Origin: Gammaproteobacteria bacterium
GTDB lineage: Bacteria; Pseudomonadota; Gammaproteobacteria; Chromatiales; Chromatiaceae
Direction: 5' to 3'
Assembly (NCBI GenBank): GCA_030065815.1
Contig: JASJCU010000012.1
Span: 1-61,859 of the forward strand
DNA length: 61,859 nt
Part shown: in pieces, positions 1 through 61,859 of the stretch
Numbering within the stretch: the stretch's first letter is position 1
Layout: each line of letters starts with the position of its first letter
Translations under genes and position numbers: made by a program
Notes under the pieces: model-generated
What the model was told of the DNA's origin: nothing
Databases searched by the model: none
What the model saw: the letters and a program-made list of their open reading frames with translations, nothing else

Positions 1-233
1 CCGCGCATGTTGGTGTTGCCGCGGCCGCTCATGTTCATGCTGAAGTCACCGGCGCCGGCGGCGTCGCCGAGGAAGTCACCGGTGGTGTTGCCCCAGCCGC
101 TGGTGCTGCCGTAGCCACGGTTGTAGTTGTTGTCCCAACCACTACCACCCCAGGGACCACCGCCCCACCAGGCAGACGCGGAAGCGGAAGCAACGATCAG
201 TGCTGCTGCTGCAGCGACTTTTGCGAATTTCAT
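1..233 (-). CDS. Sulfur globule family protein (3' end outside window)
   Basis: The 77 visible codons start with a Sec signal peptide (residues 1-21: Lys-containing n-region, poly-Ala/Leu core, ASA just before the mature start) and continue into a mature chain that opens WWGGGPWGG and is rich in Gly, Asn, Trp, Tyr and Ser, with a later FSMNMSGRGN stretch. Small secreted Gly/aromatic-rich proteins of this kind form the envelope around periplasmic sulfur globules in purple and colourless sulfur bacteria. A GGAGA ribosome site lies about 10 nt before the ATG, and a strong AT-rich promoter with a dyad precedes it. The C-terminus is off the left edge, so full length is unknown. Family call is from composition and layout; another Gly/Trp-rich secreted structural protein is possible. 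Confidence 0.72.
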   Translation of the reverse strand, partial: MKFAKVAAAAALIVASASASAWWGGGPWGGSGWDNNYNRGYGSTSGWGNTTGDFLGDAAGAGDFSMNMSGRGNTNMR

Positions 234-312
234 GTCATCAATCTCCGAAAATGGAACTCTGAGTCGTTTATGTACTGCGGGGCCGGACACCCGTTCGGCA
301 ACCTCAGGGCCT

Positions 313-341
313 AGTATTTTAGAGTTTGCTTAAATTGTCAA
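313..341 (-). promoter_or_regulatory. Sigma70-type promoter of the sulfur globule gene
   Basis: On the minus strand a perfect TTGACA (plus positions 336-341) is followed by a 17-nt spacer and AATACT (313-318), matching the -10 consensus at four of six positions. Transcription would start near 306 and leave a leader of about 70 nt before the ATG at 233. The stretch is sharply AT-rich in a GC-rich chromosome, as expected of a strong promoter. Confidence 0.55.
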
Positions 342-363
342 TTAGTATTTTGCTTAATTGACA
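336..363. promoter_or_regulatory. 28-bp dyad, candidate operator
   Basis: Two perfect 9-base arms, TGTCAATTA (336-344) and TAATTGACA (355-363), flank a 10-base spacer. The arm centres are 19 bases apart, roughly two helical turns, which suits a dimeric regulator. The arm proximal to the sulfur globule gene contains the proposed -35 hexamer, so a bound protein would either block polymerase or contact it. The regulator is not identifiable from this window. Confidence 0.5.
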
Positions 364-418
364 GCCACAGACTGCAGATCCGGTAGTTATTTTCTATCGG
401 AATCATTTTCGCAATTGC

Positions 419-448
419 AAAGAAAAAGCCCCGCTGCGGGGCTTCTTC
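419..448 (-). terminator. Rho-independent terminator of mlaA
   Basis: Read on the minus strand, a 7-bp stem (AAGCCCC / GGGGCTT, plus positions 426-444) with a 5-base loop is followed by a T-rich run (TTTTTCTTT). It lies about 30 nt past the mlaA stop. Confidence 0.75.
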
Positions 449-476
449 GTCGGCGTCGGCGCGGGTGAGCGGCCGC

Positions 477-1187
477 TCAGTCGAGCGGCGGATTGCCGTC
501 GTAGACCTGGTTCTCGCGGCGCTGCAGATACGAGTCGCGGATGAACGCGTAGGGGTCGAGCGCCCCCTGGTCGACGACGCGACTGGCATTTAGCAGGTCG
601 GCCCGGGTGTCGACGATATTCAGGCCGCGCAGGCCCCATGCCACGGTATCGTCCTCGATGTAGTTCAACGGATCGGTGAACCAGTCGACGACCAGGCCCA
701 CGCCGTCGCGCGCCGTGCTCGGGCCGAGGAAAGGCAGCACGATGAACGGCCCCGATTCGAATCCCCATACGCCCAGCGTCTGGCCGAAGTCTTCCTTGTA
801 GCTGGGCAGGTTCATATTACTCGCGACATCCATCAGACCGAGGATGCCGATCGTGCTGTTGATCCCGACCCGACCCACGTCGGAGAACGCGCGGCCTATC
901 TTGAACTGCAGCAAGTTGTTGATCGCAGAACGAATATCGCGCAGGTTGTCGAAGAAATTGGTGACACTCTTGTTGACCGGTTCGGGCGTGACGTAGTTAT
1001 AGCCCTGGGCCAGCGGTTCGAGCATCGCGCGGTCGAGCAGGTCGTTGAAGCTGTAGGCGGCGCGGTTGTACGGCTCGAGGGGGTCGGCCGGATCGGCATC
1101 GGGCCCGGTGGCACAGCCGGCCAGACCCAGTGTCGCCCCGACCAGCACTACGATCGCCCACTTGCGCACCGAGGCGGGTAATTGCAT
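477..1187 (-). CDS. mlaA: MlaA (VacJ) family outer-membrane lipoprotein
   Basis: 236 codons. The N-terminus is a lipoprotein signal with lipobox LAGC (Cys25), then the VacJ core beginning DPLEPYNRAAYSFND and continuing through the NNLLQFK, VGRVGINSTIG and EDFGQTLGVWG segments typical of the family. MlaA sits in the inner leaflet of the outer membrane and extracts mislocalised phospholipids for return by the Mla pathway. Length is close to the usual 230-260 residues. The ATG at 1187 is chosen because it gives a proper lipoprotein signal; the frame stays open far upstream but that part is the wrong frame of the next gene. No other mla gene is in the window. Confidence 0.93.
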   Translation of the reverse strand: MQLPASVRKWAIVVLVGATLGLAGCATGPDADPADPLEPYNRAAYSFNDLLDRAMLEPLAQGYNYVTPEPVNKSVTNFFDNLRDIRSAINNLLQFKIGRAFSDVGRVGINSTIGILGLMDVASNMNLPSYKEDFGQTLGVWGFESGPFIVLPFLGPSTARDGVGLVVDWFTDPLNYIEDDTVAWGLRGLNIVDTRADLLNASRVVDQGALDPYAFIRDSYLQRRENQVYDGNPPLD

Positions 1188-1285
1188 CGTATTGTTCCTT
1201 TTCTTCGGATCGTCGTCCGGGTCGAGTGATCCGTCCGACGACGTCGGCATTATAGGCATGCTGTCCGCGACGCAACAGCGCCGGC

Positions 1286-2170
1286 TCATCGTGGCCACCG
1301 CCGCACGTCGAAGCCGAGGCCGCGCAGACCGTTGACCAGACCACTGTCGCCGCCGAGATGCAACGCCCCGACGGCGACCAGCGACGCACCTTCGGCGAGC
1401 AGCGGCCGGATACGTTCGAGCATCCGCGCGTTGCGTTCGTCCAACAGCGCGCTGTTGAACCAGTCGACCATGTCCGGCGGCATGTCGGCGTACTGCGCGC
1501 GTGCCACCTCGTCGATCTTGTCCAGGTCGCCGCTCAGGAACGCCTGGGTCAACGACTCGAACTGTGTCGGCAACTGGTCGGCGTTCTTGATCATTTCGTC
1601 GAGCAGCGCGATCTGCAACGGCATCGGCATGCGCTGGAAAACCGCCAGCTGTTCGGCCGCGGTCTCGAGCCCGACGGTGCGCCGGCCATGCTCGAGCGCA
1701 TGCAGGTAGATCTCCATGTCGAGGAAGCGCCCGCTGTCCGGGGCCGGCATACCGAGCGTCACCGCGGCTGCCCAAGGCTGCAGGCGGTCGAGCAGCTCGA
1801 TCGCGAGACCGAGGGAATCGGCCGCGTCGCGCAACGCGGCAAAGCGGCGACAGCCGATGATGTCGCGCAGTCTCCGGTCGACCGGCAGCATACTGGCCGC
1901 ACCGACGGCGAGCATCGTGACGCCGTCGGGCTGCATCTCGAGCGCGACCGTGTCCACGGCCTCGATAAGCGGCCCGAACTCCACCAGCAGGCCGATGACG
2001 CGCGGGTCTTCGGTGTGCATCGTGCCGACCAGATAGCTGCGCGGCATGCCGTCGCGGGTGATCGCATAGACCAGGCCCTGCGCGGCGAACGACGGCGCCG
2101 CCAACAGCCACGCCAACCACAGCGCGACGACCGACCGAACCCAGCGGCGTGCACAGAGACGTTTGACCAT
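1286..2170 (-). CDS. TraB/GumN family protein
   Basis: 294 residues. A signal peptide (about 1-29) precedes the conserved GTMHTEDP motif (residues 49-56) and a second conserved block VGALHLGG near residues 267-274. These two Gly-x-x-His motifs define the TraB/GumN/PrgY family within the Tiki/ChaN superfamily, putative metal-dependent hydrolases or peptidases of the periplasm. The substrate in this bacterium is unknown. It lies 98 nt upstream of mlaA in the same direction, so co-transcription is possible. Its start is 18 nt from the divergent rnt start, implying a compact shared promoter region. Confidence 0.85.
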
Positions 2171-2188
2171 CGACGGACCCGATTCGGT

Positions 2189-2854
2189 ATGCTGCAGAGC
2201 GTGGACGATACAGCATACAACACCGCGATCGGCAGCCGCTTCCGCGGCTATCTGCCGGTCGTCGTCGACGTCGAGACCGGCGGCTTCAACGCACAGACCG
2301 ACGCCCTGCTGGAGATCGCCGCGGTGATCCTACGCATGGACGGTGACGGCGAGATCCGCCGCGGCGAGACCATCAGCTGTCATGTCCAGCCATTCGCCGG
2401 CGCCAATCTCGACCCCAAGGCGCTGGCGTTCAACGGCATCGATCCGGACCACCCGTTTCGCGACGCCCTCGCCGAACGCGATGCGCTCGACCACGTGTTC
2501 AGGCCGGTGCGCAGCGCGGTCAAGGCGAGCGGCTGCAAGCGCGCCATCCTGGTCGGGCACAATGCGTTTTTCGATCTCGGGTTCATCAACGCCGCGGTCG
2601 AGCGCACCGGTTACAAGCGCAACCCGTTCCATCCATTCAGCACGTTCGATACCGTGTCGCTGGCCGGCATGGCCTACGGCCAGACCGTGCTGGCGCGCGC
2701 CGCGATCGCCGCCGGGCTCGCCTGGGACGCCGGCGAGGCGCACTCGGCGATCTACGACACCGAGGTCACCGCCGACCTGTTCTGCCGCATCGTCAATCGC
2801 TGGCAACAGGCGACTGGCGAGCGGCCCTGGCTCGACGACGGCGCGACCGACTGA
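2189..2854 (+). CDS. rnt: Ribonuclease T
   Basis: 221 residues, the usual RNase T length. DEDDh exonuclease motifs are visible: [10 protein letters not shown] (Asp27, Glu29), a middle motif around [11 protein letters not shown], and the C-terminal [14 protein letters not shown] with the catalytic His and Asp. RNase T trims the 3' ends of tRNAs and other stable RNAs as a dimer in the cytoplasm. The start chosen is ATG 2189, which places the ExoI core at the normal distance; no strong ribosome site is visible. It faces away from the TraB-like gene. In E. coli rnt also lies near grxD and sodB, as it does here. Confidence 0.93.
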
Positions 2855-2879
2855 CGTCGCCGCCGCGGGTCGCTGCCGG

Positions 2880-3521
2880 TCAGCCGGGCTTGCGTCCGAG
2901 GTGGAGCAGATATACCGCGATGCCGATCAACACGACCGAGCCGATCAGCATCTCGCTGTCGCCGTAATCCAGCGCCTCCGAGCACGAACCCAGGCCGAGC
3001 AGCCCGGCGACCGCCGCGCCGATGCGGTAGCCGCGCTGTTTGCCGGTGCCCCAGCTGCTCATCGCGTCCTTCCACGACGCTGTCGCGGCCGCCGGTTTCG
3101 ACGCCGGCATCGGTTGCGGCGGTTCGTCGAGGATCGAGCGGATGCGGTTGGTCAGCGACAGGTAGCCGGCGTGGGTCTCGTCGCCGTGCCAGTCGCCCAG
3201 GTTGACCGCCTGCAGGCGGCGAAACTCGAACGGGATCTGCTCGCCGGGGGTGTCGTCGATGACCACGGTCGCGATGATGTGCCGATCGGCGCCGGCCGCG
3301 GCCTCGGTATGCACCCAGCGCGATGTAATCGAGTGTTGCGACCACAGCACGACGATGCAGCTGGCGTCGTTGACGGCCCTTTCGATGACCTGCGCATAGT
3401 CCATGCCCGGCGGGATCTGCTTGTCCCACCAGACCGACCATCCCTCGTGCTCGAATGCGGCGGCCAGGCGTCGTGCGAACGCCGTGTCCTCGTTCGCGTA
3501 GCTGATAAAGATCTGGCTCAC
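2880..3521 (-). CDS. TIR domain protein with two C-terminal membrane segments
   Basis: 213 residues from a GTG start at 3521, chosen because GGAGGG lies 8-9 nt upstream and the TIR fold starts at once (SQIFISYANED). The TIR domain covers about residues 2-130. It has the conserved SRWVHTEA segment, with Glu73 in the position of the catalytic Glu of NAD-cleaving bacterial TIRs. A Pro/Ala-rich linker leads to two hydrophobic segments (about 165-180 and 191-208), so the enzyme is probably held at the inner membrane with the TIR in the cytoplasm. Bacterial TIRs act in anti-phage signalling or as NADases or adaptors. No partner defence gene is adjacent, so the role is open. Confidence 0.82.
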   Translation of the reverse strand: MSQIFISYANEDTAFARRLAAAFEHEGWSVWWDKQIPPGMDYAQVIERAVNDASCIVVLWSQHSITSRWVHTEAAAGADRHIIATVVIDDTPGEQIPFEFRRLQAVNLGDWHGDETHAGYLSLTNRIRSILDEPPQPMPASKPAAATASWKDAMSSWGTGKQRGYRIGAAVAGLLGLGSCSEALDYGDSEMLIGSVVLIGIAVYLLHLGRKPG

Positions 3522-3641
3522 TGCCGACGCTCCCTCCGGGTCCCGATACTGTTGTCGTTGTGGTCCTGGAAGAAAATAGCACGCGCGGTCGCAAAGCCAC
3601 ACTCGGGCGCGGCACGCGGCAGCGCCGGCAACGGCACGCGG

Positions 3642-4358
3642 TCAGCGGTACAGGGTCGGGGCGCCGAGCTGTTCGTGGATCCGGTTGGCGACGTCGGCAG
3701 ATATCCCCGTCGCCTGTGCCAGCCGGTGCAGGTACTGGGCCTCGGGTTTGCTGTCCAGATCGATCGCCATCAGCGACATCGCGTAGACCTGCTGCTCCAT
3801 GCCGCGCGGCACGCTGCGCGCGAAACCGTCGACGTCGAGCGGCGCCTCCAGTTCACGGCGCAGGAACGCGATGTCGTCGGCGCTGACGTCGCCGAGCCGG
3901 TCGACGATCTTCTGCTGTTCGTCGGCATCGACGCGCCCGTCGGACTTGGCCGCGTTGATCATCGCGCGCACCAGGGTCTCGGCCTGCTGTTCGGCCTGCT
4001 CGTAGTGCACGCCCGACGGCAGTTGGCGCTCGATGTCGGCACGCGCACGCGGCGGCTCGCCGCGCTGCGCGGCACCGAACTGGTTCATCGCCATGCCGAC
4101 CAGGTCACCCAGGCCACCGCCCCCCTGGGGGGAGCCGGCGCCGCCGAGCAACCCCCCTAGCAGGTCGCCGAGTCCGCCGCCGCCGCGCGAGCCGCCGAGC
4201 ATGCCGCCGACGAGGCCGCCCAGGCCACCACCGCCGGCCTGACCGCCACCGGTGACCGCGCCGATCACCGAACCGAGGACATTGGACCCCGATCCCCGCG
4301 ACAGCGCACCGCTGCTCAGCAGACCGCCGAGAATCTTGATTGCATCGAAACTGGCCAT
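3642..4358 (-). CDS. DUF533 / TerB-like protein (first of a divergent pair)
   Basis: 238 residues. The N-terminal half is low-complexity Gly-rich (GGLGGLVGG-type repeats, about 35-85), and the C-terminal half (about 115-235) is a helical TerB-like domain with LVRAMINAAKSDGRVDADE, a calcium/metal-loop-like acidic segment. This matches DUF533 (YebE) proteins, inner-membrane-associated proteins of unknown function often induced by envelope stress. ATG 4358 is preferred over the GTG one codon upstream because AGGAGG is then 5 nt away rather than 2. It is transcribed divergently from a second DUF533 gene. Confidence 0.8.
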   Translation of the reverse strand: MASFDAIKILGGLLSSGALSRGSGSNVLGSVIGAVTGGGQAGGGGLGGLVGGMLGGSRGGGGLGDLLGGLLGGAGSPQGGGGLGDLVGMAMNQFGAAQRGEPPRARADIERQLPSGVHYEQAEQQAETLVRAMINAAKSDGRVDADEQQKIVDRLGDVSADDIAFLRRELEAPLDVDGFARSVPRGMEQQVYAMSLMAIDLDSKPEAQYLHRLAQATGISADVANRIHEQLGAPTLYR

Positions 4359-4518
4359 CACAGCCTCCTAGGTTGCTTGGTTGTCGGGAGCGCCCGACAG
4401 TCGCGACCGCGGCATCGCGGCGACGCGGCTGGCGCATGCGCCCCAGTCGGCACTATACGGCGACCGACGCGTGCGGATGCTAGTCTTCGCGGCAGCCACA
4501 TCGATCGGGAGAAGCACG

Positions 4519-5199
4519 TTGGATGCCAAGACCTTCATCGACGACCTGCTCGCGTCCGCCAAGCGCCTGTCGACGCAGGGCCGGTCGCTGGCCGAGGACA
4601 AGCTCGGCGTGCCGGCGGCGGGCGAGCGCCGCGACGCGATGCTCGACGGTATGGGCAAGGGCGCGCTGGCGGCCGGCGCACTGGCGCTGCTGCTGGGCAC
4701 CGGCAGCGGCCGCCGACTGACCGGTTCGGCGCTCAAGCTCGGTGGGCTCGCCGCGGTCGGGGCCCTGGCCTACAAGGCGTATCAGAACTGGCAGGGCGGC
4801 AGCGGCGCCGGCCCCGGGACGCCGGTCGGCGAACTGGACGGCGCCGAGGTCGAGGCACGCAGCCGTCTGCTGCTCGACGCGATGATCCTCGCGGCGATGG
4901 CGGACGGCCACATCGACGACGCCGAGCGCCAGCGGATCATCGGGCAGCTCGGCGAACTCGGGCTCGACGACGATGCCGAGGCGCTGATTCGCGAACGGCT
5001 CACGCAACCGCTCGATGTCACGACGCTCGCCGCACGCGCCGACTCCGCCGAGGCCGCCGCCGAAATCTACGTCGTGTCACGCCAGGTCATCGATCGCGCC
5101 AACGCCGCCGAACAGCATCACCTCGACGCCCTGGTGGCGGCGCTGCAGCTCGATGCCGAGCTGGTCGCCGAACTGGAACGCCAGCTGGCCGCGAACTGA
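4519..5199 (+). CDS. DUF533 / TerB-like protein (second of a divergent pair)
   Basis: 226 residues from a TTG start at 4519, supported by GGGAGA about 7 nt upstream and by the family-like opening MDAKTFIDDLLASAK. The middle has a Gly/Ala-rich hydrophobic stretch (about 55-90), then the TerB-like helical domain with LLLDAMILAAMADGHIDDAE. Domain order is the same as in the neighbour at 3642-4358, and the shared DGxxDxxE loop suggests duplication. Function is unknown. A longer reading starting further upstream is possible but lacks a ribosome site and would overlap the promoter region shared with the other copy. Confidence 0.78.
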   Translation: MDAKTFIDDLLASAKRLSTQGRSLAEDKLGVPAAGERRDAMLDGMGKGALAAGALALLLGTGSGRRLTGSALKLGGLAAVGALAYKAYQNWQGGSGAGPGTPVGELDGAEVEARSRLLLDAMILAAMADGHIDDAERQRIIGQLGELGLDDDAEALIRERLTQPLDVTTLAARADSAEAAAEIYVVSRQVIDRANAAEQHHLDALVAALQLDAELVAELERQLAAN

Positions 5200-5220
5200 C
5201 AGCACGCGCCCGCCCGACAA

Positions 5221-5251
5221 ACAAAAACCCCGGCAGATCGCCGGGGTTGTT
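5221..5251 (-). terminator. Terminator of grxD, possibly bidirectional
   Basis: A 9-bp perfect stem (AACCCCGGC 5226-5234 with GCCGGGGTT 5240-5248) carries a 5-base loop. On the minus strand it is followed by TTTTTGTTT, a clear U-tract after grxD. On the plus strand the run is TTGTTG, weaker, so it may also end the DUF533 transcript. Confidence 0.75.
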
Positions 5252-5284
5252 GCGCGCAGCCGCTGCGACGTCGTTGCTACAACA

Positions 5285-5626
5285 TCAACCCTGGGCCTGT
5301 TCGGCCGGCCATTTCTTCGCCGCCTCGGCCACGGCCTTCTGCAGATCGCCGCTGCCGTGCATCTCCAGCGTGATGTCGCAGCCGCCGATCAGCTCGCCGT
5401 CGATGTAGACCTGCGGGAAGGTTGGCCAGTCGGCAAACCGTGGCAGGTTCTCGAAGATCTCCGGATCGGCGAGCACGTTGACGTAGGCGAACTTCTCGCC
5501 GCAGTCCTGCAGTGCCGCAGAGGCACGCGACGAGAAACCGCATTGCGGGAACTGCGGCGTGCCCTTCATATAAATGATGATGGGGTTGTTTTCGACCTGT
5601 TCGCGGATTCTGTCCAGCACGTCCAT
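5285..5626 (-). CDS. grxD: Monothiol glutaredoxin, Grx4 type
   Basis: 113 residues. The CGFS active site is at 29-32, preceded by the glutathione-contact Lys in MKGTP (Lys21) and followed by DWPTFPQVYIDGELIGG, which carries the conserved WPTxPQ and GG elements. CGFS monothiol glutaredoxins bind a [2Fe-2S] cluster with glutathione and deliver it to client proteins. The length fits a single-domain bacterial Grx4. It ends at a strong terminator and starts well downstream of the amidotransferase gene, so it is probably a monocistronic unit. Confidence 0.95.
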   Translation of the reverse strand: MDVLDRIREQVENNPIIIYMKGTPQFPQCGFSSRASAALQDCGEKFAYVNVLADPEIFENLPRFADWPTFPQVYIDGELIGGCDITLEMHGSGDLQKAVAEAAKKWPAEQAQG

Positions 5627-5746
5627 AACGGCACCTCGGCGTTGCGTTCACGGGGCGTGGCGGCAATGACGCTGCCGACCCGGCATTGATTACCGTGAGA
5701 TATTACCAGCCAGACCCGGCAAGTACCCCTGTGGCTTGTCTGGCAA

Positions 5747-7525
5747 TCAGCGCCGCGCGTCGACGTGGCGCTGCAGCCAGAACTCGAGCAGCGCGAGGTG
5801 CCAGAGCTTGCTGCCCATGATGCGCGTGTGGTGCATCTCCGGCGCGGCCAGCAGGCGCTCGACGTAGCCACGGTCGAACAATCCGCGCTCACGGCACGCC
5901 TGCGAGTCGAGCAGGCCGCGCATCAAGTCGAGGAACTCGCCGCGCACGTACTTCAGCGCCGGCATCGGGAAATAGCCCTTGGGCCTGTCGATGACGGCGT
6001 CCGGCACGATACCGCGCGCGATACGTTTCAACAGGTGCTTACCGTCTGAACGCAGCTTGATCTCGGCCGGGCAGCGCGCGGCGACCTCGACCAGCTCGTG
6101 ATCGAGGAACGGCACGCGCGCCTCCAGGCCCCAGGCCATCGTCATGTTGTCGACGCGTTTGACCGGGTCGTCGACGATCAGGGTCGTGACGTCGAGCTTG
6201 AGGACCGCGTCCAGGAAGTCGTCCGACAGCGCATCGTCCAAGCGACCGGCAACGTAGCGACCGCTGTGGTCGTCGCCGCGGTAGCCTGGGGTGACCATCG
6301 CGAGAAACTCGTCGTGATCGCGGTCGAAGTAGTGGCGGCGGAAACGCTCGACGCGCGAGCCCGTCGTCTCGGCGAGCATGCGCGGGTACCAGAAATAGCC
6401 GCCGAACACCTCGTCGGCGCCCTGCCCCGACTGCACGACCTTTATCTCCTGCGCGACCCTTTCGGCGAGCAGGTAGAAGGCCACGGCGTCCTGGCCGAAC
6501 ATCGGCTCGGCCATCGCGTCGACGGCCTCGGGCAGGCGCTGCAGAACCTGCTCGTTGGGCACCAGGAACTTGTGGTGTATCGGGTCGTAGCGCGCGACGA
6601 CCTGATCCGAGAACTCGAACTCGCTGCCCTTTTCCTCGGGCTGGTCCTCGAAACCGACCGAGAAGGTGTGGAAGCCCTCGACGCCGATCTCGGCGAGCAG
6701 CGCGACCAGCAGGCTCGAATCGAGGCCGCCCGACAGCAGCACGCCGACCGGCACGTCGGCGACGTCGTTGCGCTTGCGCACCGCGGCCAGCAGGGCCTCA
6801 TGGGTCGCGTCGACCCAGTCCTGCTCGCTGCGCGCGTCGGGCAGGCGGCGCGCGTCGAGGTCCCAGTAGCGGCGCAGGGTCTGCGCGCCGTCGGCCTCGA
6901 CGACGAGGCAGTGCGCCGGTTCGAGCTTGCGCACACCGCGCAGGATCGTGTGCGGCGCCGGGATCACGGCGTGCAGCGTGTACTGGAAGTGCAGGCCAAC
7001 CGGGTCGATCGCCGTGTCGATGCCGCCGCCGGCAAGCAGCGCCTGGGTGTTCGACGCGAAGCGGAAGCGAACACCGTCGACGGCATAGTAGAACGGCTTG
7101 ATGCCGAAGCGATCGCGGGCGCAGAACAGGCGCTGGCGGTCGGCGTCCCAGATCGCGAACGCAAACATGCCGTGCAGGTGCCGTGGGCAGTCGTCACCCC
7201 ACTCGCGATAAGCCTTCAGGATCACCTCGGTGTCGCCGCCGCTGACGAAGGCATGACCGCGCGCCTTCAGCTCGCTGCGCAGCTCGCGGTAGTTGTAGAT
7301 CGCGCCGTTGAACACGATGCACAGCGCGTGATCGACCATCGGCTGGTGCGAACGCTGCGACAGGTCGATGATCGACAGCCGCCGGTGACCAAACGCGACG
7401 TGGCCACCGTGCCAGTGGCCGGCGTCGTCGGGCCCGCGTTGTTCGAGCGCCGGCAACATCGCATCGACCAGACCGGCGTCCACCGGCGCACCGTCGAAGC
7501 GCAGTTCGCCGCAGATCCCGCACAT
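5747..7525 (-). CDS. Asparagine-synthase-family amidotransferase, N-acetylglutaminylglutamine (NAGGN) type
   Basis: 592 residues. Cys2 of MCGICGELRFDG is the glutaminase nucleophile (class II domain, about 2-210). The synthetase domain carries the ATP-pyrophosphatase loop SGGLDSS at 265-271 and the QSGQGADEVFGGYFWYP segment. The MCGICGE opening, GGGIDTAIDPVGLH, HAVIPAPHTILRGVRKL and the C-terminal KLWHLALLEFWLQ fit the amidotransferase of the osmoprotectant dipeptide NAGGN better than ordinary AsnB. In that pathway it amidates the acetylated glutamyl-glutamine made by a GNAT/ATP-grasp partner. No partner or the usual peptidase lies in the window, so plain asparagine synthesis (AsnB/AsnO) cannot be excluded. 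Confidence 0.78.
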   Translation of the reverse strand: MCGICGELRFDGAPVDAGLVDAMLPALEQRGPDDAGHWHGGHVAFGHRRLSIIDLSQRSHQPMVDHALCIVFNGAIYNYRELRSELKARGHAFVSGGDTEVILKAYREWGDDCPRHLHGMFAFAIWDADRQRLFCARDRFGIKPFYYAVDGVRFRFASNTQALLAGGGIDTAIDPVGLHFQYTLHAVIPAPHTILRGVRKLEPAHCLVVEADGAQTLRRYWDLDARRLPDARSEQDWVDATHEALLAAVRKRNDVADVPVGVLLSGGLDSSLLVALLAEIGVEGFHTFSVGFEDQPEEKGSEFEFSDQVVARYDPIHHKFLVPNEQVLQRLPEAVDAMAEPMFGQDAVAFYLLAERVAQEIKVVQSGQGADEVFGGYFWYPRMLAETTGSRVERFRRHYFDRDHDEFLAMVTPGYRGDDHSGRYVAGRLDDALSDDFLDAVLKLDVTTLIVDDPVKRVDNMTMAWGLEARVPFLDHELVEVAARCPAEIKLRSDGKHLLKRIARGIVPDAVIDRPKGYFPMPALKYVRGEFLDLMRGLLDSQACRERGLFDRGYVERLLAAPEMHHTRIMGSKLWHLALLEFWLQRHVDARR

Positions 7526-7556
7526 CAGGCGCGCGCCCCGCGCGGGGCGCGACGCG

Positions 7557-7591
7557 CAGGGCCGAGGGCAGAGGGCCTAGGGCCGAAGGGG
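7557..7591. repeat. Degenerate heptanucleotide repeat, inverted relative to the copy at 7677
   Basis: Five 7-base units in a row (CAGGGCC, GAGGGCA, GAGGGCC, TAGGGCC, GAAGGGG). The second is an exact rotation of the complement of CCCTCTG, the unit repeated at 7677-7718. Lies just upstream of the amidotransferase start. Confidence 0.6.
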
Positions 7592-7676
7592 TGAAACCTG
7601 ATGGCTAACGGGTACGACGACATTGCGCTGTTCCGATCATTGGTGTCGGCCTCCAGACTACCACCGCCAACCCCGT

Positions 7677-7718
7677 CCCTCTGCCCTCTGCCCTCTGCCC
7701 TGTGCCCTTTACCCTGGC
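7677..7718. repeat. Heptanucleotide tandem repeat, unit CCCTCTG
   Basis: Six 7-base units: three perfect CCCTCTG (7677-7697), then CCCTGTG, CCCTTTA and CCCTGGC, decaying towards the hydantoinase stop codon at 7723. Together with the inverted run at 7557-7591 it brackets about 85 bases with no gene. Confidence 0.75.
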
Positions 7719-7722
7719 CCGC

Positions 7723-9258
7723 CTACGGCTTGCCAAATCCACCGCCGCCGGGCGTCTCGATGACCAGCCGATCACCGGGCCGCAGCTCGCGCTCGCATTT
7801 CGACGGCAGGGGTTCGCCATTGAGCCGGTTGCTGCCCGGTTGGCCGTCGCCGCCACCCGCCGTGCCCCACGGTGCGTGGCGGCGCCGCTCGGTCAACAGC
7901 GTGCAGTGGGCCGGGGCGCGGAACTCGAACTCGCGCACCAGGCCGTCGCCGCCGCGTCGCGCACCGGCGCCGCCCGAGCCACGGCGCAGCGCGTAGCGCA
8001 CGACGCGCACCGGGTAGCGGTTCTCGACAACCTCTATCGGCGTGTTCAGGGTGTTGGTCATGTGCGTCTGCCGACCCGACAGCCCGCCGCCGTCACGCCC
8101 CGCCCCCATGCCACCGCCGATGGTCTCGTAGTAGTCCCACGGCGCCGCCGGATCGGCACTGCCCATCGCGACGTTGTTCATGCTGCCGTGACTGGCCGCC
8201 GGGATCCGCCCGGGTAGCGCGCTGGCGAGCGCCCCGAGCACGACGTCGACGATGCGCGTACTGGTCTCGACGTTGCCGGCCGCGACTGCGGCGGGCCGGC
8301 GGGCGTTGAGCAGGCAGCCGGGCGGCGCACGCAGCGCGATCGGCCGGAACGCACCGGCACAGGCCGGTGTTTGGCCCGGCATCAGGCAGCGAAACGCGTA
8401 GTAGACGGCCGCCGCCGCGACCGCGAGCGGGCAGTTGACGTTGCCGCCGACCTGCGCCGCGGTACCGGTGAAGTCGGCAACGACGCCGGCGCCCGACACG
8501 TCGAGGCAAACGCGGATCGGGATGTCGGTCTGGCCCTGGCCGTCGTCGTCGAGGTAGTCGGTGAACGTGAAGCGTCCGGCCGGGATCTCGGCCAGCGATT
8601 CCCGCGCCAGTCGCTCGGCGTAGTCGTTCAGCGCAACCAGACCGTTGTCGAAGGCCGCGGCACCGATGCCGGCGATCAGCTGTACCAGGCGTGCGCCACC
8701 GGCGCGATTCGCGGCCAGCTGCGCGGAAAAATCGCCGGCCGATTCGGCACGGTTGCGGGTCGCCGCGGTCACCCGCTGCAGCACGTCGTCACACGGCGCG
8801 CCGCCACGCACCAGGTGCACGGGCTCGATGACGAGTCCCTCGTCGTGCAATACCGCCGAGATCGGCATCGAGCCCGGCGACGCCGCGCCGATGTCGGCAT
8901 GGTGGGCACGGTTGGCGACGAATGCGCGCAGACGACCGGCGTCGAACACCGGCGCGATCAGCGTCACGTCGGGCAGGTGGGTGCCGCCCAGGTAGGGGTC
9001 GTTGAGCACGACCTGGTCGCCGGGCGCCCAGTCGATCGTGGCAACGATGTCGCGCATCGCATACGCCATGCTGCCGAGATGCACCGGGATGTGCGCGGCC
9101 TGTGCGCACAGCTCGCCATCGGCATCGAACACCGCGCACGAGAAATCCAGGCGGTCGCGGATGTTCGGCGAGAACGCCGCGTTGCGCAGCACCAGGCCCA
9201 TTTCGTCGCACACGGCATCGAGGCGGCTGGAGAAGATGTTCAGGCTGGCAGGCGTCAT
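7723..9258 (-). CDS. Hydantoinase B / oxoprolinase family protein
   Basis: 511 residues, the usual HyuB length. Family blocks are visible: [19 protein letters not shown] near the start, [49 protein letters not shown] and the C-terminal [15 protein letters not shown]. HyuB-type subunits work with an ATP-binding HyuA in ring opening of hydantoins or 5-oxoproline, or as carboxylase subunits. Here no hyuA is adjacent: the next gene upstream is the divergent sodB. ATG 9258 is chosen because the conserved core begins directly after it. Substrate cannot be told from the sequence. Confidence 0.87.
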
Positions 9259-9446
9259 TGGCGTTTCCGCGGCTTGGTCCGAGCCCAACCGCCGACTGGC
9301 GGCCGACCGCTGACGCCAATATGCGGATTTTTCGACTTCCGCGCCAGCCGCACGGTTGAAAGCGCCGTCGCCACGTCCCTAAAATCCGCGGGCAGGAGAC
9401 CTGCGGGACCCGGTTCCGCACCCGAAAACGACCAAGGAGTTTTGAG

Positions 9447-10025
<579 letters not shown>

Positions 10026-10046
10026 GCGCCGCATCGGCACCCCTCG

Positions 10047-10072
10047 AACCCGGCCACGGCCGGGTTTTTTTG
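10047..10072 (+). terminator. Rho-independent terminator of sodB
   Basis: CCCGGCC (10049-10055) pairs with GGCCGGG (10058-10064) and is followed by seven T residues. It sits 22 nt after the sodB stop. Confidence 0.9.
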
Positions 10073-10255
10073 TTGGCGCAGACGCACTTGCACGCCATCC
10101 CGTCGCTTGATAGGGTTCCGCCTTTGCGGCGCCGCCGGCGCCCAATGGCGGGGTAGTCCGGGCGACTTGGACTGCCTTTTTTGTTTTCAGCGACGGGCGC
10201 CGTGGATCGGCGCGGACGCCGTCGACACCTGGCCACCGCGGTGGACCGAAGATCC

Positions 10256-11434
<1,179 letters not shown>

Positions 11435-11460
11435 GCCCCGCCGCGGCGCGAGGTCTCTGC

Positions 11461-12375
11461 ATGACTGATTCCAAGCCACTTCGTCACTTCCTGAACCTGC
11501 TCGATTTCACGCCGCAAGAACTCAACGGGCTGGTCGCACGCGCGACCGAACTCAAGGCCATGCACCACGCCGGCCAGCGGCATACCCCGCTGACCGGCAA
11601 GACCCTGGCAATGATCTTCGAGAAGAGTTCGACGCGCACGCGCGTGTCGTTCGAGGCCGGTATGGCGCAGCTCGGCGGCTCGGCGATGTTCCTGTCGCCG
11701 CGTGACACCCAGCTGGGCCGCGGCGAACCGATCGAGGATACCGCGCGGGTGCTGTCGCGGATGGTCGACTGCGTGATGATCCGCACCTTCGAGCACGCCA
11801 GCATCGAGACCTTCGCCAAGTACTCGCGGGTGCCGGTGATCAACGGTCTGACCGACCTGTGCCACCCGTGCCAGTTGCTCGCGGACATGCAGACCTACAC
11901 CGAGCACCGCGGCGAGATCGCCGGCCGGACCGTTGCCTGGGTCGGCGACGGCAACAACATGTGCCATTCGTACATCGCCGCGGCCAAGCAGTTCGACTTC
12001 ACGCTGCGCGTCGCCTGTCCCGACGGCTACGACCCCGATCCCGATATCGTCGCGCTCGCCGGCGAACGCTGCGAGATCGTGCGCGACCCGCAGGCCGCCG
12101 TCGACGCCGCCGACCTGGTCGTCACCGATACCTGGATCAGCATGGGCCAGGAGGAGGAGAAGGCGCGTCGCGAACAGGCCTTCGCCGGCTACCGGGTCGA
12201 CCGCGCGATGCTGGACCGCGCGGCGCCGCACGCGCTGTTCCTGCACTGCCTGCCCGCCTACCGCGGCAAGGAGGTCACGGCAGACGTGCTCGATGCCGCG
12301 GACAGCGTCGTCTGGGACGAGGCCGAGAACCGCATGCACGCACAGAAGGCGCTGCTCGAGTTCCTGCTCGGCTGA
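11461..12375 (+). CDS. argF: Ornithine carbamoyltransferase
   Basis: 304 residues. The carbamoyl-phosphate loop SSTRTR is at 56-61; HPCQLLAD, the ornithine-side DxxxSMG-like [12 protein letters not shown] and HCLPAYRG are all intact. The enzyme carbamoylates ornithine to citrulline in the cytoplasm as a trimer. Length and motifs favour the anabolic form. It follows argD in the same direction and precedes an ABC ATPase by 36 nt. Confidence 0.96.
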
Positions 12376-12411
12376 TACGCTGTCGCCAACCGTATTGCGA
12401 CGAGCACGAGG

Positions 12412-13491
12412 ATGCCGCTACTCAAGGTCGACAACATCAGTGCCGGTTACGGCGGGGAAACGGTCATCGACGCGTTGTCGTTTCACGTCAACCGCGGCGA
12501 GATCGTCAGCCTGCTCGGCCCCAGCGGCTGCGGCAAGACCACTGCGTTACGCGCAGTCGCCGGCTTCGAACCGGTCAGCGACGGACAGATCTTCATCGAC
12601 CAGAAGCTGGCATCGGCACCGGGCATGACCGTGCCGCCGGAGAAGCGCTCGATTGGCATGGTATTCCAGGACTACGCGCTGTTCCCGCACCTGACGATCG
12701 CTGACAACATCGGCTTCGGGCTGCGTGGCAAGCCGGACGTCGACCGCAAGGTCCAGGTCGATCACCTGCTCGACGCGACCGGCCTTGGCGGTATGGGCGG
12801 GCGCTACCCGCACGAACTGTCCGGCGGCCAGCAGCAGCGCGTCGCGCTGGCGCGCGCGCTGGCACCGCGCCCGACGCTGCTGCTGATGGACGAGCCGTTC
12901 TCCAACCTCGACGTCGAACTGCGCGAGCGCCTCAGCGTCGAGGTCCGCGACCTGCTCAAGTCGGAGGGCATCAGCGGCATCCTGGTCACCCACGACCAGC
13001 ACGAGGCCTTCGCGGTGTCGGACAAGGTCGGCGTCATGCGCGACGGCCGGATCCTGCAATGGGACACGCCCTACAACCTGTACCACGAGCCGGGCCACCG
13101 TTTCGTCGCCGACTTCATCGGCCAGGGCCGCTTCATCCCCGGCGTCGTCAGCAGCGGCGACGCCTACGAGACCGAGCTCGGACTGCTGCGCGGCAAGCGC
13201 ACCTGTACGCAGCCCACCGGCACCCGCGTCGAGATCCTGATCCGCCCCGACGACATCGTCCCGGACGACAACGGCGACATCGAGGCGACGATCAAGGACA
13301 AGGCCTTCAAAGGCGCCGAAATCCTCTACCTACTGGAATTGGCGACCGGAACGCGCCTACTATCGCTGTTCCCTAGTCATCACGACCACCACCTGGGCGA
13401 CGCGGTGCGCGTGCGCATGGACGCCGAACACCTGATCTGCTTTCCGGCGGCGGCCGAACCCAACAACAGCAGTACGGAATCGATTCAGTGA
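12412..13491 (+). CDS. ABC transporter ATPase, Fe3+ (FbpC)-like
   Basis: 359 residues. Walker A GPSGCGKT is at 36-43, the signature LSGGQQQR at 136-143, Walker B LLLMDEP near 157-163, and the switch His in LVTHDQHEAF. A C-terminal TOBE-like part follows about residue 240 (VRIRPDDIV-like EILIRPDDIV). This layout is that of FbpC/PotA-type importers, with the iron(III) branch the closest by eye. No permease or binding protein is next to it, so it is an orphan ATPase that may serve a transporter elsewhere. Its stop overlaps the GTG start of the next gene. Confidence 0.85.
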   Translation: MPLLKVDNISAGYGGETVIDALSFHVNRGEIVSLLGPSGCGKTTALRAVAGFEPVSDGQIFIDQKLASAPGMTVPPEKRSIGMVFQDYALFPHLTIADNIGFGLRGKPDVDRKVQVDHLLDATGLGGMGGRYPHELSGGQQQRVALARALAPRPTLLLMDEPFSNLDVELRERLSVEVRDLLKSEGISGILVTHDQHEAFAVSDKVGVMRDGRILQWDTPYNLYHEPGHRFVADFIGQGRFIPGVVSSGDAYETELGLLRGKRTCTQPTGTRVEILIRPDDIVPDDNGDIEATIKDKAFKGAEILYLLELATGTRLLSLFPSHHDHHLGDAVRVRMDAEHLICFPAAAEPNNSSTESIQ

Positions 13492-14153
13492 AGACAATCG
13501 CCATCCTCCTCCTGGCCCTGTTCAGCGCCGCCGTCACGGCCCAGACCGCGTACGTCACCGACGAACTCGAGATCACCCTGCGCACCGGCGAGACGACCGG
13601 TCACCGCATCCTGCGCATGCTGCCGACCGGCGAGAAACTGACCGTGCTGGGAACCAATCCGCAGAGCGGCTACACCAGGGTGCGCACGGCGGCCGGCGCC
13701 GAAGGTTACGTGCTGACGCGGCAGCTGGTCGACAACCCGGTGGCGCGCGACCGGCTGGCCGCGGCCGAGGCCGAGGTGCAGGCGCTGAAGGCCGCGCCCG
13801 GCGAACTGAGCAGCCGCCTGGCCAAGCTGCGCGAGGACCACGCGACCCTGCAGCAGGCCCACCAGCAGCTGCAGCAGGCCAAACAGACGGTCGACCAGGA
13901 GTTCGCGGCGCTGAAACGCACCGCCAACAACGCCGTGCGCATCGCCAACGAGCGCAACGAGCTGCGCAAGCAGGTCGCGGGCCTGACCCGCGAGGTCGAG
14001 GACATCAAGCAGCAGAACCGCGAGCTGGAGAACAAGACCGCGCAGAACTGGTTCGTGATCGGCGCCGGCGTGGTCGTCGGCGGAATCGTGCTCGGCCTTA
14101 TCCTGCCGCACCTGCGGGTGCGCCGGCGCAAGAGCTCGTGGGGCTCGCTCTAG
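13488..14153 (+). CDS. TIGR04211-type SH3 and membrane-anchor protein
   Basis: 221 residues from GTG 13488, which overlaps the ABC gene's stop (GTGA). Layout: signal peptide 1-18; bacterial SH3 domain about 20-80 (AYVTDELEITLRTGET, then GYTRVRTAAGAEGYV); long Gln/Glu/Lys-rich coiled coil about 85-185; one transmembrane helix about 188-208; a basic tail. This is the arrangement of the YgiM-like SH3/anchor family, periplasmic proteins tethered by a C-terminal helix with an unproven envelope role. Translational coupling to the ABC ATPase is likely. Confidence 0.85.
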   Translation: MKTIAILLLALFSAAVTAQTAYVTDELEITLRTGETTGHRILRMLPTGEKLTVLGTNPQSGYTRVRTAAGAEGYVLTRQLVDNPVARDRLAAAEAEVQALKAAPGELSSRLAKLREDHATLQQAHQQLQQAKQTVDQEFAALKRTANNAVRIANERNELRKQVAGLTREVEDIKQQNRELENKTAQNWFVIGAGVVVGGIVLGLILPHLRVRRRKSSWGSL

Positions 14154-14160
14154 CCGTAGA

Positions 14161-14237
14161 GGATCGAGGGTCGAGGGTCGAGGGTCGAGGGTCGAGGGTC
14201 GAGGGTCGAGGGTCGAGGGTCGAGGGTCGAGGGTCGA
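14161..14237. repeat. Heptanucleotide tandem repeat, unit GGGTCGA
   Basis: Eleven 7-base units: one variant (GGATCGA) followed by ten perfect GGGTCGA copies, 77 bases in all, starting 7 nt after the SH3 gene's stop. Perfect identity of ten units means recent expansion or homogenisation. Not a CRISPR array (no spacers). Confidence 0.97.
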
Positions 14238-14331
14238 CAGATTGTGGCGGGTCGGGACCGGCCGGCACGGGCCAGGTGCTACACCGGGCTATCGGTCGGA
14301 CACGCGCGATGCGTGCCCGACGGGCCGCTGA

Positions 14332-14604
14332 TCAACCGGCGGCGAGGCCGCTGATCCGGCGCACCTGCCACTCCGTGATGCCGACCATCGGCGTGTCCGC
14401 AACCTCGGACTTGACCGGCGTGCGGTAGACGCTGCGCGTACCCGATGCCCAGTCGTAGACGACGCGGGGCGCGCGTGCGCTCTCGACGCTGCACTGCGTG
14501 TATGTCGGAACCGTCACGACGGGCTGCTCCAGCGTATCGACCGGTTGTGCGACCGTGCTCGCGAACAGGCCAATGTAGAGTGCTTCGAGGATCGGATGTG
14601 CCAT
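14332..14604 (-). CDS. Small hypothetical protein (90 aa)
   Basis: The ATG at 14604 has a textbook AGGAGG about 8 nt upstream, which is the main reason to believe it. The product starts MAHPILEALYIGLFASTVA, a short hydrophobic segment that could be a signal or anchor, then a soluble part containing VVTVPTYTQCSVESARAPR, VVYDWASGT and a tail ending RRISGLAAG. I recognise no family. It is isolated between a heptamer repeat and a receiver gene. A fragment resembling its APRVVYD segment occurs at about 15480. Confidence 0.55.
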   Translation of the reverse strand: MAHPILEALYIGLFASTVAQPVDTLEQPVVTVPTYTQCSVESARAPRVVYDWASGTRSVYRTPVKSEVADTPMVGITEWQVRRISGLAAG

Positions 14605-14806
14605 GTCTGCATCCTCCTTGGTTGCGGTATCGCGTCGACAGATGCGGATCGACGCCACCGGTGGTGTTTTTAGCCTTCACCTCAAACATAGTTGCCGAGA
14701 CACGCCGCCACCGGCCCGTTCGAACGAGACGTGACGGCCCACGAGCACAGTTTGCGCGCGTTTTCACAAAGACCCCGCAGATGGGATGGCCATTCGTCGG
14801 AAAGTG

Positions 14807-15211
14807 TTAAGCGCGCCCAGTTGACGCGCCTGCGGCGCGCAGCGCCTGCAGTATCTTGCGTACCAGCTCGGCGGGCTGGAACGGTTTGGCGAGGTAGTCG
14901 CTGACCCCGGCATCGATCGCCTCGACGACATGGTCACGCTGGGCATTGGCGGTCAACATGATGAACGGCAATCCCTTGTGGCGTTCGTCGTTGCGCAGCC
15001 GCTTGAGCAGCTCGAGGCCGTTCATTTTCGGCATGTCCCAGTCGCAGATGACCAGGTCGACCGCTGCGCCGTCGAGCGACTCGGCGGCCTTCTCGCCGTC
15101 CGGGGCCTCGCGCACATCGACCATGCCGACGTCACGCAGCACGGCCTTGATCATCATGCGCATCGACGGCATGTCGTCGACGACCAGGGTCTTGACTTTG
15201 CTCAGGTCCAT
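14807..15211 (-). CDS. CheY-like stand-alone response regulator
   Basis: 134 residues, a single receiver domain. Acidic pocket Asp12/Asp13 (VVDDMPSMR), phospho-acceptor Asp57 (VICDWDMPKMNG), Thr87 (MLTANA) and Lys109 (YLAKPF) are all present, so it should be phosphorylatable. The WDMPxMNGLELL context is typical of CheY proteins that bind flagellar motors or act as phosphate shuttles. No kinase or che gene is next to it. A receptor-like protein at 57966 is far away. ATG 15211 starts MDLSKVKTLVVDD; its ribosome site is weak. Confidence 0.87.
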   Translation of the reverse strand: MDLSKVKTLVVDDMPSMRMMIKAVLRDVGMVDVREAPDGEKAAESLDGAAVDLVICDWDMPKMNGLELLKRLRNDERHKGLPFIMLTANAQRDHVVEAIDAGVSDYLAKPFQPAELVRKILQALRAAGASTGRA

Positions 15212-15607
15212 GAACCACCGCGTCCGCTGTTCTCGGTTATCTAGCGGCCGGGCGATGCGGACCCTGAACGCCGGCCGGCAGCTGCCGGACACCGACCCCA
15301 CACGGACCCGGCCCTGCGCCGCAATCGCTGGCTTCGCTGTCCCGGCATCGCTGCACCGGTCAGAGACTGGCGTGCGGCGCCACTGCGCCAGCCCGGCGCG
15401 CGCCGCTGAGTTCACGGCACACGGCGCGGTGCGAGTCGGCATTGGATTCCCGACATCGGACGGCCGTCGGCATGTCGTAGACGATCCGCGGGGCGGCGAT
15501 CGCCGGCTGGGGTCGCGGCCAATGATCGCGCTATCGCGCCGGCGCAACGTCGGTTGCGCGTCCGTCGGGACGCGCACGGTCGCCAGATGGCGAGTCGGCG
15601 TCCGCGC
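15212..15607. other. 395-nt gap without an intact gene
   Basis: No open frame with a ribosome site is seen. On the minus strand, two short pieces in different frames (a VRVPTDAQPTLR-like stretch near 15550-15585 and AAPRIVYDMPTA near 15455-15495) faintly recall the 90-aa protein at 14332-14604, so this may be a decayed copy. The rest reads as ordinary GC-rich spacer. Confidence 0.3.
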
Positions 15608-17512
15608 TCAGCCGCCGATCTGCGACAGGTCGCGTACCGCACCGCGTGCCGCCGACGTCGTCAGCGCCGCGTAGGCGCGCAGCGCCTGCGATACCGCGCG
15701 CTGGCGGTCGAGCGGCTTCCACGCCCGATCGCCGCGGGCCTCCATGGCCGCGCGGCGCTCGGCGAGCACGGTATCGTCAAGCACGACCCGGATCGAGCGG
15801 TTGGGAATGTCGATCTCGATGATGTCGCCTTCCTCGACCAGCCCGATCGCACCGCCCTCGGCGGCCTCCGGCGAGCAGTGGCCGATCGACAGGCCCGACG
15901 TGCCGCCGGAGAAACGGCCGTCGGTGACCAGCGCACAGGCCTTGCCGAGCCCCTTGGACTTCAGGTAGCTGGTCGGGTACAGCATCTCCTGCATGCCGGG
16001 GCCGCCCTTGGGGCCCTCGTAGCGGATGATGACGACGTCGCCCTCGTTGATCTGGTCGCCGAGGATCGCGTCGACCGCGGCATCCTGGCTCTCGTAGATG
16101 CGCGCCGGGCCGACGAAGCCGCGCAGCGTCGAGGTCGGCACGCTGGTCGTGTAGCGCAGCTGCTCGGCGTCGAACATGCTCATGTCGACACCCGCGGTCT
16201 TGACGATGCAGCCGTCCTCGGCGATGTTGCCGTACAGCACGGCGAGACCGCCGTCCTTCGAGTAGGCGTGGTCGATGTCGCGGATGCAGCCGCTCTCGCG
16301 GTCGAGGTCGAGGCCCGGCCACTGGCTGTCCTGGCTGAACGCGACCTGGGTCGGGATGCCGCCCGGGCCGGCCAGGTAGCGCACGCGCGCCTGCTCTTCC
16401 TCGCCGCGGATCACGTCCCAGGCGTCGATCGCGGCACCCATCGTCGCGCTGTGCACGGTGTGGCAGTCGCGGTGGATCAGACCGCCACGGTCGAGCTCGG
16501 CGAGGATGCCGATCACACCGCCGGCGCGGTGTACGTCTTCCATGTGGTACTGCTGGGTGGCCGGTGCGACCTTGCACAGGTTGGGCACCTTGCGGCTCAT
16601 GCGGTCGATATCGGCCATCTTGAAATCGACGCACGCCTCGTGCGCCGCGGCCAGCAGGTGCAGCACGGTGTTGGTCGAGCCACCCATCGCGATGTCCAGC
16701 GCGATCGCGTTCTCGAACGCGTCGAAGGTCGCGATGCTGCGCGGCAGGATGCTGTCGTCGTCGCGCTCGTAGTAGCGCTTGGCCAGTTCGACGACCAGCC
16801 GACCGGCCTCGAGAAACAGGTTCTTGCGCTCGGCGTGGGTCGCCAGCAGCGAGCCGTTGCCGGGCAACGACATGCCGAGCGCCTCGGTCAGGCAGTTCAT
16901 CGAGTTCGCCGTGAACATGCCCGAACACGACCCGCAGGTCGGACAGGCCGAGCGCTCGATGGCCGCGACGTCGGCGTCGCTCTCGTTCGGATCGGCGGCC
17001 GAGACCATCGCGTCGACGAGGTCGAGCTTGACATCGCCCTTGTTGGCCAGGCTGACCTTGCCGGCCTCCATCGGGCCGCCGGACACGAACACGGTCGGGA
17101 TGTTGAGGCGCATCGCCGCGTTGAGCATGCCGGGCGTGATCTTGTCGCAGTTCGAGATGCACACCAGCGCGTCGGCGCAGTGGGCGTTGACCATGTACTC
17201 GACGCTGTCGGCGATCAGATCGCGCGACGGCAGCGAGTACAGCATGCCGCCATGGCCCATCGCGATGCCGTCGTCGACCGCGATGGTGTTGAACTCCTTG
17301 GCGACGCCACCGGCCGTCTCGATCTCGCGCGCGACCAGCTGGCCGAGGTCCTTGAGATGCACGTGTCCGGGCACGAACTGGGTGAATGAATTGGCAATCG
17401 CGATGATCGGCTTGTCGAAATCGCCGTCCTTCATGCCGGTCGCGCGCCACAGGGCGCGGGCGCCGGCCATGTTGCGGCCATGGGTCGTGGTGCGCGAGCG
17501 ATACTGGGGCAT
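15608..17512 (-). CDS. ilvD: Dihydroxy-acid dehydratase
   Basis: 634 residues, slightly longer than E. coli IlvD (616). Iron-sulfur cysteines are visible in [11 protein letters not shown] (Cys122) and in the [17 protein letters not shown] block near residues 190-205, along with the conserved SGGPMEAGK and GRFSGGTSG segments. It makes 2-ketoisovalerate and 2-keto-3-methylvalerate in branched-chain amino-acid synthesis and is oxygen-sensitive. ATG 17512 is chosen for GGAG about 8 nt upstream and for the family opening [19 protein letters not shown]. No other ilv gene is nearby. It diverges from a TetR gene. Confidence 0.96.
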
Positions 17513-17628
17513 CGGGGTCTCCGGGCAGGTTCGCAGCGATAATCGGACATTATGGCGCGTCGTCGATCGCGACGGAACCATCGCGCTCAGGGATTCGTAC
17601 GCTCATCCGGCAAGCAGCTATACTCAGG

Positions 17629-17660
17629 GGACATATTAAATAGTACGTCCGTCTAACGGA
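17629..17660. promoter_or_regulatory. Candidate TetR operator between ilvD and the TetR gene
   Basis: An imperfect 22-bp dyad spans 17629-17650, with outer arms GGAC and GTCC and further matches inside (GGACATAT against the complement of AGTACGTCC). It overlaps a shorter perfect dyad, TCCGT-CTA-ACGGA, at 17648-17660. Both lie within 40 nt of the TetR start and in an AT-richer patch, as expected for an autoregulatory site. The second dyad abuts the ribosome site. Confidence 0.35.
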
Positions 17661-17668
17661 GTCGACTC

Positions 17669-18259
17669 ATGCCGAAGAAGAGCGAGCGTACACGTCAGCG
17701 CATCGTCGAGGCCGCCAACCGCCTCTTCTACCACAAGGGCTACAACCAGACGTCGTTCAGCGACGTCGTCGAGGCCGCCGGCGTGCCGCGGGGCAACATC
17801 TACTACTACTTCAAGACCAAGGACGAGATTCTCGAGTCGGCGATCCGCTACCGCCTCGACCGCATCGCGCAGATGCTCGACGCGTGGAACGGCAGCTACC
17901 GCACACCGATCGAACGCCTGCACCGCTTCATCGACATCCTCAGCAACAGCAGCGACGCGATCATGCGCTACGGCTGCCCGATGGGGACGCTGAACACCGA
18001 GCTGGGCAAGGACCAGGACGCCCTGCAGGAACAGGCCGAGAACCTGTTCAAGATCTTCGAAGACTGGCTGTCCGACCAGTTCGCCGAACTCGGCTACGCC
18101 GGCCGGGCGCGCGAACTGGCGCTGCGCCTGATGGCGTTCGGCCAGGGCATCAACGTCATGGCGCACGTGCACAGTGACCCGGCCTTCCTGCGCCGCGAGA
18201 AAGAGCATCTCGCGCGCTGGCTCGACCAGCTCGCCGACGGCAACGACGACTGCGCCTGA
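17669..18259 (+). CDS. TetR family transcriptional regulator
   Basis: 196 residues. The helix-turn-helix occupies about 8-55 (RIVEAANRLFYHKGYNQTSF, then VVEAAGVPRGNIYYYFKTKDEIL), a classic TetR_N sequence. The C-terminal ligand domain has CPMGTLNTELGKDQ, typical of the subgroup whose ligand domain carries a conserved Cys-Pro-x-Gly. Ligand unknown. CGGAG lies about 8 nt before the ATG. Divergent from ilvD; the downstream argE is 175 nt away, so target genes are not obvious beyond itself. Confidence 0.93.
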   Translation: MPKKSERTRQRIVEAANRLFYHKGYNQTSFSDVVEAAGVPRGNIYYYFKTKDEILESAIRYRLDRIAQMLDAWNGSYRTPIERLHRFIDILSNSSDAIMRYGCPMGTLNTELGKDQDALQEQAENLFKIFEDWLSDQFAELGYAGRARELALRLMAFGQGINVMAHVHSDPAFLRREKEHLARWLDQLADGNDDCA

Positions 18260-18434
18260 CGCGGCATGATCGTCGCGCGGCGCCGCGTCCGTGTGCCAGG
18301 GTCGCCGCCGAGGGCACGCGCACGCCGCGCGCCCGGCCGTACCGGTGGCGTCCTGAACGGCGTCTCGAGGTCCGAACCGGACATCGGCGCCATACCGCTG
18401 GACGGCCGCCCCGGCGCGCTCAATACTCTGGCCC

Positions 18435-19586
18435 ATGCACACGCCGACGCTGATCGACATGATGCGCCAGCTGATCGCTTCGCCGTCGGTCAGCAGCGTC
18501 AGCCCGGCGTGGGACCAGTCCAACGCCGGGGTCATCGATCACCTCGCCGACTGGTGCGAGAACGCGGGCTTTCGCGTCGAGCGCCTGCCGATCGCCGGCC
18601 ACCCCGGCAAGTTCAACCTGGTCGCCAGTGCCGGCAGCGGTCCCGACGGCCTGGTGCTGTCCGGGCACACCGACACGGTGCCGTTCGACGAGACGCGCTG
18701 GAACAGCGACCCGTTCCGCATCACCGAGCGCGACGACCGCTGGTACGGCCTCGGCACCTGCGACATGAAGGGCTTCTTCGCCGTCGTGCTCGACGCCATC
18801 CGCGACCTCGATCTCACGCAGCTGGCGCACCCGCTGATCCTGGTCGCGACCGCCGACGAGGAGAGCAGCATGAGCGGTGCCAAGGCGCTGCTCGACACCC
18901 ACCGCCGCCTCGGTCGGCATGCCGTGATCGGCGAGCCGACCGGGTTGAGGCCGGTGCGCCTGCACAAGGGCATCGGCATGGAGGCGCTGCGTCTGCGCGG
19001 ACGCTCCGGCCACTCCAGCGACCCGGCGCTCGGCAACAGCGCGCTGGAAGGCATGCACGAGGCGATCGCCGAACTGCTGGCGTGGCGCGACGAGCTGCAG
19101 CGCCGCCAGCGCAACCCGCGGTTCGCGGTCGCGGTGCCGACGGTCAACCTCGGCCACATCCACGGCGGCGACAACCCGAACCGGATCTGCGCGCACTGCG
19201 AACTGCACTTCGACATCCGCCCGCTGCCCGGCATGGATCTCGACGATCTGCGCGCCGAGATCGATCGGCGAATCGGCGCGCGACTCGCCGACAGCGGCCT
19301 CGCGTTCGAGCGCGTCTCGCTGTTCGAGGGCGTGCCGGCGATGGAGACCGCGGCCGATTCGGCGATCGTCCGCGCCGCCGAGGCGCTGACCGGCCACAGC
19401 GCCGGCGCGGTCGCGTTCGCCACCGAGGGCCCGTACCTGAACCGGATGGGCCTGCAGACCGTGATCCTGGGACCTGGCTGCATCGACCAGGCACACCAGC
19501 CGGACGAGTTCCTGTCGCTCGCGCAGATCGCGCCGGCGCGGCGCATCATACGCGGGCTCGTCGAGCGCTTCTGCGTGACCGCCTAG
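18435..19586 (+). CDS. argE: Acetylornithine deacetylase
   Basis: 383 residues, M20 metallopeptidase family. Zinc and catalytic residues: His78 in SGHTDTVP, Asp110 in GTCDMKG, the Glu pair 142/143 in TADEESS, and a later His near the C-terminus (DQAHQPDE). The dimerisation domain lies about 175-290. It releases acetate from N-acetylornithine in the linear arginine pathway, which agrees with an ArgA at 25416. Start at ATG 18435 gives a family-typical N-terminus. It stands alone, not in the argDF unit. Confidence 0.93.
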   Translation: MHTPTLIDMMRQLIASPSVSSVSPAWDQSNAGVIDHLADWCENAGFRVERLPIAGHPGKFNLVASAGSGPDGLVLSGHTDTVPFDETRWNSDPFRITERDDRWYGLGTCDMKGFFAVVLDAIRDLDLTQLAHPLILVATADEESSMSGAKALLDTHRRLGRHAVIGEPTGLRPVRLHKGIGMEALRLRGRSGHSSDPALGNSALEGMHEAIAELLAWRDELQRRQRNPRFAVAVPTVNLGHIHGGDNPNRICAHCELHFDIRPLPGMDLDDLRAEIDRRIGARLADSGLAFERVSLFEGVPAMETAADSAIVRAAEALTGHSAGAVAFATEGPYLNRMGLQTVILGPGCIDQAHQPDEFLSLAQIAPARRIIRGLVERFCVTA

Positions 19587-20160
19587 CCTGCATCTTGCAT
19601 GACCCGAGCGGCGCCAAGCCCGCACGTATCTGATGTTGCGGTGGTTTCCGCCGGCTTCTGAATAACACCGGGCATTGCTGTTGGTACCGGGCGCTGGTCG
19701 ATCCGGATTCCTGCGATCTTTCGCTCGTTGTGGCTCGGCCTTCGCTCAAGGCATAACGATGGCCATGACTCTCGCTCCAAGCCGGTGCCACAACGACTGC
19801 GACAGCCGCAGGCGCTCCGAATGCCCATGCAACATGCAGGCTAGCGCCGTTACACGCGACGCGAGACACAGCGACGCAGGCCGTTGTTCGGCCTACAAGG
19901 CGCTGCGAGCGCTCCGTACCCGCCGCACAAGGGCGAGCGGCAACGCCGTGCGGCCGCAGAACGCTCGCGTCTCCCAGGGTGGCGCTCCACCTGGTGTGGA
20001 CAGGCCCCAAAACGCGACCGGTCGTGCGACGCCAACGACCCGGAGCGGCGGCCTCAGGAGGCCGGACGACCCGCGGTCCGTGCGTGACCGAGCGCGCCAT
20101 CGAGCGGGTGAACGCCGCAACGCCGGCGGCACGTCGACGGCGCTGCGCTGTCGGCGCCCG
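19587..20160. other. 574-nt region with no recognisable gene
   Basis: Frames here are short or have unnatural composition on both strands, with no ribosome site or family motif. The G+C appears lower than in flanking genes over the first 250 nt. A short palindrome-like stretch (TTGTTCGGCCTACAA, near 19883-19897) is the only structured element noticed. Confidence 0.4.
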
Positions 20161-20331
20161 TCAGTGGGCGTGGCGCGAACCGTTGAATGCACGCTGCAGC
20201 GCGAAGAACAGCGTCCAGTAGCTCAGATAGGTGGCCGTGCCGGCCCCGAACAGGCGCAGCAGCGCCGGCGGGTCGACGAACTGTGCGCCGTGGCCGCCAG
20301 GCCGTGCATTGACAGACTTGTTGGTGTCCAC
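20161..20331 (-). CDS. Small membrane protein (56 aa), hypothetical
   Basis: Read from the GTG at 20331, which has GGAG about 9 nt upstream. The product has a polar N-terminus (about 1-25) and one hydrophobic segment, about 27-50 (LLRLFGAGTATYLSYWTLFFAL), followed by a short basic tail ending RHAH. It looks like a single-pass inner-membrane protein. I know no family for it. A GTG ten residues further upstream is an alternative start. It is divergent from the Cys-rich protein gene at 20596. Confidence 0.45.
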   Translation of the reverse strand: MDTNKSVNARPGGHGAQFVDPPALLRLFGAGTATYLSYWTLFFALQRAFNGSRHAH

Positions 20332-20595
20332 CGTCGTTAACTCCACGATCCGTGACCGAGTGGCGGACCGCGCTCCCCGGGACCCGGCCGCCCTACTATC
20401 CAGAGCGGCCGCGCGGCGCTTTCCCTTTAGCGGCCCGGCCGTGAACCGCTCGGCACCACCGGCCGGTTTGCGCCGCGCCGCGTGGCGTTGCGCTGGCCGC
20501 TCCGGCGACGTCTGCGAAAAAGCCTCCTAAACTTGCAATCACCGGTACGCGGTCCGCGGCGATCGCGGCGATCGCGGCGACACGGGGGACCAGTC

Positions 20596-21312
20596 ATGGC
20601 GACAACCACCAGGCCGCCGGCGATCGGCGCGCCCAATCCCGACGGTCCGGCACGGATCGGCTACTGGTCGGCGGCACGCCTCGCGCGGCGCAAACGCGTG
20701 GTGCTGCCAGGTACGGTGATGCCGACCGACCTCGGCAGCGCGATCTCGGTGACCGGCGCGGCCGTCGTCGAGAACGCCGCCGGGCAACAATTGCTGCTGC
20801 AGTTCAGACAGACCGGACAGCGCAGTCACGAGGGCCCCTCGGCGACGATCGCCGAGCACGCGCACGCCGGCCGTATCGCACGCTGCGCCGTCGTCGTCGA
20901 TGCCAAGCAACCGTTCGGCAGGCTGCTGCCGACACTGCGTCCCACGAAGACCGCCGGACCGCGGCGCGTCGGTCGTGCACAGCTGTCGGTGGTGCTGCAG
21001 CTGTCAGGGCGCCGACGCTCGCTGACCACGCCATCGATCGCCGTGAACGCGTACGCGCAGCTGCTGCCCGAGCCGGTGCGCGCGCGCAAGGTCGCGGCGC
21101 GCGACGTCCTGATGCTGCCGACGTTCTGGCCGGAGGAATGGTGTTTCAACCCGATCTGCCACCCGCACTGGACCTGGTGGCCCGGCGTGCCGGCGACGAC
21201 GTCGTGTCATGGCTTCTGCATCTGGCTGTCGTGCCATTGCCCGATCGCCGGCGTGATGCCGCCGGCAACCGGCAAGCTCTGCACCGGGATCACGCTGTGC
21301 TGGTGTCAGTGA
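20596..21312 (+). CDS. Unrecognised protein with Cys/Trp/His-rich C-terminal tail
   Basis: 238 residues. GGGGGA lies 7-8 nt before the ATG and third codon positions are strongly G/C, so I take it as real. Residues 1-178 are basic and moderately hydrophobic with no recognised domain or signal peptide. The last 60 residues change abruptly: nine Cys (183, 188, 204, 208, 213, 215, 229, 235, 237), six Trp and four His, with sub-motifs CFNPICHPHW, CHGFC, CHCP and a terminal CTGITLCWCQ. The tail could be a metal site, a disulfide-rich module or the core of a modified peptide; no modifying enzyme is evident next door. The convergent neighbour ends 37 nt away. Confidence 0.6.
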   Translation: MATTTRPPAIGAPNPDGPARIGYWSAARLARRKRVVLPGTVMPTDLGSAISVTGAAVVENAAGQQLLLQFRQTGQRSHEGPSATIAEHAHAGRIARCAVVVDAKQPFGRLLPTLRPTKTAGPRRVGRAQLSVVLQLSGRRRSLTTPSIAVNAYAQLLPEPVRARKVAARDVLMLPTFWPEEWCFNPICHPHWTWWPGVPATTSCHGFCIWLSCHCPIAGVMPPATGKLCTGITLCWCQ

Positions 21313-21349
21313 CCTAGCGTCACGGCTGCTGTCAGCACCCGGGCGACAC

Positions 21350-22597
21350 TCAGGCCGGGCCGTCGTCGAGCATCGTGACGATCTGCGGCTCGCCTTCGAG
21401 GGTACGGTGCACCGGGCAGCGATCGGCGATCTGCAGCAGACGCTCGCGCTGCGCGGCGCTGAGCCCCCCGCGCAACGTCAGCACACGGCTGATGCGTTCG
21501 ATCTTGGCGCTGTCCGACTCGCAATCCGCGCAGTCCTCGGCGTGCACGCGCTCGTGGCGCAGTCGGACCTCGATATCCTGCAGGTCCAGCGCCTTGTGAT
21601 TGGCATACATGCGCAACGTCATCGACGTGCACGCGCCCAACGCCATCAACAGCAGGTCGTACGGCGACGGGCCGAGGTCCTTGCCGCCAAACGACAACGG
21701 CTCGTCACTGAGGCCCTGGTGTCTGCTCGTGAACGTGCCGCGCAGGAACTTCTTGTCGAGCTCGGTGATCAGCACCTCGCCGTCGGCGACGTCGGGCGCG
21801 GTGCCGTAGTTGCGCTCGAACCCGTGGCGGTCCAGCTCCAGGTAACGGCCGGCCCACGCGACCAGGGTCTCGGCGACGTACTCGGCGTCGTCGCGCCGGC
21901 TGAGCAGATGATCGGCATCGTCGAGCGAGATGAAGCTCTTCGGATGCCTGGCGGCCTGGTAGATGCGTGCCGCCTCGTCGATCGACACGATGCGGTCGAC
22001 CGGGGAGTGGAAGACCAGCAGCGCGCGCCCGAGATCGCGCAGGTGCGACGCGTCGGCGTACTGTTCGAGGTCGGCCAGCAGCTGGCGCTTGATGCGGAAG
22101 CTGCGGCTGCCAATCTGCACCTCGGCCTCGCCGGCCGCCTGCAGTTCGCCATGCGCCGTGCTGAACAGGTGCTTGACATGATCGGCGGTCGCCGGCGCGC
22201 CGATCGTCGCGACCGCCCTGACCGACGGTAGCTGCGGCGCGGCGGCCAGCACGGCGGCTCCGCCGAGGCTGTGGCCGATCAGCAAAGCCGGTGCCTGGTG
22301 TTGCTGTTCGAGGGCGCGTGCCGCGGCCAACAGGTCGGCGACATTGGACGAGAAGTTGGTGTTGGCGAAATCGCCATCGCTGTTGCCCAGCCCGGTGAAA
22401 TCGAAGCGCAACACGGCGATGCCGCGCGCCGCCATCGCGCGGCTGATCCGCGATGCCGCGGCGATGTCCTTGCCGCAGGTGAAGCAGTGCGCGAACAACG
22501 CATAGCGGGCGACCGTGACGCCGGGCGGCGGCATCTCCAGCAGACCGGCGAGTTCGTCGCCGTCGGCATTCGGGAAGACCAGTTTGATTCGCTCCAT
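21350..22597 (-). CDS. Bifunctional alpha/beta hydrolase - OsmC family protein
   Basis: 415 residues. The N-terminal alpha/beta hydrolase (about 1-255) has the nucleophile elbow GHSLGG (108-113, Ser110), an HCFTCGKD segment after the first strand, and a catalytic-type DDADHLL. The C-terminal OsmC/Ohr-like domain (about 270-415) has one Cys in MALGACTSM and the second in [11 protein letters not shown], the redox pair used against organic peroxides. The fusion is a known family; its in vivo substrate is not established. GGAGA lies about 10 nt before ATG 22597. It follows a TetR gene in the same direction, a plausible regulator-target pair. Confidence 0.9.
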
Positions 22598-22709
22598 CGC
22601 GAAGGTTCTCCTGTCGGTTGCACCGTCCCACGGCCGGCATCGGGGACTCGTCAGCAAGGACCGCGGCCGACGCGCGGATGTTTCGCGCCCGCCGCCGATA
22701 CGCGAGCTA

Positions 22710-23321
22710 TCAGTCGGCGAACAGCAGCTCGATGTAGTTGCGGCACTGCACCAGCTGTTCCGAGGCCAGCCTCGGCTCGTTCATGACCTTGGCGAGGATG
22801 AACGCGCCCTCGAAGGTCGTCAGCACGTGATCGGCGACCTGGTGGTGTTCGACCGGGATGCGCGGCGGATGCGTCGTGGCCACCGCCGCGACCTTCTGCG
22901 TCAGGCGCTCGCGCCAGAAGTGCATCATGCGTTCGACCTGGGCCATCGACTGCGGCGAGATCGCTCCGCTCTGGTAGCAGTACGATGCATACAGGCAACC
23001 GGGAAACGGCTCCTCGAGCTGTTCGGTCATTTCGATGAACAGGCCGACGAAGATCAGCAGCTGCTGCAACGGGTCGCGCGCCAGCTGTTCGGCCTTGGCC
23101 ATCGCATCGGTGAAGTGGTGCTCGTCCTGGTCGGCATAGCGCGCAATCAGCGCCGCGGCGAGGTCGTGCTTGGTCTTGAAATGGTAGAAGAACGTCCCCT
23201 TGGTCACACCGGCGCGATCGATGACCTTCTCGACCGACGTGCCGGCGAGTCCGACATCGAGCACCATGTCCTGCGCGACGTCCATGATCCTGTTGCGCGT
23301 CAGCGTACCGTCTCGCGGCAT
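22710..23321 (-). CDS. TetR family transcriptional regulator
   Basis: 203 residues. The HTH is about 8-55 (IMDVAQDMVLDVGLAGTSV, then VIDRAGVTKGTFFYHFKTKHDL). The ligand domain contains EEPFPGCLYASYCYQSG, typical of the LmrA/YxaF-like TetR group that senses small electrophiles or drugs. It lies 112 nt upstream of the hydrolase-OsmC gene in the same direction and diverges from a methyltransferase gene, so either could be its target. No clear operator was recognised in the 246-nt divergent gap beyond a weak ACCGTTGGT centre near 23376. Confidence 0.92.
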   Translation of the reverse strand: MPRDGTLTRNRIMDVAQDMVLDVGLAGTSVEKVIDRAGVTKGTFFYHFKTKHDLAAALIARYADQDEHHFTDAMAKAEQLARDPLQQLLIFVGLFIEMTEQLEEPFPGCLYASYCYQSGAISPQSMAQVERMMHFWRERLTQKVAAVATTHPPRIPVEHHQVADHVLTTFEGAFILAKVMNEPRLASEQLVQCRNYIELLFAD

Positions 23322-23567
23322 GTCAGCGTCACCCGTTTGCCCGACTCCCAAAGGATAGTCGACGCGCGAAACTGTACCGTTGGTCAGAAATACGGGCGCG
23401 GCAGCAGGCCGGGGCCCGGGCCCGCCGACCGAAGGCACCGACAACCCGCGCAATTACAACGGCTTGGTTCGCGCACAGCGATTTCTTCGCGTTGCATTGC
23501 GCGCCTAGATTCACTGCACCTAGGCTTGGCGCAGGCCTTACCGATTGCGCACCCGGAGGACATGACC

Positions 23568-24680
23568 ATGTGCAACGCCTGTATACCCGCAGCGCCGACC
23601 AACGGCGACAGCGACGCGTTCGCCGATCGCCTGCTCGACATGCTCAATCAGGGCGCCCTGGCGCTGATGGTATCGATCGGTCACCGCACCGGCCTGTTCG
23701 ATACGCTGGCCGATTCGCCGCCGGCCGACGCCGCAACGATTGCCGCACAGGCCGGGCTGGACGCGCGCTACGTGCGCGAGTGGCTGGCGGCGATGGTCAG
23801 CGGCGGCATCGTCGACTATGACGCCGCGTCGGACCGATACCGGCTGCCGGCGCCGCGCGCGGCGCTGCTGACGCGCGCCGCGCCGCCCGACAACATCGCC
23901 GTGTTCGCGCAGTACATCGGCATGCTCGGCAGCGTCGAGGACCGCATCGTCGACTGCTTTCGCGACGGCGGCGGGGTCGGTTACGAGCACTACCCGCGGT
24001 TTCACGAGGTCATGGCCGAGGACAGCGGACAGACCGTGCTCGCGGCACTCGATTCGCACATCCTGCCGCTGGTGCCAGGACTCGAATCCCGGCTCGGCGA
24101 CGGCATCGACGTGCTCGATGTCGGCTGTGGCCGCGGCCTGGCGTTGCTGCACCTGGCGCAACGTTTCCCGCGTTCGACGTTCGTCGGCTACGACCTGGCG
24201 GTCGACGCGCTCACGGCAGCTCGCGCGCACGCGGCCGCGCAGCGCCTCGACAACGTGACCTTCGTGCAACGCGACCTGACCGGGTTCAGCGGCGACGCCG
24301 GCAGCTTCGACCTGATCTTGGCGTTCGACGCGGTCCACGACCAGGCCGATCCGCAGGGCGTGCTGGATGGCATCCATGCCGCGCTGGCGCCCGATGGCGT
24401 GTTCCTGATGCAGGACATCCGCGCGTCGTCGCGGCTCGAGAACAATCTCGAGCACCCGATCGCGCCACTGCTGTACACGCTGTCGACGATGCACTGCATG
24501 ACCGTGTCGCTGGCGCAGGGCGGCGCGGGCCTGGGCACGATGTGGGGCGAGGAACTGGCGACCGAGATGCTGCGCCGCGCCGGCTTCGACAACGTCGACG
24601 TGCACCGGCTGGCGCACGACTTCCAGAACAATTTCTACGTGATGCACAAGGCGCAGGCGGCCCGCGCCGTTGCCTCGTGA
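23568..24680 (+). CDS. Class I SAM-dependent methyltransferase with N-terminal winged helix (Rv2258c-like)
   Basis: 370 residues. A winged-helix part (about 20-95: IGHRTGLFDTLAD, then AAQAGLDARYVREWLAAMVS) precedes the Rossmann methyltransferase fold with motif I VLDVGCGRGLALLHLA near residues 180-196 and an acidic motif II (VGYDLAVDAL). This is the layout of Rv2258c-like methyltransferases; substrate unknown. ATG 23568 (MCNACIP) is preferred to the ATG two codons upstream because GGAGG is then 8 nt away instead of 2. The CNAC at the N-terminus is unusual and could bind metal. Confidence 0.85.
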   Translation: MCNACIPAAPTNGDSDAFADRLLDMLNQGALALMVSIGHRTGLFDTLADSPPADAATIAAQAGLDARYVREWLAAMVSGGIVDYDAASDRYRLPAPRAALLTRAAPPDNIAVFAQYIGMLGSVEDRIVDCFRDGGGVGYEHYPRFHEVMAEDSGQTVLAALDSHILPLVPGLESRLGDGIDVLDVGCGRGLALLHLAQRFPRSTFVGYDLAVDALTAARAHAAAQRLDNVTFVQRDLTGFSGDAGSFDLILAFDAVHDQADPQGVLDGIHAALAPDGVFLMQDIRASSRLENNLEHPIAPLLYTLSTMHCMTVSLAQGGAGLGTMWGEELATEMLRRAGFDNVDVHRLAHDFQNNFYVMHKAQAARAVAS

Positions 24681-24800
24681 GCCGCGGTCTTCGCCCGCAC
24701 ACCCGGTGCGCAGGCGCGCCGACCCCGTAGCGGCCGCCGGCATGGCGTTGCGCTCGCCGCCGGCCGTCGGGCCGTGCGCGCCCAGCGTCCGGCCGACGGG

Positions 24801-25271
24801 CTACCGGTTGACGACGACGACCGGGCAACTGGCCTGGTGAACGACGCGATGGCTGACGCTGCCCATCAGCAGCTCCGACATACGCGACAGGCCGCGGCGT
24901 CCCATGACGATCATCGGATTGGCCGTGGCGCCGGCATGGGCGACGATCTGCGCGGCCGGCTCACCGGTCAGCAGCGTCTCGTCGATCTGCACGTCGACAC
25001 CGTCGAGCTGCGCACGGACGCCGTCGAACACGTGGCGCGCACGGCGGTCGCGCACCGCCGTGAAGCGCTCCGGTGAATAGCTGTCGATCTGATTCTCGCC
25101 GGCCGTCTCCGGGGGCACACCGAGCAGGTGCAGGGCGTCTTCGGGGAACACGAACAACAGCCGCAGCGGAGCGCCGAGGGCCTGGCACAGCATGGCCGCG
25201 TAACGTGCCGCCGCTGCTGCGCTGTCGGAGCCATCGACCGGGGCAAGGATTACGTTCGGTGGTTCATTCAT
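24801..25271 (-). CDS. Universal stress protein (UspA family), ATP-binding type
   Basis: 156 residues, single Usp domain. It starts with the family strand NVILAPVDGSDSA and ends with the ATP-binding signature Gly-x2-Gly-x9-Gly-Ser (GRRGLSRMSELLMGSVS), then CPVVVV. It is therefore of the nucleotide-binding class rather than the UspA type that does not bind ATP. ATG 25271 has GGAG about 9 nt upstream; five extra codons upstream are possible. Divergent from argA. Confidence 0.95.
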   Translation of the reverse strand: MNEPPNVILAPVDGSDSAAAAARYAAMLCQALGAPLRLLFVFPEDALHLLGVPPETAGENQIDSYSPERFTAVRDRRARHVFDGVRAQLDGVDVQIDETLLTGEPAAQIVAHAGATANPMIVMGRRGLSRMSELLMGSVSHRVVHQASCPVVVVNR

Positions 25272-25415
25272 GCTTGGTTTCTCCATCGCTACACTGGCGC
25301 GACTACCGCCGCGCGGTCACGCGCGATTCGCACCGGGCACCGGCGGCCGGCTTCACTTGGTCGCGCACGCGATCTATGCTGCGCGCAGACATTCTACCGG
25401 GAGCAGCGGTCGCTG

Positions 25416-26738
25416 GTGAGCACCAACAACGACAAGAACGCAGGCTTCGTCGACTGGTTCAGGCGCTCGTCGCCGTACATACACGCCCACCGCGGCAAGG
25501 TGTTCGTGTTGTCGTTCGGCGGCGAGGCGCTGACCGACGACGGCTTCGCCAACCTGATACACGACATCGCGCTGCTCAACGGACTCGGGATCCGCCTGAT
25601 ACTGGTGCCGGGTGCACGGCCGCAGATCGACAACCGCCTGCTCGCACGCGGCGCCGAGATGCAGATCGTCAACGGCCTGCGCGTCACCGACGCCAATGCG
25701 CTGGCCTGCGTCAAGGAGGCCAACGGCGCGGTGCGCGTCGAGATCGAGGCGCTGTTGTCGATGGGCCTGGCGAATTCGCCGATGGCCGGGGTGCGCATCC
25801 GGGTCGGTTCCGGCAACTACGTGACCGCGAAACCGCTCGGCGTCATCGACGGCATCGACTACCAGCACACCGGCGAGGTGCGGCGGGTCGACGCCGAGGC
25901 GCTGTGTGCGCTGCTGGCAAGCGGCAGCATCGCCTTGGTGCCGGCACTCGGGTACTCGCCGACCGGCGAGGCGTTCAACCTAAGCGCCGCCGATGTCGCC
26001 GGTGCCGTCGCCAGCGCCGTCGGCGCCGACAAACTGATCTTCCTGACCGAGCACAAGGCCGCCGACCGCCGCGGCAAGGTGATCAGCAGCATGGTGCCGC
26101 GCGAGGTCGACCGGCTGCTCGAGCGGCGCAAGCGCCTGCCCGAAGACCTGTCGCGGGTCCTGCACAACGCGGCAGCGGCGTGCCGGGCCGGCGTCAACCG
26201 CGTGCACATCCTCGATCGGCATCACGACGGCATCCTGCTGTCGGAGCTGTTCACGCGCGACGGCGCCGGCACGCTGGTCACGGCCGAGCCCTACGAATCG
26301 ACCCGCACGGCGCGCATCGACGACGTCGGCGGCATCCTCGAACTGATCGCGCCGATGGAGGCCTCGGGCACGCTGGTCCGACGCTCGCGCGAGCTTCTCG
26401 AACCGGAGATCGAGCGCTTCACCGTCATCGAACGCGACGGCGCGGTGATTGCGTGCGCGGCGCTGTACCCGTTCATCCGCGAGGGGCTGGCCGAACTGGC
26501 CTGCGTCGCCGTGCATCCCGACTATCGCGGCGCCGGGCGCGGCGACGTGCTGCTCGCGCACATCGAGCAGGCGGCGCGCGCCCAGGGCATCGGCGCGCTG
26601 TTCGTGCTGTCGACGCGCAGCGCACACTGGTTTCGCGAGCGTGGATTCGACAGCGCCGCGGTCACGCGCCTGCCGAAACGCCGGCGCGACCTGTACAACT
26701 GGCAGCGCGGCTCCAAGGTATTCATAAAACCTCTGTAA
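25416..26738 (+). CDS. argA: N-acetylglutamate synthase
   Basis: 440 residues, close to E. coli ArgA (443). The N-terminal amino-acid-kinase-like domain (about 1-280) has FVLSFGGEAL and ILVPGARPQIDNRL; the C-terminal GNAT domain has AELACVAVHPDYRGAGRGD with the acetyl-CoA loop RGAGRG, and ends in the typical YNWQRGSKVFIKPL. It makes N-acetylglutamate, the first step of arginine synthesis, and is normally inhibited by arginine through the kinase-like domain. The start is taken as GTG 25416, the first codon giving family length; GGGAG lies 12-13 nt upstream, slightly far. Confidence 0.94.
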   Translation: MSTNNDKNAGFVDWFRRSSPYIHAHRGKVFVLSFGGEALTDDGFANLIHDIALLNGLGIRLILVPGARPQIDNRLLARGAEMQIVNGLRVTDANALACVKEANGAVRVEIEALLSMGLANSPMAGVRIRVGSGNYVTAKPLGVIDGIDYQHTGEVRRVDAEALCALLASGSIALVPALGYSPTGEAFNLSAADVAGAVASAVGADKLIFLTEHKAADRRGKVISSMVPREVDRLLERRKRLPEDLSRVLHNAAAACRAGVNRVHILDRHHDGILLSELFTRDGAGTLVTAEPYESTRTARIDDVGGILELIAPMEASGTLVRRSRELLEPEIERFTVIERDGAVIACAALYPFIREGLAELACVAVHPDYRGAGRGDVLLAHIEQAARAQGIGALFVLSTRSAHWFRERGFDSAAVTRLPKRRRDLYNWQRGSKVFIKPL

Positions 26739-26901
26739 ACTCCGCGTGTACTGGGGCGGCCGGCTGACGGATACTGCACCGTCCTGGCGGGCGAGCAGAC
26801 CGATATGCACCGGGGTGGTGCGACAATCGGCGGAAATCGCCCGACGGCCCAGGGCACGATACTTGCTGCTACACCATGACCGTCACCCGGGAGGAAGCCT
26901 G

Positions 26902-27048
26902 ATGCCACACCGGAAACGTCACGCAAAAGCCGTCACCACGCCTCACCGCGATCATCACCGCCAGATGCTGGCCGCCGTGCTGTACCTGTGCGGGGTGCTG
27001 CTGGTCATCAACGCCTGGCTGGTCAGCCAGAACATCGTCTCCTTCTAG
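26902..27048 (+). CDS. Small membrane protein (48 aa), hypothetical
   Basis: GGGAGGA lies about 7 nt before ATG 26902. The peptide has a His/Arg/Lys-rich N-terminus (residues 1-21) and a single hydrophobic helix (about 23-42, MLAAVLYLCGVLLVINAWLV), ending NIVSF. The basic-in, hydrophobic-second layout predicts an inner-membrane single-pass peptide. No family recognised. It ends 12 nt before the convergent LysR stop and follows argA at 163 nt. Confidence 0.6.
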   Translation: MPHRKRHAKAVTTPHRDHHRQMLAAVLYLCGVLLVINAWLVSQNIVSF

Positions 27049-27060
27049 CGCTGCCGCGGC

Positions 27061-27969
27061 TCAGGCCGCCGGCACGCGCTCGCGGATCAGCCTGATGAAG
27101 GCCTCGGCTACCGGATTGTCGAGGTTGGCGCGCGTGCGCGCGATCCACAGCGTGCGCATGATGCGCAGGCCCTCGACCCGGATCAGGTGCAGCTCGCCGG
27201 CATCGATCGCCCCCTGAACCGCGAACCGCGGCAGGAAGCTGACATGGCGGCCGCGCTCGAGGATCTCGACAATGGTGTCGGTCGAGCCGACCTCCATCGC
27301 GATCGGGATGTCGTGGATGCCGATGTCGTGCAGCGTGCGGTCGAGGGTGATGCGCATCGACGACTCGCGTTCGCGCAGCACGTACTGCAGCTGCGGCAGC
27401 TCGGCGACCGGCAGCAGTTCGCGCCGCCCCTGCGGGTGGTGGCGCGAGCACACCAGGACCAGTTCGTCGTCGAGCCAACGCTGGACCAGCACATCCGGAT
27501 GGTCCGGCTGGATCTCGGTCAGCGCGAGGTCGGCGAGGCCGGTCGCCAGGCGGGTATGGATGCTACGGCTGTAGCCGACCCGGCTGTCGATGCGGTAGTC
27601 GGGAAAGGCGTCGGCGAACGCCAGCAACAGGTCGGGCAGCAGCTGCTCACCGATCGACTGGGTCACGGCGAGCCGCAGGCGGTCGCCGCCGGCCCGCAGC
27701 TGGCGCAGGTCGCCGAGCAGCTCGACCTGGTGTTCGAGCACCAGGCGGGCGAAGCCGTAGACGCGCTCACCGGCGTCGGTCAGGCGCAGGCGCCCGGCCT
27801 CGCGGACCATCAGTTCGACACCGAAGCAGCGTTCGAGGCCGCGCAGGCGCTTGGTGACCGCGGGCTGGCCGACATTCAGGACCCGCCCCGCCTCGGCCAC
27901 GCCGCCGCGCTCGACGATCTCGCGCAGGGTCGCCAGGGCCTTCAGGTCGGGCAGGTTACGATATTCCAT
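27061..27969 (-). CDS. LysR family transcriptional regulator
   Basis: 302 residues. The N-terminal HTH (about 8-65) reads LKALATLREIVERGGVAEAG, then LNVGQPAVTKRLRGLE; the rest (about 90-295) is the periplasmic-binding-protein-like effector domain. It faces the SLC13 permease gene across a 268-nt gap, the usual arrangement for a LysR regulator and its target, so it probably controls that transporter in response to a related small anion. This link is inference from position. Confidence 0.92.
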   Translation of the reverse strand: MEYRNLPDLKALATLREIVERGGVAEAGRVLNVGQPAVTKRLRGLERCFGVELMVREAGRLRLTDAGERVYGFARLVLEHQVELLGDLRQLRAGGDRLRLAVTQSIGEQLLPDLLLAFADAFPDYRIDSRVGYSRSIHTRLATGLADLALTEIQPDHPDVLVQRWLDDELVLVCSRHHPQGRRELLPVAELPQLQYVLRERESSMRITLDRTLHDIGIHDIPIAMEVGSTDTIVEILERGRHVSFLPRFAVQGAIDAGELHLIRVEGLRIMRTLWIARTRANLDNPVAEAFIRLIRERVPAA

Positions 27970-28237
27970 AGAGGAATGTTAGCGTTTTACTATTCATTAG
28001 CAATAGCCGGGTCGATCACGCACCATCGCTGATGTTTTCAACGCTTTCATGCGCTGCCGGCCGCCGATCACCCGCGGCCGGTGCCGCCGGGGCGTTTTCC
28101 CGTTCGGAATTTCACCGCGCCTGCCGCCGAGGTCCACGCCGGGCGGCGCACGGCCGTGGAACCGACGCGGGCCTTGCCACGCCGGACCGCGCCCACGCAG
28201 GCGCCGCACCGGTCTACGACGCTTCGAGGTTGTACGC

Positions 28238-30274
28238 ATGAGCAATGCATCCGATCCGGCCACCGCCGCGCCGACCGCCGACACGCCGCCCGCCGAGGCG
28301 CCGCACGGCGACGACCAGGCGACGCCGGCCAAACGCCGGCTGCCAGTGAACGGCAAACAGGCCATCGGGGGCGTGCTGTTCGCGCTGCTCGGGCTCTACC
28401 TGTCGACGGTGACACCGAGCGTCGAGATCGCCTGGGTGGTCGCGATCCTGCTGCTGACGATCTACCTGTTCGCATTCGAGATCGTCGGTGTCGATGTCGC
28501 CGCCGCATCGATCATGGTGCTGCTCGGCCTGACGTCGCTGCTGGCGCCCGTCATGGGGCTGAGCGCCGGGCTGGTCGACAACATGCACCTGTTCGACGGC
28601 TTCGCGTCGAACGCGGTGATATCGATAATCGCGGTCATGATCATCGGCGCCGGCCTGGACAAGACCGGCATCATGTCGAGCGTCGCGGCGTTCATCCTCA
28701 AGGTCGGCGGCACCACCGAGGCGCGCATCATCCCGATCATCTCCGGCACCGTCGGCGTAATCTCGTCGTTCATGCAGAACGTCGGCGCCGCGGCCCTGTT
28801 CCTGCCGGTCGTCGCACGGATCTCGGCGCGTTCCGGACTGCCGATGTCGCGCCTACTGATGCCGATGGGCTTCTGCGCGATCCTCGGCGGCACGATGACC
28901 ATGGTCGGCTCGAGCCCGCTGATCCTGCTCAACGACCTGATCCTGACATCGAACAAGGCGCTGCCGGCCGAGCAGCAGATGGAGACCTGGGGCCTGTTCT
29001 CGGTGACCCCGATCGGCCTCGCGATGATCACGACCGGGATCATCTATTTCGTCGTCGCCGGCCGCTTCGTGCTGCCGGCGAGCAAGGGCACCAAGGGCAA
29101 GGACGACGCGATGGCCTACTTCCGCGACATCTACGGTCTCGACTACGAGCTTTTCGAGGTCGAGGTACCGGAGGACAGCGCGCTGATCGGCAAGACCCTC
29201 GACGATGTCGAGCACGACGACCGGATCCGCGTGATCGCGTCGGTCAGCGGACGCTCGATGAAGTACGGGCCCGGCGCAATCTCGCGCGACACCGATATCC
29301 AGGCCGGCCAGGTGCTCGGCATCATCGCGTCGCCGGCACCGCTGCTGGCTTTCGTCGACAAGTACGGTCTCGACCTGCACAGCAGCATCAACGTGCTGTC
29401 CGAGGTCATGACGCCGACCAAGTCCGGCGTCGCCGAGGTCGTCATCCCGCCGGGCTCGACCCTGGTCGGCAAGAGCGCGCGCGACGTGTGGATGCGCAAG
29501 CGCTACGGCATCGCGACGATCGCGCTGCATCGCAACGGCGAGACGATGCGCGAGGGCGACAGCATCCGCGACATCCCGTTCAACGCCGGCGACACGCTGA
29601 TCGTGCATACCCAGTGGGACGCATTGGCGCGGCTGCAGAAAGACCGCAACTTCGTCGTCGTGACGACCGAGTTCCCGCACGAGGAGCTGCGCCCGAAGAA
29701 GGTGCTGCACGCCGGCGTGTTCTTCGCGCTGGCGCTGGCGATGGTGCTGTTCAGCGACCTGCGGCTGTCGGTCGCGCTGCTGACCGGTGCGATGGGCATG
29801 ATCCTGTCGGGCGTGCTGAAGATCGAAGAGGCCTACCAGGCGGTGAGCTGGAAGACCGTGTTCCTGCTCGCATCGCTGATCCCGCTCGGTCTCGCGGTCG
29901 AGACCTCGGGCACGGCGAAATGGATCGCCGAGCAGACCCTGAGCGTCGTCGGCACGATGCCGATCTGGGTGATCCAGGCCGCGGTCGCGGTGTTGGCGAC
30001 CTTCTTCACGCTGGTCATGTCGAATGTCGGCGCGACCGTGCTGCTGGTGCCGCTGGCGGTCAACATCGCGATCGGCGCCGGCGCCAGCCCGGCGGTGTTC
30101 GCGCTGACCGTCGCGATCGCGACGTCGAACTCGTTCCTGATCCCGACCCACCAGGTCAATGCGCTGATCATGGGCCCGGCCGGCTACCGCGTCACCGATT
30201 TCATGCGCGCCGGCGGCATCATGACGGTGTTGTTCCTGATCGTCATGATGGTGATGCTGAACCTGATGTTCTGA
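28238..30274 (+). CDS. SLC13-family permease with two TrkA-C (RCK_C) domains
   Basis: 678 residues. A soluble Pro/Ala-rich start (1-45) is followed by about six membrane helices, then two cytoplasmic RCK_C modules (about 300-370 with [16 protein letters not shown], and about 400-480 with [19 protein letters not shown]), then further helices to the C-terminus, including [19 protein letters not shown]. This is the layout of the divalent-anion:Na+ symporter branch with inserted TrkA-C domains, whose characterised relatives move sulfate, sulfite/taurine-derived anions or dicarboxylates. The substrate is not determined here. The divergent LysR gene is its likely regulator. Confidence 0.9.
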
Positions 30275-30407
30275 GCCTGAGCGGTCGGTTTCGACGCACG
30301 GCACGGGTACGGAGCGCGGTCGTCGCCGAACCGTCCGCCGCTTGATCTGGCTCGGTGCGCATCGCACCAGGGTTGCCGTACCATCGGACCACGGCACTGG
30401 CGCGACC

Positions 30408-31622
30408 ATGACGATGACCACGCGATACCTCAAACACCATCCCGACAAGGACGGCTGGTTCGGCGACTACGGCGGTGCGTTCCTGCCGCCGCAGCTCGAG
30501 CGGCCGTTCGCCGAGATCGCCGAGGCGTATGCACGCATCTCGCGCTCGGCCGAGTTTCAGAGCGAACTGGCCTACATTCGCCGTCACTTCCAAGGTCGGC
30601 CGACGCCCGTGCACTACTGCCGCAACCTGTCGGACGCGCTCGGCGGCGCGCGCATCTATCTGAAGCGCGAAGACCTCAACCACACCGGCGCCCACAAGCT
30701 CAATCACTGCATGGCCGAGGCGTTGTTGGCCAAACACATGGGCAAGCGCCGGCTGATCGCCGAGACCGGCGCCGGCCAGCACGGCGTCGCACTGGCCACG
30801 GCCGCGGCCTATTTCGGTCTCGACTGCGAGATTCACATGGGCGAGGTCGACATCGACAAGGAACACCCGAATGTCGTGCGCATGAAACTGCTCGGCGCGA
30901 CCGTGGTCCCGGTAGGCTTCGGCGGACGCACGCTCAAGGAAGCGGTCGACTCGGCGTTTCAGTCCTACCTGAAGGATCCGGAGGGCAGTATCTACGCGAT
31001 CGGCTCGGTCGTCGGCCCGCACCCGTTCCCGATGATGGTGCGCGATTTCCAGCGCATCGTCGGTCAGGAGGCGCGCGAACAGTTCATCGACATGACCGCC
31101 GGCGAACTGCCGGACCACGTCGTCGCCTGCGTCGGCGGCGGATCCAACGCGATGGGCATCTTCCAGGGCTTCATCGACGATGACGACGTCGCCCTGTACG
31201 GCATCGAGCCGCTCGGCCGCGGTACCAGGCTCGGCGAACACTCGGCGACCGTGACCTATGGCCACGATGGCGAGATCCACGGCTTCCGCACGCTGGTGCT
31301 GACCGACGACGACGGCCAGCCGGCACCCGTGCACTCGATCGCGTCCGGCCTCGACTACCCCGGTGTCGGCCCCGAACACGCCTACCTGCACAAGACCGGC
31401 CGGGTGCACTATGCCGCCGTCGACGACGCGCAGACACTGCAGGCGTTCTACCGTCTGTCGCGCGACGAGGGCATCATCCCGGCGCTGGAGAGCGCGCACG
31501 CGGTCGCCTACGCGATCCGTGTCGCCCCTGAGCTGCCCGGCGAGACCATCCTCGTCAACCTGTCGGGGCGCGGCGATAAAGACATAGATTTTGTCGCCGA
31601 CAACTTCGGTTACGGCGACTGA
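30408..31622 (+). CDS. trpB: Tryptophan synthase beta subunit (orphan copy)
   Basis: 404 residues. PLP lysine Lys97 in HTGAHKLNH, the catalytic ETGAGQHG, the phosphate loop [10 protein letters not shown] and the ending [13 protein letters not shown] are intact. TrpB condenses indole with serine. No trpA follows: the next gene is a receiver-like protein. Several positions differ from canonical TrpB ([10 protein letters not shown] for the usual GxFGGx[18 protein letters not shown] for AHKTNQVLGQALLAK), so this may be a secondary TrpB that salvages free indole or works with a distant TrpA. ATG 30408 is preferred; 30414 is also possible. Confidence 0.88.
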
Positions 31623-31688
31623 CGCCGCGTCGGCCGGCGTGTTATACAGCAGGGCAGCCGCGCGGCTGCCGCGCCCAGGGACGATCAG

Positions 31689-32369
31689 ATGCCGGTGCAC
31701 GATGCACAGAAACAGCTGTCGATACTGATCCTCTGCGAGGATCGTCCGTTCGGGCATTACGTCAAGAACGCGCTCGAATCGGTCGGCTATCCGCCGGCGG
31801 CCGTGTCGAATTCGCCACGCGACGCCCTCGCGCGCTTCGTCCATGACCGCTTCGACCTCGCGGTGATCAGCTCCGCACTACAGGATCCCGACGCGCTCGA
31901 GGTCGTACGCGACATCCGCGCCGGGGCCACCTACGCCCCGCGCGACCTGGTCATCCTGATGTTGCAGAGCGGGGAGAGTGCAGACACCGCGGAGCGCATC
32001 CACGCCGGGATGCTCGGCATCAACGCATTCCTGCCGTGGCCGGCCTCGATCGATGCATTGCAGCACGCGGTCGCCGAGGCGATCAGCCATCACCACCTGG
32101 CGCTCGAAGTCATCGACACGATCGCCGAGGCCGACCAGCCGCCGCGCGGCGATGACGTCGATCGCGGCCAGTTCAGCGCCGAGACCTTCGGCCTGCCGGC
32201 CGCGGCACTCGTCGAGGGCATGTACCTGGAAGACAGTGTCACGATCCACGGCCGCGTCCTGATCCCGGCCGGCACGGTACTCAACGAGGCCCATCTGCAC
32301 GCGCTCGAGAGCCTGGAACTGGTCCTCGAATCGTCGGAAATCCGGGTGCGGTTCGCGCGCCGGGGCTGA
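31689..32369 (+). CDS. Degenerate receiver-domain protein
   Basis: 226 residues. The N-terminal part (about 10-130) has the receiver fold: an acidic pair after strand 1 (ILILCEDRPFG) and the alternating hydrophobic strands. The phospho-acceptor Asp is replaced by Ser (LAVISSALQDPD), and the Lys of the usual KP motif is replaced (FLPWPAS). It therefore probably cannot be phosphorylated and may signal by protein contact. The C-terminal 65 residues (LVEGMYLEDSVTIHGRVLI, PAGTVLNEAHLHAL) resemble the short output module found beside HD-GYP regulators. It follows trpB by 66 nt in the same direction. Confidence 0.72.
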   Translation: MPVHDAQKQLSILILCEDRPFGHYVKNALESVGYPPAAVSNSPRDALARFVHDRFDLAVISSALQDPDALEVVRDIRAGATYAPRDLVILMLQSGESADTAERIHAGMLGINAFLPWPASIDALQHAVAEAISHHHLALEVIDTIAEADQPPRGDDVDRGQFSAETFGLPAAALVEGMYLEDSVTIHGRVLIPAGTVLNEAHLHALESLELVLESSEIRVRFARRG

Positions 32370-32404
32370 CGACGCCGGCGCGGACCGTCGGGCGCGCACC
32401 GGGC

Positions 32405-33405
32405 GCGCGCACAGGTAACAGCCGATCAGGCCATTGGTCGGACTGTCGTGGCTATCGACGGCGACAGCGGCGTCGAGTGCGTCGAGGCTGTGCTTGGCTG
32501 GCTGCCTGCACAGCTCGACACCCCACCGGTCGAAGGCATGACGCTACACATCGCGCCCTGGCCGAGACCCCAGTGCGCGTAGCGCGCGATCAGCGACGAC
32601 GGTGAGTAGCGCCCGCCGACTCGGTCCGACATCTCGAACACGTTGTCGTGCGCGATCGCGAACCACACGGACGTACTGACGTTCGCGGTCACCGCGACCA
32701 GCTGACGCGGCAGCTGGGACTCGTCTTCGAGCTTGCGCGACTGCCAGGCCCCGCCGTCTCGGCGTTGACCCTCGTGTCCTGGATCGCGAAGCTGCGCGAC
32801 GCGATGATCCGCAGCGGCGTTTCCGGCTCGAGCGCCTCTACGGTGTCGATGGTGTGGTCCTCGTCGATGTACGACAGGCAATGGATATTCGGAACGTGGA
32901 TCGCACACGGCCACCATGTCTCGGTCGCCATCGGCGGTCCGGGATTCGACCCGCCGAGGCCGCTGCCGAAGGCATCGGTGATCGCTTGCGTGCCGGCGCC
33001 GAGCCACTGCCGCATCCGGACCGTCTCGGCGAGGTGTTGGACGCGTTCGGGCTCGCTGCGCACCTCGCGGATCACATCGACGCCGTCGACGAGCACCGCT
33101 TCGTCACCCGGATGGCGCAGCGCAACATGCGGCACCGCACCGGTTCGGGGTGTTAGCTGCCGTCGCCGGCGAACAGGCGTTCATGCGAAGCGTCGACATC
33201 GCGCAGGTATGCGCGGTCGAGCAGCGGGCGCACGATCTCGTCGGTGATGCGGTCTTTCGCGAAATCGAACAGGATGTCGGCAAGCTGCAGCGCGCCAAGC
33301 GGTAGGCGCGTGGGCGCACCGTTCACTGCACATGCAAATCGCGAATCGCGAATCGCGAATCGCGAATCGCGGCATGGTGGCGCGCCAGCGCGGCCCATGC
33401 ACTGT
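32405..33405 (-). pseudogene. pgi: Glucose-6-phosphate isomerase pseudogene
   Basis: Pieces of Pgi appear in order on the minus strand but in different frames. N-terminus SAWAALARHHAAIRD at about 33358-33403, a 7-base repeat run inside it (33337-33371), then LADILFDFAKDRITDEI (about 33235-33290) ending in a TAA at 33153-33155; then PHVALRHPGDEAVLVDG and the Pgi signature region FGSGLGGSNPGPPMATE (about 32690-33135); then QLVAVTANVS and VGGRYS (about 32590-32705); then the C-terminal FDRWGVEL (32511-32534) and SHDSPTNGLI (32422-32454). About 200 residues between VGGRYS and FDRWGVEL are missing. At least three frameshifts, one stop and one large deletion make a working enzyme impossible. It lies head-to-head with gnd. 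Confidence 0.88.
33337..33371. repeat. Heptanucleotide tandem repeat, unit AATCGCG, inside the pgi pseudogene
   Basis: Five perfect AATCGCG units (35 bases). On the minus strand they fall where the pgi relic reads HHAAIRD before the run and RDLHVQ after it. The ancestral text would need about two units, so three units (21 bases, seven codons, in frame) look added. Confidence 0.95.
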
Positions 33406-33677
33406 CTCTTACGGTCGGCGGACACAGTCCATCGACGCATGGCCGGTTGCTGGGTACGGACTGCAATTCCCGCGCCGCTGTCGGGGCGCGCTCGCCGTCG
33501 TGTGACGCACCTCAAGCGTGCAGCGGCGTGCGACAAACCCGGGCAAGATGTGCCAAAGTTGGGCGCGCGCGCCGGGCCGCGGCGCGGCTGCGATCAGGAA
33601 ACGGCTGCGCGCACGATTTTTGCAGTCAACCGGGGGAGCGCCCACAGGGTCGACGGGCGCCAACGACAGGATCCGAC

Positions 33678-35117
33678 ATGCCATCCGATATCGCCGTCTA
33701 TGGCCTCGGCGTCATGGGGCGTAACATCGCGCTGAACCTCGCCGACCATGGCCTCGACGTGGCCGTGTACAATCGCACCGCGCGCCGCACCGAGGCCTTT
33801 GTCGCCGGGCTGCCGGCGGACAGCGGCATTACCGCACACTACGACCTCGCGGCCCTGTGTGCGGCGCTGCGCAAGCCGCGCGTCGTCTTCGTCATGGCGA
33901 CCGCCGGCGGCGTCGTCGACAGCGTGATCGATGCCCTGCTGCCGCTGCTCGAGCGCGGCGATATCGTCATCGACGGCGGCAACTCGCACTTCCCCGACAC
34001 CCAGCGGCGCTGGCAGGCACTGCGCGACCGCGGCATCCGCTTCATCGGCATGGGCATCTCCGGCGGCGAGGAAGGCGCCCGCCACGGGCCGTCGATCATG
34101 CCCGGCGGCGATGCCGACGCCTGGCCCCACGTGCGCGACATGTTCCGCCGCATCGCGGCCAAGGCCGACGACGGCGAGCCATGCTGCCGCTGGGTCGGCG
34201 ACGGCGGCGCCGGGCACTACGTCAAGATGATCCACAACGGCATCGAGTACGGCGACATGCAGCTGATCGCCGAGGCGTGGCAGCTGATGCGCGACGGGCT
34301 CGGCATGTCCAGCGATGCGATCGCCGACACGTTCGCCGCATGGAACGGTGGCGTGCTGGCGTCGTACCTGGTCGAGATCACGGCGGCGATCCTGCGGGTG
34401 CGCGACAGCGACGGCACGCCGCGGGTCGAACGCATCGCCGACCGCGCCGGACAGAAGGGCACCGGGCGCTGGACCGCGATCGACGCACTCCAGGTCGGCG
34501 TGCCGTTGACGCTGATCGGCGAGGCGGTGTTCGCGCGCACATTGTCGTCGATGAAAGAAGAACGCACGGCCCTGGCCGACCGACTGGGCACTCCCCCGAT
34601 CGCCGCCGCAGGCGCGGATGCAACGATGCTCGACGCGATCCGCGACGCGCTGTACGCCGCCAAGATCATCTCGTATACGCAGGGTTTCCTGCAGATGCGC
34701 GTCGCCGCGGCCGAGTACGGCTGGCGACTCGACTACGGCAGCATCGCGCTGCTCTGGCGTGCCGGCTGCATCATCCGCAGCCGCTTCCTCGACGACATCA
34801 AGCAGGCCTTCGACCGCGATCCGCAGCTGCCCAGCCTGCCATTCGACGGTTTCTTCGCCGCGGCACTGCGCGACGCCGACGCCGGCTGGCGCCGCGCCGT
34901 GACGCTTGCGGTGCAGTGCGGCATCCCGACTCCGGCGATGAGCGCGGCGCTGAGCTTCCATGACGGCTACCGCAGCGCGGTGCTGCCGGCCAACCTGCTG
35001 CAGGCACAGCGCGACTACTTCGGTGCGCACACCTATCAGCGGATCGACCGGCCGGCCGACAGCCACTGGCACACCCTGTGGAGCGGCGACCTGAGCGAGG
35101 TGAGGACCGATGACTGA
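33678..35117 (+). CDS. gnd: 6-phosphogluconate dehydrogenase, decarboxylating
   Basis: 479 residues. The NADP-binding start reads IAVYGLGVMGRNIALNLADHG with NRT after strand 2; the catalytic region has GISGGEEGARHGPSIMPGG and the HNGIEYGDMQLIAEA block; the C-terminal all-helical domain ends near HWHTLWSGDL. The enzyme converts 6-phosphogluconate to ribulose-5-phosphate with CO2 and NADPH. Length is near the family's usual 468-480. ATG 33678 gives the family N-terminus. It opens the ten-gene + strand run and overlaps zwf by 8 nt, indicating translational coupling. Confidence 0.96.
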   Translation: MPSDIAVYGLGVMGRNIALNLADHGLDVAVYNRTARRTEAFVAGLPADSGITAHYDLAALCAALRKPRVVFVMATAGGVVDSVIDALLPLLERGDIVIDGGNSHFPDTQRRWQALRDRGIRFIGMGISGGEEGARHGPSIMPGGDADAWPHVRDMFRRIAAKADDGEPCCRWVGDGGAGHYVKMIHNGIEYGDMQLIAEAWQLMRDGLGMSSDAIADTFAAWNGGVLASYLVEITAAILRVRDSDGTPRVERIADRAGQKGTGRWTAIDALQVGVPLTLIGEAVFARTLSSMKEERTALADRLGTPPIAAAGADATMLDAIRDALYAAKIISYTQGFLQMRVAAAEYGWRLDYGSIALLWRAGCIIRSRFLDDIKQAFDRDPQLPSLPFDGFFAAALRDADAGWRRAVTLAVQCGIPTPAMSAALSFHDGYRSAVLPANLLQAQRDYFGAHTYQRIDRPADSHWHTLWSGDLSEVRTDD

Positions 35118-36585
35118 GGCCTGCACGTTGATCATATTCGGGGCGACCGGCAACCTCGCCCAGCTCAAGCTGCTGCCGGCGCTGTACCACCTCGAGACCG
35201 CCGGCCTGCTGCAGCCCAAGCTGCGCATCGTCTGCTCGGGGCGGCGCGAGCTGTCGCAGGACGACTGGATCGATTACGTGAACCGGACGCTGTCCGAGTA
35301 CGCGCGCGACCCGCTGTCGGCCGCGCATTGCGAGTCGTTCTGCGGTCGCATGCACTACCTCCGCGGCGATCTCGACGACGCGCAGACCTTTCGCGACCTC
35401 GGCGCGCTGCTCGACGGCCGCGATTATCCGGACAACCACGTCTACTACGTGTCGCTGCCACCGGCGACCTACGGCGGCATCGTCGAGTCGCTGGATGCCG
35501 AGGGCATGCTCGAAGAGAACGGCGCCTGGCGGCGAGTGGTGATCGAGAAGCCGTTCGGTTCGAGCCTGGAGAGCGCACAGAACCTGCAGCGCAAGATCAA
35601 CCGCCACCTGCGCGAGGACCAGACCTACCGCATCGATCATTACATGGGCAAGGCCATGGTGCAGAACGTGCTGGTATCGCGCTTCGCCAACCTGATGCTC
35701 GAACCGCTGTGGAACCGCAACTACATCGACCACGTGCAGATCACGCGCACCGAGCAGCTCGGCGTCGGCAATCGCGCCGGCTTCTACGAGGGCACCGGCG
35801 CGCTGCGCGACATGCTGCAGAGCCACCTGATGCAGATGATGTCGCTGGTCGCGATGGAACCGCCGGTGTCGATGGACGCCGACGACCTGCGCGACGAGAA
35901 GGTCAAGGTGCTCAAATCGGTACGCCCGATCCACCCCGCCGCGGTACAGGCGCAGGCCTATCGCGCGCAGTACGGCGGCGGCAAGATCGATGGCACCGAC
36001 GTGCCCGGCTATCTCGACGAGCCGGGCGTCGCGCCGACCAGCGTCACCGAGACCTACGCGGCGCTCAAGCTGTACGTCGACAACTGGCGCTGGCGCGACG
36101 TGCCCTTCTACCTGCGCACCGGCAAGCGCATGGCCGAGGCACGCACGATGGTCGCGATCTGCTTCAAGCAGCCACCGAAGCACTTCTTCCGCAGCGCGCA
36201 CATCGACTGGCCGCCACCGAACTGGTTGATCATGAGCATCGCCCCCGAGGAATCGCTGCGTCTGGAGATCTCGGTCAAGCAGCCGGGGCTGGAGATGAAG
36301 ACGCGGCAGATCAGCCTCGACGCGCCGTTCCGCTGTGAGCACCATGCACAGACAGAGGCCTACGAAGACCTGCTGCTCGACGTCATCGAGGGCGACCGCT
36401 CGCTGTTCCTGCGCTACGACGAGGTCGAATGGGCTTGGCGCATCGTCGACCCGGTGCTCGGCGTATGGGCCAGCGAACGCGACTTCATTCCGACCTACCC
36501 GGCCGGCGAATGGGAGCCGCAGGAGGTCAGCCGCATCTTCAACAAGGAGCATCATCACTGGCGCCAACTGGTGGATCCGGAATGA
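35110..36585 (+). CDS. zwf: Glucose-6-phosphate 1-dehydrogenase
   Basis: 491 residues. Dinucleotide-binding IIFGATGNLAQLKLLPALY (8-26; the more common text is GASGDL), the substrate/catalytic segment RIDHYMGK (174-181) and EKPFGSSLESA (about 146-156) are all present. It oxidises glucose-6-phosphate to 6-phosphogluconolactone, the entry to the oxidative pentose phosphate pathway. The start overlaps the gnd stop (ATGACTGA) and the stop overlaps the pgl start, so the three are one coupled unit. Confidence 0.96.
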   Translation: MTEACTLIIFGATGNLAQLKLLPALYHLETAGLLQPKLRIVCSGRRELSQDDWIDYVNRTLSEYARDPLSAAHCESFCGRMHYLRGDLDDAQTFRDLGALLDGRDYPDNHVYYVSLPPATYGGIVESLDAEGMLEENGAWRRVVIEKPFGSSLESAQNLQRKINRHLREDQTYRIDHYMGKAMVQNVLVSRFANLMLEPLWNRNYIDHVQITRTEQLGVGNRAGFYEGTGALRDMLQSHLMQMMSLVAMEPPVSMDADDLRDEKVKVLKSVRPIHPAAVQAQAYRAQYGGGKIDGTDVPGYLDEPGVAPTSVTETYAALKLYVDNWRWRDVPFYLRTGKRMAEARTMVAICFKQPPKHFFRSAHIDWPPPNWLIMSIAPEESLRLEISVKQPGLEMKTRQISLDAPFRCEHHAQTEAYEDLLLDVIEGDRSLFLRYDEVEWAWRIVDPVLGVWASERDFIPTYPAGEWEPQEVSRIFNKEHHHWRQLVDPE

Positions 36586-37295
36586 GCGCGCAGTGGCAGC
36601 TCGAGCCCGACGCCGCCAGCGTCGCCGATACCGCGTGCCGACTGATCGGCATGGCCGCGCGCGACGCGATCGCCGCGCGCGGCCGCTTTCATCTCGTGCT
36701 GGCCGGCGGCAGCACGCCGCAGGCCACCTACCAGCGCCTCGCCAACAGCGACCAGGATTTCAAACGCTGGTCGCTCTACTACGGCGACGAGCGCTGCCTG
36801 ACCGCCGACGATCCGGCACGCAACAGCCGGATGGTGATCGAGACCGGGCTGGCGAGTCGCGCCGGCAAGCACTACCCGATACCGACCGAACTCGGCGCCA
36901 AGGCCGCCGCCAGCAAGTACCGCCAACGCATCAAGTCGGCAATGCCGTTCGACATGGTGCTGCTCGGCGTCGGCGAAGACGGTCACACCGCAAGCCTGTT
37001 CCCCGGCCAGCGCTGGCCGGATAAGACGGTGTTCGCGGTCAGCGACGCGCCAAAGCCGCCGGCCGAGCGCGTCTCGCTCGGCGTCAAGGCATTGCAGGAC
37101 TGCCATGCGATGTTGATCATGGTCACCGGAGACAACAAGATTGCCGCAGTGCAGCAATGGCGCGCCGGCGCCGACCTGCCGATCTCCCGGGTCAGCGCAG
37201 TGCCGCAGGCGCGCGTGCTCGCCGACAGAAACTGCGTGGTGTTTGCCGATGGTCAAGCCGACGCCGCGGCGGAGCCGATAGAGTCGCCCCGATGA
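36582..37295 (+). CDS. pgl: 6-phosphogluconolactonase
   Basis: 237 residues, DevB/SOL type. Visible blocks: FHLVLAGGSTPQATYQRLA, the WSLYYGDERCLTADDP segment and MVLLGVGEDGHTASLFPG, which hold the phosphate- and lactone-binding residues. It hydrolyses the Zwf product to 6-phosphogluconate for Gnd. Its ATG overlaps the zwf stop and its own stop overlaps the glk start. Confidence 0.96.
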   Translation: MSAQWQLEPDAASVADTACRLIGMAARDAIAARGRFHLVLAGGSTPQATYQRLANSDQDFKRWSLYYGDERCLTADDPARNSRMVIETGLASRAGKHYPIPTELGAKAAASKYRQRIKSAMPFDMVLLGVGEDGHTASLFPGQRWPDKTVFAVSDAPKPPAERVSLGVKALQDCHAMLIMVTGDNKIAAVQQWRAGADLPISRVSAVPQARVLADRNCVVFADGQADAAAEPIESPR

Positions 37296-38248
37296 TGTCA
37301 CTGGCAGCAGACATTGGCGGAACCTACAGCCGGCTTGCGTGGTTCGGCGAGGGGTTTAGCGGCCACGCCACCGAGCAGGTCTTCAGCAACCGCGAATTCG
37401 CCGCGCTCGAGGACGTCATCGAAGCGGGTCGCCAGGCACTCGGCGACGCGAGCGCGGCGATCGCCGACATGGTGCTGGCGCTGCCGGGGCCGGTCCATCG
37501 CGATCCCGTCGAACTGACGAACATCAACTGGCGGCTGCGACGCGACGGGTTGTGCGAGCGTTTCGACACCCAACGGCTGACCCTGGTCAACGATTTTCAG
37601 GCCGCCGCGCTCGGCGCGATCAACGAACCGTACGAGGACCTCAAGGTGCTCAACCCGGCGACGCCGGACGAGGGCCCGGTGGTCGTCGCCGGCGCCGGCA
37701 CCGGGCTGGGCATGGCGTGGCTGGCACAGCGTGATCAGCCCGGACTGCCGCACGCCACCGAGGGCGGGCACATCGATTTCGCGCCGCTCGACGCGCGCCA
37801 GCTGGCACTGCACCAAGAACTCGCCGAGCGCTACGGTCACGTGTCCTACGAACGCGTGCTCAGCGGTGACGGCCTCGTCGACACCTACCGCCACATCGGC
37901 GGGGCCGGCGCAGCGGCCGCGTCACCGGCCGCGATCGCCGGCCGCGCGCGCGCCGGAGACCGCCACGCCGGCGACGCCATCGCGCTGTTCGTCGCGGTGT
38001 TCGCGGCCTACGCCGGCAACCTGGCCCTGGCCTTCAACCCCCTCGGCGGTATTTACCTTTGCGGCGGACTTACGGCGCATCTGGCCGAGTGGTTCGACCC
38101 GACGTCGTTCGCGCTGGACTACGCCAGAAAAGGACGCATGGCCGATGTCGTCCGCCGCGTCCCCGTCTATCTCGTGCAACGTCAAGGCACCGGGCTGGCC
38201 GGCGTCGTGCACATTGCACGCGCCCAGAGGCTCTCGCGATGGGCATGA
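37292..38248 (+). CDS. glk: Glucokinase
   Basis: 318 residues, Glk (bacterial group A) family as in E. coli (321). ATP-phosphate loop LAADIGGTYSRLAW near the start, the glucose-binding NDFQAAALG and TEGGHIDFAP segments, and GGIYLCGGLTAHL. It phosphorylates free glucose, such as that released by MalQ or GH57 activity on glycogen, and feeds Zwf directly. The ATG overlaps the pgl stop (ATGATG). An 87-nt gap then separates it from glgC, possibly with an internal promoter. Confidence 0.95.
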   Translation: MMSLAADIGGTYSRLAWFGEGFSGHATEQVFSNREFAALEDVIEAGRQALGDASAAIADMVLALPGPVHRDPVELTNINWRLRRDGLCERFDTQRLTLVNDFQAAALGAINEPYEDLKVLNPATPDEGPVVVAGAGTGLGMAWLAQRDQPGLPHATEGGHIDFAPLDARQLALHQELAERYGHVSYERVLSGDGLVDTYRHIGGAGAAAASPAAIAGRARAGDRHAGDAIALFVAVFAAYAGNLALAFNPLGGIYLCGGLTAHLAEWFDPTSFALDYARKGRMADVVRRVPVYLVQRQGTGLAGVVHIARAQRLSRWA

Positions 38249-38336
38249 GCGGCGTCGCTCGTGGCGGCCAGGCCTGTCAGGGCGCAGAATCCGATCTATC
38301 GAACAGCGATGCAATGTCTTCCGACAGGAATGGAAC

Positions 38337-39635
38337 ATGACAAGCAGCAAAGAGCAGCACCATTTGTACAAGTACTACGTGGAACCGCACGCGGTCAGCG
38401 ACATGACCCGGCGCACGCTGGTGCTGGTGTTGGCCGGCGGCGAAGGGTCGCGTCTGAAGAACCTGACCAAGTGGCGGGCCAAGCCTGCAGTGCCGTTCGG
38501 CGGCAAATATCGCATTATCGATTTCGCGCTGTCCAACTGCATCAACTCCGGCCTGCGCCGGATCGGCGTCTTGACACAGTACAAGTCGCACTCGCTGATT
38601 CGCCATCTGCAGCGCGCATGGGGCTTCATGCGGCCGGAGATCGGCGAATTCGTCGAGATCATCCCGGCACAGCAGCGTCTCAGACCGGAGTGGTACCAGG
38701 GCACCGCCGATGCGATCTACCAGAATCTCGACATCATCTACCGCCATGAGCCGGACTATGTGCTGGTGCTCGGCGGCGATCACATCTACACGATGGACTA
38801 CGCGCAGATGCTCGCCGCCCATGTGCAGGCCGCCGCCGACATGACGGTCGGCTGCATCGAGGTGCCGATCGACGATGCCAGGGACTTCGGCGTCATGTCG
38901 GTCGACGAAAAGTTGCGAATCACGCGCTTCACCGAGAAACCCGTGCACCCGGAGCCGGTGCCCGGCAAGTCGGATGTCGCGTTGGCGTCGATGGGTATCT
39001 ACATCTTCTCGATGGAGTTCCTGACCAAGGCGCTGATCCACGATGCCGAGGACGAGACGTCGCAGCACGACTTCGGCAAGAACATCATCCCCAATGCGAT
39101 CGAGAACGCGAAATCGATCGCCTACCCCTACGTCAACAATCGCGGTGAACCGGCGTACTGGCGGGACGTCGGCTCGCTGTACTCGTACTGGAAGGCGAAC
39201 ATCGAGCTGTGCGACATCGAACCCGAACTGAATCTCTACGAACGCGACTGGCCGATCTGGACCTACCAGACACAGAGCCCGCCGGCCAAGTTCGCATTCG
39301 ACGACGAAGGCCGCCGCGGCCAGGCGATCGACTCGCTGGTCGCCGGCGGGTGCATCATCTCCGGTGCCAAGGTCAAGCGCTCGGTGATCTTTTTCAACAC
39401 CCAGGTGGAGACCGGCACCTACATCAAGGAGAGCGTGATCCTGCCGAAGACGCGCGTCGGCAGCAATTGTGTCCTGCAGCGCTGTATCGTCGACAAGGGG
39501 ACGGTCATCCCGGACGGTTTCGAAGTCGGCGTCGACATCGATGAAGACCGCAAACGCTTCCTGGTCACCGACGAGGGCATCGTGCTGGTCACTCCCGGCA
39601 TGATGAACCAGCGATTGCACTACGAACGGGACTGA
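38337..39635 (+). CDS. glgC: Glucose-1-phosphate adenylyltransferase
   Basis: 432 residues. The N-terminal nucleotidyltransferase domain has LVLAGGEGSRLKNLTKWRAK (nucleotide loop) and KPAVPFGGKYRIIDFALSN, followed by GTADAIYQNL and LVLGGDHIYTMDY. The left-handed beta-helix (about 310-432) carries the ISGAKVKRSV repeats. It makes ADP-glucose, the committed and allosterically regulated step of glycogen synthesis. AGGA lies about 8 nt before ATG 38337. GH57 starts 4 nt after the stop. Confidence 0.96.
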   Translation: MTSSKEQHHLYKYYVEPHAVSDMTRRTLVLVLAGGEGSRLKNLTKWRAKPAVPFGGKYRIIDFALSNCINSGLRRIGVLTQYKSHSLIRHLQRAWGFMRPEIGEFVEIIPAQQRLRPEWYQGTADAIYQNLDIIYRHEPDYVLVLGGDHIYTMDYAQMLAAHVQAAADMTVGCIEVPIDDARDFGVMSVDEKLRITRFTEKPVHPEPVPGKSDVALASMGIYIFSMEFLTKALIHDAEDETSQHDFGKNIIPNAIENAKSIAYPYVNNRGEPAYWRDVGSLYSYWKANIELCDIEPELNLYERDWPIWTYQTQSPPAKFAFDDEGRRGQAIDSLVAGGCIISGAKVKRSVIFFNTQVETGTYIKESVILPKTRVGSNCVLQRCIVDKGTVIPDGFEVGVDIDEDRKRFLVTDEGIVLVTPGMMNQRLHYERD

Positions 39636-39638
39636 GCG

Positions 39639-41363
39639 ATGACCGCACCGGTCAAACCACACATCAATTTGGTGCTGTGCTGGCACATGCACCAGCCGTG
39701 GTACCGTGAGAGCCAGGACGGTGACTACCGTCTGCCGTGGGTCTACCTGCATGCGCTCAAGGACTATGTCGACATGGCTGCGCACCTTGAGGCGCACCCG
39801 AAGGTGCGGTGCGTGGTCAATTTCACGCCGGTACTGCTCGAACAGATCGACGACTACGCGACGCAGTTCCGTGACCACCTGGCGACCGGCAAGCGCTTCG
39901 CCGACCCGATGCTGAACCTGCTCGCCGGTGTCGACCCGATACCGGCCGACGAGGACGGCCGCGCCGAGATCGTTGCGGGGTGTCGGCGCGCCCACGCGCC
40001 GATGATGATCGACGTCCACGGGCCGTTCCGTGACCTGTTCGACATGGTCATGTCGCTCGACAACCGCCAGGTCGACCAGACCCGCCTGCAGTACATGAAC
40101 GCCCAGTTCTTTCTCGACCTGCTCAGCTGGTACCACCTGACCTGGCTGGGGCACTCGCTGAAGCGGCTGCCGCGGGTGCGCCGCCTGCTCGAGCAACACA
40201 ACGGTTTCGACGCCGCCACCCGCCGCGAACTGCTGCAGGTCATGGGCGACGCGTTCAGCGACCTGATCGACCGTTATGCTGCGCTCGCTCGCGCCGGCCA
40301 GATCGAGTTGTCGATGACGCCTTACGGCCATCCGATCGTGCCGCTGCTGATCGACCTCGACGCCATGCACGGTGCCCTGCCCGAGGCCCAGGGGCCGCAG
40401 GCCGAAGCCTATCCGGGCGGGCTGGAGCGCGCGCGCTGGCACGTGCGCGAGGGCCTGCGGGTGTTCGAACACTACCTCGGCTGCAAGCCGGCAGGCGTCT
40501 GGCTGTCCGAGGGCGGCGTGAGTCGCCAAGCGCTGCAGCTGCTCGACGAGTTCGACTTTGCGTGGAGCGCATCCGGCGAGGGGGTCTGGCACAACAGCCG
40601 CTACCTGTCCGGTCTCGAGGCGAACGGCGAGGAGGCCCGGCGCAGCCTGTTCTGCGCTCATGAGATCGACGGCTGCAAGACGCGCATGTTCTTCCGCGAC
40701 GACGGCCTGTCGGACATGATCGGCTTCGAGTACCAGCAATGGGACGCGAGCGACGCCGCGGCGAACTTCGCGCAGCACCTGGAGAACATCGCCGACTACC
40801 TCGGCGACGACTGCGACGAGAACATCGTCAGCGTTATCCTGGATGGCGAGAACGCCTGGGAGTACTACCCGGACAACGCCTTTCATTTCCTCGGCGCGCT
40901 GTACGAAAGCCTGGCCGGCAACAAACGCATCAGAACGATGACCTTCAGCGACGCACTCGATCACTGCGTCGCCGAACCGTTGCCGTTGCTGTGCCCGGGC
41001 AGCTGGGTCTACGGCTCGTTCTCGACCTGGATCGGCGAGACCGACAAGAACCTCGCCTGGGACATGCTGGTGGCGGCGAAGCTGGCCTACGACCGCGTGA
41101 CCGGCAGCAAACGCCTTGGCAGGCGCGCGCTCGCGCAGCTCGAGCGCCAGCTCGCAATCTGTGAGGGCTCGGACTGGTTCTGGTGGTTCGGCGACTACAA
41201 CCCGGCCGACAGCGTCAGCGACTTCGACAGCCTGTATCGCCAGCAGCTGGGCAACCTCTATGCGATGCTCGGGCTCGATCCTCCACCCAGCCTCGACGAA
41301 CCGATATCGAGCGGCGGCGGCAGCGCCGAAAACGCCGGGACGATGCGCCGCGGCCATGGATGA
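39639..41363 (+). CDS. Glycoside hydrolase family 57 protein
   Basis: 574 residues. GH57 hallmarks: CWHMHQPWYRE at 14-24 near the start, the nucleophile motif GVWLSEGG with Glu291, and FFRDDGLSDMIGFEYQQWD, which contains the region of the acid/base Asp. The VILDGENAWEYY and WFGDY segments are also typical. GH57 members are alpha-amylases, amylopullulanases or branching enzymes; the alpha-amylase/debranching type (PF03065 plus downstream domain) fits best. It may cut glycogen branches or short glucans. There is no signal peptide, so it acts in the cytoplasm. Its stop overlaps malQ by 8 nt. Confidence 0.9.
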   Translation: MTAPVKPHINLVLCWHMHQPWYRESQDGDYRLPWVYLHALKDYVDMAAHLEAHPKVRCVVNFTPVLLEQIDDYATQFRDHLATGKRFADPMLNLLAGVDPIPADEDGRAEIVAGCRRAHAPMMIDVHGPFRDLFDMVMSLDNRQVDQTRLQYMNAQFFLDLLSWYHLTWLGHSLKRLPRVRRLLEQHNGFDAATRRELLQVMGDAFSDLIDRYAALARAGQIELSMTPYGHPIVPLLIDLDAMHGALPEAQGPQAEAYPGGLERARWHVREGLRVFEHYLGCKPAGVWLSEGGVSRQALQLLDEFDFAWSASGEGVWHNSRYLSGLEANGEEARRSLFCAHEIDGCKTRMFFRDDGLSDMIGFEYQQWDASDAAANFAQHLENIADYLGDDCDENIVSVILDGENAWEYYPDNAFHFLGALYESLAGNKRIRTMTFSDALDHCVAEPLPLLCPGSWVYGSFSTWIGETDKNLAWDMLVAAKLAYDRVTGSKRLGRRALAQLERQLAICEGSDWFWWFGDYNPADSVSDFDSLYRQQLGNLYAMLGLDPPPSLDEPISSGGGSAENAGTMRRGHG

Positions 41364-42714
41364 GCCGGACCTGACACGCCGCGCCGGCGTGCTGCTGCAT
41401 GTCACGTCGTTGCCGTCGGGCCGGATCGACGACGACTGTAGGCGCTGGCTGGATTTCATGGCCGACGCCGGGCTCAGCGTCTGGCAGATGCTGCCGCTGG
41501 TCATCCCGGACGGCGCCGGTTCGCCGTACCAGAGCCGGTCGGCATTCGCCTGCAATCCCGGACTGTTGCCGCTCGACGACGCGCCGGTGCAGGCATCGGC
41601 GGTCGATGACTTCTTTGACCGCCACGCCGCCTGGCTCGATGACTTCGCGCTGTTCGAGATCATCAGGCACCGCCACGGTGAACAGTCCTGGGTGGACTGG
41701 CCGACGGCGCTGCGCGAACACGACGAAGCGGCCCTCGACGCCGTGCGGCGGTCGTCGGCGCGGGAGCTGCGCGTCGTCGTCGAACAGCAGTATCGTCTCG
41801 ACCGTGCCTGGCGGCGGGTCAGGAGGCACGCCGAGTCGCTCGGCATCATGCTGTTCGGCGATATCCCGATCTTCATCGCCCACGACAGCGCCGATACCTG
41901 GTCGCAGCCGGACAACTTCCTGCTCGGCACCGACGGCCGGCCGACCCACGTGACCGGCGTGCCACCGGACTACTTCGCCGAACAGGGCCAGCGCTGGGGC
42001 AATCCACATTACCGCTGGGAGCGCATGCAGGCCCACGGTTTCGCGTGGTGGCTGGCGCGCATGCATCATCAGTTCGAGCTCTTCGACCTGGTCCGCATCG
42101 ACCACTTCCGCGGACTGGTCGCGGTGTGGATGATCGATGCCGCGGCCGAGACCGCGATCGACGGCCACTGGCAGGACACCCCGGGAGACGCGCTGCTGGC
42201 CACGCTGGCCGAGCACTACCCAACCCTGCCGATCGTTGCCGAGGACCTCGGCGTGATCACCGAGGCGGTGCGCACGCTGCGCCGCAAGTACGGCCTTTCG
42301 GGCATGTCGGTGTTGCAGTTCGCATTCGACCATTTCGACGACAATCCGCACAAACCGGCCAACGTCTCCGAGGATTGCATCACCTACACCGGAACCCACG
42401 ACAACGACACCTGCGTCGGCTGGTTCGACGGCCTGGAACCGCATCAACGGGAGTTCGTATTCCAGGTGCTGGATTGCGAGCCGACCGACGAGATCGCCGC
42501 GTTGATGGTCAAGACAGCCCTGCAGACACCAGCGTGGCTGGCCGTCGCACCGTTGCAGGACTACCTGGGCCTGGACGGCAGCGCACGCATGAACACACCG
42601 GGAACCAGCGGCGGTAACTGGCGCTGGCAATTCAGCTGGGACATGTTGTATCCCACCCTCAGCGCGGAGTTACACGCCATGATCGAAGCCAGCGGGAGAC
42701 TCGATGGCCGCTAA
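41356..42714 (+). CDS. malQ: 4-alpha-glucanotransferase
   Basis: 452 residues, GH77. The nucleophile Asp249 is in [10 protein letters not shown], the acid/base Glu296 in VAEDLGVIT, and the stabilising Asp in TGTHDNDT. It lacks the long N-terminal extension of E. coli MalQ (694) and matches the shorter plant DPE1-like form (about 500), and is slightly short even for that. It transfers glucan segments during glycogen turnover. The start overlaps the GH57 stop and its stop overlaps glgB by 11 nt. Confidence 0.92.
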
Positions 42715-44881
42715 GCTGCCCTATCCGCTGGCCATGCTGCAGCGTGGCGAATCGCACGACCCGTTCGCCGTGCTCGGCCGACATCCGGTCGACGACGGCA
42801 CGCTGGTGCGTGCGTTCATGCCCAGCGCCGAGAGCGTCGAACTCGACGGGTTCGGTGCGCTGCAGCGCATCCAGAACACCGACATCTTCGAACGTGTGCT
42901 CGACGCCGACGAGGCCGTCCGGCTGCCCGAGCACTATCGGCTGAACTGGATCGACAAGGCCGACGGCGACGAGCACTCGGTAGTCTCGCCCTACAGCTTC
43001 GGCCCGCTGATCCCGGATATCGACCTGCACCTGTTCAACGAGGGCCGGCATCACCATGTCTACCGGCTGCTCGGCGCCCACATGATCGACGTGAACGGCA
43101 TCAATGGCTGCCGTTTCGCGGTCTGGGCGCCGGCCGTCAGGCGCGCCAGCGTGGTCGGCGATTTCAACGGCTGGCATGGCATGCGCCACCCGATGCGCAA
43201 CCGCGGCGGCTCGGGGGTCTGGGAGATCTTCATTCCCGGTCTGCAGCCCGGCGACCTGTACAAGTTCGAGTTCCTCAGCCGCGACGGCCACCGCCTGCTC
43301 AAGGCCGACCCCTACGGTCAAGCGATGACGCTGCGCCCCGATACCGCGTCGCGGATCTGTGCACCGAGCGACTATCGCTGGGACGACGGCGAGTGGATCG
43401 CCGCGCGCGAGCACTGGCGCTGGACGCACAGCCCGATGAGCATCTACGAGGTCCACCCGGGGTCGTGGCGGCTGCGCCCCGACGGCGGCTTCATGACGTT
43501 TCGCGAACTCGCCGACCAACTCGTGCCCTACGCCAGCGATCTGGGGTACACGCACATCGAGCTGCTGCCGGTCATGGAACACCCGCTCGACGAATCCTGG
43601 GGCTATCAGGTGTCCGGCTACTTCGCACCGAGCGCCCGCTTCGGCTCGCCGGACGACCTGCGCTACCTGATCGACCGCTGTCACGGTGCCGGCATCGGCG
43701 TGATCCTGGACTGGGTCCCCGGGCACTTTCCGAAAGACGACTTTGCGCTGGCACGCTTCACCGGCGACGCCGTCTACGAGCACGCCGATCCGCGGCTCGG
43801 CGAGCACCGCGAATGGGGTACGCTGATCTTCAACTATGGGCGCCGCGAGGTCGCCAACTTCCTGCTGACCAACGCTGTCTATTGGCTGGAGGAGTTTCAC
43901 GTCGACGGTCTGCGCGTCGACGCCGTCGCCAGCATGCTGTACCTCGACTACTCGCGCAACGCGGGCGAGTGGATACCGAACAAGTATGGAGGTCGCGAGA
44001 ACCTCGAGGCGATCGAGTTCCTGCGCCACGTCAACGCGGTGTTGCACGCCCGCTTTCCCGGCACGCTGACGGTTGCTGAGGAGTCGACCGCCTGGCCGAT
44101 GGTGTCGCGGCCCAACTGGATGGGCGGCCTCGGTTTCAGCATGAAATGGAACATGGGCTGGATGAACGACACCCTCGCCTACATCGAGCTCGACCCGGTG
44201 CATCGCCGCTACCATCACGACCGCCTGACCTTCAGCCAAATGTACACCTACACCGAGAACTTCGTGCTGCCGCTGTCACATGACGAAGTCGTGCACATGA
44301 AGCGCAGCCTGCTCGACAAGATGCCGAAAGACGCCTGGCAGAAATTCGCCAACCTGCGCCTGCTGTTTGCCTGGCAGTACGCGCATCCCGGCAAGAAGCT
44401 GCTGTTCATGGGCGGCGAGTTCGCGCAATGGCACGAGTGGCGCGAGCACGAGGCGCTCGACTGGCCCCTTCTCGACCAGACGATGCATCGCGGTGTCCGC
44501 GACCTGGTACGCGACCTGAATCGTCTGTACCGCGGGCTGCCGGCGCTTCACCAACATGACTTCGAGCAGCAGGGCTTCGAGTGGATCGATTGCCACGACA
44601 GCGAGAACTCGGTGCTGTCGCTGATCCGCAAGGGCGGCGGCCAGGCAGTCGCCTGCCTGTTCAATTTCACGCCGGTCCCGCGCGAGGCCTACCGGGTCGG
44701 CTTGCCGTGCGAGGGCAGCTATCGTGAAATACTCAATACCGACGCCGAACTGTACGGCGGCAGCAACGTAGGCAACGCCGGTGTCGTCCAAGCCGACGGC
44801 GAACCCTGGCACGACCGACCATGCTCTGCCCGGGTCAACATACCACCGCTGGGTGCGGTCTTCTTGCAGCTCCACCAATAA
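42704..44881 (+). CDS. glgB: 1,4-alpha-glucan branching enzyme
   Basis: 725 residues, GH13. It has the extra N-terminal domain ([11 protein letters not shown] near 20-30), the CBM48 domain ([20 protein letters not shown], about 120-220) and the catalytic barrel with nucleophile Asp406 ([16 protein letters not shown]), Glu459 (VAEESTAWP) and the [10 protein letters not shown] stabiliser. The C-terminal beta domain ends PLGAVFLQL. It introduces alpha-1,6 branches into the GlgA product. glgA begins 2 nt after the stop. Confidence 0.97.
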
Positions 44882-44883
44882 CC

Positions 44884-46341
44884 ATGCGCGTCCTTTTTGC
44901 CAGCAGCGAACTGTTTCCACTGATCAAGACCGGCGGCCTCGGCGACGTCGCGTTCAGCCTGCCCAGTGCGCTCGTCGAACTCGATGTCGACGTCAGGGTC
45001 GTGCTGCCGGCCTATCGCAGCGCATTGGCCGCGGCCGACCGGCTGAACGCCGTTGGCTGGCTGACGCTGGCCGACGGCAGCGAAGCGCGCGTCCTCGCGG
45101 CGCGGCATGCCGACATCGCGTTCGAGCTGCTGTTGATCGACATCCCGCAGCTCTACGACCGCCCGGGCATGCCATACACCGACGATCAGGGTCGCGACTG
45201 GGCCGACAACGCGCAGCGGTTTGCCCGCTTCAGCGAGGCCGTCGCCCTGCTCGCGACCGATGCACCCGGCACGGGTTGGCGCGCTGACGTCGTGCACGCC
45301 AACGACTGGCAGACGGGACTGGTACCGGCATTCGTCGGCCTGCACCCGGATGCGCCGCGCACGCTGTTCACGATCCACAACATCGCCTACGACTGCCAGA
45401 TCGACTTCGGCGACGTGCAGAAATTGAACCTGCCGACGCACTGGTGGTCGGTCGACGTCGGCGAATTCTACGGGCGCCTGTCGATGCTGAAGACCGCGCT
45501 GATGACCAGCGACCTGATCACGACCGTCAGCCCAAGCTACGCCAGCGAGATACGCAGCAGCGAGTTCGGTTACGGCTATGCGGATGTTCTCGAATTGCAG
45601 TCGTCGAAGCTGGTCGGCGTGCTCAACGGCATCGATGACCGCACCTGGGACCCGAAGACCGACCCGCATCTGGCTGCCAATTACCATGCCGAAGGCAAGA
45701 TCCGCAGCGGCAAGCGCGCCAATCGCCAGGACCTGCTGCAGCGTATCGGCGCGCCGGACGACGCGCACGACCATGACGGACCGCTGATCGGCTTCATCGG
45801 CCGCATGGTCTACCAGAAGGGCATCGACCTGCTGCTCGACGTCATCCCCGACCTGGTCGACAGTCACGACGCCCGGTTCGCGATCCTCGGTAGCGGCGAG
45901 CGCGAGCTGGAGCAGCGACTGACCGAGCTGCAGCGCGCCTTTCCGGCGCACGTCTTTGCCTTTCTCGGCTACTCGGAAGCAACCGCCCACCTTATCGAGG
46001 CCGGCTGCGACATGTTCGTGATGCCGTCACGCTACGAACCCTGCGGCCTCAACCAGATGTACAGTCTGCGCTACGGCACACCGCCGATCGTGCGCAACAC
46101 CGGTGGTCTGGCGGATACCGTCGTCGACACGACGCCGCGCAGCCTGGCCCGCGAGGAAGCAAACGGCTTCGTCTTCGACGCGGCCAATGCCACGGCGCTG
46201 CAGGGCGCGATCGAACGCGCGATCGCGGTCTACCGCAAACCGAAGCAATGGATGAAACTGATCCGGATAGGCATGCGCGGTGACTACGGATGGCACCTCA
46301 GCGCCGAGCGCTATCTGCGACTATACCGAGCCCGCCAGTAG
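44884..46341 (+). CDS. glgA: Glycogen synthase (ADP-glucose)
   Basis: 485 residues, GT5. The N-terminal ADP-glucose motif KTGGLGDV is at 15-22; VVHANDWQTGL, TIHNIAYDC and the C-terminal EPCGLNQMYSLRYGT donor-site Glu motif are intact. It transfers glucose from ADP-glucose to the non-reducing end of glycogen. It follows glgB almost without a gap. glgP follows 16 nt later with its own strong ribosome site. Confidence 0.97.
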   Translation: MRVLFASSELFPLIKTGGLGDVAFSLPSALVELDVDVRVVLPAYRSALAAADRLNAVGWLTLADGSEARVLAARHADIAFELLLIDIPQLYDRPGMPYTDDQGRDWADNAQRFARFSEAVALLATDAPGTGWRADVVHANDWQTGLVPAFVGLHPDAPRTLFTIHNIAYDCQIDFGDVQKLNLPTHWWSVDVGEFYGRLSMLKTALMTSDLITTVSPSYASEIRSSEFGYGYADVLELQSSKLVGVLNGIDDRTWDPKTDPHLAANYHAEGKIRSGKRANRQDLLQRIGAPDDAHDHDGPLIGFIGRMVYQKGIDLLLDVIPDLVDSHDARFAILGSGERELEQRLTELQRAFPAHVFAFLGYSEATAHLIEAGCDMFVMPSRYEPCGLNQMYSLRYGTPPIVRNTGGLADTVVDTTPRSLAREEANGFVFDAANATALQGAIERAIAVYRKPKQWMKLIRIGMRGDYGWHLSAERYLRLYRARQ

Positions 46342-46357
46342 TCAGGAGGTAAGCCCC

Positions 46358-48841
46358 GTGGCCGAACAAGACTCGACCGAAGCCTGCGTGTTGCCAAACA
46401 TGCCGGCATTGCGCAAGGATCCTGAGACCCTAACCCGCGCGATACGCCACTATCTCGAGTACCACCTCGGCCGCTTCCTCGGCTGCAACCGGTTCTATCT
46501 GTACGAATCGCTGGCCTACACGGTACGCGACCGTATCATGAGCGACTGGCGCAACACCTGGTGCCTGAAGAAGAAGGACGGCGCGAGGCGCGCGCACTAC
46601 CTGTCGCTCGAGTACCTGATCGGTCGTTCGCTGGGCAACCACCTGCTCAACCTCGACCTGCGCGAGCCGGTCGAAGACGCGCTCAAGGAATTCGCGATCT
46701 CGCTCGAGGAGATCCGCGAGACCGAGCCCGATGCCGGCCTCGGCAACGGCGGTCTGGGCCGTCTGGCGGCGTGCTTTCTCGACAGCTGTGCGACCTTGGG
46801 GCTGCCGGTGACCGGCTACGGCCTGCGCTACGAATACGGCATGTTCCACCAGCACATCGAGAACGGCTACCAGATCGAAGACCCCGATCACTGGATGCGC
46901 GACGGCCACCCGTGGGAGGTGGAGCGGCCCGAGTACACGCAGCTGGTCAAGTTCTGCGGTCGGACCGAGCATTTCATCGATCAATCGGGACGGCCGCACA
47001 CGCGCTGGGTCGAGACCGAAGACGTGCTCGCGGTGCCGTACGACGTCCCGGTGTCCGGCTACCAGAACAACGTCGTCAATACGCTGCGGCTGTGGTCGGC
47101 GTCAGCAACCGACGCGTTCAACCTCAAGGAATTCAACGCCGGCGACTACGCCGATTCGGTCGCCAGCCAGAACCAGGCCGAAAACATAACGATGGTGTTG
47201 TATCCCAACGACGCCAACGAGAACGGCAAGGAACTGCGTCTGCGCCAGCAGTACTTCCTGACCTCGGCCAGCCTGCAGGACGCGTTCCGCCAGTACGCCG
47301 AGCGCCCGCTGCGCGAGTTTGCCGAACACAATGTCTTCCAGCTCAACGACACGCATCCGAGCGTCGCTGTCGCCGAGATGATGCGCATTCTGCTCGACGA
47401 CCCGGACAAGCGGCTGGAGTGGAACGAGGCGTGGCATATCACGACGCGCTGCATGGCGTATACCAATCACACGCTGCTCCCCGAGGCGCTCGAACGCTGG
47501 CCGGTGAAGCTTTTCGAGTGCCTGCTGCCTCGGCTGCTCGAGATCATCTACGAGATCAACGCGCGCTTTCTCGCCGAGGTGCGGCAGCGCTGGCCCGGCG
47601 ACCGTGAGCACGTGCGCCGCATGTCGCTGATCGAAGAGGGCGACAATCCGCAGATCCGCATGGCCTGGCTGGCGATCGTCGGCAGCTTCTCGGTCAATGG
47701 CGTCGCGGCGTTGCACTCCGAACTGCTCAAGGAGGGTCTGTTCCGGGATTTCTACGAGCTGTGGCCGGAGAAGTTCAACAACAAGACCAACGGCGTGACG
47801 CCACGGCGCTGGCTGGCGATGGCCAATCCGCTGCTCGCCAGCCTGATAAGCGAGCAGATCGGCGACGGCTGGCAGGCCGATCTCGAGCGCCTCGCGGAGC
47901 TGCGGCCGCTCGCAGAGAACGGCGACCGCGCGTTCATCGAACGCTGGCGCAGCATACGCATGGAGAACAAGAAGCGCCTCGCCAAGCTCGTACTGCAGCA
48001 GACCGGTGTCACATTCGATCCGAGCGCGCTGTTCGACGTCCAGGTCAAGCGCATACACGAGTACAAACGCCAGTTACTCAACGTGCTGCACGTAATCCAT
48101 CTCTACGACCGCATCCGCCGCAGCGAAACCAACGGCTGGGTCAACCGCTGCGTGCTGATCGGCGGTAAGGCAGCGCCCGGATATCAACGCGCCAAGGAGA
48201 TCATCAAGCTGGTCAACAATGTCGGCTCGGTGATCAACAACGACCCGGCTGTCGGCGAACGCCTCAAAGTCGTGTTCCTGCCAAACTACGGCGTCAGCAA
48301 GATGATGCATATCTGCCCGGCCGCAGACCTGTCCGAGCAGATCTCAACCGCTGGCAAAGAGGCCTCGGGGACCGGCAACATGAAGTTCATGATGAACGGC
48401 TCGATCACCATCGGCACCTACGACGGTGCCAATATCGAGATCATGGACGCCGTCGGCGAAGACAACTTCTTCCTGTTCGGGCTCAAGGCCGACGAGGTCA
48501 AGGCACTGCGCGGCAACTACGACCCACGCCAATACGTCGAAAACGATCCCGACCTCGCACGCGTCATCTCGCTTATGGAGAGCGATCACTTCAGCGGCAT
48601 CGAACCCGGGCTGTTCCGCGGCATCATCGATTCGATGCTCAGTCCGCAGGATCCGTGGATGACGCTGGCCGACTTCCGCGCCTATGTCGACGCACAGCGA
48701 CGCGTCGACGCCGCGTGGCAGGACCCGGATGGGTGGACGCGCATGAGCATTCGCAACTGTGCGGCAAGCGGTGTGTTTTCGACCGACCGTACGATAAGCC
48801 AATACAACGAAGAGATTTGGCGGTTGACGCCACTCAAGTAG
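46358..48841 (+). CDS. glgP: Glycogen/starch/alpha-glucan phosphorylase
   Basis: 827 residues from GTG 46358, supported by AGGAGGT 7 nt upstream; the frame is open earlier but overlaps glgA. GT35 landmarks: LSLEYLIGRSLGNHLLNL, GNGGLGRLAACFLDS, FQLNDTHPSVA, and the PLP-binding Lys676 in EASGTGNMKFMMNG. It releases glucose-1-phosphate from glycogen ends. Use of that product needs phosphoglucomutase, which is not in the window. Last gene of the ten-gene run. Confidence 0.97.
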   Translation: MAEQDSTEACVLPNMPALRKDPETLTRAIRHYLEYHLGRFLGCNRFYLYESLAYTVRDRIMSDWRNTWCLKKKDGARRAHYLSLEYLIGRSLGNHLLNLDLREPVEDALKEFAISLEEIRETEPDAGLGNGGLGRLAACFLDSCATLGLPVTGYGLRYEYGMFHQHIENGYQIEDPDHWMRDGHPWEVERPEYTQLVKFCGRTEHFIDQSGRPHTRWVETEDVLAVPYDVPVSGYQNNVVNTLRLWSASATDAFNLKEFNAGDYADSVASQNQAENITMVLYPNDANENGKELRLRQQYFLTSASLQDAFRQYAERPLREFAEHNVFQLNDTHPSVAVAEMMRILLDDPDKRLEWNEAWHITTRCMAYTNHTLLPEALERWPVKLFECLLPRLLEIIYEINARFLAEVRQRWPGDREHVRRMSLIEEGDNPQIRMAWLAIVGSFSVNGVAALHSELLKEGLFRDFYELWPEKFNNKTNGVTPRRWLAMANPLLASLISEQIGDGWQADLERLAELRPLAENGDRAFIERWRSIRMENKKRLAKLVLQQTGVTFDPSALFDVQVKRIHEYKRQLLNVLHVIHLYDRIRRSETNGWVNRCVLIGGKAAPGYQRAKEIIKLVNNVGSVINNDPAVGERLKVVFLPNYGVSKMMHICPAADLSEQISTAGKEASGTGNMKFMMNGSITIGTYDGANIEIMDAVGEDNFFLFGLKADEVKALRGNYDPRQYVENDPDLARVISLMESDHFSGIEPGLFRGIIDSMLSPQDPWMTLADFRAYVDAQRRVDAAWQDPDGWTRMSIRNCAASGVFSTDRTISQYNEEIWRLTPLK

Positions 48842-48848
48842 GGAAGAC

Positions 48849-48867
48849 GCCCGCTTTCGACGCGGGC
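48849..48867. terminator. Hairpin between convergent glgP and ChaN-PDZ genes
   Basis: GCCCGC pairs with GCGGGC around a 7-base loop in the 27 nt between two convergent stops. No T-run follows on either strand, so it is at best a weak bidirectional terminator. Confidence 0.4.
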
Positions 48868-48868
48868 A

Positions 48869-50050
48869 TCAACCCTCGCCGGCGAGTTCGATCTCGTACG
48901 ACAACGTGCGTGCGCCGCTCAACAGCCCGTCGCGCTCCAGCGTCACGGCGATCTTGCTGCCCGGCCGCTGGTCGATCATCGCGATCTTGACGTCGGTGAA
49001 GTAGCGGATCGGCGTCTCGTTGATGGTCAGCAGCTTGTCGCCTTTCTTCAGGCCGGCATCCTTGGCCGGGCTGCCCGACGTGAAACCGCTGACGAACACG
49101 CCGTCGTCACGCGTATCGAGCAGTACCCGCATCAGGCCGGCGGCCGGCAGTTTCTGGTCGGGTGTCAGCACCAGGTAGTCGGCGGACGCGAAATGACGCG
49201 ATGCCGGGTCGAACGTCGAGATCGTCACGCCGCGCATCCCGGTGCGGCGGGTCACGCGATTGGGAATGCCGTTGCGGCCGTTGACGTGGCCCTTGCCGGC
49301 GAGCACGAGCATGCGCCCGTCGGGGCGCTGCGTCAGGTACTCTGCCACGCGCTGCGCCATGGATTCGTCCCAGGTCAGCTGCACCTCGATGAACCGCTGG
49401 AACCCGCTGTCATCGCCGTCGGCATCGCCGCTCGGATGCTGATTGTAGACCTCGCGGAGCATCGCCTCGTAGGCCTTGTCGCTGACATCGTAGCTGTCGG
49501 GCAGCTCGCTGCGCAGCTCGGTCGGGATCTCGTTGATGCCGCGCCGCCCGATCTCGCTGGTCAGCTCCCTGGACGCATTCAGCGCAATGATGGGAATGCC
49601 CTTGTCCTTGGCGAACTGCACGATCGGCCGATACAGGCGGTAGTCGTAGCGCCAGCGATCATAGTATTCGGTGCGCCGCAGCATCTCGGCCTCGTCGATG
49701 CGACCGGCCAGAAAGTCGTCTAGGACCGGCTGGAAGCGCGCCTGAATCCACTCCACGCCGACCGCCAATCCTTCGGGACGCGACGCCATGCCGCGCAGCA
49801 CGTCGAGCTGGACGAGGTGGTCACCGAGCGCCGTGTGGGTCTCGCCGACGTAGACGAGGCGCTCCGAGCGCAGTTTAGTCATCAGTTCCGGCAGGGTTGC
49901 GGATTTCTCTGTTTGCACAACAATCGGCAGCATGTCGCTGTTTTCGCTCGCCCCTGCCATGCCCGCTAGTCCAGCCAACACCAAGACGCTCGTCACCAAC
50001 GCACGGCGTAGTGCGTTTCCCTGGTTGCTGGTCATCATCCTGTCTGTCAT
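48869..50050 (-). CDS. ChaN-like (Tiki superfamily) protein with C-terminal PDZ domain
   Basis: 393 residues. A signal peptide (about 1-35, ending GMAGA) without a lipobox Cys precedes the ChaN domain (about 50-280), with VYVGETHTALGDHLVQLDVL, GVEWIQARFQPVLDDF and a later LVLAGKGHVNGRNG. A PDZ domain (about 305-385) follows with GSPAKDAGLKKGDKLLTING-like text. ChaN is a haem-binding lipoprotein in Campylobacter; many relatives are uncharacterised. The PDZ suggests binding to protein C-termini in the periplasm. ATG 50050 has GGGGAG 5 nt upstream. The divergent M1-like gene overlaps its 5' end. Confidence 0.85.
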   Translation of the reverse strand: MTDRMMTSNQGNALRRALVTSVLVLAGLAGMAGASENSDMLPIVVQTEKSATLPELMTKLRSERLVYVGETHTALGDHLVQLDVLRGMASRPEGLAVGVEWIQARFQPVLDDFLAGRIDEAEMLRRTEYYDRWRYDYRLYRPIVQFAKDKGIPIIALNASRELTSEIGRRGINEIPTELRSELPDSYDVSDKAYEAMLREVYNQHPSGDADGDDSGFQRFIEVQLTWDESMAQRVAEYLTQRPDGRMLVLAGKGHVNGRNGIPNRVTRRTGMRGVTISTFDPASRHFASADYLVLTPDQKLPAAGLMRVLLDTRDDGVFVSGFTSGSPAKDAGLKKGDKLLTINETPIRYFTDVKIAMIDQRPGSKIAVTLERDGLLSGARTLSYEIELAGEG

Positions 50051-52130
50051 TTCGGCTCCCCTGTGTGCGGCGATTTCTGGCGTTCACCACAAGCTGAATG
50101 TCGATATCAAACCTGAAGACGGCAGTCTCCGCGTCGCCTATCGGCTGACCTTCCCTACGCCGGTTCAGCAACTGGAGTTCACCCTGAATACCGGTTTCGA
50201 CGTGGAATCGTCGTCGGGTGCGGTCGAGCGGCGCGGCGATTCGGCCGACGGACTGCGGTCGCGCTATGCGCTGACCCTAGAGACCGCCAACCGCGTTGTC
50301 GAGTTGCAATACCACGGACAACCCGGGTTTTCCGAGCGACGCGGTCACGGCGGCATGCCACAGGGCGCGATTTCGGCGCGTGGCGTCTACCTCGATGGCG
50401 CGTCGGCTTGGTATCCGCTGCTGGATGCGGACATCGGCGGCATCGACATCGCGGTCGGTCTCCCCGGCGGCTGGCGCTCGGTCAGCGTCGGCAGACGCAG
50501 CGACGACGGCGACCGGGAGCGCTGGCGCAGCGACCGCCCGCACGACGACCTGTACCTGATCGCCGACCGCTTCTCACGCCACGCCCGCCGCCACGGCGAC
50601 ATCGATCTGTCGGTGTACTTGATCGACGACGACCCCGAACTCGCCGGCCGCTACCTCGACGCCGTCGGCGGCTTCATCGACCACTACAGCCGGCTGATCG
50701 GGCCCTACCCGTACGGCAAGTTCGCGGTCGTCGAGAATCGCTGGCAGACCGGCTACGGCATGCCGTCCTTCACGCTGCTGGGTTCGCGGGTGATGCGCCT
50801 GCCGTTCATTCTCTACTCGTCGCTGCCGCACGAGATCTTGCATAACTGGTGGGGCAACGGCGTCTGGATCGACTACCAGCGCGGTAACTGGTCCGAGGGA
50901 CTGACGGCCTACCTGGCAGATCACTGGATGCAGGAACAGCGCGGCAGGGGCGCGCACTACCGGCTCAAGGCGTTGCAGCGCTACAGCAACTACGCTGCAC
51001 GCGGCCCCGACGCACCGCTGCTCGCGTTCACCAGCCGTCACAACGAAGCCACGCAGTCGATCGGCTACAGCAAGTCGTTGATGGTCTTCCACATGCTGCG
51101 CTCGGCGCTCGGCGATGCCCGGTTCGTCGACGGTCTGCGCCGGCTGTGGCGCGAGCATGCGTTCGAGCGCGTTGGCTTCGCCACGGTCGTGCGCCAACTC
51201 GCCGCTGACGACGCCGCGCTGGGGGCGCGTTTCGCGCGTTGGCTGGAGTCGACCGGTGCGCCGCGTCTGACCCTCGAAAACGCCGCCGTCGCGCCGGCGG
51301 GCGACGGCTGGACGCTGAACCTGACACTGCGCCAGCGCCAGGCCGAGCGGTACCCGTTGACGCTGCCGGTCGCCGTCGCGCTCCAGGACCAGGCGTTCGC
51401 CGAGCGCCGGATGCTGTCGCTGAGCGGCGCCGAACAGACCTTCGAGCTGCGCTTCCCGTCGCGCCCGCTGCGCGTCGACATCGACCCGGAGTTCGATGTG
51501 CTGCGCGTTCTCGACATCACCGAGCAGCCGCCGGCGCTGAACCGCCTGTACGGCAGCCAACGGACCTGGTTGGTGCTCCCCGACGCGGCCGATGCCGCCG
51601 AGCGCGCGGCGTGGCGTGACCTCGCTGACGCGTGGACGAAGCGCTACCCGGGCATGAGCGTGATCCGCGACAGCGAGGCGCAGCGCATCGCACCGGACGA
51701 CGACCGCCTGATCCTCGGCTGGCGCAATGCCCTGCTCGGCCCTCACCTGCCGCGATTTGCACGCGACGGCCAAGAACTCACGGCCGGCGCCCTGCGCGTT
51801 GCCGACGATCGATACTCCGCCGCGGACGCGGCGGTCGTCGTAGTCGCCAACGATCGCGGCGGTGTCAGCAGCGGCTTCATCGGCGCGCCGGCGGCCGCGA
51901 CGATACGCCAGTTGGCGCGCAAGCTGCCCCACTATGGCAGCTACGGGCGCCTGGTGTTCGATCCAGGTGGCAACAATCTGCGCAAGGACGCGCTGGCGGC
52001 GCGCCATTCGCTGCTGAGCCGGCAGCTCGGCGACGGCCGTGTCGATCTGCGCCTGGCGCCGCGCCCGGCGCTCGACGCACCCGGCGCCGGTTACCCGGCA
52101 GACGGACTGTCCATGACGGGCCGCGACTGA
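49932..52130 (+). CDS. M1 family metallopeptidase-like protein, exported
   Basis: 732 residues as called. The zinc motif HEILH is at 300-304, followed by NWWGNGVWIDYQRGNWSEGL with Glu322 as third ligand (17 residues after the second His; classic M1 has 18). A signal-peptide core (WLLVIILSVISAPLCAA) is at residues 31-47, so the protein is periplasmic or secreted. After about residue 430 comes a domain without recognised motif. The start is doubtful: ATG 49932 has no ribosome site and overlaps the divergent ChaN-PDZ gene by 119 nt; TTG 50025 would also leave a usable signal. Confidence 0.82.
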   Translation: MSLFSLAPAMPASPANTKTLVTNARRSAFPWLLVIILSVISAPLCAAISGVHHKLNVDIKPEDGSLRVAYRLTFPTPVQQLEFTLNTGFDVESSSGAVERRGDSADGLRSRYALTLETANRVVELQYHGQPGFSERRGHGGMPQGAISARGVYLDGASAWYPLLDADIGGIDIAVGLPGGWRSVSVGRRSDDGDRERWRSDRPHDDLYLIADRFSRHARRHGDIDLSVYLIDDDPELAGRYLDAVGGFIDHYSRLIGPYPYGKFAVVENRWQTGYGMPSFTLLGSRVMRLPFILYSSLPHEILHNWWGNGVWIDYQRGNWSEGLTAYLADHWMQEQRGRGAHYRLKALQRYSNYAARGPDAPLLAFTSRHNEATQSIGYSKSLMVFHMLRSALGDARFVDGLRRLWREHAFERVGFATVVRQLAADDAALGARFARWLESTGAPRLTLENAAVAPAGDGWTLNLTLRQRQAERYPLTLPVAVALQDQAFAERRMLSLSGAEQTFELRFPSRPLRVDIDPEFDVLRVLDITEQPPALNRLYGSQRTWLVLPDAADAAERAAWRDLADAWTKRYPGMSVIRDSEAQRIAPDDDRLILGWRNALLGPHLPRFARDGQELTAGALRVADDRYSAADAAVVVVANDRGGVSSGFIGAPAAATIRQLARKLPHYGSYGRLVFDPGGNNLRKDALAARHSLLSRQLGDGRVDLRLAPRPALDAPGAGYPADGLSMTGRD

Positions 52131-52260
52131 CCGCGGAACTGTCGCGGTCTGGGCCTGTCCTTTGTGACAGTCGGGATCTGTCCGGTCACCACGGAATGGC
52201 GATCGCCCGGCGGGGCCGGTCGTAATTCCCTCTACCGCTCCACGGTACGACCGCCCATTG

Positions 52261-52290
52261 CCCCCGGCTCCGCCCGGGGGTGATTTTTTC
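52261..52290 (+). terminator. Rho-independent terminator of the M1-like gene
   Basis: CCCCCGG (52261-52267) pairs with CCGGGGG (52274-52280) around a 6-base loop, and TGATTTTTTC follows. It lies 130 nt past the M1-like stop. Confidence 0.75.
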
Positions 52291-52598
52291 TTCTCCGTCG
52301 ATGTGCTGGCTCTCGCGGACGCTGGCGTGCCCATCGTGCGCGATCAGACACAGCGGTGGCAGGGCGATCGGCCGGAAGCCGCGGTAAAGGCGCCAGAATC
52401 CTGGCCGCTAACTCCCCGGAGGGACGACTGGCGCGGCTGCTGGAGGCCGCGATCCGCCTTTTTCGGCACACCCAGCGGCAACAAGAACGCGATTCGGCCG
52501 ATGGAGAATGCACGGCGGTTACCAACCTCCAGCAGATGACAGCGGCCCGGCGCACGCGCACTGGCGCGCGTGCGTAACCGACTCGGGTCACGCATCAG
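52291..52598. other. 308-nt spacer upstream of the GGDEF-EAL gene
   Basis: No gene, RNA or clear promoter recognised. Frames on either strand are short and lack ribosome sites. It presumably contains the promoter of the signalling protein at 52599. Confidence 0.4.
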
Positions 52599-55500
52599 GT
52601 GCACAAGCTCGAACAGTATCTCGACAGCTGGATCAAGACGATCGTCGCGATCGTCCTGATCACGACGCTCGCGCTGCTGGTCTCGGGTCTGGGTGAGCGC
52701 CACCTGAAGCGCGAAGCCGAGCAGAATCTGGTCGCGCTGATCGACGTCATCAGCGCCAGCCTCGATACCGAGTACCTGCACACGCGTGTCTACGCCCAGT
52801 TCATGGCGCAGCGTCCCGAGGTCGTCGAGGCCATCCGCCACCTGCTGGCGGCCCAGGCGCACCCCGGTGAGGGCCGGGTCATGACCGGCCAGCGCCTGTT
52901 GCGGCGGCTGTTCGATCCGCTACTGGACAACGGTCTCTACGAGGATTTCACGCTCATCGCACCCGACGGCACGACGCTGGCGTCCGGCGATGCGCGTGGA
53001 ACGGCGGCCGCCGGTATGCTCGGGACCCGCGGCCTGCTGCTGGCGCGCGCGTGGCACGGTGAAACGATCGTGTCCCTGGTTCATGCGACGGCACAGGGTG
53101 GTCCACCGGCCCGCAGCGAGACGCGCGCCACCAACGCCAGCATGCTCGCCGTCACGCCGGTGCGCGACGCCAACGGCAACGTCGCGGCACTGCTGGCGCT
53201 GAGTATCAAGCCCGACGTGACGGTGTTCCGCATCCTCGACTCGGGCAGCCGTAGCGACCGCAGCGAGCGCATCCTGTTCGACCGTTCCGGGAGCATCCTC
53301 GCCAGCAGCCACGTCACGCTCGGCGCCGGCGACGCCAGCGCCGCGAACCCGGCCGGCAGGACAGGCCGCGGCACGCCGCTGGCGATGTACGCGGCCGTCG
53401 AGACCGCGGGCGTGACACCCGACGACTACACCAATGACCTTGGTGTCCCGGTGCTTGGCGCGTGGCGCTGGCTCGAAGCGCACGGCGTCGGTGTCGCGGT
53501 CGAGGTCGAATCGGCGCAGGTCTATCGTGGGCTCAACCTGCTCACAATCACCGTGTACGCGATGGCCGGCGCCGCATCGTTGCTGTTGATCGCGATAACC
53601 CTGTTGTCGCGTCGCCGGCAACGCGATCTGGAACGCCAGGTCGATGAACGCACCCGGGCGCTGCACTACGAGAAGACCCGCCTCAACACGCTGTTCGACG
53701 AAGCGCCGAACGGCCTGATCATGCTCGATGGCGCACGTCGTATCACGCAGTTCAACGTCTGCGCGCGGCAGATCTTCGGCTGTTCCGAGAAAGCGGCGCT
53801 CGGCAAGTCGCTCGACGACCTGCTCGCCGCGCCGCTGCCACAACCGGACGACAGCGGCGGCTCCGTCCACGTCGAGTTGAACTGTCAGCGCCCCGACGGT
53901 GCGCTGGTCCCGGTCCAGCTGTCGATCGGCGAGACGCACACCGAGCAGGGCAGCTACGCCCTGGCGGTCGTCCGCGACATCAGCGAGTCCAAGCGCCTGC
54001 AGAATGCAATGCGCGAGGAGATCCTGCTGCGCGAGAACGCCGAGCAGCGCCAGCGCCAGCTGCTCGACGCGGCCGGCGAGGGAATCTTCGGTACCGACGT
54101 CTACGGCAACATCACTTTCATCAACCCGGCGGGCGCATGGCTGCTCGGATACACGCCGAACGATCTCCTCGGCCGCAACATGATCACACCGACCGCCGAC
54201 CACCCGGCGCTGTGCGAACATGACAACCCGCTGGCCGATCCCGGACACTTCACCGACTCGACGGCCGAGACGGTCCTGCAGCGCAGCGACGGCAGGCGTT
54301 TCGAGGCCGAGTACTTCCGCACGCCGCTGGTAGCCGACGGGCGCCCGTACGGCGCCGTCGTCGTGTTCAGCGACATCAGCGCACGCAAGCGCACCGAGCA
54401 ATCGCTGCTGCTCGCCGACAACGTCTTCGAACACATCACCGAGGGCGTCCTGGTCACCAACGCGGACGGCGAGATCCTGCGCGTCAACCGCGCCATGTGC
54501 GACATGGTGGGCTACGCCGCCGACGAGATCGTCGGCGCAGACCGTCCGCCCTACCGCTCCGGCGAACACCCGCCGGTCTTCTACCAGCAGATGTGGCACA
54601 CGCTGGCACGCGACGGATACTGGGAGGGCGAGATCTGGAACAAGCGCAAGGACGGCGAGATCTTCCCGACCTGGCAGACGATCGTCGCGGTCAGCGGCGC
54701 CGACGGCCAGGCGGACCGCTACGTGTCGGTCACCCGGGACATCACCGATCAACGGCGCAACGAGCATCGGATCCATCGCCTCGCCTACTTCGACAACCTC
54801 ACCGGCCTGCCCAACCGCGAGCTGTTCTACGACCGTTTCGATCACGCCATCGAGCGCGCGCAGCGCCACGACGCGAAACTGGCCCTGCTGTTCCTCGATC
54901 TCGACCGCTTCAAGAACGTCAACGACAGCCTCGGCCACCCGGTCGGCGACCAGCTGCTAAAGGCCGTCAGCGAACGCCTGCAACACCTGGTCCGCAGCGA
55001 GGACACGATCGCCCGGCTCGGCGGCGACGAGTTCACGATCCTGCTCGAGTCGGCGGACAGCGACCAGGCGATCGCGAGCGTCGCCGAGAAGGTCGTCGAA
55101 TCGCTGTCGAAGCCGTTCGCGATCAGCGAGCACATGCTGCACATCGGCACCAGCGTCGGCATCAGCCGCTTCCCCGACGACGGCATCGACGTGACCACGC
55201 TGATCAAGCACGCCGATACGGCGATGTACCAAGCCAAGTCTGCCGGGCGCAGCAACTACCAGTTCTACGCCCACAAGCTGTCGGAACGCACCAGCGACCA
55301 GGTGATGATGGAAGCGAACCTGCACCGCGCTGTCAGCGAGGGCGAATTCGAGCTGCATTACCAGCCGCAGATGGCGGCGGATGGCCGGGTAGTCGGTGTC
55401 GAGGCACTGCTGCGCTGGCAGGACCCGGTCCAGGGGATGGTGCCGCCGAACGAGTTCATCCCGTTGGCCGAAGAAACCGGCCTGATCATCGTCATCGGCG

Positions 55501-56081
55501 AATGGGTGCTGCGCACGGCCTGCCGGCAGATGCGCAGCTGGCTGGACGGCGGCGCGCCGGACATGCGCGTCTCGGTGAACCTCGCCGGCCCGCAGATCGT
55601 CCGCGGCGACATCGCCCGGACCGTTGCCGACGTGCTCGCCGAGACCGGCCTGCCACCCAATCGGCTGGAACTCGAGGTCACCGAGACCTTCGTGATGGAC
55701 AATGTCGACCAGGCTGTCGACGCCCTTGCAAGGCTGCGCGCGCTCGGCGTACGCATCGCGATCGACGACTTCGGCACCGGTCACTCGTCGCTGGCCAACC
55801 TCAAACGTCTGCCAGTCGACACGCTGAAGATCGATCGCGCCTTCGTCCACGACGTACCGCACGATCCCGACGACGTCGCGATCGCCCGCGCGATCATCGC
55901 GCTGAGCCGCCAGCTGCAGTTGAGCACGGTCGCCGAAGGCGTCGAGACCGTCGCGCAGAAGAACTTTCTCAGCGACGAGGGCTGTGACGTCTTTCAGGGC
56001 TTCCTGTTCGCGCGGCCGATGCCGGCGGCCGACGTCGAGCAACTCTGGCACGAACCGACCCACGCAACGCACGCCAGCTGA
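52599..56081 (+). CDS. PAS-PAS-PAS-GGDEF-EAL cyclic-di-GMP signalling protein with periplasmic sensor
   Basis: 1160 residues. A first membrane helix (about 12-32), a periplasmic sensor region (about 35-315, CHASE/Cache-like by position) and a second helix (about 318-340) precede a short coiled coil and three PAS domains (about 355-465, 490-605, 605-720). Then come GGDEF (Gly808-Phe812, intact RLGGDEF; catalytically plausible) and EAL (Glu935-Leu937, EALLRW) with DDFGTGHSSL. Both synthesis and hydrolysis motifs are intact, so net activity is unknown. Start GTG 52599 has only a weak ribosome site. Confidence 0.92.
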   Translation: MHKLEQYLDSWIKTIVAIVLITTLALLVSGLGERHLKREAEQNLVALIDVISASLDTEYLHTRVYAQFMAQRPEVVEAIRHLLAAQAHPGEGRVMTGQRLLRRLFDPLLDNGLYEDFTLIAPDGTTLASGDARGTAAAGMLGTRGLLLARAWHGETIVSLVHATAQGGPPARSETRATNASMLAVTPVRDANGNVAALLALSIKPDVTVFRILDSGSRSDRSERILFDRSGSILASSHVTLGAGDASAANPAGRTGRGTPLAMYAAVETAGVTPDDYTNDLGVPVLGAWRWLEAHGVGVAVEVESAQVYRGLNLLTITVYAMAGAASLLLIAITLLSRRRQRDLERQVDERTRALHYEKTRLNTLFDEAPNGLIMLDGARRITQFNVCARQIFGCSEKAALGKSLDDLLAAPLPQPDDSGGSVHVELNCQRPDGALVPVQLSIGETHTEQGSYALAVVRDISESKRLQNAMREEILLRENAEQRQRQLLDAAGEGIFGTDVYGNITFINPAGAWLLGYTPNDLLGRNMITPTADHPALCEHDNPLADPGHFTDSTAETVLQRSDGRRFEAEYFRTPLVADGRPYGAVVVFSDISARKRTEQSLLLADNVFEHITEGVLVTNADGEILRVNRAMCDMVGYAADEIVGADRPPYRSGEHPPVFYQQMWHTLARDGYWEGEIWNKRKDGEIFPTWQTIVAVSGADGQADRYVSVTRDITDQRRNEHRIHRLAYFDNLTGLPNRELFYDRFDHAIERAQRHDAKLALLFLDLDRFKNVNDSLGHPVGDQLLKAVSERLQHLVRSEDTIARLGGDEFTILLESADSDQAIASVAEKVVESLSKPFAISEHMLHIGTSVGISRFPDDGIDVTTLIKHADTAMYQAKSAGRSNYQFYAHKLSERTSDQVMMEANLHRAVSEGEFELHYQPQMAADGRVVGVEALLRWQDPVQGMVPPNEFIPLAEETGLIIVIGEWVLRTACRQMRSWLDGGAPDMRVSVNLAGPQIVRGDIARTVADVLAETGLPPNRLELEVTETFVMDNVDQAVDALARLRALGVRIAIDDFGTGHSSLANLKRLPVDTLKIDRAFVHDVPHDPDDVAIARAIIALSRQLQLSTVAEGVETVAQKNFLSDEGCDVFQGFLFARPMPAADVEQLWHEPTHATHAS

Positions 56082-56161
56082 ACGCCGCGGCCGCTGCGGC
56101 GAATCGCCGTGGCACGGTGTTCATGCGATGATGCGCCGCGTCGTTTGTCGAGAAGTACCCG

Positions 56162-57805
56162 ATGCAAGACCTCGCCCCGCTCGATCTCGCCGCCGTCGAC
56201 ATCATGCACGTACTGCCACTCGGCGTGGCCTTCGTGCTCGGGATGGCAGCCAAGGCCGCCCACCTGCCGCCGCTGATCGGGTTTCTCGCCGCCGGCTTCC
56301 TGCTCGGCGCGCTGGGCATGCAGAACACGACGACGCTGCAGCATATCGCCGACCTCGGCGTCACGCTGCTGCTGTTCACGATCGGACTGAAGCTGCATGT
56401 CAAGGACCTGATCGCCCCGGTGGTCTGGGCCACGGCCAGCGTCCACATGGCGCTGACGACACTGGTCGTCGCCGTCGTCGTCAGCGGCCTGGCCATGCTG
56501 GGCATCGGCATGCTGGCCGGCATCGACACTCCCACCGCGCTCCTGATCGGTTTCGCGCTGAGTTTTTCGAGCACCGTGTTCGCGGTCAAGGTCTTCGAAT
56601 CGCGCGGCGAGATGGGCGCCATCCACGGCCGCGTCGCGATCGCGCTGTTGATCGTCCAGGATATCTTCGCGGTGATCTTCATCGCCGTCTCCGCCGGCAA
56701 GATGCCGAGCGTCTGGGCGCTGGCTCTGCTCGCGCTGATACCGGCGCGCCCGCTGCTGCTGGCCCTGCTCGACCGGGTCGGCCACGGCGAGCTGCTGGTG
56801 CTGCTCGGCTGGGCGACGCCGCTGGCCGGCGCCGCGCTGTTCGAACTGGTCGGTATCAAGGCCGACCTCGGTGCGCTGGTCCTCGGCATCGTGCTCGCCG
56901 GCCATCCCAAGACCAACGAGCTGGCGAAGTCACTGCTCAGCTTCAAGGACCTGTTCCTGATCGGCTTCTTCCTGTCGATCGGACTGTCCGGCGAGCTCAG
57001 CTGGCAGACGCTGTGGATCGCATTGCTGCTGGTCGTGCTGATCCTGCCGCTGAAGGCAGCGATGTATTTCCTGCTGATGACCCGTCAGCGCATGCGCGCA
57101 CGCAGCGCCACGTTGGCATCGATGGGCCTGACCAATTTCAGCGAGTTCGGCCTGATCGTCGGCGCAGTCGGCGTCAGCCATGCCTGGCTGGATGCGCAGT
57201 GGCTGTCGGTGATCGCGCTGGCGCTGGCGATCAGTTTCCTCGTCGCGGCGCCGCTGAACGCGCTGTCACGCCAGATGTACGCACGCTGGCGTCACGAGCT
57301 GCACCGCTTCCAGACCCGCAGCCGCCTGCCCGGCGACGAGGTGATCCGCGCCGGCAAGGCCCAGGTCATCGTTTTCGGCATGGGCCGCGTCGGCACCGGC
57401 GCCTACGATTACCTGCGCGAGCGCTGGGGCGACGTCGTGCTCGGCATCGACATCAACGAGGACTATGTCGAACGCCACCGCGCGGCCGGCCGCAACGTCG
57501 CCCACGGCGACGCGACCGACGCCGATTTCTGGGCCCGCGCCGAGCGCAGCGGGCACGTCAGGCTGGCGCTGCTCGCGTTCACCGACCACGAATCCAACCT
57601 TGCGGTCGCCGAGCTGCTGCAGGAGCAGGGGTTCGACCTGGAGCTCGCGTCGATCGCCCACTACACCGACCACGAGGCGACGCTGCACGAGGCCGGTGTG
57701 CACTCGGTCTACAACTTCTACGCCAGCGCCGGCGAGAGTTTCGCCGAGCACATCGCCGACGATTTCGAACACCTGATCGAGAAGCCGGCGGCGGCCACGG
57801 TGTAG
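56162..57805 (+). CDS. Cation:proton antiporter, KefB/YbaL type (CPA2) with TrkA-N domain
   Basis: 547 residues. About twelve membrane helices over residues 10-375, including the conserved ALSFSSTVFAVKVFE region of the transport core, and a C-terminal RCK/TrkA-N NAD-binding domain from about 400 (VIVFGMGRVGTGAYDYL, then LGIDINEDY). Such proteins exchange K+ or Na+ for protons under nucleotide control. It lacks the longer C-terminal TrkA-C of some relatives. It lies 80 nt after the GGDEF-EAL gene in the same direction. Confidence 0.92.
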   Translation: MQDLAPLDLAAVDIMHVLPLGVAFVLGMAAKAAHLPPLIGFLAAGFLLGALGMQNTTTLQHIADLGVTLLLFTIGLKLHVKDLIAPVVWATASVHMALTTLVVAVVVSGLAMLGIGMLAGIDTPTALLIGFALSFSSTVFAVKVFESRGEMGAIHGRVAIALLIVQDIFAVIFIAVSAGKMPSVWALALLALIPARPLLLALLDRVGHGELLVLLGWATPLAGAALFELVGIKADLGALVLGIVLAGHPKTNELAKSLLSFKDLFLIGFFLSIGLSGELSWQTLWIALLLVVLILPLKAAMYFLLMTRQRMRARSATLASMGLTNFSEFGLIVGAVGVSHAWLDAQWLSVIALALAISFLVAAPLNALSRQMYARWRHELHRFQTRSRLPGDEVIRAGKAQVIVFGMGRVGTGAYDYLRERWGDVVLGIDINEDYVERHRAAGRNVAHGDATDADFWARAERSGHVRLALLAFTDHESNLAVAELLQEQGFDLELASIAHYTDHEATLHEAGVHSVYNFYASAGESFAEHIADDFEHLIEKPAAATV

Positions 57806-57838
57806 TGCCGCACGCGCCGACCCGGCCCGAAGCTGGAC

Positions 57839-57865
57839 TAAAGGTGGACGCCGACCGGCCGCTGT
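57839..57865 (+). promoter_or_regulatory. Possible sigma28 (FliA) promoter of the chemoreceptor-like gene
   Basis: TAAA (57839-57842), a 15-nt spacer and GCCGCTGT (57858-57865) match the FliA pattern TAAA-N15-GCCGATAA at nine of twelve defined positions. It lies about 100 nt before a receptor-type signalling gene, the class FliA normally drives. Single match by eye in GC-rich sequence, so only suggestive. Confidence 0.3.
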
Positions 57866-57965
57866 TAGGCCTCGAGTCGCCAAGCCACTACGCGCGTTGG
57901 CGGACCGACAATGATGCGCCGCAAACGCCGACGGCTAAGCGTGTCGCGCGCCAACGACCGAAACG

Positions 57966-59273
57966 ATGACAGACGACGAGAAGCGATGGCAGCCCGCGCA
58001 GCTGCTCTACCGCGCCGCGATCCCGCTGCTGCTGGCCGCCGCCGCGCTCGGCAGCCTGGCGCTGAGCGCACTGCGCGGCGGCGGCTGGCCGTTGTTCGTC
58101 GGTGGCCTGGCGCAGGACCTGGTGCTACTCGGCATCGCCTGGCTGCTGTACCGCCACCTGATACTCACACCACTGCGTAACGCGGATGCGACGCTGGCCA
58201 GGGCCGCGGACCTGACGCGCATCGACTTCACGCTGCGTCTGCCGGGCGGCCGCAGCGGTCCCGTGGGCGTGCTCAGCGATCGCCTGAACCGGCTCAACGA
58301 GACCTGTGACACGGCGCTGACCGACCTCGCGTCATCGGCCGGTCGCCTCGTGCCGATGTCCAAGGAGCTGGCCGACAGCTATGGCTTCCAGGCGCAGCGC
58401 GCCGGCATGCAACGCCTGTACAGCCAGACCGTCGCGAGTTCGGTCGGCAAGATGCAGGACGTCGCACAATCGGTCTCAGGCCAGGTCGAGGCCACCAACA
58501 GGGCACTCGCCGAGGCCCAGTCCAGCGTCCAGTCCTGCCAGGCCGTGTTCCGCGAGACCGCGGTCAGCATGGACCAGCTGTCGGAGCAGATCGACCAGAC
58601 ATCGCAGCGCGTCGGCGCGCTGGCCGAGCAGAGTTCGGACATCGGCCGGATCATCGACGTCATCAACGAGATCGCCAACCAGACCAACCTGCTGGCGCTG
58701 AATGCCGCCATCGAGGCCGCGCGCGCCGGCGCGCACGGCCGTGGTTTCGCCGTCGTTGCCGACGAGGTGCGCAGTCTGGCCGAGCGCACCCATCAGTCGA
58801 CGCTGGAAGTGCGCGCGCTGATCGAGACCATCCAGGGCAACACCTCATCGGTCGTCGCGACGATGAACGAGGGCCTGGCGCTGGCCGGCCGCACGCAGCA
58901 ACTCGCCGTCGCCTCGGGCGACGAACTCGAAGACATCGACAACCGGGTCAGCGACATCTCGGCGATCGCCGCCGAGATCGTGGTCGCCGTCGAGGAGCAG
59001 AAGGCGACGGCCGGCGAATCGCTGTCGGCGGTCGACGCGCTGGTCAACCTCAACGCCATCGCGCCCGACGAGGGCGAATCCTCATGCGTGACGGCCGGCG
59101 ATCTGGCCAAGCTCGGCGACGCCATGCGCAGCAAGGTGAATCGCTTCGTCGTCGCCGGCGACGGCTGGGACGAGAACCTGCGCAACAACCGCTGCGCCGA
59201 ACGGCGTGCGCCGCAGTCCGAAGCCGCGACGGCGTCCGACGACGGCGCGAACGCCGACGTCACGCTGTTTTGA
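57966..59273 (+). CDS. Methyl-accepting chemotaxis-like protein without periplasmic domain
   Basis: 435 residues. Two close membrane helices (about 12-35 and 43-62) leave only a few residues outside, so there is no ligand-binding domain. A linker (about 65-150) leads to the signalling helical hairpin with the tip [17 protein letters not shown] near residue 240 and the flanking [18 protein letters not shown] non-conserved acidic tail of about 70 residues follows. It probably reports an internal or membrane state to CheA/CheW, or serves another chemosensory pathway. No che genes lie nearby. Confidence 0.88.
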
Positions 59274-59446
59274 TCGCGGCACGCACCGCCGACACCGCTC
59301 CCCTGTCGTCCAAGGTCAGCGAGCTCGCACCGCGCCGGCGCGGCCGGCGATCGCGCCGCTGACTGCGCTGCCGATCGCGCCGCGGCGAATGCCGTCGACG
59401 GCATCACGCAGTCAGCGACCCGGGGCCGTGCGCCTGGCTGGTCGCG

Positions 59447-60193
59447 TCAGCGGTTACGCTGGCGGTCACGCCGCCACTGCTGCGCCACCGCGACCTGCTG
59501 CTCCAGGTATTGCATCTGCGCCGCCAGCGCCGCAGCCGCCGCGGCGCTGTCCCCGGCGGTCAGCGCGTCGAGGATGCGCTGGTGAAAGCCGACGATCTGC
59601 GCGCGCTCGCGGAAGCGGAAGATCACGAGGTTGATCACCGGCTGCAGCGCCTCGATCACCGAGAACATCACCAGTTGCAGCACCTTGTTGCCGGTCGCGT
59701 CGACCAGGGCGCGATGGAAGCGCACGTCAGACGCGCAGAAGTCCTCGTCGCTGAGCTCTTCGGACGACTGCAGCGCGATCTCTGCGGCCATCGCCTGCAG
59801 GTGCTCGGGCCGCCGGTTGGCCGCGGCCAGGCGACAGCACAGCAGCTCCAGTTCGCGCCGCGCCTCGGCGATGTCGTCGGGCGCGAACTCGCCCATGCTG
59901 ACCGCGACGACCGCGGCGCCGGTCAGGGAATCGCGCAGCTCCTGGTGGCTCGGCCGGTTGACGAAGGTGCCGCCGGCCGGACCGCGACGCGAGCGGATCA
60001 GGTGCTGGGCCGCGAGGCGCTTCAGGGCCTCGCGAATGGTCGGCCGCGACACGTCGAACTGCGCGGCGAGCTCGGCCTCGCCCGGCAGGCGGTCGTCGGC
60101 GCCGAGCCGGCCCTCGACGATCGACTGGCGAATGCGGTCGGCGATCTGTGCGGCCAGGCTCTGGGTCTGCAACGGTTTGAAATCGATCGCCAC
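59447..60193 (-). CDS. GntR-family (FadR subfamily) transcriptional regulator
   Basis: 248 residues. The winged HTH is about 10-75 (IRQSIVEGRLGADDRLPGE, then FDVSRPTIREALKRLAAQ); the all-helical FCD domain (about 95-230) holds the metal/ligand histidines and acids (VRFHRALVDATGN and FHQRILDAL). It diverges from acuI; a perfect palindrome of the FadR-group type sits between the two starts, so it likely represses acuI and itself, responding to a small carboxylate or acyl-CoA. The effector is inferred only from the neighbour. Confidence 0.92.
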   Translation of the reverse strand: MAIDFKPLQTQSLAAQIADRIRQSIVEGRLGADDRLPGEAELAAQFDVSRPTIREALKRLAAQHLIRSRRGPAGGTFVNRPSHQELRDSLTGAAVVAVSMGEFAPDDIAEARRELELLCCRLAAANRRPEHLQAMAAEIALQSSEELSDEDFCASDVRFHRALVDATGNKVLQLVMFSVIEALQPVINLVIFRFRERAQIVGFHQRILDALTAGDSAAAAAALAAQMQYLEQQVAVAQQWRRDRQRNR

Positions 60194-60248
60194 GCGTTCG
60201 GCACCGGTCGGCTCGACGTCCCGGGGACAGTGCCGTAGAGTGTAATGC

Positions 60249-60265
60249 TATTTGTTTGACAAATA
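60249..60265. promoter_or_regulatory. FadR/GntR operator
   Basis: TATTTGT-TTG-ACAAATA is a perfect palindrome with a 3-base centre, and its core TTGTTTGACAA fits the FadR-subfamily consensus TNGTNNNACNA. It lies 56 nt from both the regulator start (60193) and the acuI start (60321). A second, related TTGT-TG-ACAA follows at 60271-60280. Confidence 0.7.
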
Positions 60266-60284
60266 CAGCTTTGTTGACAAGAAT
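60256..60284 (+). promoter_or_regulatory. Sigma70-type promoter of acuI
   Basis: TTGACA (60256-60261), a 17-nt spacer and AAGAAT (60279-60284). The -35 box lies inside the palindromic operator, so a bound regulator would block it. Confidence 0.45.
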
Positions 60285-60320
60285 CCGGTTGCCACACCCG
60301 CAAACCGCCGGAGCCCGCAC

Positions 60321-61313
60321 ATGACCGACACCTTCAAAGCCCTGGTCCTCAATCAGCAGGACGGCAAGACCGTCGCCACTATCGAGACCCTCGGCGACGC
60401 CGACCTGCCGGCCGGCGACGTATTGCTCAAGGTCGCCTACTCGAGCCTCAACTACAAGGACGGCCTGGCGGTCACCGGCAAGGGCAAAATCGTCCGCAGC
60501 TGGCCGCTGGTGCCGGGCATCGATCTCGCCGGCGAGGTGCTCGAATCCAACAGCGCCGACTACGCCCCCGGCGACCGTGTCGTGCTGACCGGCTGGAGCG
60601 TCGGCGAGAAGTACTGGGGCGGTTACAGTCAGCGCCAGCGCGTGCAGTCGAAATGGCTGGTGCCGCTGCCCGACGGGCTCGACGCCTACCAGGCGATGGC
60701 GATCGGCACCGCCGGCTTCACGGCGATGCTGTGCGTGATGACCCTCGAAGAGGCCGGCGTGCACACCGACAGCGGCACGGTGCTCGTGACCGGCGCGACC
60801 GGCGGCGTCGGCAGCATCGCCGTCGCGGTCCTCAACCGCCTCGGCTATCGCGTCGCCGCGGTCAGCGGCAAGGCCGGGGCCGAGGATTACCTGCGCGGTC
60901 TCGGTGCCGCCGAGATCATCGGCCGCGACGACATGAATCAGCCAGCGCGGGCGCTCGAGGGCCAGCGCTGGGCCGGCGCGATCGACACCGTGGGCAGCAC
61001 GGTGCTCGCCCGCGTGCTCGCCGAGACCAGCTATGGCGGCTGCGTCGCCGCGTGCGGCCTGGCCGGCGGCGCCGACCTGCCGACCACGGTGATGCCGTTC
61101 ATCCTGCGCAACGTCAGCCTGCGCGGCGTCGACTCGGTGATGTGTCCGATCGACCGCCGCAAGGCGGCATGGCAGCGCCTGGTCACCGACCTGCCCGCCG
61201 ACGCCCTCGGCGAGATCGGCCAGGTCGCCAGCCTCGAGCAGCTGCCGGAACTCGCCGAGCAGATCACCGAGGGCCGGATCCGCGGCCGGGTCATCGTCGA
61301 CCCCAATCTGTGA
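60321..61313 (+). CDS. acuI: Acrylyl-CoA reductase (NADPH), AcuI/YhdH family
   Basis: 330 residues, medium-chain dehydrogenase/reductase without zinc ligands. The start FKALVLNQQDG, the SSLNYKDGLAVTGKGKIVRS block and the cofactor loop VTGATGGVGSIAVAVL (about 158-173) are typical of AcuI/YhdH, which reduces toxic acrylyl-CoA to propionyl-CoA, for example in dimethylsulfoniopropionate or 3-hydroxypropionate metabolism. The length equals that of known members. The adjacent regulator and operator suggest substrate-inducible expression. Confidence 0.92.
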   Translation: MTDTFKALVLNQQDGKTVATIETLGDADLPAGDVLLKVAYSSLNYKDGLAVTGKGKIVRSWPLVPGIDLAGEVLESNSADYAPGDRVVLTGWSVGEKYWGGYSQRQRVQSKWLVPLPDGLDAYQAMAIGTAGFTAMLCVMTLEEAGVHTDSGTVLVTGATGGVGSIAVAVLNRLGYRVAAVSGKAGAEDYLRGLGAAEIIGRDDMNQPARALEGQRWAGAIDTVGSTVLARVLAETSYGGCVAACGLAGGADLPTTVMPFILRNVSLRGVDSVMCPIDRRKAAWQRLVTDLPADALGEIGQVASLEQLPELAEQITEGRIRGRVIVDPNL

Positions 61314-61321
61314 TGCGAGAG

Positions 61322-61341
61322 GGCCCGGCATTCGCCGGGCC
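61322..61341 (+). terminator. Strong hairpin after acuI
   Basis: GGCCCGGC and GCCGGGCC pair perfectly around ATTC, starting 9 nt after the acuI stop. No T-run follows, so intrinsic termination would be partial. Confidence 0.4.
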
Positions 61342-61506
61342 GGCAACGGCCGCGTCCGACGATCGCGCCCAGCCACAGCCCGGGATCCGGCCGCACCCGT
61401 TGCGCGAACCCGGCAGCGACGTCGAACGACGCCGCAAGCGATGTGACACCGATGACACGGCGATGCCGATGGCACCATCTGGACAGCGGCGGCCCGCGAC
61501 CCGGGT

Positions 61507-61859
61507 TCAGTGCGTCGCGGGCTCGCGGATGATCACGCGCTCGACGTAGACGAGCTCGCAGGCCCGCGCGCCGGTGTCGTCGCGGGTCAGCGAGCTGCGC
61601 CAGCGCCAGCCGTCATCACCACGTACCTCGACCAGGTGGCCGCGCAGGCTCACGACGTGACCGACGCGGACCTCGTCGAGCGCGTCGGCGACGTCGTCAT
61701 CGGCCGGGATCATGTGCATGTTCGCGCTGTGGCGCTCGATCTCGCGGCGCGGGATCGGGAAGCCACTGGTATGCCAGCGGTACCAGCGCCCACCCTGGCT
61801 GATGTCGATGCCGGCGAGCACCGTCTCGTCGGACATCGGGCCCCAGCCCAATGCCAGGT
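61507..61859 (-). CDS. Conserved hypothetical protein, 5' end outside window
   Basis: The frame is open to the right edge, so only the C-terminal part (117 codons plus stop) is seen. The visible part begins LALGWGPMSDE and contains DISQGGRWYRW, PIPRREIERHSANMHMIPAD, VVSLRGHLVEV and DGWRWRSSLTRDDTGARACE. These blocks recall a widespread gammaproteobacterial family of unknown function; I cannot name it. No catalytic signature is obvious. Internal Met and Leu codons near the edge are not taken as starts because the family-like text continues beyond them. Confidence 0.65.
   Translation of the reverse strand, partial: LALGWGPMSDETVLAGIDISQGGRWYRWHTSGFPIPRREIERHSANMHMIPADDDVADALDEVRVGHVVSLRGHLVEVRGDDGWRWRSSLTRDDTGARACELVYVERVIIREPATH

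Follow-up and report, generated by a model that had tools for sequence, protein, structure and literature searches.

A broken gene for glucose-6-phosphate isomerase (Pgi) is present in the window, the whole 61,859-nt stretch of Chromatiaceae DNA analysed here. It lies head-to-head with a run of pentose phosphate and glycogen genes. The feature is very probably (probability roughly 0.93) a pseudogene of a redundant isozyme, termed pgi2, and represents an ordinary gene loss caught midway, with another gene, pgi1, covering the exchange between fructose-6-phosphate (F6P) and glucose-6-phosphate (G6P). The pgi2 copy is decayed and its substitutions have a neutral codon-position pattern; it groups with pgi2 genes found at the same place in relatives, and the same genome carries an intact pgi1.

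Anatomy of the remnant and its neighbours

A search of the minus strand with the PF00342 profile yields four collinear Pgi fragments within positions 32424–33266, with the frame shifting between pieces (Table 1). The ordered fragments match the glucose-6-phosphate isomerase family (PF00342/NF001211), for which solved structures are available (3hjb, 3nbu, 1iat). The initial annotation had described ordered Pgi pieces, read in changing frames and interrupted by a stop codon, and both points are borne out by the profile search and by alignment to the pgi2 of a relative, genome G006; the stop is a TAA read at 33155–33153.

Table 1. Positions in the window of the psi-pgi2 remnant and adjoining genes
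Feature	Positions	Strand	Basis
psi-pgi2 fragment 1	33159..33266	-	G006 pgi2 residues 49–83, 51% identity; PF00342 profile 1–36, E 0.245
In-frame TAA, end of fragment 1	33153..33155	-	sequence; stop-to-stop frame 33153–33593
psi-pgi2 fragment 2	32752..33138	-	G006 pgi2 residues 92–220, 57% identity; PF00342 profile 44–171, E 2.2e-24
psi-pgi2 fragment 3, other frame	32588..32749	-	G006 pgi2 residues 222–275, 54%; PF00342 profile 174–226 at 32588–32746, E 1.4e-5
psi-pgi2 fragment 4, after deletion	32424..32540	-	G006 pgi2 residues 501–539, 56%; PF00342 profile 449–486 at 32424–32537, E 1.1e-4
7-bp repeat, five perfect copies	33337..33371	-	TRF; roughly at the expected N-terminus of psi-pgi2
gnd, intact, head-to-head with psi-pgi2	33678..35117	+	TIGR00873, 683 bits
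zwf, intact	35110..36585	+	TIGR00871, 580 bits
pgl, intact	36582..37295	+	PF01182
glk, intact	37289..38248	+	PF02685
glgC, intact	38403..39635	+	open frame; 91% identity to G004 glgC

Three of the fragments score 86.5, 24.5 and 22.4 bits with PF00342 and the remaining one 11.3 bits, so that fragment 1 alone is under the curated cut-off of 22 bits. A further PF00342 search gave fragment 1 an E-value of 0.024, and both of its E-values miss this cut-off.

Compared with intact members of the Pgi family, the window copy is without the N-terminus and a central segment, its frames are shifted and it has an internal stop; no single open frame spans the PF00342 domain. The frame changes three times: near 33140–33150, near 32750, and across the deletion. 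Residues 276–500 (G006 pgi2 numbering) are absent; a loss had been proposed correctly, but its size is nearer 225 codons than the 200 first estimated. The start codon and the first ~48 residues are not recognisable in the alignment to G006 pgi2. The exact three-copy pattern of the 7-bp repeat in this region was searched for in the organism's own genome and has no match outside the repeat itself.

The catalytic residues of Pgi are presumably the Glu of MESNGK, the His of QHxF and the Lys of ELGKQLA. In psi-pgi2 the first two motifs fall within the missing stretch, and the third reads ELCRQPA. Conserved loops have changed as well, SIGIGGSHLGP to GSGLGGSNPGP and SKSFTTQDT to SRSFAIQDT.

The head-to-head arrangement with gnd-zwf-pgl-glk-glgC holds as first described: the neighbouring genes are open, and for gnd, zwf, pgl and glk the expected family is matched. 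The last gene of this run is taken to be glgC, as in the initial annotation. A glycogen/alpha-glucan phosphorylase gene is also present. Elsewhere in the window, positions 15608–17413 encode dihydroxy-acid dehydratase (ilvD), not Edd; a second PF00920 match in this genome is on contig C72.

The pgi2 locus in related genomes

Searches by tblastn with the pgi2 sequences of G006 and G004 show that 11 genomes have an open pgi2 directly upstream of gnd or zwf, on the opposite strand (loci L035/L127 of G004, L125 of G006, and L039, L040, L042, L044, L046, L047, L059, L079 and L113). The named zwf scan has 80 loci, of which 22 entered the comparison; pgi2 is present at 10 of these 22, and some of the other 12 end early at contig ends. 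A comparison of relatives at this position had been recommended, and it finds pgi2 open in both G004 and G006. In G004 (L127), pgi2 is head-to-head with gnd and is open for 534 aa to the end of the contig, which terminates within the gene; evidence for a shared flank therefore comes from G006. There the far flank carries LysR and SLC13-like genes with 83–84% identity to those of the window, which places the two loci at the same genomic position. The G006 pgi2 matches NF001211 over nearly its full length. In G006 and at L047 no gnd match intervenes, and pgi2 and zwf directly face each other.

In a Pgi tree of 49 rows, the window fragments and the 11 pgi2 sequences are separated from 37 other rows with a branch support of 100/100. 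This tree was composed after a first one had been seen, with L143 and L033 added and L114, L132 and L154–L158 removed. The first tree (54 rows, several of them very long, and without the pgi1 rows L143 and L033) also separates the pseudogene and the 11 pgi2 sequences from 42 rows at 100/100. In it the nearest neighbour of the pseudogene is G004 (97/87); the branch of the pseudogene is very long (3.1), and its exact position within the pgi2 group is thus unsure. The decayed gene is judged from these sequence comparisons to be a second, distantly related pgi of the ordinary type.

The distribution of Pgi types varies. Both pgi1 and pgi2 are present in G004, G006 and G060, and pgi2 is accompanied by a third, more distant Pgi in five genomes (G062, G064, G066, G067 and G074). 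In G059, G069 and G073, genomes of unstated completeness, no Pgi besides pgi2 was found, and pgi2 is possibly the sole isomerase there. At L080 a Pgi gene instead follows zwf in the same orientation, and G012, G031, G053 and G055 have another Pgi type near zwf, on the zwf strand.

Some relatives show no pgi2 at this place. In G001 (L036) and G007 (L037), zwf-pgl-glk-glgC is present with no pgi2 match there by tblastn; their LysR and SLC13-like flank is 81–87% identical, and each genome has one Pgi. The cluster in G008 (L038) is also without pgi2, and its flank differs. At L072 (genome G071), gnd is preceded by part of the SLC13-like gene and pgi2 gives no match, but with a zwf of only 55% identity the L072 assembly is in doubt. 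In this isolate, HKST-UBA184, the gnd of L072 is 72% identical to that of the window, and a piece of zwf with 87% identity is present on contig L077.

When presence of pgi2 is placed on a zwf plus glgC tree, 4 changes are required over 19 scored rows, although weak or open inner branches leave the number and direction of changes not firm. Shuffled labels give a mean of 6.6 changes, and 11 of 500 shuffles are as low as 4. The window was counted as absent, L048 and four outgroup rows were without a call, and L059, L072 and L077 are outside the tree.

Two further observations concern broken or missing genes in relatives. In G006, a single contig that is 100% complete, a search for PF00393 (6PGD) is negative at E ≤ 0.1. 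G001 has a 22-codon gnd-like remnant ahead of zwf (L036:7851–7916, E 0.002) and elsewhere only a partial PF00393 match (profile 1–118 of 290). It seems that gnd has likewise been lost in some members of the genus. Another relative (G021:C47, L133) has a Pgi broken into five segments, two with internal stops; with this assembly at 40% completeness and 2170 contigs, the split may be a sequence error.

Neutral decay and the intact pgi1

Substitutions private to the window copy, counted across 218 codons, fall 44, 38 and 30 times on the first, second and third codon position, and codon-position bias is lost. Those unique to G004 are 4, 9 and 37, and those unique to G006 are 11, 6 and 41. Amino acid changes private to the window copy affect 77 of the 218 residues, versus 6 in G004. 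The dN/dS of psi-pgi2 is 0.41 to G004 (218 codons) and 0.31 to G006 (257 codons), and that between the G004 and G006 pgi2 genes is 0.08 in the same columns. Between the window genome and G004 the values are 0.12 for zwf, 0.23 for gnd, 0.05 for glgC and 0.17 for pgi1; the adjoining zwf and gnd differ from those of G004 chiefly at third positions. The even spread of the unique changes points to neutral drift and not to sequencing error. The decay of pgi2 is, on this pattern, considered real and not recent.

A search of the whole genome for another isomerase, as the initial annotation had advised, finds an intact ordinary pgi1 on contig C168 (G000:C168:19521–20993). It encodes 548 aa and scores 719 bits with PF00342 and 829 bits with NCBIfam NF001211, which it matches along almost its whole length. 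Residues 8–543 align with the solved Pgi 3hjb, and MESNGK, QHSF and ELGKQLA are all kept. At E ≤ 10, PF00342 has no match in the genome beyond the four window fragments and pgi1 (a 557-aa frame). Neither the cupin-type Pgi (PF06560), which had been put forward as a second isomerase, nor the bifunctional type (PF10432) has a match in this genome at E ≤ 0.001, and replacement by either was rejected. In the 54-row tree it shares a 100/100 clade with the pgi1 genes of G061, G063 and seven congeners, which argues against C168 being a stray contig. The genome is a single draft (172 contigs, 2.57% contamination; one genome per species), and the lesions and the belonging of C168 to the same cell depend on that draft.

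RuBisCO is found in the genome, so the premise of an autotroph is reasonable. Because pgi1 is intact, the metabolic gap feared earlier is not seen, and no finding here indicates that glycogen or Zwf is severed from the Calvin cycle. The part of the first interpretation that stands is the decay together with another pgi as the second isomerase.

Explanations of the decay and its significance

A genome without any working Pgi, in which G6P would come solely from imported or stored sugar, is very improbable. The loss of the central stretch from psi-pgi2 and the presence of glk and of the phosphorylase gene agree with such a scheme, and the initial annotation had offered it; the full-length pgi1, grouping with the pgi1 of the genus, speaks against it, and a genome lacking Pgi was rejected on the PF00342 match to this gene. 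Even less credit can be given to the idea that pgi2 is intact and looks broken through faulty assembly or sequencing. The sequence is a 172-contig draft and frame changes are among the lesions, but an error would not agree with unique changes spread evenly over the codon positions, with the many altered residues, or with a zwf and gnd that differ mainly at third positions; the codon-position pattern and dN/dS led to its rejection.

It is equally hard to credit that the frame over fragment 2 is retained to encode a truncated protein that has taken on a new function. This fragment sits in an open 163-aa frame (32689–33180) that is free of stops, and its dN/dS to G004 (0.33) is below those of fragments 1 and 3 (0.57 and 0.58). 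The values to G006, however, are 0.36, 0.42 and 0.30 (fragments 2, 1 and 3, in that order), so that fragment 2 is not distinct; the unique changes are neutral in pattern over the three fragments, and the conserved loops are altered.

The loss of a redundant pgi2 would have proceeded as follows. A second ordinary-type isomerase gene, placed head-to-head with gnd or zwf as in several relatives, would have coexisted with pgi1, the type found across the family. The latter, presumably expressed and sufficient, would cover the F6P/G6P exchange. Selection on pgi2 would then have lapsed, redundancy allowing its loss, and the unselected gene would have collected frameshifts, a stop, a large deletion and neutral substitutions.

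A broader proposal is that pgi2 is a dedicated isozyme directing F6P into the gnd-zwf-glycogen branch. Its loss in several members of the lineage, and likewise the loss of gnd in other members, would then signal that carbon flow has been rewired between glycogen, the oxidative pentose phosphate pathway and other routes. This is unlikely, though less so than the alternatives above.

Among the publications listed in a literature search, none points to this pgi2 pseudogene. A second pgi (pgi_2) with a patchy distribution is described in Gloeobacterales, where it was gained by transfer; the main text of that report has no word starting with “pseudogen” (PMC13237429). The two cases are alike, on that account, in having two pgi types distributed patchily in one lineage (PMC13237429). 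They differ in that the Gloeobacterales genes are transfer gains and the copy here is in mid-decay (PMC13237429).

The locus gives reason for caution, since a broken pathway gene is no proof of a metabolic gap until the rest of the genome has been checked. At one place in close relatives an isozyme gene is open, half decayed or absent, and this makes it useful for the study of how duplicate genes of central metabolism are lost.
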